From: Liolophura sinensis
Taxonomy: Eukaryota; Mollusca; Polyplacophora; Chitonida; Chitonidae
Assembly (NCBI RefSeq): GCF_032854445.1
Contig: NC_088305.1
Coordinates: forward strand, 1,185,001 to 1,249,000
Reading direction: 5' to 3'
Length of the DNA stretch: 64,000 nucleotides
Shown here: positions 1-64,000 of the stretch, one piece after another
Layout of the letters: every line of letters begins with the position of its first letter
Position numbering within the stretch: position 1 is the stretch's first letter
The notes under the pieces: generated by a model
Told to the model about the DNA's origin: nothing
Seen by the model: only the letters and a program-made list of their open reading frames with translations
Databases searched by the model: none
Position numbers and translations under genes: made by a program

Positions 1-708
1 CTGCTTGTATGATGATGTCACTCGTGCAATACAAGAGAACAACAGTCAACTCAGCTTGATCCCAAACTGTGTAGTCTGAGGTTCATCCCTGCCTGTAGTC
101 TGACGTTTATCCCTGCCTGTGTGATCATGTCACTCGTGCAATACAAGAGAACAACAGTCGACTCAGCTTGATCCCAAACTGTGTAGTCTGACGTTCATCC
201 CTGCCTGTAGTCTGATGTTCATCCCTGCTTGTATGATGATGTCACTCGTGCAATACAAGAGAACAACAGTCGACTCAGCTTGATTCCAAACTGTGTAGTC
301 TGACGCTCATCCCTGCCTGTAGTCTGATGTTCATCCCTGCTTGTATGATGATGTCACTCGTGCAATACAAGAGAACAACAGTCAACTCAGCTTGATCCCA
401 AACTGTGTAGTCTGACATTTATCCCTGCCTGTAGTCTGACGTTTATCCCTGCCTGTGTGATCATGTCACTCGTGCAATACAAGAGAACAACAGTCGACTC
501 AGCTTGATTCCAAACTGTGTAGTCTGACGCTCATCCCTGCCTGTAGTCTGATGTTCATCCCTGCTTGTATGATGATGTCACTCGTGCAATACAAGAGAAC
601 AACAGTCGACTCAGCTTGGTCCCAAACTGTGTAGTCTGACGTTCATCCCTGCCTGTGTGATCATGTCACTTGTGCAGTACCAGAGAACAACAGTCGACTC
701 AGCTTGGG
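1..708. repeat. 112-bp tandem array, about 6 copies
   Basis: Successive copies of the GATGATGTCACTCGTGC block start near 11, 122, 235, 347, 459 and 571, a 111-113 bp period; a last copy near 658 is shortened to 87 bp. Within each unit a shorter GTAGTCTGACGTTCATCCC block is itself partly duplicated. The array is cut by the window edge. It probably lies in an intron of the gene whose exons follow. The junction at 740-760 holds a GTGAGTTCAAATCCAG stretch that resembles a SINE B-box. Confidence 0.9.
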
Positions 709-919
709 TCGAAGTTCCCATTGCTTGTGAAAAGGTAGCCTGTTTGTGAGTTCAAATCCAGTGAAGTTCATTCTGGCTTCATGGAATAAACTTGGTTAAT
801 TAAAAGAGTTAACATACAATGTGCTCAGTAAAATCTTCTCCCTCAGTTTTCTGTAGTTCTGTGCTGCTGTTTTACTCATACTATGAATTTAGCCTCCAAC
901 TAAAAATCTGTTTTGACAG

Positions 920-1085
920 AATCCATCTAAAGCAAGAAGACTCAAACCTGTCTGACAGAATCCATCTGAAAGAGGAAGACTTCTTGGCCCGATATTTTCT
1001 GGATCAGTGTAGAATCTTTACCAGCTATCGCTTCCTGGTCCAGCCTCAAGTGGCCAATCAGAAGCACTGTAAACAATGCTGTCTG
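920..1085 (+). CDS. Internal exon of unrecognised gene, with duplicated 3' splice site
   Basis: The exon begins after one of two AG acceptors 39 bp apart: ..TTTTGACAG before 920 or ..TCTGACAG before 959. It ends at the donor CTG|GTAGGT (1085). The reading frame is open through both starts and reaches the donor in phase 0, which fits the next exon at 2397. The shorter form contributes about 42 codons; the longer adds 13 residues in frame. Residues include FLARYFLDQCRIFTSYRFLV, a hydrophobic and charged mix typical of folded protein. The direct duplication covers the acceptor and the first ~25 coding bases (AATCCATCT...), so either site could be used. I do not recognise the protein. Upstream exons must lie left of the window or in stretches I could not resolve. 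Confidence 0.6.
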
Positions 1086-2396
1086 GTAGGTACCGCAACC
1101 AGCAGAGCTCATTTTCCCCTTTAGGCCATACTAATTTAAACTGTTGTTTTGCGGACAGAATAAATCATATATTAAGCTTATGTCGTACCCTGAGGGTTGG
1201 TGCCCAATAACATGGAATGCAATGTTAATGTGAACGTAAAATGTATATATATAGAAAAAAAGATGTAGGACTCAGTTATCACAGAATAGTATGCAAAAAA
1301 CCTCTATCAAGTTTTGAAAGCCAGGAAGATGAAATTCATAACTGGGAATATGGCACTGAGAAGACCTTATGAACTTGGCCAATCACTAGCGCTAAAAGCG
1401 TCACATGATAATTGGCTGTCATGTCAAAAAACCTATTAGCTCTCAATTGTCCCTGTGGTTTCTTATAGTGGATAGAAAGCTATAGATGCAAGTAATTGGA
1501 TTTTGCAGTTTAACAGATGCATGCACTGATGCATTTTGAACCACATATTTATGAGCAGGGAACTGAGAACGGCTGCCTGTGTCACAGTGCGCACATGTTG
1601 GGCAGGATGCTGCAGTAACGTGTCAGGGTGAGCAGGCAAGAAAACAGCCTTGCAAGAGTCTTTGCTTGTATGAAGAAAAGTATTGTGACTTTGCAGTATT
1701 TTTCCTTAGCAAAGTCAGATTTAGTATGAAAATATCTTTCCAAAAGCTGAATGAAAGAGCCTATTAGCAGTCAGAAGGTCCTGCTGTGTTTGGTAAATTT
1801 AGGTCAGTTTCCATAGCCATTTTATGTCCATTTAGGTCAATATCCATGGCAATTTAGGTCAGTTTCCATGACTATTTCATGTCCATTTAGGTCAGTATCC
1901 ATGGCAATTTAGGTCAGTTTGCATGGCCATTTCATGTCGATTTAGGTCAGTATCCATGGCCATTTAGGTCAGTATCCATGGCCATTTCTTGTCGATTTAG
2001 GCCAGTTTCCATGGCCATTTAGGTCAGTTTCCATGGCCATTTCATGTCCATTTAGGTCAGTATCCATGGCCATTTAGGTCAGTATCCATGGTCATTTAGG
2101 TCTGCTGTCATGTCCATTTTCTCCATCATTTGTCTGCTCTAAATTACCTGTTGTGAAACTTTTTCCATAACCCATGTGGCACAGGTGATCAGATGTAGTT
2201 GACTAACATTTTTTCACAGGTCACATGATACTGTAGGTATTTTTTACCCTTTAGTGATAGAAGAATTCGAACTCAACACTCCCTTTATCGATGGTATGTA
2301 TAACCATTCAATTCACACACCCCCGCCCCCGGCCTTCCTAAGTGTTCACAATTTTGTAGTTATCCAGTCCACCTAGCCATCTGCTTTTTCCTACAG
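1086..2396 (+). other. Intron of the unrecognised gene
   Basis: This runs from donor GTAGGT at 1086 to acceptor CCTACAG at 2396. It holds a 22-bp tandem array near 1795-2115. I see no coding signal in the rest, including 1130-1790. Confidence 0.55.
1795..2115. repeat. 22-bp tandem array in an intron
   Basis: The motif CATTTAGGTCAGTATCCATGG repeats with a 22-bp period and a looser 44-bp higher-order period, in which alternate units read CATTTCATGTC. There are about 14 units. AGGTCAG is repeated throughout. Confidence 0.85.
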
Positions 2397-2524
2397 GTAT
2401 GGCTGCTAGATGGAGATGCATTGATGTACAGTCAAGAGGTAGCGTTGAGGTCAGAGGTGACAGAGGTCAAACAGACAACTGTGGTCAAGGTGCTATACAG
2501 GGCTTACTTCCAAACCGCTCACAG
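2397..2524 (+). CDS. Internal exon of unrecognised gene
   Basis: This is a 128-bp exon between CTTTTTCCTACAG and the donor CACAG|GTGTGT. It is read in phase 0 at its start and leaves two bases at its end. The peptide includes VWLLDGDALMYSQEVALRSE and then a stretch ending YRAYFQTAH. The two leftover bases AG join the T at 4963 to give a serine codon, so the phase agrees with the next exon. A short ATG-initiated open frame starting at 2399 overlaps in another frame and is a shadow. No family was recognised. Confidence 0.7.
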
Positions 2525-3104
2525 GTGTGTGGTGTCAAACATAAAAATACTCTCCTCAGATTCATTCATTTCACTGTATTTAATCATTAAAAGGTGATAA
2601 AAACTGTTTTCCAGCTATTAATTTAAACTGCCTGCAACTTTCAGCTTCCATCTGTTTAGAGATGTTACTCGGCCATAGTAGTGCTTGTTGTGCAACCCGA
2701 ATCTGCTGAGCCTTGTTTCACACCGAGTCAGATCACAGAAATGCACATCATTCGAGTAATTTGACGCGGTACAAAACAGTGTTCAGTGGTATCGGCTGAC
2801 ACAATAAACACCAAAGCAAAGGTTTACCTCAAGAAAGTCTGCTAACAAAAAAAAATGAAGAAATGTGACAACAAACGACACATTTCATGCTACCGTGCTC
2901 TTTCACTCCTTCCACAGAGGTCATAGATTTTAAATCAATCACTGACAAGCCTCGATGTAAATCATAAAAACAAATCTAATGAGTAAACAAAATCCAATCA
3001 GGATAAACCGCATGAAATAATATTATTCAGAGAGGTAAACGTACCAAGCAGTGTGTTTGCATAACACACTCGATGTTGTTTGAAAGGTTGTCTCTATACG
3101 TATA

Positions 3105-3235
3105 TATGCTGCCAGCAACCTGCGAATGGTCGTGGGTTTCCTCCGGCTGTGCCCGGTTTCCTCCAACCATAATGCCGGTCGTCGTTGTATAAGTGAAATA
3201 TTCTTGAGTACGGCGTAAAACACCAATCAAAAAAA
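3105..3235 (+). mobile_element. Family A SINE fragment, 3' half
   Basis: It carries the sequence from CAGCAACCTGCGAATGGTCG through GTGAAATATTCTTGAGTA to CACCAATCAAA. The tail is a pure A-run instead of AAATAAATA. The tRNA-like head is missing. Confidence 0.85.
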
Positions 3236-3449
3236 AAAAAAATCTAAACGTATATATGCACAATGCGTACAACTAACGAGAGTAGAAATCATATTAGCCA
3301 TAGTTTTTGTCTTTTGTTGTTTTTGTTTTTTTTTGTTGGGGATGGGGGAAAGGGGTGTTAATTTACAAAGATATTTTTTATGTATTTTATAATGACAGCT
3401 GAGTAATGGACGCAGTATTCTGTGTATGGGAGAAGAAAATTGTCCAAAA

Positions 3450-3600
3450 ACAGTAAGTTCAAGTCCTGCTGATGTTGGTTTCCTCTCCAGTTGTACAAGG
3501 AAGATCTGTCTGCAACCTGTGGATAGTCATAGGTTTCCGCCAGGGTCAGCCTCTCAAGATGCTGGCCGCCAAAAATACCAATCAAATAAATATATATAAA
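3450..3600 (+). mobile_element. Family A SINE with internal deletion
   Basis: It starts near the B-box-like GTTCAAGTCC, continues through CAACCTGTGGATAGTC and GCTGGCCGCC, and ends AATCAAATAAATA. The GTGAAATATTCTTGAGTA core is deleted. Confidence 0.75.
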
Positions 3601-3826
3601 CAAGGAAATGAAAACAGTAAGTATAGTTGGGGAAGTCCTCCTACGTTGCAGATATGTAACTTATTTTCATGTTAACAAAAAGTTTCTGAAAAATTGCTTC
3701 TTAAGTATTTTTGTGACATAATCAATAAGTTTAAGTTGTTATATTTAGAGTTTTCTGTTCCATTATGCCTGAAGAATAGTGCATGGATGGGAAAAATCTG
3801 AAGTGAACTGTAACCACTCCTACATG

Positions 3827-4085
3827 TGCACGGGTAATCAGACATGTGCACGGCTAATCAGACGTGTGCACGGCTAATCAGAAGTGTGCACGGCTAATCA
3901 GAAGTGTGCACGGCTAATCAGAAGTGTGCACGGCTAATCAGACGTGTGCACGGCTAATCAGAAGTGTGCACGGGTAGTCCGACGGGCTTCAGGTTATCAG
4001 ACATGCTTAGAGTAATTAGACATGCTTAGGGTAATCAGATGTGCTTTGGGTAATCAGATGTCCTTAGGGTAATCAGACATGAGTT
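3827..4085. repeat. 20-bp tandem array (GTGCACGGCTAATCAGAA)
   Basis: Eight near-perfect 20-bp units run to about 3980. Degenerate relatives with GCTTAGGGTAATCAGA follow to 4085. The second block looks like an older or diverged part of the same array. Confidence 0.85.
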
Positions 4086-4149
4086 AATAGGAAATAGTGG
4101 GACGGGTTTGCTTAGAGGTTATGCAAAATTAGATTTGAGGGGGAAGATA

Positions 4150-4890
4150 GTGGGTTAACGTATGTCAGAATTGTCAAATTTTCCAGTTAAATACGCTGGG
4201 TTTGATATGTTAGTTTGAGACCTACCAACCAAAGGTAACCGTGTGTGTGTCAGAATTGTGTGTAAGGTGTCAAATTTTCCAGTTTAACACATTGTGGGTT
4301 TGATATGTAAGTTTGAGACCTACCAACCAAAGGTAACTGTGTGTGTGTGTCAGATTTGTGTGTAAGGTGTCAAATTTTCCAGTTTAACACATTGTGGGTT
4401 TGATATGTAAGTTTGAGACCTACCAACCAAAGGTAACCGTGTGTGTGTCAGAATTGTCAAATTTTCCAGTTTAACACATTGTGGGTTTGATATGTAAGTT
4501 TGAGACCTACCAACCAAAGGTAATCGTGTGTGTGTCAGAATTGTATGTAAGGTGTCAAATTTTCCAGTTTAACACATTGTGGGTTTAATATGTAATGTTG
4601 AGACCTACCAACCAAAGGTAACCGTGTGTGTGTCAGAATTGTCAAATTTTCCAGTTTAACACATTGTGGGTTTGTTATGTAAGTTTGAGACCTACCAACC
4701 AAAGGTAATCGTGTGTGTGTCAGAATTGTATGTAAGGTGTCAAATTTTCCAGTTTAACACATTGTGGGTTTAATATGTAATGTTGAGACCTACCAACCAA
4801 AGGTAACCGTGTGTGTGTCAGAATTGTCAAATTTTTCAGTTTAACACACTGGGTTTAATATGTAATTTTGAGACCTACCAACCAAACGTT
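4150..4890. repeat. ~85/102-bp tandem array, about 8 copies
   Basis: Units contain GTGTGTGTCAGAATTGT, CAAATTTTCCAGTTTAACAC and GACCTACCAACCAAAGGTAA. They alternate between a short form and a longer form with an extra TGTAAGGTG-containing segment. The AAAG|GTAAC step in each copy is a weak donor-like site in the sense strand of the host gene. Confidence 0.85.
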
Positions 4891-4962
4891 ACCATAGAAA
4901 GTACTCATTCACACCTCTCCCAATGACATAAAAGCTAAATGAATATATTTACCTTTGTTCAG

Positions 4963-5128
4963 TTGTCCAGGGCAGAAGAATTGTGCTGACCCTTACAAGA
5001 CGTGGAGAAAAGACCGAACTGTCCATGATATAGAGCTGCCGCACTCTTTATACATCGCCTTTCTTACCTCCCTTGTCAGAAACACACGACATCTCCCCTC
5101 CTCCCTGCGCTACCTGAATGGCTTCCAT
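4963..5128 (+). CDS. Internal exon of unrecognised gene
   Basis: This is a 166-bp exon between CCTTTGTTCAG and the donor CCAT|GTAAGT. The first base completes a serine codon from the previous exon, followed by 55 codons in phase. The peptide has CPGQKNC, DPYKTWRKDR, LPHSLYIAFLTSLVRNTRHL and SLRYLNGFH, compatible with a helical domain. An ATG-initiated open frame beginning at 4955 includes eight intron bases. It ends in phase 0, matching the last exon. No confident family assignment. Confidence 0.75.
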
Positions 5129-5329
5129 GTAAGTATCACCTGGGAAATAACCCCCATGGCACACTGGTAGGCACAGAGAAAACCTGTAAACTGTTCATTA
5201 GCAGATGCTCCAAATCACATTGAACTTTCCTTTGGTTTCATTCAGTCAAATGAAAGTGTTTTACATGAATTGCCAGTTTTTTATTTTTGTAAATGTTTGT
5301 ATGTTTCTTATTTTTTTTTTCTTTTTCAG

Positions 5330-5368
5330 GTGGGTTATCTTCACAAGTTGCCAGCAAGCGTCACCTGA
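5330..5368 (+). CDS. Terminal coding exon of unrecognised gene
   Basis: After the strong acceptor TTTTTTTTCTTTTTCAG the frame reads VGYLHKLPASVT and stops at TGA (5366-5368). The visible C-terminal part of the protein is about 152 residues over four exons. The 3' untranslated sequence runs directly into a 32-bp tandem array from about 5395, so the mature 3' end may lie within or beyond repeats. Confidence 0.65.
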   Translation: MGYLHKLPASVT

Positions 5369-5394
5369 CAATGACTGCAGACTTGCCTTCTTTC

Positions 5395-6478
5395 CTTCCA
5401 CATTCTCCAAACCTGACACCAACAGCCATCCACATTCTCCTGGCCTGACACCAACAGCCATCCAGATTCTCCTGACCTGACACCAACAGCCATCCACATT
5501 CTCCTGGCCTGACACCAACAGCCATCCACATTCTCCTGACCTGTCACCAACAGCCATCCAAATTCTCCTGGCCTGACACCAACAGCCATCCAATTTCTCC
5601 CGGCCTGACACCAACAGCCATCCAAATTCTCTTGGCCTGACACCAACAGCCATCCAAATTCTCCTGCCCTGACACCAACAGCCATCCAAATTCTCCTGCC
5701 CTGACACCAACAGCCATCCAGATTCTCCTGGCCTGACACCAACAGCCATCCACATTCTCCTGGCCTGACACCAACAGCCATCCAAATTCTCCTGCCCTGA
5801 CACCAACAGCCATCCAGATTCTCTTGGCCTGACACCAACAGCCATCCACATTCTCCTGGCCTGACACCAACAGCCATCCACATTCTCCTGACCTGTCACC
5901 AACAGCCATCCAAATTCTCCTGGCCTGACACCAACAGCCATCCAAATTCTCCAGGCCTGACACCAACAGCCATCCAAATTCTCCCGGCCTAACACCAACA
6001 GCCATCCACATTCTCCCGGCCTAACACCAACAGCCATCCACTTTCTCCTGGCCTGACACCAACAGCCATCCACTTTCTCCTGGCCTGTCACCAACAGCCA
6101 TCCAAATTCTCCTGGCCTGACACCAACAGCCAACCACTTTCTCCTGGCCTGACACCAACAGCCATCCACTTTCTCCTGGCCTGTCACCAACAGCCATCCA
6201 AATTCTCCTGGCCTGACACCAACAGCCATCCACTTTCTCCTGGCCTGTCACCAACAGCCATCCAAATTCTCCTGCCTGACACCAACAGCCATCCACTTTC
6301 TCCTGGCCTGTCACCAACAGCCATCCAAATTCTCCTGGCCTGACACCAACAGCCATCCACTTTCTCCTGGCCTGTCACCAACAGCCATCCAAATTCTCCT
6401 GGCCTAACACCAACAGCCATCCACTTTCTCCTGGCCTGACACCAACAGCCATCCACTTTCTCCTGGCCTGATAACAAC
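5395..6478. repeat. 32-bp tandem array, about 34 copies, in 3' region
   Basis: The unit CTGACACCAACAGCCATCC plus ATTCTCCTGGC repeats with a 32-bp period and clustered variants (CACATT, AAATT, CACTTT). As 32 is not a multiple of three and the minus-strand unit has no stop, all three minus frames stay open. This creates artefactual reading frames of up to 322 codons with a 32-residue period. The array begins in the presumed 3' UTR of the plus-strand gene. Confidence 0.95.
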
Positions 6479-6499
6479 CAGATGTATAAATTGTCGCTC

Positions 6500-7680
6500 C
6501 TTACACCAACAGCCTACGGAATTCTCTCAATCTTACACAAGTGACCTACCGAATTCTCCCAACAACCGTCCAGCTTCACCCATCCTGTCACTGTACATTT
6601 TAGTTTTCTCCATAACCAGTTGCATATTTTGGCTTTCTCATGAACCTAACACCAACTGCCCATCTGGGCTCTCTCATGAACCGGACACAAACTGCCTATT
6701 TTGGTTTTCTCATGAACCTGACACCATCTGCCCGTCTTGGCTTTTCCTTTAACCTGACACCAACTGTCTATCTTGGCTCTCTCCTTAACCTGACATCAAC
6801 TGTCTATCTTGGCTCTCTCCTTAACCTGACACCAACTGTCTATCTTGGCTCTCTCCTTAACCTGACACCAATTGCCTATCTTGGCTCTCTCCTTAACCTG
6901 ACACCAGCTGCCTATTTTGGCTCTCTCCTTAACCTGACACCAGCTACCTATTTTCTTCTCTCTCCTTAACCTGACACCAGCTGCCTATTTTGGCTCTCTC
7001 CTTAACCTGACACCAGCTGCCTATTTTGGCTCTCTCCTTAACCTGACACCAACTGCCCATCTTGGCTTTTCCTTTAACCTGACGCCAACTGTATATTGGC
7101 TCTCTCCTTAACCTGACACCAATTGCCTATCTTGGCTCTCTCCTTAACCTGACACCAACTGTCTATCTTGGCTCTCTCCTTAAGCTGACACCAGCTGCCT
7201 ATCTTGGCTCTCTCCTTAACCTGACACCAACTGTCTATCTTGGCTCTCTCCTTAACCTGACACCAACTGTCTATCTTGGCTCTCTCCTTAAGCTGACACC
7301 AGCTGCCTATTTTGGCTATCTCCTTAACCTGACACCAACTGTCTATCTTGGCTCTCTCCTTAACCTGACACCAATTGCCTATCTTGGCTCTCTCCTTAAC
7401 CTGACACCAGCTGCCTATTTTGGCTCTCTCCTTAACCTGACACCAGCTGCCTATTTTGGCTCTCTCCTTAACCTGACACCAGCTGCCTATTTTGGCTCTC
7501 TCCTTAACCTGACACCAGCTGCCTATCTTGGCTCTCTCCTTAACCTGACACCAGTTGCCTATTTTGGCTCTCTCCTTAACCTGACACCAGCTGCCTATTT
7601 TGGCTCTCTCCTTAACCTGACACCAGCTGCCTATTTTGGCTCTCTCCTTAACCTGACACCAGCTGCCTATTTTGACCTTC
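6500..7680. repeat. 36-bp tandem array, about 30 copies
   Basis: The unit CCTGACACCAGCTGCC plus TATTTTGGCTCTCTCCTTAA has an exact 36-bp period, so it yields a 12-residue period in open frames on both strands. It shares the core CCTGACACCAAC with the 32-bp array just upstream. The transition zone 6480-6640 has degenerate units of both kinds. Confidence 0.95.
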
Positions 7681-7689
7681 ATCATTAAT

Positions 7690-8440
7690 ATTTTTAGATC
7701 ATTTGGTCATGTTTCATTTTTCTGGGTCTTCTCAGAACTGGATTTACTTAGCTCTTTTAATAATTTGAAGGAATATATCTTTGTTAGTCGTTCAAGTAAA
7801 TCCTTGTGTCAGTAAGCCAGTTTATTCATCAGACAGAGAATTTTGTATGTGCATGAAAAACATTCATCAATGTTGGAAATTGTGTTCGAATCTTAAGCGT
7901 CAGCCAATGTAAACAATGGAAGAGGCTACTGAGCTCTGCCAGTTCTGAATAACTCAAGTGATAGACAGTGGTGAGGGAGTTGTCTCCCTTTAGCAGCAGA
8001 GCACATAACATTAGCTTTGCTGGAAATAATTTCACACCCAACTACCTGTGTTGTTCTTCATTAATCACAGTGAGATTGACCAAACATTGATCATGCAATG
8101 TCCAAAAGTGAGGTGTGAGACACATGTAATTTGGCATTTGTTACATTCATAATTCCCCTGCCATTTTTAGACAGTGACACAAAGTTTTGCTTTATGTGTT
8201 CCTATTAAAGGTGCTGTCCTATTTTGCATTCATGTTTTCTCTTGAATTGTCATGAATCCGTGAACTTCCTTTTCCTCTGCGACTAAACGCACCATTTCGT
8301 TTTTTTCAGCAGATTCTGCCATTCAAACAGAATGTATTAAATCAGGGATTATACACATTTGGTTTTCTGTTGATTTTAAGAAATCATCATTGTCATGCAA
8401 AGGGAGATCCACGTGGAATTTTATTTTTTTTTAATAAACA
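7690..8440. other. No gene seen
   Basis: This is AT-rich unique sequence between two arrays. The only open frames are short and lack coding character, and I see no recognisable repeat. Confidence 0.5.
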
Positions 8441-8500
8441 CTTTTGTTGACTCAGTGGACTGGTGAATCTCTGAAGAGAATTTGCTGTGCAATAAAAAGT

Positions 8501-8723
8501 CATGTTGTACTGACAGGCAGTTCTTGTTTATCCATTCCCACAGCCCTGGCTGCAGGATCAAGAAGCAATCTTAGTCATGTTGTACTGACAGGTTCCTCTT
8601 GTTTATCCATTCCACAGCCCTGGCTGCAGGATCAAGAAGCAATCTTAGTCATGTTGTACTGACAGGTTCCTCTTGTTTATCCATTCCCACAGCCCTGGCT
8701 GCAGGATCAAGAAGCAATCTTAG
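8501..8723. repeat. 75-bp tandem array, 3 copies
   Basis: Three copies start at 8501, 8576 and 8650 with CATGTTGTACTGACAGG and end with GATCAAGAAGCAATCTTA. Each contains TTATCCATTCCCACAG, a pyrimidine-rich AG block resembling a 3' splice site. Confidence 0.9.
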
Positions 8724-9798
8724 ACTAATAAAGTCTAAATTTTATTCATTAAATTTGGTATGTTCCTTTCTGTTATTTTAGCTGAAATTTTTTGTGCAAT
8801 GACTTTCAGAGAATTTAGGTTGTTTAGCAATATTTTGACCTTGTTACAATCGAAATAAAAATTTTAAAGTGATATAAAATTTTGACTTAATTGTAAGATG
8901 GCTTAGTGATCCCGTGGCCTGGTGGTTAGGTTGAAAAAGAAGAAATCCCTCTTCGAAATCTGAAATCGGAAAGCCTGTAACACGAACTGCATAAAAAGCA
9001 CCGTCATCCATATATTCCACAGGTTGACTACTGATTCAAGTAAACCCGAATCTAAGTGTATAGGCTTCAAGTCTGATGTGGTCGTGGGTTTGCAGTATAG
9101 TAATGCACACGTTCCAGAAAGAGTAAGGCGATCAAAGGTTGGTTTTAAGTGAACGCTTCGAATTTTTAGCTCGCAGTACAAAATCCACGCATAGCGTGTG
9201 TCATACCCAAAGTGTATGTTGTACTTATGCGGGATAAACTCCGGACTATGAGTGTCAGAATTAGATACGTGGGAAAACTTAACCAATACACTGACATCAT
9301 CAATATTAGTAACCTGAACCACTTACTATGTTAGCTCTAAATCTATACCTGCCATCGCCGCTGATGGCGTTGGCGTGAGGCCAGAAATTTCTAACACGGG
9401 TATGGCACTAAATATTTGAATATTCCTCCAGTGGTTCCTCTGAGCTTTTTTATTACACGTCGACCAACGGCTTTATCATATTTGCAAATATTGGGCCTCC
9501 GTGACCAAGGGGATTAGCACACCAGTGCCCTTTCGGATAACGGCCTCCACCCTACGTTTCTTCCGTCCAGTCAGACCTCGGATCTGCTCATGAGTCTTAC
9601 AGTCCAGTTTTGAAACCGTTAGAACAGAAAAATTATCAGGATTGGAATCTGAAGTCAGTGGCTTCGGTGACCTTTTCGTGTTGTAGCACCTTAGCTCACG
9701 CGACTGTGCGACTAGCTTCCGGCTGCATCATACCGTATTCTCCTGTCTCGACCGAGTCGATGAACGGACCGGAAGCAAGAACAAGAGATCCAAGCAGC
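8724..9798. other. No gene seen; two tRNA-like SINE head remnants
   Basis: GTGGCCTGGTGGTTAGG at about 8911 and GGCCTCCGTGACCAAGGGGA near 9495 look like A-box regions of tRNA-derived SINEs. Neither has an intact body. Open frames here are short and were not accepted as genes. Confidence 0.35.
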
Positions 9799-10010
9799 TG
9801 GTCAAATAGACTTGACCCTCTTACACCATGAACTCGTGGTCAACTAGATTTGACCGTCTCAGGCCATGATCTTCTGGCCAAGTGGACTGGACCGTCTCAG
9901 ACGGCGAACTTTTGACCAAACGGACGACCATCTCAGACAACGATTTCTTGGCCAAAGGAACGTGGTCAAATGGTCTTGACCGACTCAGACCAAGAACCCT
10001 TGGCTAACAA
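9799..10010. repeat. Degenerate ~40-bp tandem array, about 5 copies
   Basis: Each unit has GGTCAA/GGCCAA, then GACTTGACC or a variant, then GTCTCAGAC, then a run ending CTTGGCC-like. Divergence between copies is high, so the array is older than its neighbours. Confidence 0.65.
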
Positions 10011-10199
10011 GATCCCAACTGTTGCCTTTGTGCCCACGCGTGCACGGCTTGTCTGGCACATTGTACCTGGAAAGGTGAGGCGGTTTTCCTACCCGATTTA
10101 CCACACTCGTACAGCAGAAGTATTCCTGAAAGCGATCATCAACAATGAAATTGGAATTGGTGTTCCACTGTAAGTCGATGATCACAAGGCTCGTTTCCA

Positions 10200-11870
10200 A
10201 AACAACCTAAAACACAAGTTCCCAAGGGTATATGTAAGAAATAATTGTATATGTATAGTAAATGAAGCTGGCAGCGTGCAAGGGGAAAGCAGTCATCAGT
10301 TTAAAGGATGCTGGGAAGACATTCAACATTCTAGGTTTGATCTGCAAATCGGATTTTAGACATGTGACATTTTTAATGATCTCGTGGTGGCATACAGATA
10401 AACAGGTATATGTAGGCCATGTCTCGGTAACGCTATGATTGCAACTGTTCATTACAGCACTATACAGATTTAATAATTTACCTTCCCCCTGCCTCTGCCC
10501 GGTTTCCTCCCATCATATTGCTGGCCGCCGTCGTTTGAAATATTCTTCAGGACGGCATAGAACACCAATCAAATATAGAAATAAATACACAAAAAATAAT
10601 TTACGATGTATTTGAACAGTCATCAAAGTGATAAGATCCGGGCAGTGTATTTGGAGGAAAAAGAGCTGGTTGGGGGTGCGGGGGGGACCAACGACCATCC
10701 GCAGGTTGCTGACAGACATTCCCATGTCGAATGAGCAATTAAACTGCCAGAATCCGCAACAGCGTCCAATCAACTTCCTTTCGTATGTTCGTTCTATAGG
10801 TCAATACTACACCCTTGACTGGAAAAGCCTGGTTCATTGGGTTGAAGCACCAGACGTTCGATGAAGAGACAATCCTAAACGGCCACTATATCTCTATTAC
10901 TAGAGTATTTATTCTCTGACCCATATTGTACGCCGATTGCCGCAGATGGTCCTTAGAGACGCAATCTGCCTCTAATCCCCTAATATCGATAAAGTGCGCT
11001 GCGTGCGTTTGAGATTGTCAGCTTTTTCTTATCGGCGTGTGTAACCACCTGTGCGCTGCTTTGACCAGATCAAATCAGACATGTGACGTCCATGCTTCTA
11101 CCACCACACCCACATATGATGTCGATCTGTCAGACAAATGACTGTGTACAGGAGATCGCAACTATGCTAAAGACCTGGCCCATTTTTACAAAGATGTTGC
11201 ACTGGTACGATCTAGCACATATAGGACAATGGTACGGTAATAGCGACGTACAAAATATCGCACGACAAATGTGCCCTAAAAAATGTCGTACGCCGCTTTG
11301 TGAAAGTAAACCCTGAAGCCTTAGATTGCATACACCCAACCATGGCTGTGTCATACAGTAATGTGCATGTGTTTTTATAAACTTGGGGGCGGGCTGCGAC
11401 CAAGTGGTTTAAAGAAAAAAGAAAGCAACAGACCAAATGTATGTGATGTCACGCAAGTGCTGTTCTGCGCTTTAGTCAAATGATCAAGAATGGGTTACGA
11501 GTGACGCTACACTGTGTTTCCGGTTTCTCTAACATGGAGTACGTGTCATGGGCCTGCAAGAATTCAAGATTAAAAGCTGATTGATACAGTTAGATCTACC
11601 AAGCACGTCATAGCGAAATGGTTGTGGATGTTTAAGTTTGTTTCCATTCCTTTATTTGGAGGTATTAGGACACACAGAATGCGGGTTAATCAAACCGGGT
11701 CATGGACAGGGTATGTCTCCCACCAGTACGGTTTGCATGTCTGGACATGTAAAGTTGGTCAGCAACTTTCCCAAGGTCAGTGATTTACCCCGGATATATT
11801 CTGATTTCCTTCACCAAGAAACACTAAAACTAGCCTCCATCGCTTGAAATATTACTCACATTATATATTG
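10200..11870. other. No gene seen; SINE fragments only
   Basis: Apart from the SINE pieces at 10493-10590 and 10680-10730, the stretch shows no convincing coding signal or array. Confidence 0.45.
10493..10590 (+). mobile_element. Family A SINE fragment, 3' end
   Basis: CTCTGCCCGGTTTCCTCCCA, GCTGGCCGCCGTCGT, GAAATATTCTTCAGGACGG and CACCAATCAAATA follow in order. A short minus-strand piece of the same family (ACGACCATCCGCAGGTTGCT) lies at 10680-10730, so two fragments of opposite orientation sit close together. Confidence 0.8.
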
Positions 11871-11904
11871 CTTTGAACTATGGAACTACGGATAAGGCCA
11901 ACAT

Positions 11905-12155
11905 CGTACCATCGTTCCACCGCACTATCATGCCAAGCGATCCTATCATCGTACCATCGTTCCATCGCACTATCATACCAAGCGATCCTATCATCGTACC
12001 ATCGTTCCACCGCACTATCATACCAAGCGATCCTATCATCGTACCATCGTTCCACCGCATTATGATGCCAAGCGATCCTAGCATCGTACCATCGCTTCGT
12101 ACCGTCGGGTATTCGCTTCGTTCCATCGGGTATTCGTTTCGTACCATCGGATATT
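11905..12155. repeat. 45-bp tandem array with ACCATCG motif
   Basis: Four units of 45 bp carry CGTACCATCGTTCCACCGCA and CCAAGCGATCCTATCAT. A shorter 25-bp-like repeat with TCGGGTATTCGCTTCGT follows to 12155. Both strands stay open, giving spurious 15-residue-period reading frames. Confidence 0.9.
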
Positions 12156-12159
12156 CGCT

Positions 12160-12845
12160 TTGAATAAGAACACAAGAATACTCACGTGACCAGAGCAGTG
12201 AATTGTGGTCTTTATTTTCAATTTCCGCTCCACATACTTGTCCAACATTTTTTATATCATACCCATAATTTAAACTGCACAACCTCGGTTTCGACTGTTA
12301 GAACACGTTGCCTCGGGTGACGTCATAAGTATCAAAAAACAATGGCATAATGAGTATTTGGCGGAGTTCAGTATATTTTGACGGAGGTTGACACCAGTTA
12401 CCTAAATTGCTGTCGATTTTAATCTAAAGCCTGTTTCTGACATTTCCACATTTGACATTGTTCACACGCTGAAGTATAATGTAACCTTCATAAATGAATT
12501 TTATTTTATTAGTAGTAGTATATGACCTAACGGCAGTGTGGTTTTAGAGTTAGATTTCAGGAATGAATGATTATGGCTTAACGCCACATCGGGTTGGATG
12601 TCAGGAAATTTTGTTATAAAACACAATTGGCTGAGACAGTAGTTTAGTCTGTGTTACTGTCTAACAACACATTTTTTCTAACAACACATTGGTGCAGTTA
12701 TTGTAAAACAAATTATTATCCACCCATAAAGTCCTGCATGCAAATTGTTCTTGAATAAATATAACGTCACCTGAGACAATAAGTTTTTGGCGTTGAAATC
12801 AGGCCTATGGAGTTATTATAGAAAGTATTTTAACTGCATTTTCCT
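12160..12845. other. No gene seen
   Basis: This is unique AT-rich sequence between a tandem array and a SINE, without recognisable genes. Confidence 0.45.
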
Positions 12846-12849
12846 TGCA

Positions 12850-13090
12850 ATATTTATTTATTTATTTGGTTTATGGTTTACGCCGTACTCAAGAATATTT
12901 CACTTGTACGACGGCGGCCAGCATTATGGAAACTGGGCAGAGCCCGGGGGAAGCCCACGAACATCCATTAGTTGCTGGAGACGAAGTCACCATGAGCTGG
13001 ACTTGAACTGGCAGTAAACGCGTTAGTGACAGGTTCCTTGGTCATTAATCTGCGCTAGCGCTCTAACCAACTGAGCCACGGAGGTCCCTT
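12850..13090 (-). mobile_element. Family A SINE, near full length
   Basis: Read on the minus strand it starts with a tRNA-like head, GGCTCAGTTGGTTAGAGCGC (A-box), then a B-box-like GTTCAAGTCCAGCTC. The conserved central block and GTGAAATATTCTTGAGTA follow, and the end is AAATAAATAAATA. Part of the middle is deleted. This copy shows best that the family is tRNA-derived. Confidence 0.85.
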
Positions 13091-13212
13091 TTCCTTGCAA
13101 TAAAATAAACGTACAGCATATCAATGTGCAGAATTTGTTGTGTGGCAATTTTAGTAACTAATATTAATTAATATGACTAATTTTCCAGATAGCTGAATAT
13201 AGGCGACTGGCT

Positions 13213-13480
13213 TCGTACCACCGCTTCTTGCCATTGTGCCATCACTTCGTATCATCGTACCATCGCTTCGTGCCATTGTGCCATCACTTCGTATCATCAT
13301 ACCATCGCTTCGTGCCATTGTGCCATCACTTCGTATCATTGTGCCATCAATTCGTATTATCGTACCATCGCTTCGTGCCATTGTGCCATCACTTCGTATC
13401 ACTGTGCCATCACTTCGTATTATCGAGCCATCTCTTCGTATCATCGTGCCATCGTTCCGTGCCATCACCGGGTGATGGTA
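13213..13480. repeat. ~42-bp tandem array with CATCACTTCGTATCAT motif
   Basis: Alternating CATCGCTTCGTGCCATTGTG and CATCACTTCGTATCATCGTA blocks give a ~21/42 bp periodicity. It shares ACCATCGCTTCGT with the array 1.1 kb upstream. Open frames on both strands are repeat artefacts. Confidence 0.85.
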
Positions 13481-13630
13481 CGATGGTACGATGGTGACCT
13501 TATCCGGCCTCCATTCTTAGTACCATATTCAAATAAATTTCACATTTTGTGAGTAACGCGAAAGCTGATGATCGGCCATAGAGCACGTGTTCCATGCCTC
13601 GGTAGACACGTCCCACTACTCCCTTTCCAG

Positions 13631-13713
13631 GATGGACACAGCTGTTGGGCCCAGGCAAAGTTCTTCTTCCTGTGGGTGGATCATCGAACCAATGTTTTAT
13701 GTCACAATGCCAG
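13631..13713 (+). CDS. Candidate internal exon, gene unknown
   Basis: An 83-bp segment sits between a good acceptor (CTACTCCCTTTCCAG) and a consensus donor (CCAG|GTGAGT). All three frames are open. One reads HSCWAQAKFFFLWVDHRTNV; another starts with an ATG one base in and reads MDTAVGPRQSSSCGWIIEPM. No neighbouring exon could be tied to it, so frame and product remain undecided. It could also be a chance pairing of splice-like motifs. Confidence 0.3.
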
Positions 13714-15580
13714 GTGAGTCACAATGTGCGGGGCTACTCGCTGATTAAGTGTTGTTTGACATCGGTGAGGTGATAAGAACATGAAATGTTTCCTCAGCTG
13801 TAGGCCTAGATACACCGTATATATACAGTTCCCGTAGTCCATGCTGTCATACAAGTCTTGCTTTAAAACACACATGATCTATATAGACAGTTGCGTGTGT
13901 GCGTGTAATTTCGAAATATCGACAGAAAAGTTAGCCGTATCAGCCGAATGCTGACATATAGAGGCGCTCAAAAAACTTAGCACAGCTGCATAGGCCTATA
14001 GGTGGCATGGTCAGATGCATTCAAGAGATGTTTTGAAGTCAGGACAATTTTTGCAGCTGTCCTGGATTTACTGTTCGAGGTTTTGGTTGGATGTTGAAAA
14101 AAGGTAGGTTTATAATGGTTATTTATTTATTTATTTGTTTACTTACTTATGTTTATTTATTAGTTTGCTTAAACGGCTACACGAGCGCTGTATACCGCTT
14201 ATTCTCACGAAAGTCTCATTGGCAATGGGAATAGGGCAGCAATGTTAGTCGCAATTTGTTACACGTCGCTGGTGTAGAATTACTCATAATGCTCTGCTTT
14301 CATAACATTTCATATACAATCACATTAAAACAAAGCGAAGGGAGCAGGCCTGGGGGATGCTTAGTCAACCAGCAGACCCCTGGTTTATGCGGGAATACAA
14401 ACAGTATAATGGGCTATAACGCAGAGAGTAAAACTAGAGCAGTGATGACAGTGTGATAGTTGGCATGAAATACATTAGGACGGCTTTCAGTGATGTTGCG
14501 GAACAGACAAAATGGCCAGCATGCATGAAAATCCAGTGAGATAAATATCATCATCTGAATAAAACTGATATGGCTATTCGGCTAAGCTCTTTTAAGGTCA
14601 TTCTCGTAAATATCTATACATATATTGTTTGGAATGGCATGGAACCACAATTAAAATTAAGCTTTCTGTCTGGTCAGTGAGCAGACGAAATATTCATTAC
14701 ATGAGTAACCTGGTCGTTGTTGGAATACACCATTGTTCCCTGGAGGGACCCTTTTTGGTACGCCGTTAATCGCATTCCCCAAACCCCAATGTGCGCGTCC
14801 AGAAAATGGCAGATATCAGTATTTCTCGTCGTATCAGTTCAAGGGCTTTATTCATGAAATGTCTCCCACAGGGTCTGGATTTATGGACGCGAACAGTAAC
14901 TATGATCCATTTGCCTGTGAAGATCATGCTACCACATATTAAATGCCAGACCTCAACATATCAAACTATAGTATTCACGGGTAGTGTGGTACGCTATAAC
15001 ATGAAGACAAGGAGGACGAGGCTACTACATCTGCCATTTGTAGCGTCCTATAGATATTGTTGTATCTGGTCGTGTTGTTATCCCGGCAAATTGTGGGAGG
15101 GTTTGGGCTACCTGCGTGACGCCTTGCAAATACATTTAAGGTGTGTTTACTAAACCGTAACAAAATTCAAAATATAATTTCGATCAGGTGATCACATCAG
15201 TGGGCTCATTGCCGCCTGACCGCTCGTGGACAGTGAACAATTACACCTGTAAGAGTTTACGTATTCATTTTGAAACAGTTTTAAGCGTTACTCCTCAATG
15301 TAGATTGCAGCATCAGGAAGGCCATGTAAATCATGAAACTTTGAAAAAATATAGTCCATATTTACAGCTAATTTTTTAAACTCTTTCATAAATAAATAAA
15401 ATATGATCCTATAAATCTGAATAAATTTAGTTATGTTATATCCGATATATCAGGAGATTTTTATGGCATGCCCACGTGAATCCGGTTGGGGTGCATGCAT
15501 TTCGAAACATTTAACTAATTATTCCCCCGGGCTGTGCCCTATTTCCTGCCACCATAATTCTGGCCGTACCATAATGCTGA
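13714..15580. other. No gene seen
   Basis: There are no arrays and no recognisable mobile elements. Short open frames near 14733-15153 have no features I could support. Confidence 0.4.
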
Positions 15581-15584
15581 AACT

Positions 15585-15762
15585 TGTCTGCTTCCACCAG
15601 TATAGTGTCTGTTTCCACCAGTATAGTGACTGGTACTTCCACCAGTATAGTGTCTGCTTCCACCAGTATAGTGTCTGCTTCCACCAGTATAGTGACTGGT
15701 ACTTCCACCAGCATAGTGTCTGCTTCCACCAGTATAGTGTCTGTTTCCACCAGTATAGTGTC
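15585..15762. repeat. 21/24-bp tandem array (CCACCAGTATAGTGTCTG)
   Basis: About eight units alternate between a 21-bp form (CTTCCACCAGTATAGTGTCTG) and a 24-bp form (GACTGGTACTTCCACC). Both lengths are multiples of three, so open frames on both strands are expected and were not called as genes. Confidence 0.9.
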
Positions 15763-16002
15763 CATATATTGCGATGCGTCACAAATGCGATAAAGATCGT
15801 CAGTAACTTGCCATGGGTCAGTGGTTCAGTCCGGCAATTTTGCTTTCCTCTTCCCATGAAAAGCCATCGTATCAGTGAAAAATTATTGATATGGATTTAA
15901 GGAAAACGGATAAATAAATATATAAACAAATAATTATATAAATCCATAAATAAATAATTAAATAAATATAACTTGACCAGTTCTTTCATTAGATTTAGTA
16001 AG

Positions 16003-16155
16003 AGGGAAGGTCTGTCAGCAACCTGTGGATGGTCGTGGGTTTCCCCCGGGCTCTGCCCGGTTTCCTCCCACCATAATGCTGGCCGCCGTCGTATAAGTGA
16101 AATATTCTTGAGTACGGCGTAAAAACACCAATCAAATCAAGTAAATCAAATCATT
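16003..16155 (+). mobile_element. Family A SINE, 3' two thirds
   Basis: Intact from GGTCTGTCAGCAACCTGTGG through the central GC-rich block and GTGAAATATTCTTGAGTA to AATCAAATCAAGTAAATC. The head is missing. A second tail-only scrap (AACACCAATCAAATAAATA) is at about 16390-16410. Confidence 0.9.
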
Positions 16156-16159
16156 AGAT

Positions 16160-17220
16160 TTATGATACAGACTCTCAAAATATCCAGGTTGATTTTTGAC
16201 ATTGAATACTAAGAGTCGACTGATTTATATCGGTCCTCCCCTGTACACTCGTTGTGATGAAGTTCTATATGATAATTCTTCTCTGAAACAATTTTCGTGC
16301 CAAAAAAAAAAAAAAAAAAAAAATAGCATCGCAAAATTACCACCATAGTCTACTAAGTGAATAATTCTTATGTATACTTGATTGTCGTTAAACACCAATC
16401 AAATAAATAAGGAAACACACATTATATGAGCTTCGGTTGTATAGATATTAAGCTTACAGTTGAACATGGTATACTGGTGCGGTTAATGAACCGTAATGGA
16501 CGGGCGAAAGGGTCTAAGTGTCTGCCCAACCCTCTAAATAACGTCACACGTGCTTCACTGGTCTTTTTATATTTCTGTCCTACCCCAGAAGTTCACTCGA
16601 AACACTTCTCATTGCTTACCAACAGTCGCTAGGGCTATTTGTAACTCGAGGCCAGCAGAAATAGAGTTTGGGGCCGTTGCCTGTGAAGACAGTGTCCGCG
16701 AGTAGGCTATATACAGAAGAAACAGTAGTTCGTATCAGACTATACAGTGCACGACGTACGTACTACAAGCGCGGCCCTGAACGCAGGCATCGGTTAACAT
16801 ACTGGCCCCCTTTTAGAGGCTGCGGATTGTCTTCTCTGCCCACATGTGTTAGTTGCTCCCCCCTGAATCGGATAGACGAATTCTCACTGAACCCGAGGGT
16901 AGGGCCATTCACGAGAGGGCGCGTGGGTGAGTGGAGATTTTATGATACCGTGCACAGGTAAGAGAGTGTTTAGTGCTCCTTTAGACCTGGTTATCGCGTC
17001 TTGGATATCTTTCCTAACAATTTAACAGTTCAGAGATGACAAAACGTCTCTTTTTATTCCCACGATATGATGCCTTCTTTAATCAACCAGCTGCTAGTTA
17101 CCGGGATATTCATACTTAATACCATACCCATATTCCATCGGTAACCCAAAACCCATCATAGATTTGTTATCTCACACTTTTTCGACCCCTGACATCGTTG
17201 TCAGAATGGAGACACAATAA
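16160..17220. other. No gene seen; A-run at 16302-16323
   Basis: A 20-plus A homopolymer is followed by unique sequence. Open frames near 16426-16961 show no domain or splice context. Confidence 0.4.

Positions 17221-17222
<2 letters not shown>

Positions 17223-17293
<71 letters not shown>
17223..17293. repeat. (AT)n microsatellite, about 35 units
   Basis: An uninterrupted alternating AT tract of about 71 bp. Confidence 0.97.
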
Positions 17294-17294
<1 letters not shown>

Positions 17295-17804
17295 TCATAA
17301 ACTAGCATATACCATCATTACACCAGATATCGTCCGAATAATATTCGAAACTTGACTCCAAAGTCTTCACTGAACGCGATGACCTTCTCTGAGTCGTAGA
17401 CAGGGCTATAGCTGTAACGGTTAAACCCACATGTCGGCACGCTCCGTCTTAGTCAAGTTATCTTACCCTACAGCCGTGACTTGTCATTCAGGACCAAGGC
17501 AGCTTGTTCCAAACGTACTGTGATACTCTCTCCGTTACAACGACGTTCTTTCGCAGCGTCAAACTGGTGTAAAATGTGTCGCGAAAACTGCTTCTATATT
17601 TGGTGAAAAAAAAACCTTTTGATAGACGTGCACTTAAAACGCAAATGTTAAAATTTTAGCATTTCTAAAATCACACATGTTAATTGCTGTACAATGTGAG
17701 TGTAAGAATCTTAAAATTGTTACAAGCTATAACTTAAAGTGTTAGATTGCAAGGCTTCTTAAAATTTATAATGTTAAACGCCCCGTGAAGGCTATGATCT
17801 TAAT

Positions 17805-17870
17805 GTGGTCCCCGTCGTATAACCGAAATATTCTTCAGTGCTGCGTAGAACACCACTCAAATAAATACAT
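17805..17870 (+). mobile_element. Family A SINE 3' end
   Basis: CCGTCGTATAACCGAAATAT, then TTCTTCAGTGCTGCGTAGAA, CACCACTCAAATAAATACAT. A diverged copy. Confidence 0.75.
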
Positions 17871-19379
17871 AAAATGAAATTAATTATTTAAAATTTCAGT
17901 AGACTTAAGACTTTAGACTTCAGTAGATTTCACTGCCCTCGAGAAGTGTTACATACAGTGTGTTCGCAATTGGAAAGGACCATATTTTTACAAGGTTTCC
18001 TCAAAAAATAATTTAACAGGTATTATGAACTAAAGCGACAACATGTTTTAGAAGCTGTTTTTATTCAGCTCTTATAGAAATTTTAAAAATCAAAATTAAC
18101 TTAATAGACTTGTTCGTCATTATCGTCATATGTATTAATCAATGCGTTCTGTAAGTAATATATTTGTAGTTAAAATATGAATTAAGAGTTTTGGACGTAG
18201 GACAAAAATATGTGTGTTGTAACACGATGAATACTGTGTTGTAAATAAAAGCATCCTAAATATAGTCTGAAGGGCATAAATTTTTATTTTCGTGATACTG
18301 AATAACCGCGATGACGCAGTTCAATGTAAACAAAATCGGGCACATTGTAATCAGTTTTAACCTCTCAGGCTCAATTTATTTTAGTAACCCGAAAAAGCAA
18401 CTTTTCCCGCTACTGTTTTGCCTTTTAGCCATATGAGCGCAAGGTACGAGTGAAGCGACATCGTGTTTCCCGTTGTTTTCCTACAACAGCCATTATTATA
18501 GATAAAATGCTGAAGCCTTAAAGTACTCTGACTGCAAGTTTCGATTTCGAGATTAGGCCTACACATACAAATATAAATCAGGTGTTGGTCTTATGTACAG
18601 CATTGCCCTTTAAAGGGCAAGATTAATTTCGTCACCCTGCATGACGTCATGGGGAAACATTGACGTTTATAGGCCTGAACTTCAACACCTCCCGCCCTCC
18701 ACGCCCCTTCCGCTCGCCTTTCAACACACAGGCACCACTTTAACGCACGTGTTAATTTTCGTGTGATATCACATGTAGGTCTAAAGATACAGTTAGTCAG
18801 CGGTAATTAAGAACACGTGATCGACTTGCTCTGCCTGAATTTCGTACGATAATTCGTGATTATAATCAAGGCCTACTCCCATGTCTCAATGTCATAGTGC
18901 GATAGCTCGTGGTTATAATCGAGCTTGTGTACTCATTACGCGATGCCATACATTCGGGCTGAACTGTCGTGTAGCACAATCGCTTATCTGAGGCAGTGCG
19001 GAAGAACCCTGTTACAGTGTATCTGTAAGCTGCGTAGGCAAATTGTCAATAAAATCCAAAAACCTTTCTCTTTCTGACCTATAACTCCTGACATTTACAC
19101 ATGTCACAATTACCCCCCACCCCCACCCCCCTCACCCTTTTTGTCCGGAGATCTATATTCTTTTTTCATTTTGCTTGCCTTGCGTGGTGTATACGCTCAG
19201 GACGTAAAAACTGAGCAAGTCACGTTTCCCAACTACAGGCACAAACACAACTGCAAACCACAAACTCACACTGCTGTGCTAGGATTACCGCGGACACGAC
19301 GAGATAACTACTCACAGCTGAGGAAATAGTACATGTACTAAATGGCATTTTATTGCCTAAGCAGGTCGCAGCAAGGAGC

Positions 19380-19482
19380 ACATTACATACACCCTAAAGA
19401 TTCCTTCGTCGTCACATGACTGAAAAATTGTTGAGCACGTTAAACCCCAAGCACTCACTCACTCACTCACTCATTCACTCCT
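19380..19482 (+). mobile_element. Family B SINE 3' end
   Basis: CTTCGTCGTCACATGACTGA, AAAATTGTTGAGCACGTTAA and the (CACT)n tail, an end shared with the copies at 22.1, 22.5 and 28.1 kb. Confidence 0.85.
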
Positions 19483-20149
19483 AAGCAGGTCATTTCTGAA
19501 AAGTTTCAGTCGTGAGGAGACGCACAGTGTGGGTTCAATCCCGGCTTTGTACAGACAGTTAATTTCCCTTTCACTGCTTATGGGGGCCTTGATGACAATA
19601 TATAAGCCGTCGACGACGCTCGTGTGTCCGTTTGGGCGATGTAACTTTCGTTGAAGAGCACTCTCCTGCCATGAATACGATGTGCATATCTGTGCGTAAC
19701 ATGTGGGTGAGTTCGTCATTAACTTGCCAAATGTGGTTGGTGTACGCTACAGACACTCCGGATACTCCTACCCACCAATATGGCGTTAAGGAAAATCAAA
19801 TAAAATAAATCCCACTTGTCGGAGGTTATCTGTCCATATCGATTATTATCATAATATCCTCCCTAGAAAACTGATTGTCAGACATCTTTTGACTAAGCAC
19901 AAATTAAATAAATAGAATCAATTTCTGCGAGTCATTTATACGTATATAGCCTTGATATCTTCATAATGTGACAAGTGTGAACATGTTATTTTTAAGACAT
20001 TATGATATAATGTTGGACATTACTAAAGTGTTAACTTGCGGTACAAATATATATATGTATACATTTATTTTCCACAACTATGCGTCATATACAAAGACAG
20101 ACAGTAGTTCCAGGACAAACGTGTTTTCTTAACATTAATAGTGACTTTT

Positions 20150-20300
20150 TATTTAATTAATTTTATTGTTTTTTTTTCTCACGCAGTACTCAAGAATATT
20201 TCGCTTATACGACAGCGGCCAGTATTATGGTGAGAGCAAACCGGGCAGAGCCCGAGGGAAACCCACGACCATCCTCAGGTTGCTGGAAGACATTCACACG
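20150..20300 (-). mobile_element. Family A SINE, headless
   Basis: The minus-strand copy runs from the AACCTGAGGATGGTCGTGGG block to the TACTTGAGAAT-type core and an AT-rich tail. It lies just before the 27-bp array. Confidence 0.85.
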
Positions 20301-20404
20301 CACGGCACAATAGAGGAGTAACCCAACATCATATAGCCTATCTACACGTCTACATAGCCAGGAAATGAAATCTGAGTGTAAATAACACTTATCATGTGAT
20401 TTAG

Positions 20405-21400
20405 ACCACGTCAGGCTACATGCATAACGGTAACACGTCAGGCAACATTCATAACGGTAATACGTCAGGCTACATGCATAACAGTAACACGTCAAGCTAC
20501 AGGCATAACGGTAATACGTCAGGCAACATTCATAACGGTAATACGTCAGGCTTCATGCATAACAGTAACACGTCAGGCAACATTCATAACGGTAACACGG
20601 TAACACGTCAAGCTACATTCATAATGGTAATACGTAAGGCTACATGCATAACGGCACTACGTATGGCTACATACATAGCGGTAACGCGTCAGGCTACATG
20701 CATAACGATAACACGTCAGGCTACATTCGTAACGGTAACACGTCAGGCTACATGCATAACGATAACACATCAGGCTACATGCATAAAAGTTACACCTCAG
20801 GCTACATGCATAACGGCAACACGTCAGGCTGCATGCATAACGGTAACATGTCAGGCTACATGCATAACGGTAATACATCAGGCTACATTCATAACGGTAA
20901 TACATCAGGCTACATTCATAACGGTAACACGTCAAACTACATGCATAACGGTAACACGTCAGCCTACATTCATAACAGTAACACGTCAGGCTACAGGCAT
21001 AACGGTAACACGTCAAGCTACATTCATAACGGTAATACGTAAGGCTACATGCATAACGGTAACACGTCAGGCTACATGCATAACGGTAACACGTCAGCCT
21101 ACAATCACAACGGTACTACGTATGGCTACATGCATAACGGTAACGCGTCAGGCTACATGCATAACGATAACACGTCAGGCTACATGCATAACGGCAACAC
21201 GTCAGGCTATGTCCATAACGGTAACACGTCAAGCTACATTCATAACGGTAACACGTCAAGCTACATTCATAACGGTAATACGTCAGGTTACATTCATAAC
21301 GGTATCACGTCAGGCTACAGGCATAAAGATGATACCTCAGGCTACAGGCACAACGGTAACACGTCAGGCTACATGCATAACGGTAACACATCATTATTCT
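20405..21400. repeat. 27-bp tandem array, about 36 copies
   Basis: The unit ACGTCAGGCTACATGCATAA plus CGGTAAC repeats with a 27-bp period and scattered variants (ATTCATAAC, AAGCTAC, AATACG). Because 27 is a multiple of three, each strand keeps open frames with a nine-residue period (HNGNTSGYM), up to 330 codons when phase shifts join them. No start context, splice signal or non-repeat coding flank supports a gene. Confidence 0.95.
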
Positions 21401-21409
21401 CATTCTAAA

Positions 21410-21920
21410 TAAGAATAATAATTAAATTCACAGTACGGTGTTAAACACCAGTGAAATAAACAAATTAACAAAATGACAGAGAGATGCTATGGTCATAAAT
21501 TAGAACTAAATGGTCTTTTGGAGAGTGCGTTTTTTTTTTCCTTTTTCACAGCGGAGATATTTCTCATTTTCAGAGTATAATAGCTCTGTCAGTTCCACCT
21601 CTCATTTGAACAGCATCTTAACGTTTACTTATTTATGTGCCTTGATGTTTAAGGCCCTATAATACTTAAATATGTTTCACTTATATAAGACGCCTACGAA
21701 GTTTGTAGGGTAGGGGAAAAAAATGGAGTGACTGGATGAAAGCAAAGTGATGTGAGTAAACAGCCCTAAAAATCTTGTTGACATGACATTTTGAACAAGG
21801 AGGAAATTAAAATCACAGCCTATATATCGTCAAAAGGGAAAAGTTGTACTTTATAGACATAAACCCGCCTTTTTCTCAGTGTGGAGTTCATGATTTTCGT
21901 TCCCAGAATACGTCCTCGTA
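21410..21920. other. No gene seen
   Basis: AT-rich unique sequence. A short SINE-tail-like GGTGTTAAACACCAGTGAAA occurs at about 21438. Confidence 0.45.
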
Positions 21921-21921
21921 G

Positions 21922-22045
21922 TTTATTTATTTATTTGATTGGCGTTTTACGCAGCATTCAAGAATATTTCACCTCTACGACGGCGGCCAGGATTATGGTG
22001 GGAAACTCGCGACCATCCGCAGGTTGCTGACAGACTTCTTGCGTG
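21922..22045 (-). mobile_element. Family A SINE, headless
   Basis: The TTTATTTATTTGATTGGCG tail, the ACGCAGCATTCAAGAATATT core and GACCATCCGCAGGTTGCTGA are present in minus orientation, with an internal deletion around the GC-rich block. Confidence 0.85.
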
Positions 22046-22114
22046 GCCATGGATGGGATGTGCCATGTTAAAACAAGAGGAAACATGTCACGTCACTCGT
22101 ACATCATGACATCA

Positions 22115-22435
22115 TCACCGGCCCCGATAGCACGTTTGGTAGAGTGTCCGTTTGGAACGGTAGATCAAGGGTCGATTCTGGGCCGGGTCACACCTAAGAC
22201 TTTATAAGAGAAAGTTGTAGCTTCCTCGCTTAGCGTTCTGCATTAAGGCGATAGTGCAGCGACTGGTTGACCTGTATCAGTATAATGGCTCGGGCAGGGC
22301 AACTTACTTGCCTTCGGTAAATCGTCTCAGTGAAGCAGCAAAAGTTAAAAGAGCGGTGGAAATCCGCCCTGTCCTTCGTCGTCATATGACTGAAAAATTG
22401 TTAAGTACGACGTTAAACCCCAAGCACTCACTCAC
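22115..22435 (+). mobile_element. Family B SINE, full-length type copy
   Basis: The tRNA-like head begins GCCCCGATAGCACGTTTGGT (A-box) with a GGGTCGATTCTGGG B-box about 40 bp on. A body of some 230 bp follows, then the conserved 3' end CATATGACTGAAAAATTG, TTAAGTACGACGTTAAACCC and the (CACT)n tail. It defines family B in this window. The head is not called as a functional tRNA gene because it is fused to the SINE body. Confidence 0.85.
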
Positions 22436-22524
22436 TCACTCGTACCTCATGCACATATGGTTAAGGGACAAACCAAGATTCGGGTATGCTTTTAGTCTGG
22501 TGTTGTCTGTTCTTTCAGACCACT

Positions 22525-22800
22525 TCAGTGGCTTAATGGATAGAGCAACCGCCTCCAAGTCCGAGACCCGGTATCAAACCCGGTTCGGGTCATACCATAA
22601 AAAAGGTACTAGATGCTGCCTCACTAAGAGGTTAGGGCAAGGAAGCAGGACTGGCTGGCCATGATACTTCAGCGGCGGCTGCATTTGATGGGATGGACTC
22701 TCCCTGTCACAAGAAGACACAGTATATGTTTACACACCTATGGACTCCTCGTCGTAATATGACTGAAAAATTGTCAAGTACATTCGTTCATTCATTCCTT
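22525..22800 (+). mobile_element. Family B SINE, second copy
   Basis: GTGGCTTAATGGATAGAGCA (A-box) and CGGTATCAAACCCGGTTCGG (B-box region), then the body with GAAGACACAGTATATGTTTA and the 3' end CGTAATATGACTGAAAAATT. The tail is (CATT)n-like. Confidence 0.8.
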
Positions 22801-22954
22801 TCCTTTAACAGAACTATTTTGGAAACGATTGTGTTCTATGACTATAGTATTATTTCAGTCACTCGGCCCCCAGAGATCTGGGCTCAGTCCCACTTGCGTC
22901 GATTGTGGATTTTTTCATCTCTCATGCTTCCATTATGGCCAGAAGCCTACTCTA

Positions 22955-23224
22955 CAAAAATTAATCTGTTAATTTTAACAGAAAGTCTGTTGTCTGAGTG
23001 GTGTTGATAGAAAGTCTGTTGTCTGAATGGTGTTGATAGAAAGTCTGTTGTCTGAGTGATGGTGGAGTGCATTCTGTTGTCTGAGTGATGGTGGAGTGCA
23101 TTCTGTTGTCTGAGTGATGGCGGAGTGCATTCTGTTGTCTGAGTGATGGTGGAGTGCATTCTGTTGTCTGAGTGATGGTGGAGTGCATTCTGTTGTCTGA
23201 GTGGTGTTGACAGATTAATTTTTG
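22955..23224. mobile_element. MITE with 15-bp perfect terminal inverted repeats, expanded inside
   Basis: CAAAAATTAATCTGT (22955-22969) is the exact reverse complement of 23210-23224. Inside lie AATTTTAACAGAAAGTCTG and a 29-bp tandem array built from the element's own subterminal sequence. Related elements lie at 23530-23740 and 32725-32955. It codes for no protein. Confidence 0.75.
22985..23210. repeat. 29-bp tandem array inside a MITE
   Basis: About seven units of CTGTTGTCTGAGTGATGG plus TGGAGTGCATT. The first two and the last carry GTGTTGATAG in place of TGGAGTGCATT. The unit matches the subterminal region of the related MITE at 23560-23590. Confidence 0.9.
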
Positions 23225-23529
23225 GAGTGCACAGTCCGCTCTTGTATGGTCTAACATGAAATTTCCCGGAGACGTGGTGACGAAGAAAAGACGAAAGGGA
23301 AAGTTCGATGAAAAGTTGACAAAGGCGATTTTCCCCAAGCATAGAGAGATGTGAATAATACGAAGAATACAGCGCTGAATTTAGCTATACACATGTGTGG
23401 TAAAGTCTCCAAGCGAAAACATAATAGCAACAGTAATCAGATATAGATGTAATAATGCACAGATTATTGTCAGTCACGAAAACTATGTCTGACTTCTGGC
23501 CAAAACATGCAGCGGCTCTTAAAAAATAA

Positions 23530-23740
23530 TAATCTGTTAAATTTAACAGAAAGTCTGTTGTCTGGGTCATACCAGAATGTATTCTGTTATTGCAGCAGAT
23601 TATTCTGTTAAATATAGCGCACATATTCAAGATAAATATTGTAAAAGACTAACAGGATATTATGTTGAGTGTGACACAGTGTCATATTATAATAACAGAA
23701 TACGTTCTAATAATACTGACAACAGACTGTTAAAATTAAA
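23530..23740. mobile_element. MITE, long (~50 bp) imperfect terminal inverted repeats
   Basis: The left end (TTTAACAGAAAGTCTGTTGT...GTATTCTGTTATT) pairs with the right end around 23690-23740, read in reverse, over about 50 bp with mismatches. Same family as 22955-23224 and 32725-32955. Confidence 0.75.
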
Positions 23741-23943
23741 AAAAAAAGTTTTGAGTGTGGAAAATTTAAGCGAGGGCAAGATCTCACCTTCCATCACCCT
23801 CCCCCACCCCCCGCCATCACCCCGGAGATACGTCGGAGAGTGTGACTTTGTGTGTGGGTGAACACTTGTTCTTCAGGCTATATATCAAGATCTCTTTTTA
23901 TTTTTAGATGAACGTTCGGCCGGAGTGTGCGTGGAAAACCCCG

Positions 23944-23970
23944 TGACGTAGCGGATACTGCGCTATTTAA
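23944..23970 (+). promoter_or_regulatory. Possible core promoter of the 24-kb gene
   Basis: A CRE-like TGACGTA (23944-23950) and a TATA-like TATTTAA (23964-23970) lie about 100 bp upstream of the ATG at 24068. The distance would allow a short 5' UTR. Confidence 0.35.
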
Positions 23971-24067
23971 CCAGGTCGTGATACACAGTTTCTATCGGTC
24001 AGTTGAGGCCGAGGTCGAGGTTGGGGGTGTTGCTGTTGTTGTTAGACTTCTTGGATAAAGCTAAGCC

Positions 24068-24463
24068 ATGCCCATGTGCCACAGGTATTACCGGGAAGGT
24101 GGTAGACCGGAGATCCGATCCCCAGATGATAAGACTCCTTTCTTAAGCTTTCCCTCTTCACCGCCAGACGTACCCGCCGTGAACGATTCATACTCTGTGT
24201 CTGTATCTAACAGCCTGCAGACTTTGTCTCTCAACGCATCCACCTGGCTACGCAATAACAGTTTGGCAAACTTCACGGACGGACTAAATAATTACGACTC
24301 CAACAGCGGAGGTTGGCTGCACTTTAACGACATTCAGCTGATTAAACTGGGCATTTTGATAGCTGTGATAGTGGTTTTGCTGCTGTCTGCTTGCAGACTC
24401 GTTATGAAGACATTTTCGAAATTTGCCGATTCAGGTTTGAAGGACGATGGGGATTTTGCTTGA
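24068..24463 (+). CDS. Small single-pass membrane protein, single exon, unrecognised
   Basis: This is a 131-codon frame starting ATGCCC after GCTAAGCC and ending TGA. Residues 1-90 are hydrophilic and rich in Ser, Asn, Pro and Asp, with four N-glycosylation sequons (Asn39, 56, 63, 68). Residues ~91-109 form one hydrophobic segment (LIKLGILIAVIVVLLLSACR). A short tail with basic residues (VMKTFSKF) and an acidic end (KDDGDFA) follows. There is no N-terminal signal peptide, so the predicted topology is N-out, C-in (type III); sequons all on one side of the membrane segment support this. No family recognised. It could be one exon of a larger gene, but it has its own stop and a plausible promoter upstream. 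Confidence 0.6.
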   Translation: MPMCHRYYREGGRPEIRSPDDKTPFLSFPSSPPDVPAVNDSYSVSVSNSLQTLSLNASTWLRNNSLANFTDGLNNYDSNSGGWLHFNDIQLIKLGILIAVIVVLLLSACRLVMKTFSKFADSGLKDDGDFA

Positions 24464-24474
24464 CGACAACTCCG

Positions 24475-24960
24475 GCGACGCGTTGCTTAGTGTTTACAAC
24501 ACCCTATGTTGTTTTGACACTGTGTTTACCCGAAGTCTTTTTTAGTCCGGGATCACGTCGTCTATACTGACATTGAGTGGCTCCCGCTACCACAAAAAAT
24601 TCAACAATCTAATCGGAGAAAAACAAATGGCAAAAGTCATTCCCAGGAATTTATGTTCGTCCCTGACACCAGTTCAAATGTAGCTGTATTTTGAAGTGTT
24701 CTCCATCCTCGCACATGGATGCTTTATGCTGAAAGATGAACTCGGCAACATATCATCAGTTCATTAGGTGTTATATATCTGAGAAATTATTATCATTCAG
24801 AGAGGTTGTGATAACTGTGCCTTTTTTCTGTAGGCCTACACCAGATTTAAATATATTGCTGTGTATCTTACCGGAATGATTTCGTGGCCGAAGTGGATAG
24901 CATGCCAGCGCGGTGCAATGGCCCATACAGGAGTCTCTCACGAATTTGTCGCTGTGAGTT
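24475..24960 (+). other. Presumed 3' flank of the small membrane-protein gene
   Basis: Unique sequence without a second gene. No canonical AATAAA was found before the SINE at 24965. Confidence 0.4.
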
Positions 24961-24964
24961 CGTC

Positions 24965-25135
24965 CAGCTCATACAGGCTTCCTCTCCGGTCGTGCGTGGA
25001 AAGGTCCGTTAGCAACCTGCAGATGGCCGTGGGTTTCCCCCGGGCTCTGTCCGGTTTCCTCCCACCGTAATGCTGTTGTATAACTGAAATATTCTTGAGA
25101 ATGGCCTAAAACAATAATCAAATAAATAAATAAAA
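24965..25135 (+). mobile_element. Family A SINE
   Basis: It begins within CCAGCTCATACAGGCTTCCT, then AACCTGCAGATGGCCGTGGG, the GC-rich block, TGAAATATTCTTGAGAATGG and AATCAAATAAATAAATAAAA. Part of the GCCGCCGTCG block is deleted. Confidence 0.9.
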
Positions 25136-25139
25136 GGTA

Positions 25140-25635
25140 TAGTATGTTATTATGTTGGTGCCATGCTTTTCTTCCGGTTTTGACGTGGTGTTAATCTAAT
25201 ACCGTGATGTTACATGTAATATCTATGTAATTATTCTGCCCCAGTGTTAGTGCCAACAGTTTAACACGTTACACCGCGTTATGCATAAGTCGAACATGAC
25301 GCTAGATTACGAGATATTGAATATGTATAAAGTCGAACATAACACCAACATGTAAAAGTGTTAATTTGACATACGATAGCGATAGACATATTCTAAGCAT
25401 TTTGTAAAAGTGTTAAATTTCCAAAATCTTAGTAGGCGTTAATCTAACATTAGAAACGTTGTTTTCTTTTTTGTTTTTTCGTCCTAATTTCGTACTTTGT
25501 ATACTTTCTTAATTGGTTCTTTGATGGTCTGTGTTATACGTCGTTTTGGAAATTGGCCGCCTTTCGGTTATTGACCTAGAACGTCTTGATTGTTTGATCG
25601 GTAGTATACAAATGTCTGTTTTGACGAACAGATTA
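25140..25635. other. No gene seen
   Basis: AT-rich unique sequence between a SINE and a small array. Confidence 0.45.
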
Positions 25636-25637
25636 CC

Positions 25638-25747
25638 CCCTCCGCCGCTACCAAAATATTGGGCATTTCCCCCGCTACCAAAATATTGGGCATTTCCTCC
25701 GCTACCAAAATATTGGACATTTCCGCCGCTACCAAAATATTGGACAT
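25638..25747. repeat. 27-bp tandem array, 4 copies
   Basis: CCGCTACCAAAATATTGG plus GCATTTCCC repeats four times with little divergence. Confidence 0.9.
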
Positions 25748-26029
25748 TATGATAGTTATGTATACATAACATTTAAATTTTAACGGATTATGTACAGATG
25801 GATTTATTTGAATTAGAGGTCAAAAATTGATACTAGTACGGAGTAAATCGTGAGGAAACCTCGATTATAAAAGATTTTATCGTCAGTGCTATGTAATAAG
25901 ATGGCTTTATCTGGATATCGTCGTTAAATTCAGGATAGTGGGGTTGAAATTTAATGTAATACATAATATGACGTTACCCACCAATTATACCGTACCTCTT
26001 AAATGGGGAACGTAATATATAGCGTCACT

Positions 26030-26215
26030 GTCTTAGCAAAATCACCGTTATATAGTGTCTGTGTCTCAGCAAATCACTGTTATATTGGGTCATTGTCTCA
26101 GCAAATTCACCGTTATATAGGGTCATCGTCTCAACAAATTCACCGTTATGTAGGATCATTGCCTCAGCAAATTCACCGTTATGTAGGGTCATTGTCTCAG
26201 CAAATTCAGGAAATT
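26030..26215. repeat. 33-bp tandem array, about 5 copies
   Basis: The unit is TCAGCAAATTCACCGTTAT plus ATAGGGTCATTGTC. The first copy is diverged. The 33-bp length keeps frames open but gives no other coding evidence. Confidence 0.85.
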
Positions 26216-26219
26216 ATTC

Positions 26220-27930
26220 AGGGAATCTCTTTCAACCTTCTATGATATGTGCTCGATTTACAGATATCACCCTGCACTTTGGAAGAGTCTTTTGTGGCAG
26301 AAAGTTAGAAAACAAAAATGGCCTTTATTATAATCTGAAACTGTTCCTATGGTTAGGTGTGGCATCATTTTTTTCAGCAAATAGATCGTACCAGGCAATC
26401 GTCAGAACGCACATCAATAGGCATTTAGAGTTTGTCAAGGCGTTTGGGTCAAAAATTACCCGCGGCAATACGTTTTCCTTCAGATATGTTCCTTAGCATT
26501 TCGTCCGTCGATTTACGTCGATCGGTAGCTTAGAAGGCCACGTGGGGCCCAGATTGCCGGATAAGCTGACGGATTTGGGATCAGGTTTGGCTGAACATAG
26601 CCTTGCCAAACCTAACGTCCGAGCAATCTCGAACTAGATGTACGGTACATACATCTAGCACCCGTGCATCGTGTTTATTTATTTATTCATTTCATTGTAA
26701 ACAGTCCAACAAAGGTAAGTTCCCCTCAAAACGTCGTTTGATATCTCCCTTGATATGTACCAGATCGCAATGAAATTGCGTACACCATCCCAGTAATCCG
26801 GCGGACGTGGTATATCAAGGATTAACGTGCAGGTACAGTTGTGCACTAATATCAAACAACGTTTTGGGGGAAACTTACTTTTTTGTATTGTATAGTGTAA
26901 CGCCTCACTCAAGAAATTTACTCTTGTACAATGATGGTCAGCTCTCTGGGTAGAAGAAACCGCAGTGCTGGGGCGTAAACCAGCAACCTTTGGCTCGTTA
27001 CTGCTGAACTTTCCTATGTGACGTACAAGACTTGGTACAAGACAAGAAGTATTTAACGAACTTTAGACTGTACAATGCCCCGCAAGCTTTGAGGACGGAA
27101 GTGTGTGGTACATTTTGCTCGTGATCTTGTTTAAAATTAAGTACAGTCCATGACGTCATCACGATAGAGTCATGCTTGTTGATGTCTTATAGTTGTTTCT
27201 TTTTTTTTAAATTTTCATTTTTTACTTTAACTTTTATTTTCTTTCTTGAAAACGCCGTTACTGCATGTCTGTCTGCCAAACGCTGTATGTTTTTAGGAAT
27301 ACAGAATCCACGCCGCATGGCTGACTGGCTGGCTAACAGTCAGCAAGAAATAAAATGTTCATTATAATGATCACGAACAAACAGTCTTCTGAAATAAATA
27401 CAAGCACTGAACAGATACATATTTAGTTATCGACAAATAATATTCTAGCATGGTACACGGCTTGAATACTGATTTCACTTAGTCGCCTAGATCGACTGAG
27501 AACTGTTGACTGCTTCTCTTTGCATGATTCCATTTTCGCACTTTATATACTTTCTTAGCTCTTTGAAAGTTTGTGCTATACGTCGTTATGGGAATTAACC
27601 TATCAATTATTGACCCGGAACGTCCATCTTGGTCGAAGGCTTGTATAGGAATGTCTGTTTCGAGGCATAGATTCTGTGTTTTACGAGAATGCACGGGTAC
27701 ATGTTAATTGTGGGCGTATTGTGTTGTGTTTTGTTAACCAAACCATTCCGTAGATGTCACACACTTTTTAAGTAAACAATGTACACGTGTACACACACGT
27801 AATGTCCCAATTCAGTTGGTACAGTGTCTGCAGGGATTGACAAAAATAAAACCTTGTACAAATCAACTTATAGTGCTTCCCCTTATTTTAAATGCATCGT
27901 ACCTTTCAATACGTGTCTTTTTCTTTACAC
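26220..27930. other. No gene seen
   Basis: It contains a degraded repeat of a third dispersed type at about 26885-27030 (CTCTGGGTAGAAGAAACCG). No exons could be supported. Confidence 0.4.
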
Positions 27931-27934
27931 GTAT

Positions 27935-28055
27935 TCATTTGACTGGAGTTTTACGCCGTACTCAAGTACATTTCGCTTGTATATACGACGGTGACCAGCG
28001 CTAAGGTGGGAGGAAACCGGAAAGAGCCCAGGGAAAACCCACAACCATCCGTAGT
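27935..28055 (-). mobile_element. Family A SINE, headless
   Basis: The ACGCCGTACTCAAGTACATT core, GTGGGAGGAAACCGGAAAGA and ACCCACAACCATCCGTAG are present in minus orientation. Confidence 0.85.
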
Positions 28056-28089
28056 TTGGTGCATGCTTGTTGTTTTAATTCTGCAAAAC

Positions 28090-28412
28090 ACTGCTTCGGA
28101 ACAAGGACATCCGTGAGCTCTGATTGGCATACTGGTTTCAACACTTACCTTGCAAACCAGGGTCGAGTCATACCAAAGACTTTAAAAATAGTACTTGTTG
28201 CTGTCTCGCTGGGCACTCAACTTAAGAGGATATGGCAAGGAAAGAGGAATGGCTGGCCCGGAGTCAGTATAATGTGATTGAGCGGCGTGCCATGTCTGGT
28301 GTCTTCGGCCTTGGTCGGCGCTGTCAGAAGAAGACACGGTATATGTAAACAAACCTTACAAATCTTCGTCGTCACATGACTGAAAAATTGCTAAGCACGA
28401 CGCTACATATAT
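28090..28412 (+). mobile_element. Family B SINE
   Basis: It has an eroded head, GGGTCGAGTCATACCAAAGA, then GGCAAGGAAAGAGGAATGGC, GAAGACACGGTATATGTAAA and the 3' end CACATGACTGAAAAATTGCT. The (CACT)n tail is absent and the copy abuts the 37-bp array. Confidence 0.8.
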
Positions 28413-28427
28413 GTACACCTACAGGAC

Positions 28428-31290
28428 AAAAACCTTCATGATTAGCATGGTTCATAACTCACACCTTACAACCCATGGTTAGTATGGTCCATAACTCACA
28501 CCTAACAACCCATGATTAGTATGGTTCATAACTCACACCTAACAACCCATGATTAGTATGGTCCATAACTCACACATAACAACCCATGATTAGTATGGTC
28601 CATAACTCACACCTAACAACCCATGATTAGCATGGTTCATAACTCACACCTAACAACCCATGATTAGCATGGTTCATAACTCACACCTAACAACCCATGA
28701 TTAGTATGGTCCATAACTCACACCTAACAACCCATGATTAGTATGGTCCATAACTCACACCTAACAACCCATGATTAGTATGGTCCATAACTCACACCTA
28801 ACAACCCATGATTAGCATGGTTCATAACTCACACCTAACAACCCATGATTAGCATGGTTCATAACTCACACCTAACAACCCATGATTAGTATGGTCCATA
28901 ACTCACACATAACAACCCATGATTAGTATGGTTCATAACTCACACCTAACAACCCATGATTAGCATGGTCCACAACTCACACCTAACAACCCATGACTAG
29001 TATGGTCCATAACTCAAAACTAACAACCCATGATTAGTATTGTGCACAACTCACACCTAACAACCCATGACTAGTATGGTCCATAACTCACACATAACAA
29101 CCCATGATTAGTATGGTCCACAACTCACACCTAACAACCCATGACTAGTATGGTCCATAACTCACACCTAACAACCCATGATTAGTATGGTCCATATCTC
29201 ACACCTAACAACCCATGATTAGCATGGTCCGTAACTCACACGTAACAACCCATGATTAGCATGGTTCATAACTCACACCTTACAACCCATGGTTAGTATG
29301 GTCCATAACTCACACCTAACAACCCATGGTTAGTATGGTTCATAACTCACACCTTACAACCCATGATTAGTATGGTCCATAACTCACACCTAACAACCCA
29401 TGATTAGTATGGTCCATAACTCACACCTAACAACCCATGGTTAGTATGGTCCATAACTCACACATAACAACCCATGATTAGTATGGTCCATAACTCACAC
29501 CTAACAACCCATGATTAGTATGGTCCATAACTCACACCTAACAACCCATGATTAGTATGGTCCATAACTCACACCTAACAACCCATGATTAGCATGGTTC
29601 ATAACTCACACCTTACAACCCATGATTAGTATGGTCCATAACTCACACCTAACAACCCATGATTAGCATGGATCATAACTCACACCTAACAACCCATGAT
29701 TACCATGGTCCATAACTCACACCTAACAACCCATGATTAGCATATTCCATAACTCACACCTAACAACCCATGATTAGCATGGTCCATAACTCACACCTAA
29801 CAACCCATGGTTAGTATGGTCCATAACTCACACCTAACAACCCATGATTAGCATGGTGCATAACTCACACCTAACAACCCATGATTAGTATGGTCCATAA
29901 CTCACACATAACAACTCATGATTAGTATGGTCCATAACTCACACATAACAACTAATGATTAGTATGGTTCATAACTCACACATAACAACCCATGATTAGT
30001 ATGGTCCATATCTCACACCTAACAACCCATGATTAGCATGGTCCGTAACTCACACGTAACAACCCATGATTAGAATGGTTCATAACTCACACGTAACAAC
30101 CCATGATTAGCATGGTTCATAACTCACACATAACAACTCATGATTAGTATGGTCCATATCTCACACCTAACAACCCATGATTAGCATGGTCCGTAACTCA
30201 CACGTAACAACCCATGATTAGAATGGTTCATAACTCACACGTAACAACCCATGATTAGCATGGTTCATAACTCACACCTAACAACCCATGATTAGTATGG
30301 CCCATAACTCACACCTAACAACCCATGATTAGCATGGTCCATAACTCACACCTAACAACCCATGATTAGCATGGTCCGTAACTCACACCTAACAACCCAT
30401 GATTAGCATGGTTCATAACTCACACCTTACAACCCATGGTTAGTATGGTCCATAACTCACACCTAACAACCCATGGTTAGTATGGTTCATAACTCACACC
30501 TAACAACCCATGATTAGTATGGCCCATAACTCACACCTAACAACCCATGGTTAGTATGGCCCATAACTCACACTTAACAACCCAAAATAAGTATGGTCCA
30601 TAACTCACACCTAACAACCCAAAATAAGTATGGTCCATAACTCACACCTAACAACCCATGAATAGTATGGTCCATAACTCACACATAACAACCCATGATT
30701 AGTATGGTCCATAACTCACACCTAACAACCCATGATTAGTATGGTCGACAACTCACACCTAACAACCCATGGTTAGTATGGTCCATAACTCACACATAAC
30801 AACCCATGATTAGTATGGCCCAAAACTCACACATAACAACCCATGATTAGTATGGTCCATAACTCACACATAACAACCCATGATTAGTATGGTCCATAAC
30901 TCACACACAACAACCCATGATTAGTATGGTCCACAACTCACAACTAACAACCCATGACTAGTATGGTCCATAACTCACACATAACAACCCATGATTAGTA
31001 TGGTCCATAACTCACACCTAACAACCCATGACTAGTATGGTCCATAACTCACACCTAACACCCCTAGTATGGCCCATAACTCACACATAACAACCCATGA
31101 TTAGTATGGTCCATAAATCACACTTAACAACCCATAATTAGTATGGTCCATAACTCACACCTATCAACCCATGATTAGCATGGTCCATAACTCACACCTA
31201 ACAACTCATGATTAGTATGGTCCATAACTCACACCTAACAGCCCATGATTACCATGGTCCATAACTCACACCTAACAACCTAACAAGATT
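28428..31290. repeat. 37-bp tandem array, about 77 copies
   Basis: The unit is CATGATTAGTATGGTCCATA plus ACTCACACCTAACAACC with a strict 37-bp period. Variant positions (TAGTATGG/TAGCATGG, GTCC/GTTC, CCTAAC/CATAAC) recur in blocks, and several multi-unit blocks recur (around 29,980-30,110 and 30,140-30,250), indicating higher-order duplication. Units degrade towards 31,050-31,290. There is no coding signal. Confidence 0.97.
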
Positions 31291-31399
31291 TGACTTCGTT
31301 TCATCTAAAAAGAAAAAAAAAGAGTGGGTCATTTCAGACACAGGTTTTAATTTTAATGTTCTTGAACAGTTCGCAGAGTAACTTTGGAAGGTAAGATTA

Positions 31400-31525
31400 A
31401 TTTATTTTTTGATTGGTGTTTACGCCGTACTCAAGAATATTTCACTTATACGACGGCGGTCAGCATTATGATGGGAGGAAGCGTTCGACCATCCGGGCAC
31501 ACGACGGGAGAGGAAGCCAGAATGA
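31400..31525 (-). mobile_element. Family A SINE fragment
   Basis: TTTGATTGGTGTTTACGCCG, TATTTCACTTATACGACGGC and CGGGAGAGGAAGCCAGAATG are present in minus orientation, with a rearranged middle. Confidence 0.85.
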
Positions 31526-31529
31526 GAAG

Positions 31530-32720
31530 AACGTAAAACTATCAAAAACTCAGCAGTTTGACTTACAACACCAGCAGATATACGCTGTACAGCCACATTT
31601 ATGGCCGTTACATATTGTATTCCTTATCATTACTGGCGGGGAATAGGAATTAGTGTAATTAACTCGTACTAGAACTGACAGATGGCGTTTATGTTACATC
31701 GCCCAGTTTCGTTGATTCTGTCTGAGGAGGAGGCAAAAACACAAGTAGCATGCTCTCTTGAAACTTCCCCTTCCACGCGTGCCTCGGCGAGTCTGTATTG
31801 GCAGTGTGCCCTAAACAATATAACTAGGTAAGCTACGTGTAGTTTACATTTGCAGTCTTTCCCTCGTAAACCCATGGTCTTGCCAGATGTCTCATTGTGT
31901 GTAAACTAGTCATCTCTCTTACTTCACGATGGTTTACAAAAGACTGTTCTTTTTGAAGATCGGCTGGCTATCAGACAGTTGCTCTCTCTCAATGGCATTT
32001 TGTCTCTTCAGGCGGCAGATCAAACGTGGAGTAGGAGAGATCTTCTAAGTTGGTCTGGAGCGGTCTACACATCAACTAAAGGCAATCGCACAAATCCGTG
32101 CTGATGTAAAGGCGCTATTACAGTCCCGTGGTCACGCGCGCGATATAAGACCACACAAAGTAAAACCAAATCAGCGACGACGGTGTGATTGCTGGCAAAC
32201 GGTCACACGTAACCGGAGAAGCACGGCCTCTTTTCAGTTTACCTCAGCTGTGTCAGCTAGGGTTTTATTCTAAGTGTAAGTGTTTAAATAGTAGCAAATT
32301 ACGTCCCCTTAGCACCATGACTTAAGCATAATTAAGCGCAGTGATATTACCTGGTCTAGATTGATACTCAAAATGCTGTATTGCCATCACATTTAAAACA
32401 CATTAAAACAGTCCAGAGGAAAACGATGGTCCATATCAGCGATCTTTGGATATGTGATTGAGGGTGGAACTGCATCACACCATTGATCCTACATGACAAC
32501 AGGTAATTTCACGCACATTCTGAAGGAATTCCCATATATCGTTTGATCACTGAGGTCGCTGGATCAAATCCCACTCTCGCTCATTCAGCTGCGGTCTTGC
32601 CATGATTCTGCCCGGTTTCCTCCATCCATTGTACTTGACCGTTATAAATCCAAACAGTGGTATACTTTAGGTGCGTGGTAATTATCAAAAATCTGGCGTC
32701 GAAATCAGCCGTACATGCAA
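31530..32720. other. No gene seen
   Basis: Unique sequence. A weak family A fragment (GGATCAAATCCCACTCTCGC ... CCCGGTTTCCTCC) lies at about 32560-32635. Confidence 0.4.
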
Positions 32721-32724
32721 AATA

Positions 32725-32955
32725 TTATTTTGTTAATTTTAACAGAAAATATGTGACCAGAGTGATCCTAGAATATATTCTGCTATTACAACAGGTTATT
32801 CTGTTAAATATAACACACACACTCAATTAATTCAACAAAAAATTCTTTTAGATTAACAGGATATTATATTAAATATGACACGGCATTGTGTGATAATAAC
32901 ACAATACATTCTACCATCACCCGGACAACAGGCTCTCTGTTAAAATTAACAGATT
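32725..32955. mobile_element. MITE, third copy
   Basis: TTTGTTAATTTTAACAGAAA at the left and CTGTTAAAATTAACAGATTC at the right are inverted. Inner ATATTCTGCTATTACAACAG matches the 23.5-kb copy. No array has formed here. Confidence 0.75.
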
Positions 32956-32959
32956 CATT

Positions 32960-33610
32960 TTTTCAGTGTATTAATGCCGTGAACCATCATGGATGTTCCG
33001 TGTCAATACCCGAAAGACCATGCAATTTCCAAAACAACAGTCAGCATAATCCAACAACTAAGAAAGTGTACAAAGCAAGAAATTAGGTTGGCTTCAGACA
33101 AAGCGAAGCCTTTAACATGCGTTCACACCCTCAGGCCTATAAATATATGGTGTAATTATTGAATGAGCTGTTTCTCCTAAAGTCCAGTATACCGCTGGCT
33201 CAATGAAAATAAAACTTCCAGCCGGAACATTAAATTGTTCTCATTGAGTTTTCATTAAATTGCTCCCATAACCATGTTGGGTTGTGGCATTATTACATAG
33301 ATGTCATTGGCGAAAAAAAAAAGTTATGAGAAGTTTGCCTTAAAAAATTTTGTAAATGTCGTCCCCATCTGGTGGTCAACGTTTATACTACACACAAAGA
33401 TCTTAATTAAGTACCACTTTGGTTTTCACTGCGGAAATTGCGAATGATTGTGAAACACGTATAACAAACGACAACAATACGATAACAAACACCTATTTTT
33501 ATCATCGCTGGTTTGGAGCTGAAACAATTGCTTTACAAGGACGGTTCTGGAGTGGCCAGTGTTGAAGTAGTAGTTGCAATTACTCAGTATAAACGTCATT
33601 TGGTATGTCT
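32960..33610. other. No gene seen
   Basis: Unique AT-rich sequence between a MITE and a transposase remnant. Confidence 0.4.
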
Positions 33611-33615
33611 TACAG

Positions 33616-33830
33616 CGTTTTACATCGATATCAGGCGTATCCGCCGTGAGCCTGGATGACAGCCTGAACCCTTCTCCTCATACCACCTGTCAGCCTCCTG
33701 ATATTCTGTAGGGGAAGTCGCTGCCATTACTCGTGTAAGGAACTTTCCAATTGAGCCAGATCATGCACAGGTGGATCCCTGGCTTGCACACGACGATCGC
33801 CTGGTCCAATTGCACGAGGAATGGCAGCGA
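33616..33830 (-). pseudogene. Tc1/mariner-like transposase remnant, C-terminal part
   Basis: Read on the minus strand the sequence gives pieces such as AAIPRAIGPGDRRVQARDPP and, near the end, MRRRVQAVIQAHGG followed by a stop. This resembles the C-terminal signature of Tc1-like DDE transposases (a tryptophan-containing region, then a run of basic residues before QAVI.A.GG). Frame breaks interrupt the match between the two pieces. No terminal inverted repeats were located. It is a dead fragment. Confidence 0.6.
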
Positions 33831-33834
33831 TACA

Positions 33835-34310
33835 CTACATCTTTTGTTACAGAAGAACATTAATCGCATGTGTACAAAATGCGACAGTTAAGTTGGTTGG
33901 TGGGGGCGGGGACGGTGTATTTGTGTAAAGTTATTTGTGTATAAATTGCCGCACAGAAACACTTAATCTGAACACATCCGTTGATCGTCCGTTAGAATTC
34001 TTGCTTCCGTATTTTGGCAAGTGAAATCAGTTCTGATTGAGTCTGATTGGTTGTATACTGAAACGATGATTCTCACTGAGTGTTTCTCACTGAAACGAGG
34101 ACTCTGATTGGTTGTCTACCGGAACTGAAAATGGCCATATACTGAAACATTGTTTCTCACTGAAGTTTTCTGTTTCTGATTCCAGGAGGGGTTATTGGAG
34201 CCAGAAGCCGGTGTTACTTCAGATCTACAAACCGACCAGTCAGTACAGTTTGAATCGGACACGGACAGCGGTCCGTTTAACAAAGTTGTCGCAATGTTGT
34301 CAGGTGACGT
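33835..34310. other. No gene seen
   Basis: A short local repeat of CTGATTGGTTGTATACTGAAA-like segments occurs around 34040-34175. Otherwise unique. Confidence 0.4.
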
Positions 34311-34314
34311 ATGT

Positions 34315-34660
34315 AAGTATGTATGTTTTGGGTTTTACGTCGTACTTATATTTCAGTCGACGAGGAGTCATTACGTGTGGGTACATAAATCTGGGACCAA
34401 TATAATATCTGCTATATTAGTCCCAGCATATACTGAGTTCATTCTGCCAAAGTTCGTGTTGTAGCCACGGAAGTATCATGCTGAAGACACCAAACATGAC
34501 ACCTCACCCTCACATTACTGTGACACCCATTCAACCAGTTATGTTTCCGTGCTCTAACCTCTTAGTGCTGAGCGCCAAGCGAGACAGCAGCAAGTACTAT
34601 TTTCACAGGGCGGGTATGAACCCGCCCAAGTTGGATCCCCGGGTCAACCACGGCGATGTA
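34315..34660 (-). mobile_element. Family B-related SINE, diverged
   Basis: GGTTTTACGTCGTACTTATA, GTCGACGAGGAGTCATTACG, CATGCTGAAGACACCAAACA and GAGCGCCAAGCGAGACAGCA match in order the minus copies at 56.0, 56.5 and 62.6 kb. It carries a ~100-bp insertion near 34395-34455. Confidence 0.65.
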
Positions 34661-34699
34661 CGTCTTCACCATGTCATGTATATGCTACCATAGACGTCA

Positions 34700-35345
34700 A
34701 TCCAGGCGCAAATTACTAGGGCTTCGTGAAACTGGCCCCTGAATATTCAACTCCATACCATATATCAGCCTCACTATGTCCAGCGGGGAGCAGCAGTCAA
34801 ACCAACATACAAGAAACGTAACAAGTTCAAAAAGAATCAATTACATTGTCTTTATTTTCTGGTGCCAACTGTGCGCCAAATTTCAATGCTGTTCGAACTG
34901 ACGTGAACTGAACGATGAACAATGCTGAGCATTAAGCAAGGAATAGTCATTTAGCAAGGAATCAAGATGGTCATTTAGAAAGTCTTAATGCCCACCCAAT
35001 TCTGGCATGAATCCCGGTCAACTGTTTACGGTACGGAAACTCAAGCCAGGTCAATGTCCCAACTACTGACGAACATGAACCAACCAAAACAGAGGAAAAG
35101 GCCAAAAACACGAGTTTGATGAGTTATTTCCCATGGAGAACGCATGAACCAAGTTTCAATTCAATACTGACTATGAAACTATTGAGAAAATTTTGGAAAA
35201 TGTGCAAAAAGTAGAGAAAAAGAGCCAGGTTTTTTCCCACAATTTACAAAATGGCACAAGATTTTAACATAATCTGACAAGCTGTGTACAGCTTCAACTA
35301 AATACAATGAACTACCATTTCGAAAAACATTGGAAAAACTCTTTT
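34700..35345. other. No gene seen (3' of NSUN6)
   Basis: Unique sequence. TTTATT at about 34850 reads as AATAAA on the minus strand and could end a long NSUN6 transcript. Confidence 0.35.
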
Positions 35346-35354
35346 GGACTAAAG

Positions 35355-35905
35355 GACGAATGGATGAACAGATTGATGGATGAACAGGCTAATGGATGAA
35401 CAGGCTCACTGATGAACAGAACAACGGATGAACAGGCTGACTGATGAACAGAACGACGGATGAACAGACTAATGGATGAACAGGCTGAAGGATAAGCAGA
35501 TTGATGGATGAACAGGCTGATGGATGAACAGATTGATGGATGAACAGACTAATGGATGAACAGGCTGATGGATGAACAGAACAACGGATGAACAGGCTGA
35601 CTAATGAACAGAACGACGGATGAGCAGGCTGACTGATGAGCAGAATGACAAATGAACAGACTAATGGATGAACAGGCTGACGGATAAGCAGATTGATGGA
35701 TGAACAGGCTGATGGATGAACAGATTGATGGATGAAAAGGCTGACTGATGAGCAGATTGATGGATGAACAGGCTGATGGATGAACAGGCTGACGGATAAG
35801 CAGATTAATCCATGAACAAGCTGACGGACGAACAGAACGACAGATGAACAGGCTGATGGATGAGCAGACTGATGGATGAACAGGCTGACGGATAAAGAGA
35901 CCAAT
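35355..35905. repeat. 16-bp-based tandem array downstream of NSUN6
   Basis: The short motif TGATGGATGAACAGGC recurs about 34 times, with variants (ACGGATGAACAGAACG, GGATAAGCAGATTGA) arranged in longer 60-120 bp blocks. Open minus frames (..SVHPSACSSISLFIHQ) are artefacts of the repeat. Confidence 0.9.
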
Positions 35906-36239
35906 AGATGAACCGACCAATGGACAGACGGGCATACATGTACACTGGTGCACATCTTTAGCAGGGGCTGACAGGACACAAAATTAACATAACCATCACA
36001 TCAACTAAAAAAAAGAGGTTGTTTTTACAGGCTGTCAATGCAGAAAACTTATGCTAATGTTTAATAAACCATTTTTACCCCTAGTGGTTAATTCTGAAGA
36101 GGGAGGGAAATGTAACAGCTGGCTCTATCTTAATCATGGGCAATTCCAATCTCACTGATTATTATTTTCCCCGCTGTCAGACCTAACTGTACATGTGATA
36201 TGGCTAAGCCAATCAGGCATGTTTTCAAAACATCAATTT

Positions 36240-36245
36240 TTTATT
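36240..36245 (-). promoter_or_regulatory. Possible polyadenylation signal of NSUN6
   Basis: AATAAA on the minus strand, only about 20 bases past the stop codon. Usable, but close; other copies lie farther downstream. Confidence 0.3.
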
Positions 36246-36264
36246 CCTATATGTCATATTAATG

Positions 36265-36426
36265 TTATCGTTTCCTTCTAAATTTGGCAAGGAAAAATCC
36301 TATGGTATCAGTGTTCCAATCTGAGTGTGTTTTCACAGAAGCTCCTGGGTCAAACCGCTGCAGCAGTTGTAGTTGTTCTCTGGACAGTTTGGTACCCTCC
36401 AGGCCTGGCTGACCTACATAGGGAGT
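36265..36426 (-). CDS. NSUN6: NSUN6 exon 11 (C-terminus)
   Basis: The acceptor TTTTTTCTTGCAG is followed by residues 409-461 and TAA (36265-36267). It includes KLSREQLQLLQRFDP and the conserved NSUN6 ending DTIGFFLAKF. The 32-bp array of intron 10 starts directly at the acceptor's pyrimidine tract. Confidence 0.93.
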   Translation of the reverse strand, partial: TPYVGQPGLEGTKLSREQLQLLQRFDPGASVKTHSDWNTDTIGFFLAKFRRKR

Positions 36427-39400
36427 CTGCAAGAAAAAAGTACACATCAAGACAAGGGACAAAATAGCAAAGTACACATCAAGACAATAGACAAAATAGC
36501 AAAATAGCAAAGTACACATCAAGATAAGAGACCAAATAGCAAAGTACACATCAAGACAATAGACAAAATAGCAAAGTAGGCCTACACATCAAGATAAGAG
36601 ACCAAATAGCAAAGTACACATCAAGACAAAACACAAAAAACTGCAAAGTACACATCAAGATAAAATACAAAATAGCAAAGTACACTTGCATACAAGAGAC
36701 AAAATAGCAAGGTACACAAAAATACAAGAGATACATACAAGAACACATCAAGACAAGACACAAAATAACAAAGTATACATCAATACAAGAGACAATACAG
36801 CAAAATACACATAAATACAAGAGACAAAAACAAAAGGTACATATCAATACAAGAGACAAAATTGCAAAGGTACACAACAAGAGACAAAACAGCAAGACAC
36901 ACATCAATACAAGAGACAAACTAGCAAAGTACACATCAATACAAGAGACAAAACAGCAAGGTACACATCAACACAAGAGACAAAATAGCAAGGTACACTC
37001 AATACAAGAGACAAAACAACAAGGTACAAATCAATGCAATATGCAAAGTAGCAAAGTACACATTAACACTTGAGTCGAAATAGCAGTACACACCAACATG
37101 GGGGACAAAATAGCAAACATTTAGAGTACAGATAAGTTGAAGAGACAAAATGGCAAAGTCTTCCCCATTCCCGTATTTTTATTCTACCATAGGACACCTG
37201 TCATATTCCTGTTACCTGTTCAATAAAATATGATATTTGTCATTTATTATAAGCAGCTGAAGTTATATTACAAATATTTGTAGATTTTTTACCTTACTTT
37301 TACTATTATGATGAGAAATATTATCTCAGATTTAGAAGCAAAGGTTATCAAAGAGCTTGCCTATACGAGACGCATGAATGCAAACTTCAATAATATATTC
37401 AATAACATAAGTAAACTGAGTAATCTGTGGTAATTAATATACAAACAGAGCATCAGTGATGGACCATCTTTAATTCTCATGCCCCTGTGCTTTATATACA
37501 TATAAAACTTCAGGTCAATAGGCCTACATCTAGCACTTTTTGAGATATCACCCCTAACATTTACTTTGACATTAATACTAATACACACGACACAAGTAAG
37601 TCATGAATTTTGTAATTTGCCACACTTAATACGCAAACAGCAGATTAATGACCTCATATCATTGTGCAAATCCTGAGCTCAATACATGAAGTATTTCTTA
37701 AAATATCACCCCTTACATTTTGTATTATTACATCAATAATAATAATAATAATGATTCAAACACACTGTATTTAATCTGCACACAGTGAATCAATGATGGA
37801 ACATCCCCTTCATGTTACTGTGTTCTATATATGTGTAAAATCTGAGCTCAACACACGCACTACCTATTAAGATACAATACCTGAAATGTTTAACACTGCT
37901 TTCCTTGACGCTGATGCTTGAAGTATGACATACTCTACACCTATACTTTGTACAGGTGAACTATAAATTGAACAGTATATCTGTGTTCATTCTAATAAAG
38001 AAAACACAGAATTTAAATTTTTTTAATTTTACTCAGTTCGGGCTATATTGCAAAAAAAAAAAAAAACTTTAGGAAAATTTCTCTTCAATGTCAACTTAAA
38101 CATATAGAGCAAGTGTCAAGGGAGACCACCTCAGCTTCATGTTGCTGATCAAGAGTTTTCCCCCCTCCTTCATCATGGTTGGTGCCAGACATAAACATAC
38201 TATTGATGGTTTAGGCCGCACTCAAGAATATTTCAATAATATTTTATTGCCAAGGTGGCCAGCACCATGGTTGAGGGGAAACCAGGCACAGTCTGTGGAA
38301 AACCCACCACCATCCATATACACAAATGGAATTTAGAAATCTAGCTTCGTGTTTGTATTTAGTGATCAAATTCTAATGTGACAATATGGTCAGAAGAGAC
38401 CACCGTAAAATCCCCTGCTTCAGAGACATTTTACTTCATTAAAAAACAAAACCAAAAAATCAGACAATTTTCCAGCACAGTGTTCCAAAGCCTTTCTGAC
38501 ACACATTTCATGTTTCTGTTTTCTTTCCCTTAGAATATTTATAAGATTATAATATTTCTCTCGTTACCTGTTGCTCAAGCTGTAGGTCAGGGTAGCTCTT
38601 CAGAACCCACTCCACTTGACCCTCATTCTCCTCAATGGGTAAGGAACAGGTACTGTACACCAACACTCCACCAGCCTTCACTAACTCAACACCCTGTCAA
38701 CAGATACACATGGAGTCATATCCAACACTCCACCAACCTTCACTAACTCAACACCTTGTCATTAGATACACATGGAGTCATGACCATCACTCCACCAGCC
38801 TTCACTGACTCAACACCTTGTCAACAGATACACATGAAGTTATAACCAACACTCCACCAGCCTTCACTGACTCAACACCTTGTCAACAGATACACATGAA
38901 GTTATAACCAACACTCCACCAGCCTTCACTAACTCAATGCTCTGTGAACAGATACACATGTAGTCATAACCAACACTCCACCAGCCTTCACTAACTCAAC
39001 ACCCTGTCAACAGATACACATGTAGTCATAACCAACAATACACCAGCCTTCACTAACTCAACAACCTGTCAACAGATACACATGTAGTCATAACCAACAC
39101 TCCACCAGCCTTCACTAACTCAACACCCTGTCAACAGATACACATGTAGTCATAACCAACACTCCACCAGCCTTCACTAACTCAACATCCTGTCAACAGA
39201 TACACATGGAGTCATAACCAACACTCCACCAGCCTTCACTAACTCAACACCCTGTCAACAGATACACATGTAGTCATAACCAACACTCCACCAGCCTTCA
39301 CTGACTCAACACCCTGTCAACAGATACACATGAAGTCATAACCAACACTCCACCAGCCTTCACTAACTCAACACCCTGTCATCAGATACATATGTAGTCA

Positions 39401-42400
39401 TAACCAACACTCCACCAGCCTTCACTGACTCAACACCCTGTCAACAGATACACATGAAGTCATAACCAACACTCCACCAGCCTTCACTGACTCAACACCC
39501 TGTCATCAGATACACATGTAGTCATAACCAACACTCCACCAGCCTTCACTGACTCAACACCCTGTCAACAGATACACATGAAGTCATAACCAACACTCCA
39601 CCAGCCTTCACTAACTCAACACCCTGTCAGCAGATACACATGTAGTCATAACCAACACTCCACCAGCCTTCACTGACTCAACACCCTGTCAACAGATACA
39701 CATGTAGTCATAACCAACACTCCACCAGCCTTCACTAACTCAACACCCCGTCAACAGATACGCATGTAGTCATAACCAATACTCCACCAGCCTTTACTGA
39801 CTCATCGCTCTGTCAACAGATACACATGGAGTCATATCCAACACTCCACCAGCCTTCACTGACTCAACACCCTGTCATCAGATACACATGGAGTCATATC
39901 CAACACTCCACCAGCCTTCACTAACTCAACACCCCGTCAACAGATACACATGGAGTCATAACCAACACTCCACCAGCCTTCACTAACTCAACACCCTGTC
40001 AACAGATACACATGGAGTCATATCCAACACTCCACCAGCCTTCACTAACTCAACACCTTGTCAGCAGATACACATGTAGTCATAACCAACACTCCACCAG
40101 CCTTCACTGACTCAACACCCTGTCAACAGATATACATGTAGTCATAACCAACACTCCACCAGCCTTCACTAACTCAACACCTTGTCATTAGATACACATG
40201 GAGTCATGACCATCACTCCACCAGCCTTCACTGACTCAACACCCTGTCAGCAGATACACATGAAGTCATAACCAACACTCCACCAACCTTCACTAACTCA
40301 ACCTGTCAACAGACACACATGTAGTCATAACCAACACTCCACCAGCCTTCACTAACTCAACACCCTGTCAACAGATACACATGTAGTCATGACCATCACT
40401 CCACCAGCCTTCACTAACTCAACACCTTGTCATTAGATACACATGGAGTCATAACCAACACTCCACCAGCCTTCACTAACTCAACACCTTGTCATTAGAT
40501 ACACATGGAGTCATGACCATCACTCCACCAGCCTTCACTGACTCAAAACCCTGTCAGCAGATACACATGGAGTCATAACCAACACTCCACCAGCCTTCAC
40601 TAACTCAATGCTCTGTGAACAGATACACATGTAGTCATAACCAACACTCCACCAGCCTTCACTAACCAACACCCCGTCAACAGATACGCATGTAGTCATA
40701 ACCAATACTCCACCAGCCTTTACTGACTCATCGCTCTGTGAACAGATACACATGTAGTCATAACCAACACTCCACCAGCCTTCACTGACTCAACACCCTG
40801 TCAACAGATACACATGAAGTCATAACCAACACTCCACCAGCCTTCACTAACTCAACACCCTGTCATCAGATACATATGTAGTCATAACCAACACTCCACC
40901 AGCCTTCACTGACTCAACACCCTGTCAACAGATACACATGAAGTCATAACCAACACTCCACCAGCCTTCACTAACTCAACACCCTGTCAGCAGATACACA
41001 TGTAGTCATAACCAACACTCCACCAGCCTTCACTGACTCAACACCCTGTCAACAGATACACATGTAGTCATAACCAACACTCCACCAGCCTTCACTGACT
41101 CAACACCCTGTCAACAGATACACATGTAGTCATAACCAACACTCCACCAGCCTTCACTAACTCAACACCCCGTCAACAGATACGCATGTAGTCATAACCA
41201 ATACTCCACCAGCCTTTACTGACTCATCGCTCTGTCAACAGATACACATGGAGTCATATCCAACACTCCACCAGCCTTCACTAACTCAACACCCTGTCAA
41301 CAGATACACATGGAGTCATATCCAACACTCCACCAGCCTTCACTAACTCAACACCCTGTCAACAGATACACATAGAGTCATATCCAACACTCCACCAGCC
41401 TTCACTAATTCAACACCCTGTCAACAGATACACATGGAGTCATATCCAACACTCCACCAGCCTTCACTAACTCAACACCTTGTCATTAGATACACATGTA
41501 GTCATAACCAACACTCCACCAGCCTTCACTGACTCAAAACCCTGTCAGCAGATACACATGGAGTCATGACCATCACTCCACCAGCCTTCACTAACTCAAC
41601 ACCCTGTCAGCAGATACACATGAAGTCATAACCAACACTCCACCAGCCTTCACTGACTCAACACCCTGTCAACAGATACACATGTAGTCATAACCAACAC
41701 TCCACCAGCCTTCACTGACTCAAAACCCTGTCAGCAGATACACGTGGAGTCATAACCAACACTCCACCAGCCTTCACTAACTCAACACCTTGTCATTAGA
41801 TACATATGTAGTCATAACCAACACTCCACCAGCCTTCACTGACTCAAAACCCTGTCAGCAGATACACATGGAGTCATGACCATCACTCCACCAGCCTTCA
41901 CTAACTCAACACCCTGTCAGCAGATACACATGAAGTCATAACCAACACTCCACCAGCCTTCACTAACTCAACACCTTGTCATTAGATACACATGGAGTCA
42001 TGACCATCACTCCACCAGCCTTCACTGACTCAACACCCTGTCAGCAGATACACATGTAGTCATAACCAACACTCCACCAGCTTTCACTAACTCATCGCTC
42101 TGTCAACAGATACACATGTAGTCATAACCAACACTCCACCAGCCTTCACTAACTCAACACCCCGTCAACAGATACGCATGTAGTCATAACCAATACTCCA
42201 CCAGCCTTTACTGACTCATCGCTCTGTCAACAGATACACATGTAGTCATAACCAACACTCCACCAGCCTTCACTGACTCAACACCCTGTCAACAGATACA
42301 CATGGAGTCATAACCAACACTCCACCAGCCTTCACTAACCAACACCCCGTCAACAGATACGCATGTAGTCATAACCAATACTCCACCAGCCTTTACTGAC

Positions 42401-45400
42401 TCATCGCTCTGTGAACAGATACACATGTAGTCATAACCAACACTCCACCAGCCTTCACTAACTCAACACCCTGTCAACAGATACACATGTAGTCATAACC
42501 AACACTCCACCACACTAACTCAATGCGTCTTTTAGCCATGTTTATTAAGTTTCATACTACACAAGTAGTGTAAAATCAAAGACTTCATTGATACTTAATA
42601 TTTCGACACACAGTTTGGTGATCATCAGGGGAGGAAATCTTCGTTTTTACACTATGTGTATATTACATAAATCTTGTCACTGGCACTAGCAGATTACAGA
42701 CAAATATACACCCAAACACCCAATTCTTCAAGACTTACATATTACATATATTAAAAACAACATGATTTTTTTTGAAAATACTGAATTGGCTAAATACAGT
42801 GCATATACAGACATTGCTAGATTTGTCCACCAGAACTATGATAATCATTCTATTTTTCAGTATTTATTGCTAAGATAATAGCTGGGTAACAGGTGGATGA
42901 CACATAAACAAAGCCCAGTGCACACGGACAACATTTGTTCTCAAGAATGTCATTTTGTGGTGCAGGTAACAACACGTCTTCACAATACGGCCATGTGTGG
43001 GCAACTGTATGTACATCAAGAATTCCTAACCAACTGGTCTTCACAATTTGGCCCATGTGTGGGCAACTGTATGTACATCAAGAATTCCTAACCGACTGGT
43101 CTTCACAATTCTGCTCGTGTGTGGGCAATTGTATCTACACCAAGAATTCCTAACCAACTGGTCTTCACCAATTTGGCCCATGTGTCGGCAACTGTATGTA
43201 CATCAAGAATCCTAACCGACTGGTTTTCACAATTTTGCCATGTGTCTGGGAACTGTAGGTACATCAAGAATTCCTAACCAACTGGTCTTCACAATTTGGC
43301 CCATGTGTCGGGAACTGTAGGTACATCAAGAATTCCCTTACCAACTGGTCTTCACAATTTGGCCCATGCTGTCGGGAACTGTAGGAACATCAAGAATTCC
43401 TAACCGACTGGTCTTCACAATTTGGCCCATGTGTGGGCAACTGTATGTACATTAAGAATTTTTAACCGACTGGTTTTCACAATTTTGCCCATGTGTCGGG
43501 AACTGTAGGTACATCAAGAATTCCTAACCAACTGGTCTTCACAATTTGGGCCCATGTGTCGGCAACTGTATGTACATCAAGAATTCCTAACCAACTGGTC
43601 TTCACAATTTGGCCCATGTGTCGGGAACTGTAGGTACATCAAGAATTCCCTTACCAACTGATCTTCACAATTTGGCCCATGTGTCGGGAACTGTAGGTAC
43701 ATCAAGAATTCCTAACCGACTGGTCTTCACAATTTGGCCCATGTGTGGGCAACTGTATGTACATTAAGAATTTTTAACCGACTGGTTTTCACAATTTTGC
43801 CCATGTGTCGGGAACTGTAGGTACATCAAGAATTCCCTAACCAACTGGTCTTCACAATTTGGCCCATGTGTGGGCAACTGTATGTACATCAAGAATTCCT
43901 AACCAACTGGTCTTCACAATTTGCACATGTGTCGGGAACTGTAGGTACATCACAAATTCCTAACCGACTGGTCCTTCACAATTTGGCCCATGTGTTGGCA
44001 ACTGTATGTACATCAAGAATTCCTAACCGACTGGTTTTCACAATTTGGCCCATGTGTCGGGAACTGTAGGTACATCAAGAATTCCTAACCAACTGGTCTT
44101 CACAATTTGGCCCATGTGTTGGGAACTGTAGGGTACATCAAGAATTCTGAACCGACTGGTCTTCACAATTTGGCCCATGTGTGGGCAACTGTAGGTACAT
44201 CAAGAACTCCTAACCGACTGGTCTTCACAATTTGGCCCATGGGTCGGGAACTGTAGGTACATCAAGAATTCCTAACTGACTGGGTTTCTTCACTAGAGTC
44301 TTCAAAAGTGGACAACAAATGTTGCCTGTCTGCGGTGCTAGATATTCTGGATGATTTGAATACAGAGATCAGAAAATCCTATTTTCAAGAGAAAACGTTG
44401 TTTGTGTGTGTGCCGGGCTGAATGGCTTTTGCTACAGTTACGTGTACATGTACACACAAATCTAAAACATGATGTGCATATGATCATCAAGTATTAACAT
44501 AAAGCTTACCACTGCTAAAAGTTTGCGCTGGTATTTTGGGTATGACTTCAATTCCTTTGCTGTCATTTTATTCCTGAAGGAAGGCCTCTGTCCTAGTGCA
44601 CTACACGGAGCGTCCACCAGGACTCTGTCAAAGGAACATGCTGTGAATGGTGGTCCTCCGCCAGCATCTGGTAAAGGGAAGCAACTCCATGTCATCATGT
44701 CGCAAACCATGCATGCAAATGAAACACTGGCTGAGTTTTACCCACACAGTTGCAGAGTCAACGTGTATGATGCTGTCCAACTGGACCATCATAAGTCAAG
44801 GAAACAGTCACTGAGTTCAGTGATTTCAATATCTCAACTTTCATTTACTTATTTATTTATCTGATTGGTGTTTTTACACCGTCCTCAAGAATATTTCACT
44901 TTAAATATGCAACGGCAGCCAGCGTTTTGGAGGGAGGAAACCAGGTCTCAACTTTCAAAAATTAACTCATAATTAGGAGAAGTGTATTTGTCTATACATA
45001 TGAAATTCACAAATGCCATCTAGTTCAGGGATTGGGTCATTAGTTTTGCAAAAGGATTATGAAAGCTGCTCACAACATTCACACAACGAAGGACGATTCA
45101 CACAACGAAGGACGATTCACACAATGAAGGATGATTCACACAATAAAGGACGATTCACACAATGAAGGACGATTCACACAATGAAGGCTGATTCACACAA
45201 TGAAGGATAATTCAGACGATGGCTGTAGAGGACAACAAAGAATGCTGATGATAACACAGTTTGAAGTTTTAATTAATCGGCAGAAAGCCATGTATTATTC
45301 TCAGGCTCTTCTCAGTCTCCTCCCACCATAATTCTGTCCGCCGTCGTATCAGTGAAATATTCTTGAGTACAGCATAAAACAAAAATGAAATACATAAATA

Positions 45401-48400
45401 AATAATTTATCATTTATTTTACATGCTCGAAGCCTTTATAATCCTGAAAGGAAATAATAACACTATCTAACTATTTCAGCATGGAATCGAATCACTTGGA
45501 CAAGGATTTCATTTATATATTTATTTATTTACTGGACTGAGATCCTACATCATACTCACAAATACTGTATTACCATCAGAAATCATTTTTAATGAGTGAA
45601 CGAATTCGTTGACAGAATTTGGTGTATACATTACTGACTGGTGTTTAATGTCACAATCAAGACTTCAAATTATAGGGGGAGGAAACTGGAGCACTTTGTA
45701 ATGAGCCTCAGACTTTGCCATCCAATTTTCACAAGAATAGTGGAGGATAACATGGGCAGCTCTGACATTCCAGGCTGTCCAAGGCTATACATAAACTAGC
45801 AGCTTACAGGATACATGAAAGGCGCTATAAAACAAAGAGTCAGTATGGTTCTGAAGAAAACAGAGAGTCAATATGATAGTTCTCCATACATCTTAAGCGC
45901 AGAATGTGTGGGTGTGGTCAAGGCTCTCCATACAGTCAGTATGGTTCTAAAGAAAACAAAGAGTCAGTATGGTTCTACAGAAAACAAAGAGTCAGTATGG
46001 TTCTACAGAAAACAAAGAGTCAGTATGGTTCTGAAGAAAACAAAGAGTCAGTATGGTTCTACAGAAAACAAAGAGTCAGTATAGTTCTGAAGAAAACAAA
46101 AAGTCAGTATGGTTCTGAAGAAAACAAAGAGTCAATATGGTTCTACAGAAAACAAAGAGTCAGTATGGTTCTGAAGAAAACAAAGAGTCAGTATGGTTCT
46201 ACAGAAAACAAAGAGTCAGTATGATAGTTCTCCATACAACTTAGGCTCAGAATGTGCGGGTGTGGTCAAGGCTCTCCACACAGTCAGTATGGTTCTAAAG
46301 AAAACAAAGAGTCAGTATGGTTCTACAGAAAACAAAGAGTCAGTATGATAGTTCTCCATACAACTTAGGCTCAGAATGTGTGGGTGTGGTCAAGGCTCTC
46401 CATACAGTCAGTATGGTTCTAAAGAAAACATAGAGTCAGTATGGTTCTACAGAAAACAAAGAGTCAGTATGATAGTTCTCCATACAACTTAGGCTCAGAA
46501 TGTGTGGGTATGGTCAAGGCTCTCCATACAGTCAGTATGGTTCTAAAGAAAACAAAGAGTCAGTATGGTTCTACAGAAAACAAAGAGTCAGTATAGTTCT
46601 GAAGAAAACAAAAAGTCAGTACGGTTCTGAAGAAAACAAAGAGTCAATATGGTTCTACAGAAAACAAAGAGTCATTATGGTTCTGAAGAAAACAAAGAGT
46701 CAGTATGGTTCTACAGAAAACAAAGAGTCAGTATGATAGTTCTCCATACAACTTAGGCTCAGAATGTGTGGGTGTGGTCAAGGCTCTCCATACAGTCAGT
46801 ATGGTTCTAAAGAAAACAAAGAGTCAGTATGGTTCTACAGAAAACAAAGAGTCAGTATGATAGTTCTCCATACAACTTAGGCTCAGAATGTGTGGGTGTG
46901 GTCAAGGCTCTCCATACAGTCAGTATGGTTCTAAAGAAAACAAAGAGTCAGTATGGTTCTACAGAAAACAAAGAGTCAGTATGATAGTTCTCCATACAAC
47001 TTAGGCTCAGAATGTGTGGGTGTGGTCAAGGCTCTCCATACAGTCAGTATGGTTCTAAAGAAAACAAAGAGTCAGTATGGTTCTAAAGAAAACAAAGAGT
47101 CAGTATGATAGTTCTCCATACAACTTAGGCTCAGAATGTGTGGGTGTGGTCAAGGCTCTCCATACAGTCAGTATGGTTCTAAAGAAAACAAAGAGTCAGT
47201 ATGGTTCTACAGAAAACAAAGAGTCAGTATGATAGTTCTCCATACAACGTAGGCTCAGAATGTGTGGGTGTGGTCAAGGCTCTCCATACAGTCAGTATGG
47301 TTCTAAAGAAAACAAAGAGTCAGTATGGTTCTACAAAAAACAAAGAGTCAGTATGATAGTTCTCCATAGAACGCAGGCTCAGAATGTGTGGGTGTGGTCA
47401 AGGCTCTCCATACAGTCAGTATGGTTCTAAAGAAAACAAAGAGTCAGTATGGTTTTGAAGAAAACAAAGAGTCAGTATGGTTCTGAAGAAAACAAAGAGT
47501 CAGTATGGTTCTAAAGAAAACAAAGAGTCAGTATGGTTCTGAAGAAAACAAAGAGTCAGTATAGTTCTAAAGAAAACAAAGAGTCAGTATGGTTCTAAAG
47601 AAAACAAAGAGTCAGTATGATAGTTCTCCATACAACTTAGGCTCAGAATGTGTGGATGTGGTCAAGGCTCTCCATACAGTCAGTATGGTTCTAAAGAAAA
47701 CAAAGAGTCAGTATGGTTCTACAGAAAACAAGGAGTCAGTATGATAGTTCTCCATACAACTTAGGCTCAGAATGTGTGGATGTGGTCAAGGCTCTCCATA
47801 CAGTCAGTATGGTTCTAAAGAAAACAAAGAATGATGTTGCCAAAAAAAAGAAAAAAAAACTTATATGCGAGGTATATTTTATATTTCTTAACAATCCCTC
47901 TTTTTTATTCATATTTTCTGTCATTGGTCAGAAATGACATTATCTATATTAAACATACTGGGCACAAAGAACCAGCTTAGCACCTTCAACCCATCAGGCT
48001 TTCTCCAACACCTCCTTCTACCTCCACCCCCCCATGCCCCACCCACCCCCCATCCCCCAACAAAGTTATTCTGACAGCTATCACCACTGACGTCACCACA
48101 GCAGGGTACTTATTCTCCTGACTTCAGAACCTTAGGAAAACTGTAGTTTACAGCCTTAGGTAAACTGTAGTTTACAGCCTTAGGTAAACTGTAGTTTACA
48201 GCCTTAGGAAAACTGTGGTTTACAGCCATCTTCACACCACAAGCAGAAACCTGAGAACTACATGTACTTCTATACATCAGGCCACAGCATATACTCCATA
48301 TTAAGAAATTAAAATGAAATATGAAATAGCACATCTGAATTTGTTACCACAAATAGGGCACTGTGCCCTATATAGGTGTATTTGTTGTTGGGGGGCAAGG

Positions 48401-51400
48401 GGGGGGGGGAGTGACAGGGTCAAACTATCTCAGACAACTGCATGGGCATTTGCATACATAGGACTGGACCTTCACATATCTGACCTGCATCCTCACACAA
48501 TGCTTTTGACGCATCCCACACGTATCCTTCCACACAAGATAGTCCCCATCTTTGACAGTTCTGGTAAATTTTCTGCACTTTTTGAGGTGACTTGTCTAGT
48601 GCAACAACACGACCCTGCAATGAAACAGAAATGTGATAATTTATATGTACTGCACCACAGCAGTGTGATAATTTACACCAACACATGTGTGATAATTTTC
48701 TACAAGAGAAGTGTGATAATTTACTACAAGAGAAGTGTGATAATTTACTACAAGAGAAGTGTGATAATTTACTACAATACAGATGTGATAATTTACCACA
48801 AATAAACAAATAAATATGATAATTTACTACAACACAACAATGTGATAATATACTACCATACAGATGTGTGATAATTTACAGCCATAGAGATGTGTGATAA
48901 TTTACTACAATACAGCAATGTGATAATTCAAAATAACACAGCAAAGTGATAATTTACCACAATACAGCAATTTGATATTTCTCTACAACACAGAAGTGTG
49001 GTAATTTAGTACCATACAGATGTGTGATAATTTACTACAATACAGATGTGTGATAATTAATAAGAGGAGTGTGATAGTTTACTACCATACAGATGTGTGA
49101 TAATTTACAAGAAAAGTGTGATAATTTATTACATACAGATGTGTGATAATTTACAAGAGAACTGTGATAATTAACTACCATGCAAATGTCTGATAATTTA
49201 CAAGAAAAGTGTGATAATTTACTACCATACAGATGTTTGATAATTTACAAGAGAAGTGTGATAATGTACTACCATGTAGATGTGTGATAATTTAAAACAA
49301 TGCACGTGTCATACATTATTATAAGAGGAGTGTGATATTTTACTACAATACAGATGTGTGATAATTTACTTAAATACAGCAAAGAGACAATTTACAGAAA
49401 TTAAACAATGTGATAATCCACAGACATACAGCAATGTGGTAACTTCATGAAATAAGTTTGACAAGTTACTGAAAGTTGAATAAGTTTGAATAATTTGTTG
49501 AAAAACAACCATTTCATAATATATTGAAATACATTACTGAAAAATATTGCAGTTTGACAACTGACTGATACACATAAGAGGCATAATGCAACAATGACAT
49601 ACACAAACATGATCGTTTGCTGAGTTTGTTACATGTTTTATGAAACCTGTGATCGTTTCATCAAACAAAACTAGTTGAGGTAATTAGCACAATCAGCCAT
49701 ACGGGTAAGTGTATTAAAAAGTAATTTGGACATTTTTTTACTAATGCATGATCATCTATTCTACCCCCCCCCCCCACCCACCGCTGTTATTTGCGGGGCC
49801 GTGTGCAAAAATACATATTAAACACAGATGACATTTCAAACAACATCAAGTGTGGCACATAACACATACCTCCCCAAATAATATCAGTTCATGTTCATCT
49901 ACAAATGAGAGAATTTGAACCTGTTTACTTGTTAAATTCACTTTTATGATTTACATAAACGTGAACTTACAGAATTTCCTTCAGTGATAAAAGTGTTACT
50001 ACGCATGGTTTCTAGATATCGGTTTGGTTTTTACATTTTTGATAATTTAGACCCAGACGCCATGACTAGGAAAAAAGTTTGTTTTTTTGTTTCATGATAT
50101 TCCAGTCTGAGCTCAGCGATATGACGTCAATAGATGTACAGTGGAATTTTACATTCCTGCATCACACAACAACAAGACATGACGTCATACATACATGTAC
50201 GCAGCTTGGAAATGTCTAGGTCAACTTCAATGGAATAAGCTTGCCATTGATTGGTCAAAAATGCATGACGTCTGTGGAGGGAGTTACAAAGAACAGCAGC
50301 AAAAAAGCTGCATGAAATATGCCGTTTTTGCCTTATTTTCTTATGTTTTCACGGTAGAATAGATTTTAACACTTGTGTTGTGGTGTTTGTTGTGTAACCT
50401 GATAGCTTGTTTTTGTACCGAGTCAAAATCCAAGAAAGCACATCGGGTGACACAACAAACACCGCTACAGTAGTCTTAAACCCTTAGTTTAACTTCTATC
50501 TCTACCATTCTTTTTATGCGATAATTTGCATGTGACCTAATGGTTAGCAATTTAGTATGGCACAATGACCCAGGAGCCTCTCACCAATGTGATTGTCGTG
50601 AGTTCAAGTCCAGCTCATTCTGCCTTTCTCTCCAATTGTATGTGGGAAGGTCTTCCAGCAACCTACGGACGGATGAAATATTCTTGAGAATGGCATAAAA
50701 CACCAATCAAATAAGTAAATCACAAGTGGCATCGGGTGGTTGGATTTTTCACCGCGACTGATGTATGGCTTACACTAATGCATGTTTTACCTCATTTTTC
50801 ATCAGACAGGCAATGTGCGAAGTTTTTCCACCTGAAGTATACAAAAGATTAGAAGTGTTAGTGAGTTGATTTCCAGCCTAAACACTCTGTTCACAGGTGT
50901 ATCATACTCTATAAAAATATTCAAACAAAACATAAGTATCAAAACATAAGTATCAAAACATAAGTATACTTCACTCCTACAAAAGTAAATCCTGCTCAGC
51001 AATGACCACATAACATAAAAAGAAAAGACAACAAATAATATAATTATTCAGTTATTGCAGAAATAGGGTAAAGAAGAGATCTGAACGATCACAGAACATT
51101 TTTTCTGACATTCTTGATAACTAACTATATATATAAATCTCTTAATCTGAAATTCTTATGAAGCCTTTCGATACGCCATGTTAGAGCAATCGGAAATGTG
51201 ATGTCTCGACACTCGTACGCGGGGGTTTAGCCAGAGGGGTATCTTGGAGATGCCCTAGTTCTCGGCAGGCAAAATTAACATGGGAGAGATAGGGAAATGG
51301 GATTAAATAAGGGAAAGTTATGCTTTCAAAACTTGGGATACTTTTTCGATGCACATATACATTTTGTGTACTGTTGCCAGGGCTCAAAGTTCTCCATACA

Positions 51401-54400
51401 ACCTAAGCTCAGAATGTGTGAGTGTGGTCAAAAGTTAACATACATGTACCCACAAATAAAATATTTTAAATATTTATTTATTTATCTGACTCATTTCACT
51501 CAGATGATGGCAGACAGTTTTATGGGTGGAGGGTACTGGAAGGTTAAACCACTTACTTTTGGTAAGATAGTGACAAGCTTTCCCAGATGTGAGGTACAGA
51601 TATTTCTACTATTAGGGTGAAAGACAGTTAGTCTCCAGTGAACATAAGACAGCATAATTTGTCGGAGTTATCACTGTCAAGCACTTATTGTGCCCACAAG
51701 CAACAGGCAGTGAAAGCATGGGGATGTAAAAATCACCTGTCCCAGGTCAGTTTTGAGCCTGCATCCACTTGCACCTGGTATATATGAGAACACTACACCA
51801 CAACCCACTCCTCACTTTAAACCATGAACATCTATTTATGTGATTGGTTGGTGTTTTACACCGTACTCAAGAATATTTCACTTATACCATGGCAGCCAGC
51901 ATTGTGGTGGGTGGAAACCGGGCAGAGCCCTTGGGAAACCCACAACCATCTGCAGGTTGATAGCAGACCTTCCCATGTACGGCTGGAGAGGAAGCCAGCA
52001 TGAGCTGGAGTTGACCTCACAGCGACTGCATTGGTGAGAGGTGCCCAGGTCATTATGTTTCGGTAGTGCGTTAACCAAATGGGCCACAGAACAACATGTA
52101 CATGAACACCTGGCTGTCACAATGACGAACGCGTACACGAACACCTGGCTGGCACAATGACGAACACGTAAATGAACACCTGGCTGTCACAATGACGAAC
52201 GCGTACATGAACACCTGGCTGGCACAATGACAAACGCATACATGAACACCTGGCTGTCACAATGACAAACTCGTACATGAACACCTGACTGGCACTGTGA
52301 CGAACAAGTACATGAACACCTGGCTGTCACAATGACCAACGCGTATATGAACACCTGGCTTGCACAATGACCAACGAGTACATGAAGATTTTTCTGGCAC
52401 AATGATGAACGCGCTCTCCCTGAATATCATTAACCATTATAGTTATTACTTTTCAGTCACATTTCCAAACTCTGTTAACTGATGGGGAGGGCATAAAAAA
52501 ACAGAGGAAAGAAAAGCCAAAGATTTACCTGGTGCAGCACACATGTCCAAGATGAGTTCTCCTGGTTTGGGGTCGAGTACATGTCCACATACAATAGAGG
52601 GGAGATTCTGAGCAAATACCCGGTCAAGGAGAGTGTCCGCTAAACAAGGTGCTTGGTATAGAGGTTTTGTCATCTCAATACCTATCCCACTGTTAGAGGA
52701 GGAGAAAATGATAACTGTTTACATATTGAACAGTTTTGTCATTATAAACTGAAGGTCGTGTAGCATTCCTCTCCGGCCTACATGGGAAGGTCTTCATGGG
52801 AGGGTCTACATGGGGAGGTCTTCAAGCAAGACCTGGTCGCGGGTCTTCAAGCAAGACCTGGTCGCGAGTCTTCAAGCAAGACCTGGTTGCGGGTCTTCAA
52901 GCAAGACCTGGTTGTGGGTCTTCAAGCAAGACCTGGTTGCGGGTTTTCCCCGGGCTCTGCCCGGATTCCTCCCACCATAATGCTGATTGCCGTTGTATAA
53001 GTGAAATATTCTTGAGTACAGCGTAGAACACTGATCAAATAAATAAATAAAATAAAACAAAAGTAATGTTTAAAATCTCAACAGAAGGCACTTAAACTGT
53101 CACCGACAAGACAAATAAATACTGGAGACATGTCTGCCTGCAGAAAGTTTATTTATCTGATTGGTGTTTACCTTGTACTCAAGAATATCTCACTTATACG
53201 AGGGCGGCACAGAAAACTTAAACGAGGCCATCGTCTATAACCAACCATAAGGGCTTAACTTGACATACTGAGCATGCTGTGGTCCAGGCAATCTGCAATA
53301 CTGTCAGCTTTTGGTAGAGTGAATATCAGGTACATGTTAGAAACTTGTATTGTCAGGAGCATCTCGTGTGTAGTACAAGGCTGGCATAATTCATACACAT
53401 TTGTTATCAGCCAATCAAAGTTTCCCATTTGTCATCGACCCTTTAAAACAGGTTAAAACATAAAGCATTGGAGTTGTGTGGACAAGAAATAAAGTTTTTG
53501 TAGAAATGTGAGTCTAAGCCACATTTCAAATTTATGTTTAAATATTCATGAAATGCAACTGTTAAATATTGCTTGTGAGTGCTCTGTGCTTAGAAAAATA
53601 CTGGTATATGTAATATTACAGATTAATAAAAATAAAAGGTTGGATATAGATATTTATCTTTTTTTAACGCATATCTGCCACCTCATGATTTTAACTCCTG
53701 TTTATGCATACCACTATGGTACTTTCTGTTGATCAGCACTTTGGATTTTTTCAAAAGTGATGTGAAAAGCTGGGATCAATTTGACAAAGAACGGTATAAT
53801 ATTTACCTGAGATTTGTACCTCCATTACAGAAGAGCTCATCACGTCCAAGACGAGCCAGACCGTTCCCAACAAAGGCTTTATGACCTGAGTAAATTTTAC
53901 TTAGCCCCTTCAAACAGGCCCCATCTACGTCCGTGTAAACTGATACCTCATCTCCTCTTCTGACACCTATTTCATGACAGCAAACAGATATCCAAAATTC
54001 TGCTTCAGTGATTGGATATACATGAATTCACAACATGAGTGTTCAATATGCGTTGTTACCAATGATGACAGTGCACACAATCAAAGTTTTCTTTAGCTGT
54101 TCATGGACGAGACCCCAGAAGATCTTTTGGTGTAATTACAACATGAATAAATTGAAATTAGACTATTTATTTACTGCTGCGGATGGTCCTGAGTTCCCCT
54201 GGGCAGAGAGTCCAGTTTTCTCCCATCATAATGCCAGCCGGCATTGTATAAGTGAAATATTTGGTGTACGGCGTAAAACACCAATCAAATATGTAGATAG
54301 CCTGCCACTATAATGCAGGCTGCTATCGTATAAGTGAAATATTCTTGAGTACGGCGTAAATCACCAGTCAAATAAATAAATAAATAAAACACCAATCAAA

Positions 54401-57400
54401 TAAATAAATGAGTTTATTTACTGTTCAGTATTTCACCTAAAATTTTCAAGTGACACATTTTGCTTGATCATTCCTCGACCTTATAGGGCCATCTAAGAGG
54501 TTTTTTCGTGAAATTTTATTAGTTTAACTTCTTATCGGAAAACTTTTAGTGCTGGTGTGAAAAGTATCATTTCAAAGGCCTTTGAGTGCTTCTGACAGTG
54601 CATTCTTACATACCAAACTTTAAGTGGAATTCCAGTTATTTCAGCACTGTGTAAAGCTGTATACACAAGAGTTTTTCACTAGCACAATGATAGCCATGGG
54701 TATGGATGCAGAATTATGCTCTTCACTGTGCAAACCTCCTGACTGGAGAAGCTACAACGGTGTGAAGACCTGTATGTCTTAAGGGCAGGGTTAAATGATA
54801 AGGACTGAGTCTAAATAACTTTCCTAAATTGTAAAAAAATTGCAATGTAATAAACCTGCTGTCACTGGTTTCGGAGGAGAGTACAGAAACAAAAGTTTTC
54901 TGCTGTTTCCAATTTTGCCTTGTGTGATGTCGTGCAAGAACACTTGGCGTCACCCATCACTGACTTATAGCAACAAATGACGTCACACTTTCAAATGTGC
55001 ATGACGTCATTCCAGCATCACTGCCTAACTCAGCATCACATCCACCTGACTAATCGTCACATCCACCTGACTCATCGTCACATCCACCTGACTCAGCATC
55101 ACATCCACCTGACTCAGCATCACATCCACTTGACTCATTGTCACATCCACCTGACTCAGCATCACATCCACCTGACTCAGCATCACATCCACCTGACTCA
55201 GCATCACATCCACCTGACACCTGACTCAGCATCACATCCACCTGACTCATCGTCACATCCACCTGACCCATCGTCACATAAGGAATATCATCACATCACA
55301 TCAGGAAAATTTTATGGAAACTGACAAAGATTTTGTTTTTGAGGATTCTTCCCTTCTACCAGTTAAAACGTGTTATTTGTCATAAATATTTTTGATCCAT
55401 GGTGTTAGCTTTGTTCCCTAGGGTGCCCTTCACATTATTTAACACTCCGGCCTGTCTTCTCTTACAACTGAAGTAACACCTTAAAGATGCATCTAAACTA
55501 GAGAATTTGAACCAGTGACCACTTTAGTGAGGGACAGACAGATCGCGAGTCAGCATAGTTACTTGTACTAATGACATCAACAAAACTGTCTCCTCCTAAG
55601 GGTCATTTTTGAAAATAAAGCAATTAATTGTTAATGACCACCCTTGTGTTTTTCTCAGGCTGTTTTCTACTCTTTTTGGGGAAAACATATTATTGAAGTT
55701 TTACGGCATACTCAAGAATATTTGACAAATACAACGGCAGGCAACATTATAGCGCGAAGAAAGCAGGAGGATCCCCGGGGCAAAGCACGATCATATTCAG
55801 GTTGCTGGTACATTTTTTGCCACGTTCGATCTGACAGGGAGCCAGCATGGACTAAAACCCACAGCAAAAGCATTGGTGAGATGCTCCAGGGTTATTGTGC
55901 TGCCCGAGTGCTCTAACCACTAAGTCACGCAGGCCCTGAAAACATATTAACATCTGCCATGAAAAACTTTGAGATGACCAGAAATTATAAACGTATGCTT
56001 GGGTTTTTATGTCGCACTTAAATATCTTCCAGTCACATGAAGATGAGGAGTCATCATGGTTATTTGGTGTGTTTTTGTTGTAAAGTGATTCTATGCCACC
56101 AAAGTGCTGCCACCTCTGAAGTATCATGCTGTGGACACCAGATAATGAAACCCCACCCAGTTATATATCTTAAACTGACAGCAGGGAAACCAGTCCTCTT
56201 TGCTCTAACCTCTAGGTCATGGATGAGTGCCGAGCGAGGTAGCAATGTGAACCATTTTTGCTATCAGTTGATCCCAGTTCTCCCATCTTTGAGGCTGGAT
56301 CAATACAAATCTTTCTGGTAAACAATATAAATCTTTCTGGTAAACAAACATCATCATTCAATAGTCCTTTAATGCTAACCTTACCTGGATGACATCCCAT
56401 AATTCCCTGAGCAAACACATCAGCTCCTCGAAGCACAGCCATGCCACAGAACAAATCTACCACAATCTCCTTATCATGCTGCAAAAAAAAATAAATAAAT
56501 AAAGGTATATCATACTCAACAATGTTTCGTTTAACGACGATCAGAAGTCATTAGGTGTGTGTACATATACTGTGTCTTCTTGTGGCAGGGCAAGTCCCTG
56601 CCGTCAAAGTGTTGCCGCCTCTGAACTGTCTTGCCAAAGACACCAGACATGACACCGCACCCAGTTACATTAGACAGACACAGGGCGAACCAGTCCTGTT
56701 TCTTAGCTCTAGCAAAAGGTGAGTGCCAAATGAGGCAGCATCAAGTACAATTTTGGAAGTTTTGGAATGACCCAACCCAGATTTGATCCAAGGTCTCCCA
56801 ACATGCCCAACGAGGGCGGACATTTTAACCACTGGGCCACCCAAGCGTCGAAGGTCGAAGCAGAGCATATATATTTCTATACCATTATCATTTCTTTATC
56901 TGGCGGGTAATTTACACTTAAATATTTTATCACATTTGGCATGCTCTGTATGTCAAAGCAGTTCAGAATTACACCAGAAGAAAACTTCGAGATAAGAAAA
57001 CTTTCCAGCCTACAAAAATTCGGACCAAATCTACATAGTCTGTTTTCCATTTTTGCCTTTACGGTGACAAATTGGAGGAAAACTGGTTATGAAGTACCTG
57101 TATAATAGTACAACAGAATGTTGGGCCTGAGTTGCCACTGAGCTGGAAAAGGTGCACCATTGCCTCTGCGTACTCACATGGTGAAGGCCCTCTACAGGCC
57201 CTCTGTTCTGTACCATCAACACGTCAGGAATCAGGGGATGTAACTCAATAACAGGAGGATTCCAGCCTTTTCTGTCATAGTCCTGTCAAAGACCATCAGA
57301 CACATACAAGTATCTACAACAGGGCATCCATTCCACAGTGTATCAGAAAAAAAGAATATCAGACAATCTTGATTCTTAAAAAAAACAAGCTTTAAAGATT

Positions 57401-60400
57401 TCCGTTGTTGATATCCATGCTTTTTCACAATATTGTAAAAGTTGTGTGCATGTGTAAACAAATCAGCGATGTAAACAAACCAGCGATGTAAACAAACCAG
57501 TGATGTAAACAAACCAGCAATGTAAACAAACCAGTCATGTAAACAAAAAAGTGATGTAAACAAACCAGCGATGTAAACAAACCAGCGATGTAAACAAACC
57601 AGAGATGTAAACAAACCAGCGATGTAAAGGACAGATGGCTCCCTCATTGGCTGACAGATCACAGATCGCAGATCAACAGATCACAGATCAACAGATCAAA
57701 GCTTTGCACTCCACTCACCACTGTGCAGTATCCTCTATTATTGATAGATTTTATTTATTTATTTATTTATTTATTTCATAGGATTTTTACTATGCACTCA
57801 AAAATATTTACAGCTCCACGGTACAGCACTGTTTCCTCTTACCACTGTTTCTACTCAACATTGTACGCCACTGTTCCACTCACCGCTGTTTCCACTCACC
57901 ACTGTACAGCACTATTTCTACTCAACATTGTACGCCACTGTTCCACTCACCGCTGTTTCCACTCACCACTGTACAGCACTGTTTCCACTCACCGCTGTTT
58001 CCACTCACCACTGTACAGCACTGTTTCCACTCATCATGGCACAGCACTGTTTCCACTCACCACTGTACACCACTCCTTCCACTCACAACTGTACACCACT
58101 GTTTCCATTCACCATTGTACACCACTGTCTCCACTCACCATTGTACACCACAGTTTCCTCCACTCACCACTGTACAGTTTCCTCCACTCACCACAGTACA
58201 GTTCCCTCCATTCACCACAGTACAGTTTCCTCCACTCACCAATCTACAGTTTTCTCCACACACCAATCCACAATTTTCTCCATTCAGCACTGTACAGTTT
58301 CCTCCACTCACAATCTACAGTTTCCTCCACTCACCACTGCATAGTTTCATTCATTCACCAATCTACAGTTTCCTCCACTCACAATCTACAGTTTCCTCCA
58401 CTCACCAATCTACAGTTTCCTCCACTCACCAATGTACAGTTTCCTCCACTCACCAGTCTACAGTTTCCTCCACACATCATTGTAGAGTTTCCTCCACTCA
58501 CCATTGTATAGTTTCCTCCTCTCAGCAATCCTCTGTTTCCTCCACTCAACAATCCACAATGTTCTCCACTCACCACATCACAGTCTCCTTACCTGTTTCA
58601 CAGTTTCCTCCACCAGCTTGAGTGTGTCTGTCACAGTGCCCGCCTGGGTGTTGACCCGCAGAGTACTGTAACTAGGGGGAATGGCTAAAGCGCAGAGGAG
58701 ATCAAAGAAGTGATCTTCGCAATACTGGAGGCCATATTTACCCAACCTCTGAAACAAAAAGATAAAAAAAAACATATCAATTTAACCAGACAATTAAACA
58801 CATATATCACCACTAATTTAATTATACTGTTTTTAATATTTTTTAATATTTTTTAAATTTATTTGTTTGTCTATTTATCCATTTTCTGTTCATTTTTTGC
58901 TCGAAGCAATAAACTGTTCAATGTGTAAAATATTGACACGTTTTACTTATCTACATATGTGTATATGTATTAAAGTCAAAATTCACCTGAAGGGAATACA
59001 CGTGAACATGTGCACACAGACGAGAAGCTTGTAGTAATCATAAGAATAGCTCTTGGTGGATGCAACACATAATGTCTAATGCCGTATTCAAGTCTTCCTC
59101 ACTTATTTCATGTTGCACAGTTTTATGAGTGGAGAACCCCTAACCTTTGGCAAGTTACTGACAGACTTTTCCACCTTCAACGTACAAATATGCACAACAT
59201 ATTGCTGGAGGACAAGTGCTCTTCAACGTTTCTGAAAGTCAGTTTTCAGTTTTGACACCAATGTTCCACAAACAGTGGAAATGAGGGAATTTACAAATTT
59301 CCTGTCCAAAGGTTTTCATACCATAATATTTATTTATTTATTTGATTGGTGTTTTACATCGTACACAAGAATATTTCACTTATACATGTATGACAGCGAT
59401 CAGCATTATGGTGGGAGGAAACTGAGCAGAGCCCGGGGGAAACCCATGACCATTTACAGGTTGCCAACAGATCAAGCATGTGCTGGACTTGAACTCACAG
59501 TGACCGTATTAGTGGAAAGCTCCTGGGTCGTTGCGCCGTACTGGCGTGCTAAGCCCCTCAGCCATACATACCACAATATGTATCTCTAATACACTTAAAG
59601 CATATATAAAGGAAACCACAAATATCCAACAGCTTTTTTTTTAACAAGTCTGGTTTAATTTTAACGTCTTGTGACATGTCACCTTACAGCTAGTCAGTTT
59701 TTATGGATGGAGGAAATTGGAGCTCCACAGAGGAGTGAACTGCCTGTCATTGATATATCACTGACCAACTTGCTCTTGTAGGACACAATGACGAGTATGA
59801 CTGACAAACTTCGTTTTTTATGACACACTGATTTTCACCTGCAAAGCCAGTTCTTAGTTTGGGCCAAATACAGCTATATAAATTTGGACTGGTCTCATGT
59901 GCAGCCAGGCAGCTGGATACGAAACTATCCTTTCATTCCATTATGCTTTTGTTGTTGCACAATCGCGCACTGGCTAGTTTTAGTACCCTTGACTTTAGAC
60001 GTGTTAGATGGTTCAAACAGGGCACATGAGCCAAAGCTGTTGATTTGATATGGCTGACCTCCACAAATGAGGCTAGAACAGGTCAGCCGTTTCGTATCCA
60101 GCTGCCTGGCCGTGCTTGCACACCATTAGATGTCGGCCATTTTGCAAATGAGACGTCAGCGGAGATGGGGACATTAATAAATATGGATGGGTATTCACCC
60201 TTTAACAGTCAGATGCGCGAGAGCCTTAAGCATTGTAAAGGAGTTGCTAGATGGGTGCAGTAGGTTAGTACGTAATCGACTGTTTTCCAAAATTTCACAA
60301 TTCATCCTACCGGGCTGAAGGGGACTGATCCACGACTCCGGGGGCCCTACGAGCTTTGTCATCCATGTGGGCAGAAGGCATATGATCTCTAATTAACGGT

Positions 60401-60586
60401 CTAACTATCCCTCAATGTCAACGCTAATGTGTACAACTCTAAACGGTACGGTTGTTTGTTCCAAGCTACATGTACATGCGTTGATATGTTTACCCGATCG
60501 TTGACAAATGTTGTTCTCAGCAGCTCTTGTACATCTGTGTTAAGCTGGATTAGCCGTTTCACATTCGTTTCGCTGCTCATTTCCAT
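36265..60586 (-). CDS. NSUN6: NSUN6, PUA-domain tRNA:m5C methyltransferase, 11 exons
   Basis: NSUN6 transfers a methyl group from S-adenosylmethionine to C5 of cytosine; in vertebrates it acts on C72 in the acceptor stem of tRNA-Cys and tRNA-Thr and on some mRNAs. I assembled eleven exons by hand: 60494-60586, 58593-58748, 57178-57282, 56385-56478, 53807-53966, 52529-52689, 50791-50831, 48485-48614, 44510-44667, 38568-38693 and 36265-36426. All junctions are GT-AG and all phases agree, giving 461 residues against 469 known for human. Visible domains: N-terminal segment 1-118; PUA-like domain about 119-203; Rossmann methyltransferase fold about 204-461 with SAM motif DMCAAPGGK (251-259), the ribose-contacting ALDK (275-278), DAPCS with Cys335, and STC with the catalytic Cys382. 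No key residue is missing. The gene covers 24 kb because introns are filled with minisatellites and SINEs. The ATG choice is tentative: a second ATG lies two codons later and the frame is open upstream. Confidence 0.93.
36430..37060. repeat. ~32-bp tandem array in NSUN6 intron 10
   Basis: GCAAAGTACACATCAAGACA plus AGAGACAAAATA recurs about 20 times with growing divergence away from exon 11. On the transcribed (minus) strand the unit is pyrimidine-rich (TTTGTCTCTTGTCTTGATG), so it extends the polypyrimidine character of the acceptor region. Confidence 0.85.
37065..38190. other. Rest of NSUN6 intron 10
   Basis: AT-rich unique sequence. Weak ~175-bp periodic similarity (CACACTTAATACGCAAACAG / CTGAGCTCAATACATGAAG) between 37400 and 37880 hints at an old duplication. 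Confidence 0.35.
38195..38325 (-). mobile_element. Family A SINE in NSUN6 intron 10
   Basis: GGCCGCACTCAAGAATATTT, GTGGCCAGCACCATGG and AAACCCACCACCATCC, diverged, in minus orientation (same strand as the host gene). Confidence 0.75.
38568..38693 (-). CDS. NSUN6: NSUN6 exon 10 (catalytic STC motif)
   Basis: 42 codons, phase 0 at both ends. It encodes GVELVKAGGVLVYSTCSLPI and continues to LQLEQQ; Cys382 is the predicted catalytic nucleophile. The acceptor CTGTTGACAG and the first ~34 bases are copied about 60 times in the adjoining intron. The true exon is distinguished by continuing into the TACAGTACCTGT (YSTC) codons and by the donor CAACAG|GTAACG. Confidence 0.95.
38694..42516 (-). repeat. 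62-bp array built from exon 10's 3' splice site and exon start
   Basis: About 62 copies of a 62-bp unit. On the minus strand each unit has an intron-derived part ending CTGTTGACAG, then ~34 bases identical or nearly so to the start of exon 10 (GGTGTTGAGTTAGTGAAGG...). The next unit follows at once with ATGACTACATGTG. Variants (GAGTCAGTG for GAGTTAGTG, CTGATGACAG, CTAATGACAAG) are mixed, and several-unit blocks are repeated (for example around 39,780 and 41,200). Since 62 is not a multiple of three, reading from one acceptor into the next copy meets TAG in standard units. Confidence 0.95.
42517..42955. other. Unique part of NSUN6 intron 9
   Basis: AT-rich sequence separating the two 62-bp-period arrays. 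No gene seen. Confidence 0.5.
42960..44285. repeat. Second 62-bp-period tandem array in NSUN6 intron 9
   Basis: About 21 units of CAAGAATTCCTAACCAACTG, GTCTTCACAATTTGGCCC and ATGTGTCGGGAACTGTAGGTA. The period is 62 bp (for example 43021 to 43083), with one-base indels in several copies. The sequence differs from the exon-derived array 0.4 kb away, though the period is the same. Confidence 0.92.
44510..44667 (-). CDS. NSUN6: NSUN6 exon 9 (DAPCS motif)
   Basis: 158 bp between CTTTACCAG and GCAGTG|GTAAGC. It encodes AGGGPPFTACSFDRVLVDAP followed by CSALGQRP; the Asp and Cys335 belong to the RNA m5C methyltransferase signature. The exon enters with two bases completing Asp314. Confidence 0.95.
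44845..44945 (-). mobile_element. Family A SINE in NSUN6 intron 8
   Basis: TTTATCTGATTGGTG, CCGTCCTCAAGAATATTTCA and GGAGGGAGGAAACCAGG in minus orientation; truncated. Confidence 0.8.
45080..45215. repeat. 20-bp tandem array in NSUN6 intron 8
   Basis: ATTCACACAATGAAGGACG repeats about seven times with small changes. Confidence 0.88.
45310..45410 (+). mobile_element. Family A SINE in NSUN6 intron 8
   Basis: CTCCTCCCACCATAATTCTG, GTGAAATATTCTTGAGTA and ATAAATAAATAA in plus orientation, 0.4 kb from an inverted copy. Confidence 0.8.
45825..47832. repeat. 28-bp and composite tandem array in NSUN6 intron 8
   Basis: A 28-bp unit (GTCAGTATGGTTCTGAAGAA plus AACAAAGA) occurs singly or in runs. Runs alternate with a ~75-bp spacer (GATAGTTCTCCATACAACTT, AGGCTCAGAATGTGTGGGTG, TGGTCAAGGCTCTCCATACA) to form repeats of roughly 125-150 bp. 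The 28-bp period keeps all frames open with a 28-residue period, so reading frames here are artefacts. Confidence 0.93.
48125..48225. repeat. 24-bp array with hairpin-forming units
   Basis: Four copies of AGGTAAACTGTAGTTTACAG plus CCTT. TAAACT and AGTTTA within each unit can pair. Confidence 0.85.
48485..48614 (-). CDS. NSUN6: NSUN6 exon 8 (ALDK motif)
   Basis: 130 bp between TTTCATTGCAG and GATGCAG|GTCAGA. Encodes GRVVALDKSPQKVQKI and on to WDASKALCEDA; the Asp of ALDK is the usual SAM ribose contact. The donor GTCAGA is weaker than average. Confidence 0.94.
48645..49400. repeat. ~24-bp tandem array in NSUN6 intron 7
   Basis: About 27 degenerate copies of GTGTGATAATTTACTACAAG plus AGAA, beginning some 30 bp from exon 8's acceptor. 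On the transcribed strand the freshest units read ACTTCTCTTGTAG followed by TAAATTATCACA, that is a pyrimidine tract ending in AG. Confidence 0.88.
49401..50525. other. Rest of NSUN6 intron 7
   Basis: Unique AT-rich DNA with a C-run at about 49764. No gene seen. Confidence 0.45.
50530..50722 (+). mobile_element. Family A SINE with head, central deletion
   Basis: GTGACCTAATGGTTAGCAAT (A-box region), CCAGGAGCCTCTCACCAATG, GAGTTCAAGTCCAGCTCATT (B-box), then the 3' end TGAAATATTCTTGAGAATGG and AATCAAATAAGTAAATC. The GC-rich central block is missing. It ends about 70 bp from exon 7. Confidence 0.88.
50791..50831 (-). CDS. NSUN6: NSUN6 exon 7 (41-bp microexon)
   Basis: Only 41 bp, between TATACTTCAG and AATGAG|GTAAAA. 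Encodes GKTSHIACLMKNE, completing the SAM motif AAPGGK whose first glycine codon is split across the intron. Both junction phases fit exons 6 and 8. Confidence 0.93.
51385..51435. repeat. Dispersed segment shared with intron 8 array spacer
   Basis: GTTCTCCATACAACCTAAGC and TCAGAATGTGTGAGTGTGGT match the spacer of the 45.8-47.8 kb array with few differences. It lies in intron 6. Confidence 0.7.
51475..51790. mobile_element. Third-family (C) dispersed repeat, diverged
   Basis: CAGTTTTATGGGTGGAGG, TTTTGGTAAGATAGTGACAA and a later GTCCCAGGTCAGTTTTGAGC region resemble segments at about 45625-45800, 59065-59260 and 59640-59880. The ends are not resolved. Confidence 0.4.
51832..52095 (-). mobile_element. 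Family A SINE, near full length, in NSUN6 intron 6
   Basis: Minus orientation: head GGCCCATTTGGTTAACGCAC, the B-box-adjacent region CAACTCCAGCTCATGCTGGC, the central block, GTGAAATATTCTTGAGTA and the tail. The 35-bp array begins at its 5' end. Confidence 0.9.
52098..52405. repeat. 35-bp tandem array in NSUN6 intron 6
   Basis: ACATGAACACCTGGCTGTCA plus CAATGACGAACGCGT, nearly nine units, 35-bp period, starting at the head of the SINE at 51832-52095. Confidence 0.92.
52529..52689 (-). CDS. NSUN6: NSUN6 exon 6
   Basis: 161 bp between CTCCTCTAACAG and CACCAG|GTAAAT. Encodes GIGIEMTKPLYQAP, then LPSIVCGHVLDPKPGELILD and MCAAP, the first half of SAM motif I. Confidence 0.95.
52765..53060 (+). mobile_element. 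Family A SINE with an internal minisatellite
   Basis: It starts in TTCCTCTCCGGCCTACATGG and GAAGGTCTTC, then expands into a 25-bp array. It resumes with TTTTCCCCGGGCTCTGCCCG, GTGAAATATTCTTGAGTA and an AAATAAATAAATAAAA tail. Plus orientation in intron 5. Confidence 0.9.
52815..52945. repeat. 25-bp tandem array inside the SINE
   Basis: Five units of GTCTTCAAGCAAGACCTG plus GTCGCGG, with variation GTCGC/GTTGC/GTTGT. It occupies the SINE position normally holding GTCTGTCAGCAACCTGCGG. Confidence 0.92.
53150..53215 (-). mobile_element. Family A SINE 3' end
   Basis: TTTATCTGATTGGTG, CTTGTACTCAAGAATATC and ACTTATACGAGGGCGGC in minus orientation, a truncated copy. Confidence 0.8.
53807..53966 (-). 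CDS. NSUN6: NSUN6 exon 5 (PUA domain, second part)
   Basis: 160 bp between CATGAAATAG and TCTCAG|GTAAAT. Encodes VRRGDEVSVYTDVDGACLKG and FVGNGLARLGRDELF. Both ends are in the phases required by exons 4 and 6. The acceptor has a poor pyrimidine tract. Confidence 0.93.
54178..54415 (+). mobile_element. Family A SINE with duplicated 3' domain
   Basis: A headless copy ending AACACCAATCAAATATGTAG is followed by a second 3' domain (CCTGCCACTATAATGCAGGC, GTGAAATATTCTTGAGTA, AATCAAATAAATAAATAAAT) and a third tail scrap (ACACCAATCAAATAAATAAA). Confidence 0.85.
54420..55020. other. Unique part of NSUN6 intron 4
   Basis: No gene or repeat recognised. Confidence 0.45.
55025..55275. repeat. 21-bp tandem array in NSUN6 intron 4
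   Basis: CAGCATCACATCCACCTGAC plus T, about twelve units, with CATCGTC replacing CAGCATC in some. A partial unit (CACCTGACACCTGACT) marks an unequal junction near 55210-55225. The 21-bp length keeps frames open on both strands. Confidence 0.93.
55675..55940 (-). mobile_element. Family A SINE, full length but diverged
   Basis: Minus orientation: head GCGTGACTTAGTGGTTAGAG, CACCAATGCTTTTGCTGTGG, AGTCCATGCTGGCTCC, then the core and AATATTCTTGAGTATGCC. Confidence 0.8.
55995..56250 (-). mobile_element. Family B-related SINE
   Basis: CAGTCACATGAAGATGAGGA, GTATCATGCTGTGGACACCA, GAAACCCCACCCAGTTATAT and GAGTGCCGAGCGAGGTAGCA, in the same order as copies at 34.3, 56.5 and 62.6 kb. Confidence 0.7.
56385..56478 (-). 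CDS. NSUN6: NSUN6 exon 4 (PUA domain, first part)
   Basis: 94 bp between TTTTTTTTGCAG and CATCCAG|GTAAGG. Encodes HDKEIVVDLFCGMAVLRGAD and VFAQGIMGCHP, matching the start of the NSUN6 PUA domain (human equivalent ...CGNAVLRGAHVYAPGI). Confidence 0.94.
56515..56850 (-). mobile_element. Family B-related SINE, near full length
   Basis: Minus orientation with head GCTTGGGTGGCCCAGTGGTT (A-box), GACCTTGGATCAAATCTGGG (B-box) and body GGTGTCTTTGGCAAGACAGT. The 3' end is near 56520. Confidence 0.75.
57178..57282 (-). CDS. NSUN6: NSUN6 exon 3
   Basis: 35 codons between GTCTTTGACAG and CACCAT|GTGAGT. Encodes DYDRKGWNPPVIELHPLIPD and VLMVQNRGPVEGLHH, the linker before the PUA domain. Phase 0 at both ends. 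Confidence 0.9.
57455..57630. repeat. 17-bp tandem array in NSUN6 intron 2
   Basis: GATGTAAACAAACCAGC, about eleven units with GTGATG or CAATG variants. Confidence 0.92.
57745..57825 (-). mobile_element. Eroded family A SINE tail
   Basis: (TTTA)n then TTTTACTATGCACTCAAAAA and TATTTACAGCTC, a decayed TACTCAAGAATATTTCACTT region. Confidence 0.45.
57828..58590. repeat. ~24-bp tandem array in NSUN6 intron 2, abutting exon 2
   Basis: About 30 units of ACAGTTTCCTCCACTCACCA plus ATCT or ACTGT variants. The distal part has GCACTGTTTCCACTCACC. The units nearest exon 2 share ACAGTTTCCTCCAC with the exon's last codons. On the transcribed strand each unit reads GTGGTGAGTGGAGGAAACTG, including the donor-like G|GTGAGT. 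Confidence 0.93.
58593..58748 (-). CDS. NSUN6: NSUN6 exon 2
   Basis: 52 codons between TTTTTGTTTCAG and AAACAG|GTAAGG, phase 0 at both ends. Encodes LGKYGLQYCEDHFFDLLCAL and PPSYSTLRVNTQ; the PP-S-T-RVNT stretch is typical of NSUN6 and related enzymes. Confidence 0.93.
58752..59320. other. NSUN6 intron 1, proximal part
   Basis: AT-rich, with a possible diverged family C repeat at about 59065-59260. No exon seen. Confidence 0.4.
59325..59575 (-). mobile_element. Family A SINE, near full length, in NSUN6 intron 1
   Basis: Minus orientation: head GGCTGAGGGGCTTAGCACGC, AGTTCAAGTCCAGCACATGC (B-box), central block, TATTCTTGTGTACGATGTA and (AAAT)n tail. Confidence 0.9.
59904..60110. repeat. Foldback: 22-bp perfect inverted repeat
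   Basis: GCCAGGCAGCTGGATACGAA plus AC (59904-59925) is exactly complementary to 60089-60110, separated by 163 bp. No transposase and no obvious target duplication. Confidence 0.85.
60494..60586 (-). CDS. NSUN6: NSUN6 exon 1 (start)
   Basis: 31 codons ending GATCGG|GTAAAC. The segment NVKRLIQLNTDVQELLRTTF is the counterpart of the N-terminal IxLxxEVxxxL helix of known NSUN6. ATG candidates are 60586-60584 and 60580-60578; the second gives MSSETNVKRL, close in length to other NSUN6 starts. The frame is open further upstream without an ATG nearby, so a different upstream exon cannot be excluded. Confidence 0.75.
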
Positions 60587-60643
60587 GCACAGGCGGTTCA
60601 ATCCATCAACCCTGTACGTCGTATACCCTATCTTACAGTATAT

Positions 60644-60862
60644 ATGAAGAAGTACACGTATGCAACGATGGGTTCCAGCGCTCGTAGTGTTTTCATGATC
60701 AGAAATCGAAAGCTAGCGAGGAAAGTTTATGACTTGTCGTCAGAAGAGCGTACCAGAGGGGAGGCTACTCGTGCGAAACTATACAAATGGAAACGTCTAG
60801 GGACAGTACAAAATATTTATATTCAATATTATAGAGAATATCGGCAACTAGTAAAACTATAG
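60644..60862 (+). CDS. Open frame divergent from NSUN6, status uncertain
   Basis: A 72-codon frame starting 58 bp from the NSUN6 start, on the other strand. It is basic and charged (RNRKLARKVYDLSSEERTRG, TRAKLYKWKRLGT), unlike the surrounding AT-rich DNA. Possible short divergent gene, first exon, or chance. No family recognised. Confidence 0.25.
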   Translation: MKKYTYATMGSSARSVFMIRNRKLARKVYDLSSEERTRGEATRAKLYKWKRLGTVQNIYIQYYREYRQLVKL

Positions 60863-60869
60863 CTGACGT

Positions 60870-62565
60870 TTCGAGTGGAAAACCAAGGAATGAGGAGTCA
60901 AAATGGCTTCTTCCGTACGAAACCGTGGCAGAAAACAAAGTAAAACAGTTACAATTCAAACTTCTACCCAATATATACCCATCAAGACAGTTATCATGTA
61001 CATACGATATTTGTGAAAGTCCTTCATGCTCTACACGTGGCAAAGAAATTAATAAAATAAAACACCATTTTTGTCGTGTGTAAAGCTTCAATCCTTTTGG
61101 ATGTTGTTTTCTAATTGGATGTCTTCAGCTCTAAACACGGAGATAACTCTCACCTCTGGTCATATTCGGCTGTTTTGATGAAAGAAATAGCAATGATAAA
61201 ATCTTGAACTTTTGCATTTTGTATGCTAGGTATTTCATTTTCATGAGATACCACAGCGAAACCTTAGTGTATTTTACGGGCTTTAGGAGCTACGTTCAGA
61301 ATATAGAAAAGATTATGCGGAAACTAAATGGGTACATTTTTTAAAAATCCCATAGGCCTATTATAACAAAGTTGTTATTGTGTTATATCATAGTACTGCG
61401 AGTTTTTTGACTTGGTTCATGTTGTGTTACTTTCTATTTTCCCGTTTTAGCAATAGCAGAATGTTTTAAGAAGGGTTAGTGTGAGTACATTTTGATGTAA
61501 AAAAATACAAGACAAATAAACCTATACTATCAGACCAGTTTACCATACATGTAGTGTATGCAAGTGTGCTAGGTGAAAGTGTGTAAAGCCACGCCCTCTA
61601 CGCCTCTAGATCACGTGACATTGTACGAAGCAGTTTAAAGTCTATGCACAGTCTATGGGCAAACGGTGTAAATCTGTAAATGTATCAAACAACAACGCAT
61701 TTAAGCCCAAATTGTACTTAAGAGTTTATATCACATTTCCCCAATACAAATAAAAGCGTATTTCCACGAGGTGAAGCAGTACACCAGACTTGTTAATGTC
61801 ACATAGGCCTAGTCTTGTTCTCAGAAGAGTCGGTTATATATCAGCCTCAGTTCCGCTCTATGATGTATACGTACCTGGGATTAGGGTATACATCTATGAT
61901 CAGTCGTACCCAGCCTAGGATATGTGTACCCAGGGATTGTTAAGTAAGATAGGCCCCACCATTCGAAGTAAGAATTTATATCGACGACACCATTACCAAA
62001 GTTCCCATTGATTACAACTCCTATGTCGCCATCTTTATTGAAGGAAATGGAGAAGACGCTGACAAATACAACTGGCTTCACGGAAACAAGTAGGCCTATA
62101 CGACCGTGAAGCCTATACGACCGTGAAGCCTATACGACCCGCTAGTCTCACTCAGTCTGGTCCTATATACACAGCAAAAACTGACTGGCACATACATGTT
62201 GAAATAAAAATGGCTGTTGGACCACTCTAGTAGACATGTTACGCGTTTTCTATAAAACACCAATGTTTTGGAGAAATGATTTACTTGAAACGTCACTGTT
62301 ATAAAAAGGACCTCAGCCTATGTTTTAATGAAAGCGTATGCGTGTATTATAATCGTCCCACCATTACATTTAACGCGTTTGTGGATAAGTCATCTGCTTT
62401 CAAATAAAAACAGCTAGGCGTTTGCACATTAATGCGTGTGTTTTAATAAACACGTCATGCGTCGTTAATATTTGCAGTGTAGTAAATATTTACGAATAAT
62501 TGGTACACCTTCTTGTTCTTCTTACTTTAGAAAGATAATGATTAACCTGATGGGTTAGAATGAAT
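60870..62565. other. No gene seen
   Basis: Unique AT-rich DNA. Three copies of a 17-bp repeat (CCTATACGACCGTGAAG) occur at about 62094-62140. Confidence 0.4.
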
Positions 62566-62569
62566 GCAA

Positions 62570-62880
62570 GAATGCTTGGGGTTTAAGGTTATATTGCACA
62601 GTTTTTCAGTCAAATGACGACGAGGAGTCATTAGGTGTGTGTACACTGTGTCTTCTTGTTGCAGGGCGAGTCCATGCCGCCAACGTGCTGCCGCCGCTGA
62701 CGTATTATGCCGAAGACACCAGGCATGACACCGCACCCAGTCACATTTTACTGATAACGAGCCAGTAAGTCCTGTTTGCTCGCCCAGTGGTGAGGGCCAA
62801 GCGACTCAGCAACAAGTACAGGTACCATTTTTAACGTCTTTGGTATGACCTGACCCGGGTTTGATCACAGGGGCCGTTTC
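62570..62880 (-). mobile_element. Family B-related SINE
   Basis: GCTTGGGGTTTAAGGTTATA, TTTTTCAGTCAAATGACGAC, CGAAGACACCAGGCATGACA, AGGGCCAAGCGACTCAGCAA and CCCGGGTTTGATCACAGG. The first block is the family B 3' end read backwards, which links this group of minus copies to family B. Confidence 0.8.
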
Positions 62881-62884
62881 CACA

Positions 62885-63350
62885 AAGCCGTTTCAGACAA
62901 TCAAAATTTGAAAGCTCTTCAAAATAAATAGTTTTCGGTGGAAAAAATTGAAATTTGGACGCATTTGTCTTAAGATGACATTGATGAGGTGAACAAAAGC
63001 CCCAAAACAATGCTTAACGTGGTATTTTTAAATTTTGGCGTTTTAAATGGAATCAGCCCCAGATCTCCCGACTTAATTCGAGCACAAATGCTCACAACTC
63101 CATCGTATTTTTGTTAGGCTCAATCTTATTTACCTGTCCTCGCTCTTTATGTTTGTATCTGTTACCCTTCCATGTATGTAAAAGCGTTCAGTATGTTGAC
63201 ATCGTCAATTTTTGTAAGCTTGTTAGCGCAAAAGTCACTGTTTTGTTTGATTTTCTGTCAAGTGTTTTGCTACGACGTTGTCAGTAAGTTAGGCTGTGTT
63301 AACTCAATTAGACACGCTGTATATGGTTAATTGTAAACATGCAATAGGTA
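62885..63350. other. No gene seen
   Basis: Unique sequence upstream of the divergent exon pair. Confidence 0.4.
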
Positions 63351-63357
63351 CACATAC

Positions 63358-63511
63358 CTGAAAACAGAAGTGAGGAGTTTTCTGGTATTTGGCTACAGTC
63401 CACAATTAATGCTTCGGGGAAGGGAAGGTAACCCCCTTCTATTTTAGACACACTTTCTTTGCTCCTTTGGACTGCCCTTTTTCGTTTTTTATCCTTGTTA
63501 AGTGGTATCAT
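63358..63511 (-). CDS. Probable first exon of an unrecognised minus-strand gene
   Basis: 51 codons plus one base from ATG (63511-63509) to the donor TTTTCAG|GTATGT. The start MIPLNKDKKRKRAVQRSKES is lysine/arginine-rich, followed by KIEGGYLPFPEALIVDCSQI. The next exon was not found. It is only 210 bp from an ATG on the other strand, as in a shared promoter. Joining it to NSUN6 exon 1 would require an acceptor in phase 1 upstream of 60586, which I do not see. Confidence 0.4.
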
Positions 63512-63721
63512 TTTGTAGCAGAGGCTTCAAAGTTTCATTCTAGGTATGAATTTGTGAGAATCGTGGCGGATGCACACTATGCAAAAGTAGTGAAATGTCC
63601 TGGATCACTGGCCTCGGGCTGCATGGGTGGGTTTGGCTTCTATCAGCTGTTTGTTAATTTTGTGAAAAATATCATCGGTTAACCGCTATCGGGAATTTGA
63701 CTGCACGTGTCTCAGGGGAAG
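63512..63721. promoter_or_regulatory. Putative bidirectional promoter
   Basis: 210 bp between two divergent candidate first exons. No TATA box was recognised; a GGCCCGGGG-type GC-rich stretch lies just inside the plus exon. Confidence 0.3.
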
Positions 63722-63792
63722 ATGTCTCTGAGGCCCGGGGCGTTCGGAGCTCGCAGATTTAGTTACAGTGCTGTGAGGCCAAATGTTAACAT
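63722..63792 (+). CDS. Probable first exon of an unrecognised plus-strand gene
   Basis: ATG after GGGGAAG, 23 codons and two bases to the donor AACAT|GTAAGT. The peptide is SLRPGAFGARRFSYSAVRPN with VN before the splice. Its GC-rich composition stands out from the flanks. The gene continues beyond the window. No family recognised. Confidence 0.45.
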
Positions 63793-64000
63793 GTAAGTAC
63801 ATGGCAACTTAATTGTGAACTGTGGCCATCTGCCATAACTATAGTGTAATACAGTGTAGTTTAAAAATGAATGTAACATGTGACTCATTTAATACACTGC
63901 CAGATGTTATTTGACACCAGTAGGCATGTAGTGTTGACATGGCTGCTACCTCGCCAAACGCGGTCGGCTTGTATCCGTATATTCCCATGGTCAAGCACTT

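Follow-up and report, generated by a model that had tools for sequence, protein, structure and literature searches.

A 62-unit minisatellite duplicating the NSUN6 intron 9/exon 10 boundary in the chiton Liolophura sinensis, and its likeness to the amphioxus mirages

Minisatellites that duplicate intron/exon boundaries have been described in amphioxus as "mirages"; they occur on acceptor and donor sides, vary in copy number from one haplotype to another, and leave regular splicing undisturbed, to judge by the Adh3 data and the globin RT-PCR given in the available portions of that report (PMC3087553). Similar repeats are present in PGBD5, in a report whose available portions cite Adh and troponin C as being without aberrant mRNA (PMC3902484). 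The array that we describe here, in the chiton gene NSUN6, is like these amphioxus cases (Adh3, troponin C, the globins BflGb6 and BflGb9, and PGBD5) in consisting of tandem boundary copies, many of which retain their AG or GT. It differs from them, as they are given in the same portions, in that its host is a mollusc and not a lancelet, in its copy number (62 units vs. 6 and 3 in the BflGb6 haplotypes), and in its unit length (62 bp vs. 150-160 bp in BflGb6, 157 bp in BflGb9, 10-72 bp in Adh3, and 60 and 108 bp in PGBD5); moreover, some of the amphioxus cases were also examined for their mRNA and for changes in length. In human segmental duplicates, variable internal tandem repeats, some of them minisatellites at exon-intron boundaries as in NSUN6, can alter gene structure (PMC2812944), but these have ~30-bp units, with 4 repeats on average, and lie in recent paralogues, and an array with dozens of acceptors is absent from the available part of that report. 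A further likeness is with decoy exons, such as those in OGT, which favour intron detention: they too are intronic splice sites able to engage the spliceosome (PMC12017769, available part). Unlike those exons, the NSUN6 array has acceptors without good donors, as scored with a generic matrix. The decoy exons of intron detention carry both splice sites. Among the open-licence papers listed, we found no boundary array in a chiton or another mollusc by title and start of abstract; a paper on cone snail gene structure mentions minisatellites once in its available part (PMC3862624), and a text find for "minisatellite" in a comparative genome paper on chitons gave zero occurrences (PMC12005716). The new element is a 62-unit boundary array in a mollusc, of a kind already known from amphioxus.

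The HiFi assembly used here was published as that of Liolophura japonica (PMC11068029), with the species later corrected to L. sinensis (PMC12441733). The window, i.e., the whole stretch of DNA that we analyzed, comprises 64,000 nucleotides (contig C11:1185001-1249000), and the assembly searched contains 609,464,459 bases in 632 contigs. A gene on the minus strand of the window encodes NSUN6, an RNA-modifying enzyme: exons 9, 10, and 11, when joined, match the NSUN6 of the solved structures 9imb and 5wwq, which we take to be the human protein, with an E value of 2e-38, in a gap-free match over query residues 1-129 of 148 that includes both the exon 9/10 and the exon 10/11 join. This match bears out the preliminary description of this DNA, which had assigned the repeated boundary to NSUN6 exon 10. 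The features of the locus, and of two further boundary arrays in the same genome, are listed in Table 1; no non-coding RNA family in the window was matched in Rfam at the gathering threshold.

Table 1. Features of the NSUN6 locus and of boundary arrays at two other genes (positions are those of the window unless a contig is named; acceptor scores are from a generic matrix)
Feature	Position	Strand	Details
NSUN6 exon 11 (last), coding part	36265-36426	-	
32-bp array	36437-37117		ends 10 nt ahead of the coding part of NSUN6 exon 11
NSUN6 exon 10	38568-38693	-	126 nt, 42 codons, GVELVKAGGVLVYSTC...LEQQ; donor GTAACG; nt 1-35 make up the exonic portion of the repeat unit
62-bp minisatellite, intron 9/exon 10 boundary of NSUN6	38659-42512	-	62 head-to-tail units
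Working acceptor	38694-38720	-	TATGACTCC...GTTGACAG, within unit 62
Three decoys nearest exon 10	38754-38880 (first bases 38754, 38816, 38878)	-	all AAG; scores -0.38, 2.52, 2.52 vs. 6.68 for the working acceptor
Other 58 decoy units	38941-42470 (first to last predicted exon base)	-	
Second 62-bp minisatellite	42976-44283	-	21 copies, same intron as the first; acceptor-like CCTACAG
NSUN6 exon 9	44510-44667	-	donor gtg/GTAAGC at 44510, partner of the exon 10 acceptor
NSUN6 exon 8	48485-48614	-	
Degenerate ~24-26 bp array	48615-49379	-	directly ahead of exon 8; exon not entered
NSUN4 boundary array (L012)	C1:44068685-44071777; match C1:44070185-44070277	-	array at 1113-1489 of the turned locus; 88-bp units, 4.3 copies
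CCT3 boundary array (L081)	C8, match 53405971-53406162	-	array at 1646-2106 of the turned locus; 66-bp units, 7 copies

Our analysis confirmed the minisatellite of about 60 copies of a splice acceptor and exon start that had been described in a single NSUN6 intron. TRF reports a period of 62, with 62.2 copies and 91% matches, and splitting the array by hand gives 62 units, i.e., 59 of 62 bp, two of 61 bp, and one of 59 bp, with 38 distinct sequences among them. Each unit comprises 27 nt of intron end (TATGAC...ACAG, with the acceptor and a branch-like TATGAC) and then nucleotides 1-35 of exon 10, and this exon part, previously put at ~34 bases, ends directly ahead of the codons for YSTC. The real exon was correctly located at the downstream edge of the array, since the last unit runs at its downstream side into exon 10. 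With the real copy counted, the first 35 nt of exon 10 occur 18 times exactly and 53 times with up to three mismatches. A copy of the array elsewhere in the genome, which had been named as evidence against a link with NSUN6, did not appear among the best candidates scored in a search of the assembly with a 301-base probe, where 28 of 28 matches lay at C11:1223500-1227512, i.e., in exon 10 and the array itself, a count of best candidates that leaves the rarity of the sequence unproved. The exon part of the unit codes for a conserved portion of NSUN6, and the gene therefore probably gave rise to the array rather than the other way round.

The preliminary description held that every unit carries CTGTTGACAG; this overstates the case, as the sequence occurs exactly 28 times. 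A CAG in register is present in 45 of 61 decoys, a weaker AAG one base later in 10, and no AG in the remaining 6. We scored splice sites with generic acceptor and donor matrices, which call for caution, in that the real acceptor of exon 6 scores just 1.84. By this generic measure, the working acceptor of exon 10 (6.68) lies above that of exon 6 and below five of the six other NSUN6 acceptors (8.13-12.48), the CAG decoys (n = 45) score 4.39-7.28, and 22 AGs in the array equal or exceed the working site, which means that acceptor strength alone cannot pick the site. No decoy acceptor was found to have its own downstream donor in the array, where the best GT scores 5.85 with the generic matrix, compared with 7.41-12.05 for six NSUN6 donors. 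Decoy exons and stepwise (recursive) splicing were rejected for this lack of donors, with the AAG/GTGTTG that is present in ten units reaching only 4.36 on the same generic scale. With no good donor in the array, the donor of exon 10 would most likely be the only partner open to a decoy acceptor, and exon definition would favour the nearest acceptor. When paired in this way, all 55 decoys with an AG reach a stop after 12-201 nt, and a step of 62 nt shifts the frame (62 = 2 mod 3), both in line with what had been proposed before.

Comparison of the units with one another demonstrated that the sequence of unit 62, the site of the working acceptor, recurs unchanged in decoys 20 and 41, down to both of its differences from the consensus. 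This identity suggests either sequence exchange between the working acceptor and the array or an origin of that acceptor from the array. Across 59 units, the two AG positions show a pi of 0.13 and 0.29, above the unit mean of 0.08, in a sample where unit variants spread by copying and mutations are not independent; since the AG sites are more variable than the unit mean, we see no sign of the decoys being kept. Weak or dead decoys number 16 of 61, and the three nearest exon 10 are all weak (hypergeometric 0.016; 1 of 61 circular shifts), a pattern that was spotted post hoc and in which units 59 and 60 differ little from each other. As selection and chance are not separated here, the weakness of the nearest decoys is a lead only.

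The window is rich in tandem repeats, with TRF arrays of period ≥10 covering 33% of it, compared with 7% of the exon-centred loci L004-L074, two of which are themselves inside the window. Random placement of 12 merged arrays in the gene part gave a mean of 2.76 crossings of seven exons, where one is observed (P for one or fewer, 0.14), with the end of exon 8 taken as 48482 instead of 48485 and with arrays that cover a whole exon counted as crossings. The observed crossings do not exceed the random expectation, and exon overlap therefore needs no special cause; the unusual feature is the copy number.

Based on these findings, we consider it probable that the NSUN6 array is a mirage-type minisatellite, i.e., a neutral by-product of a minisatellite-rich stretch, in which the last acceptor is chosen by exon definition. 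The array would have arisen when a 62-bp segment lying by chance across the junction of intron 9 and exon 10 was duplicated in tandem, and amplification would then have brought it to 62 units. Exon definition would pair the donor of exon 10 with the nearest good acceptor, i.e., the last unit, and the upstream decoys would be removed as intron, so that exon 10 is presumably spliced correctly. The decoys would drift, with those near enough to compete having been weakened or being weak by chance, while the working acceptor would share in the turnover of the array, which would need no function of its own. Of the two outcomes set out in the preliminary description, the one in which only the last copy works, having a donor adjacent to it, fits best with the predicted donors, the best GT in the array scoring 5.85 and six donors of the gene 7.41-12.05 on the generic matrix. 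The nearest full-strength decoy (38941) would give an exon of 374 nt, not clearly too long for definition, and the 45 CAG decoys could see use at some rate.

The other outcome was that repeat number or splice choice tunes NSUN6, which in its fullest form would have some transcripts use decoys as poison acceptors, leading to a premature stop and nonsense-mediated decay, with array length as a rheostat that sets the NSUN6 level. The early stop met by every decoy with an AG and the 22 array AGs that match or exceed the generic score of the working acceptor would both accord with this, but any frame-shifting repeat would be expected to give early stops, the acceptor sites have no special conservation among the units, the best-placed competing decoys are weak, and the amphioxus cases are reported, in the available portions of both papers, to splice normally (PMC3087553, PMC3902484). 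We therefore found no support for tuning, rejected tuning by repeat number as the leading view on account of the variable decoy acceptors and the weak nearest three, and regard the poison-acceptor route as distinctly unlikely. A benefit of another sort, in which the copies form a reservoir for repairing a damaged working acceptor by conversion or slippage, would explain why the working unit matches decoys 20 and 41 down to both non-consensus differences; turnover at the end of an array requires no such benefit, however, and 16 of 61 decoys would pass on a weak or dead site, which makes a repair role distinctly unlikely.

For amphioxus globin genes, boundary repeats have been proposed to lead to a gained intron or a new exon, in the available part of the report on them (PMC3087553); that the NSUN6 array is an early step of this sort seems very improbable, as the matrix finds no good donor in the array and no unit looks able to serve as an exon now. 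We give hardly any credence to an assembly artefact: this is a single haploid assembly, but the mean HiFi read of 8,347 bp at 14x, as given in the available part of the genome report (PMC11068029), is longer than the 3.85-kb array, and the 38 distinct units are mixed, with no stretch of at least four consecutive units recurring identically at a fixed lag. The mean distance between units is nearly flat with lag (0.070-0.081).

Our survey of the same genome identified boundary arrays at two further genes, one on the acceptor side of NSUN4 and one on the donor side of CCT3. We cut 87 loci, of which five (L001-L003, L005, and L014) lie inside the window, leaving 82 others, and considered TRF arrays with a period of at least 15 and no more than 120 nt from the domain match, with crossing of an exon edge judged by eye. 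Boundary arrays were present in 2 of these 82 loci, i.e., in 2 of 22 NSUN/CCT loci, some of which overlap one another, and in 0 of 60 kinase/RRM loci, a weak test in that many of these look single-exon or like near-identical copies. We left uncounted an array of 21 bp x 2.2 that lies upstream of the match in L009, at a distance of about 100 nt, and one of 15 bp x 1.9 inside an open frame in L034. Outside NSUN6, 59 exon places were listed, 30 of them inside the 22 loci with 150-nt flanks; 3 of these 30 have an array within 100 nt, two over the exon edge and the third (L004) read as intronic. A separate search for duplicates needed overlap with the domain match and so missed NSUN4; it listed L063, which on reading is an inner RRM duplication.

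In NSUN4, the unit contains the acceptor CCCTGTCAG and ~25 nt of the exon start, and CAG is kept in 3 of 3 decoys, unlike the weak near decoys of NSUN6. In CCT3, the unit contains the exon end and the donor CTCAG/GTGTGT, and the frame is open across six decoy donors, each of which would add 22 residues. Taken with NSUN6, these are tandem arrays whose units are within the range of tens to ~160 bp (62 bp and 62 copies in NSUN6), whose unit spans an intron/exon boundary with its splice signal (27 + 35 nt in NSUN6, with an AG in 55 of 61 decoys), and which affect several genes on both sides (acceptor in NSUN6 and NSUN4, donor in CCT3). By the sequence features tested, the chiton arrays are of the mirage kind.

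The presence of the NSUN6 array and of two more among 82 other chiton loci, a small sample, suggests that boundary minisatellites are not confined to lancelets but form wherever introns are rich in minisatellites. The NSUN6 array offers tens of near-identical acceptors in equal steps before one exon, i.e., a natural experiment on splice-site choice, and CCT3 provides a contrast, as its decoy donors would add residues in frame at each step whereas NSUN6 decoys with an AG would all bring a stop. We also put forward, as a possibility that we hold to be rather doubtful, that chitons are a second animal lineage in which minisatellites often swallow splice sites, that the working acceptor of NSUN6 is the current last unit renewed by turnover instead of a fixed ancestral site, and that selection keeps decoys within ~300 nt weak. 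If this were true, the array would offer a natural ladder of competing acceptors, spaced 62 nt apart, from which the reach of exon definition could be read.

Other arrays in the window also carry splice-like motifs. In the second 62-bp array of intron 9, 0 of 84 AGs are as strong as the working acceptor on the generic matrix; by eye, it has no common sequence with the first, and we take the equal period to be a coincidence. It contains two donor-like ttg/GTAAGG sites, at 43341 and 43654 on the minus strand, which score 7.95. In the degenerate array ahead of exon 8, many units have TTGTAG or GGTAG as their final bases, and by eye the true acceptor of exon 8 resembles a last unit of the array. 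On the plus strand, at positions 8498-8723, where no exon was identified, a 74-bp unit is present three times with a strong acceptor-like TTTATCCATTCCCACAG, which is short of a C in one copy.
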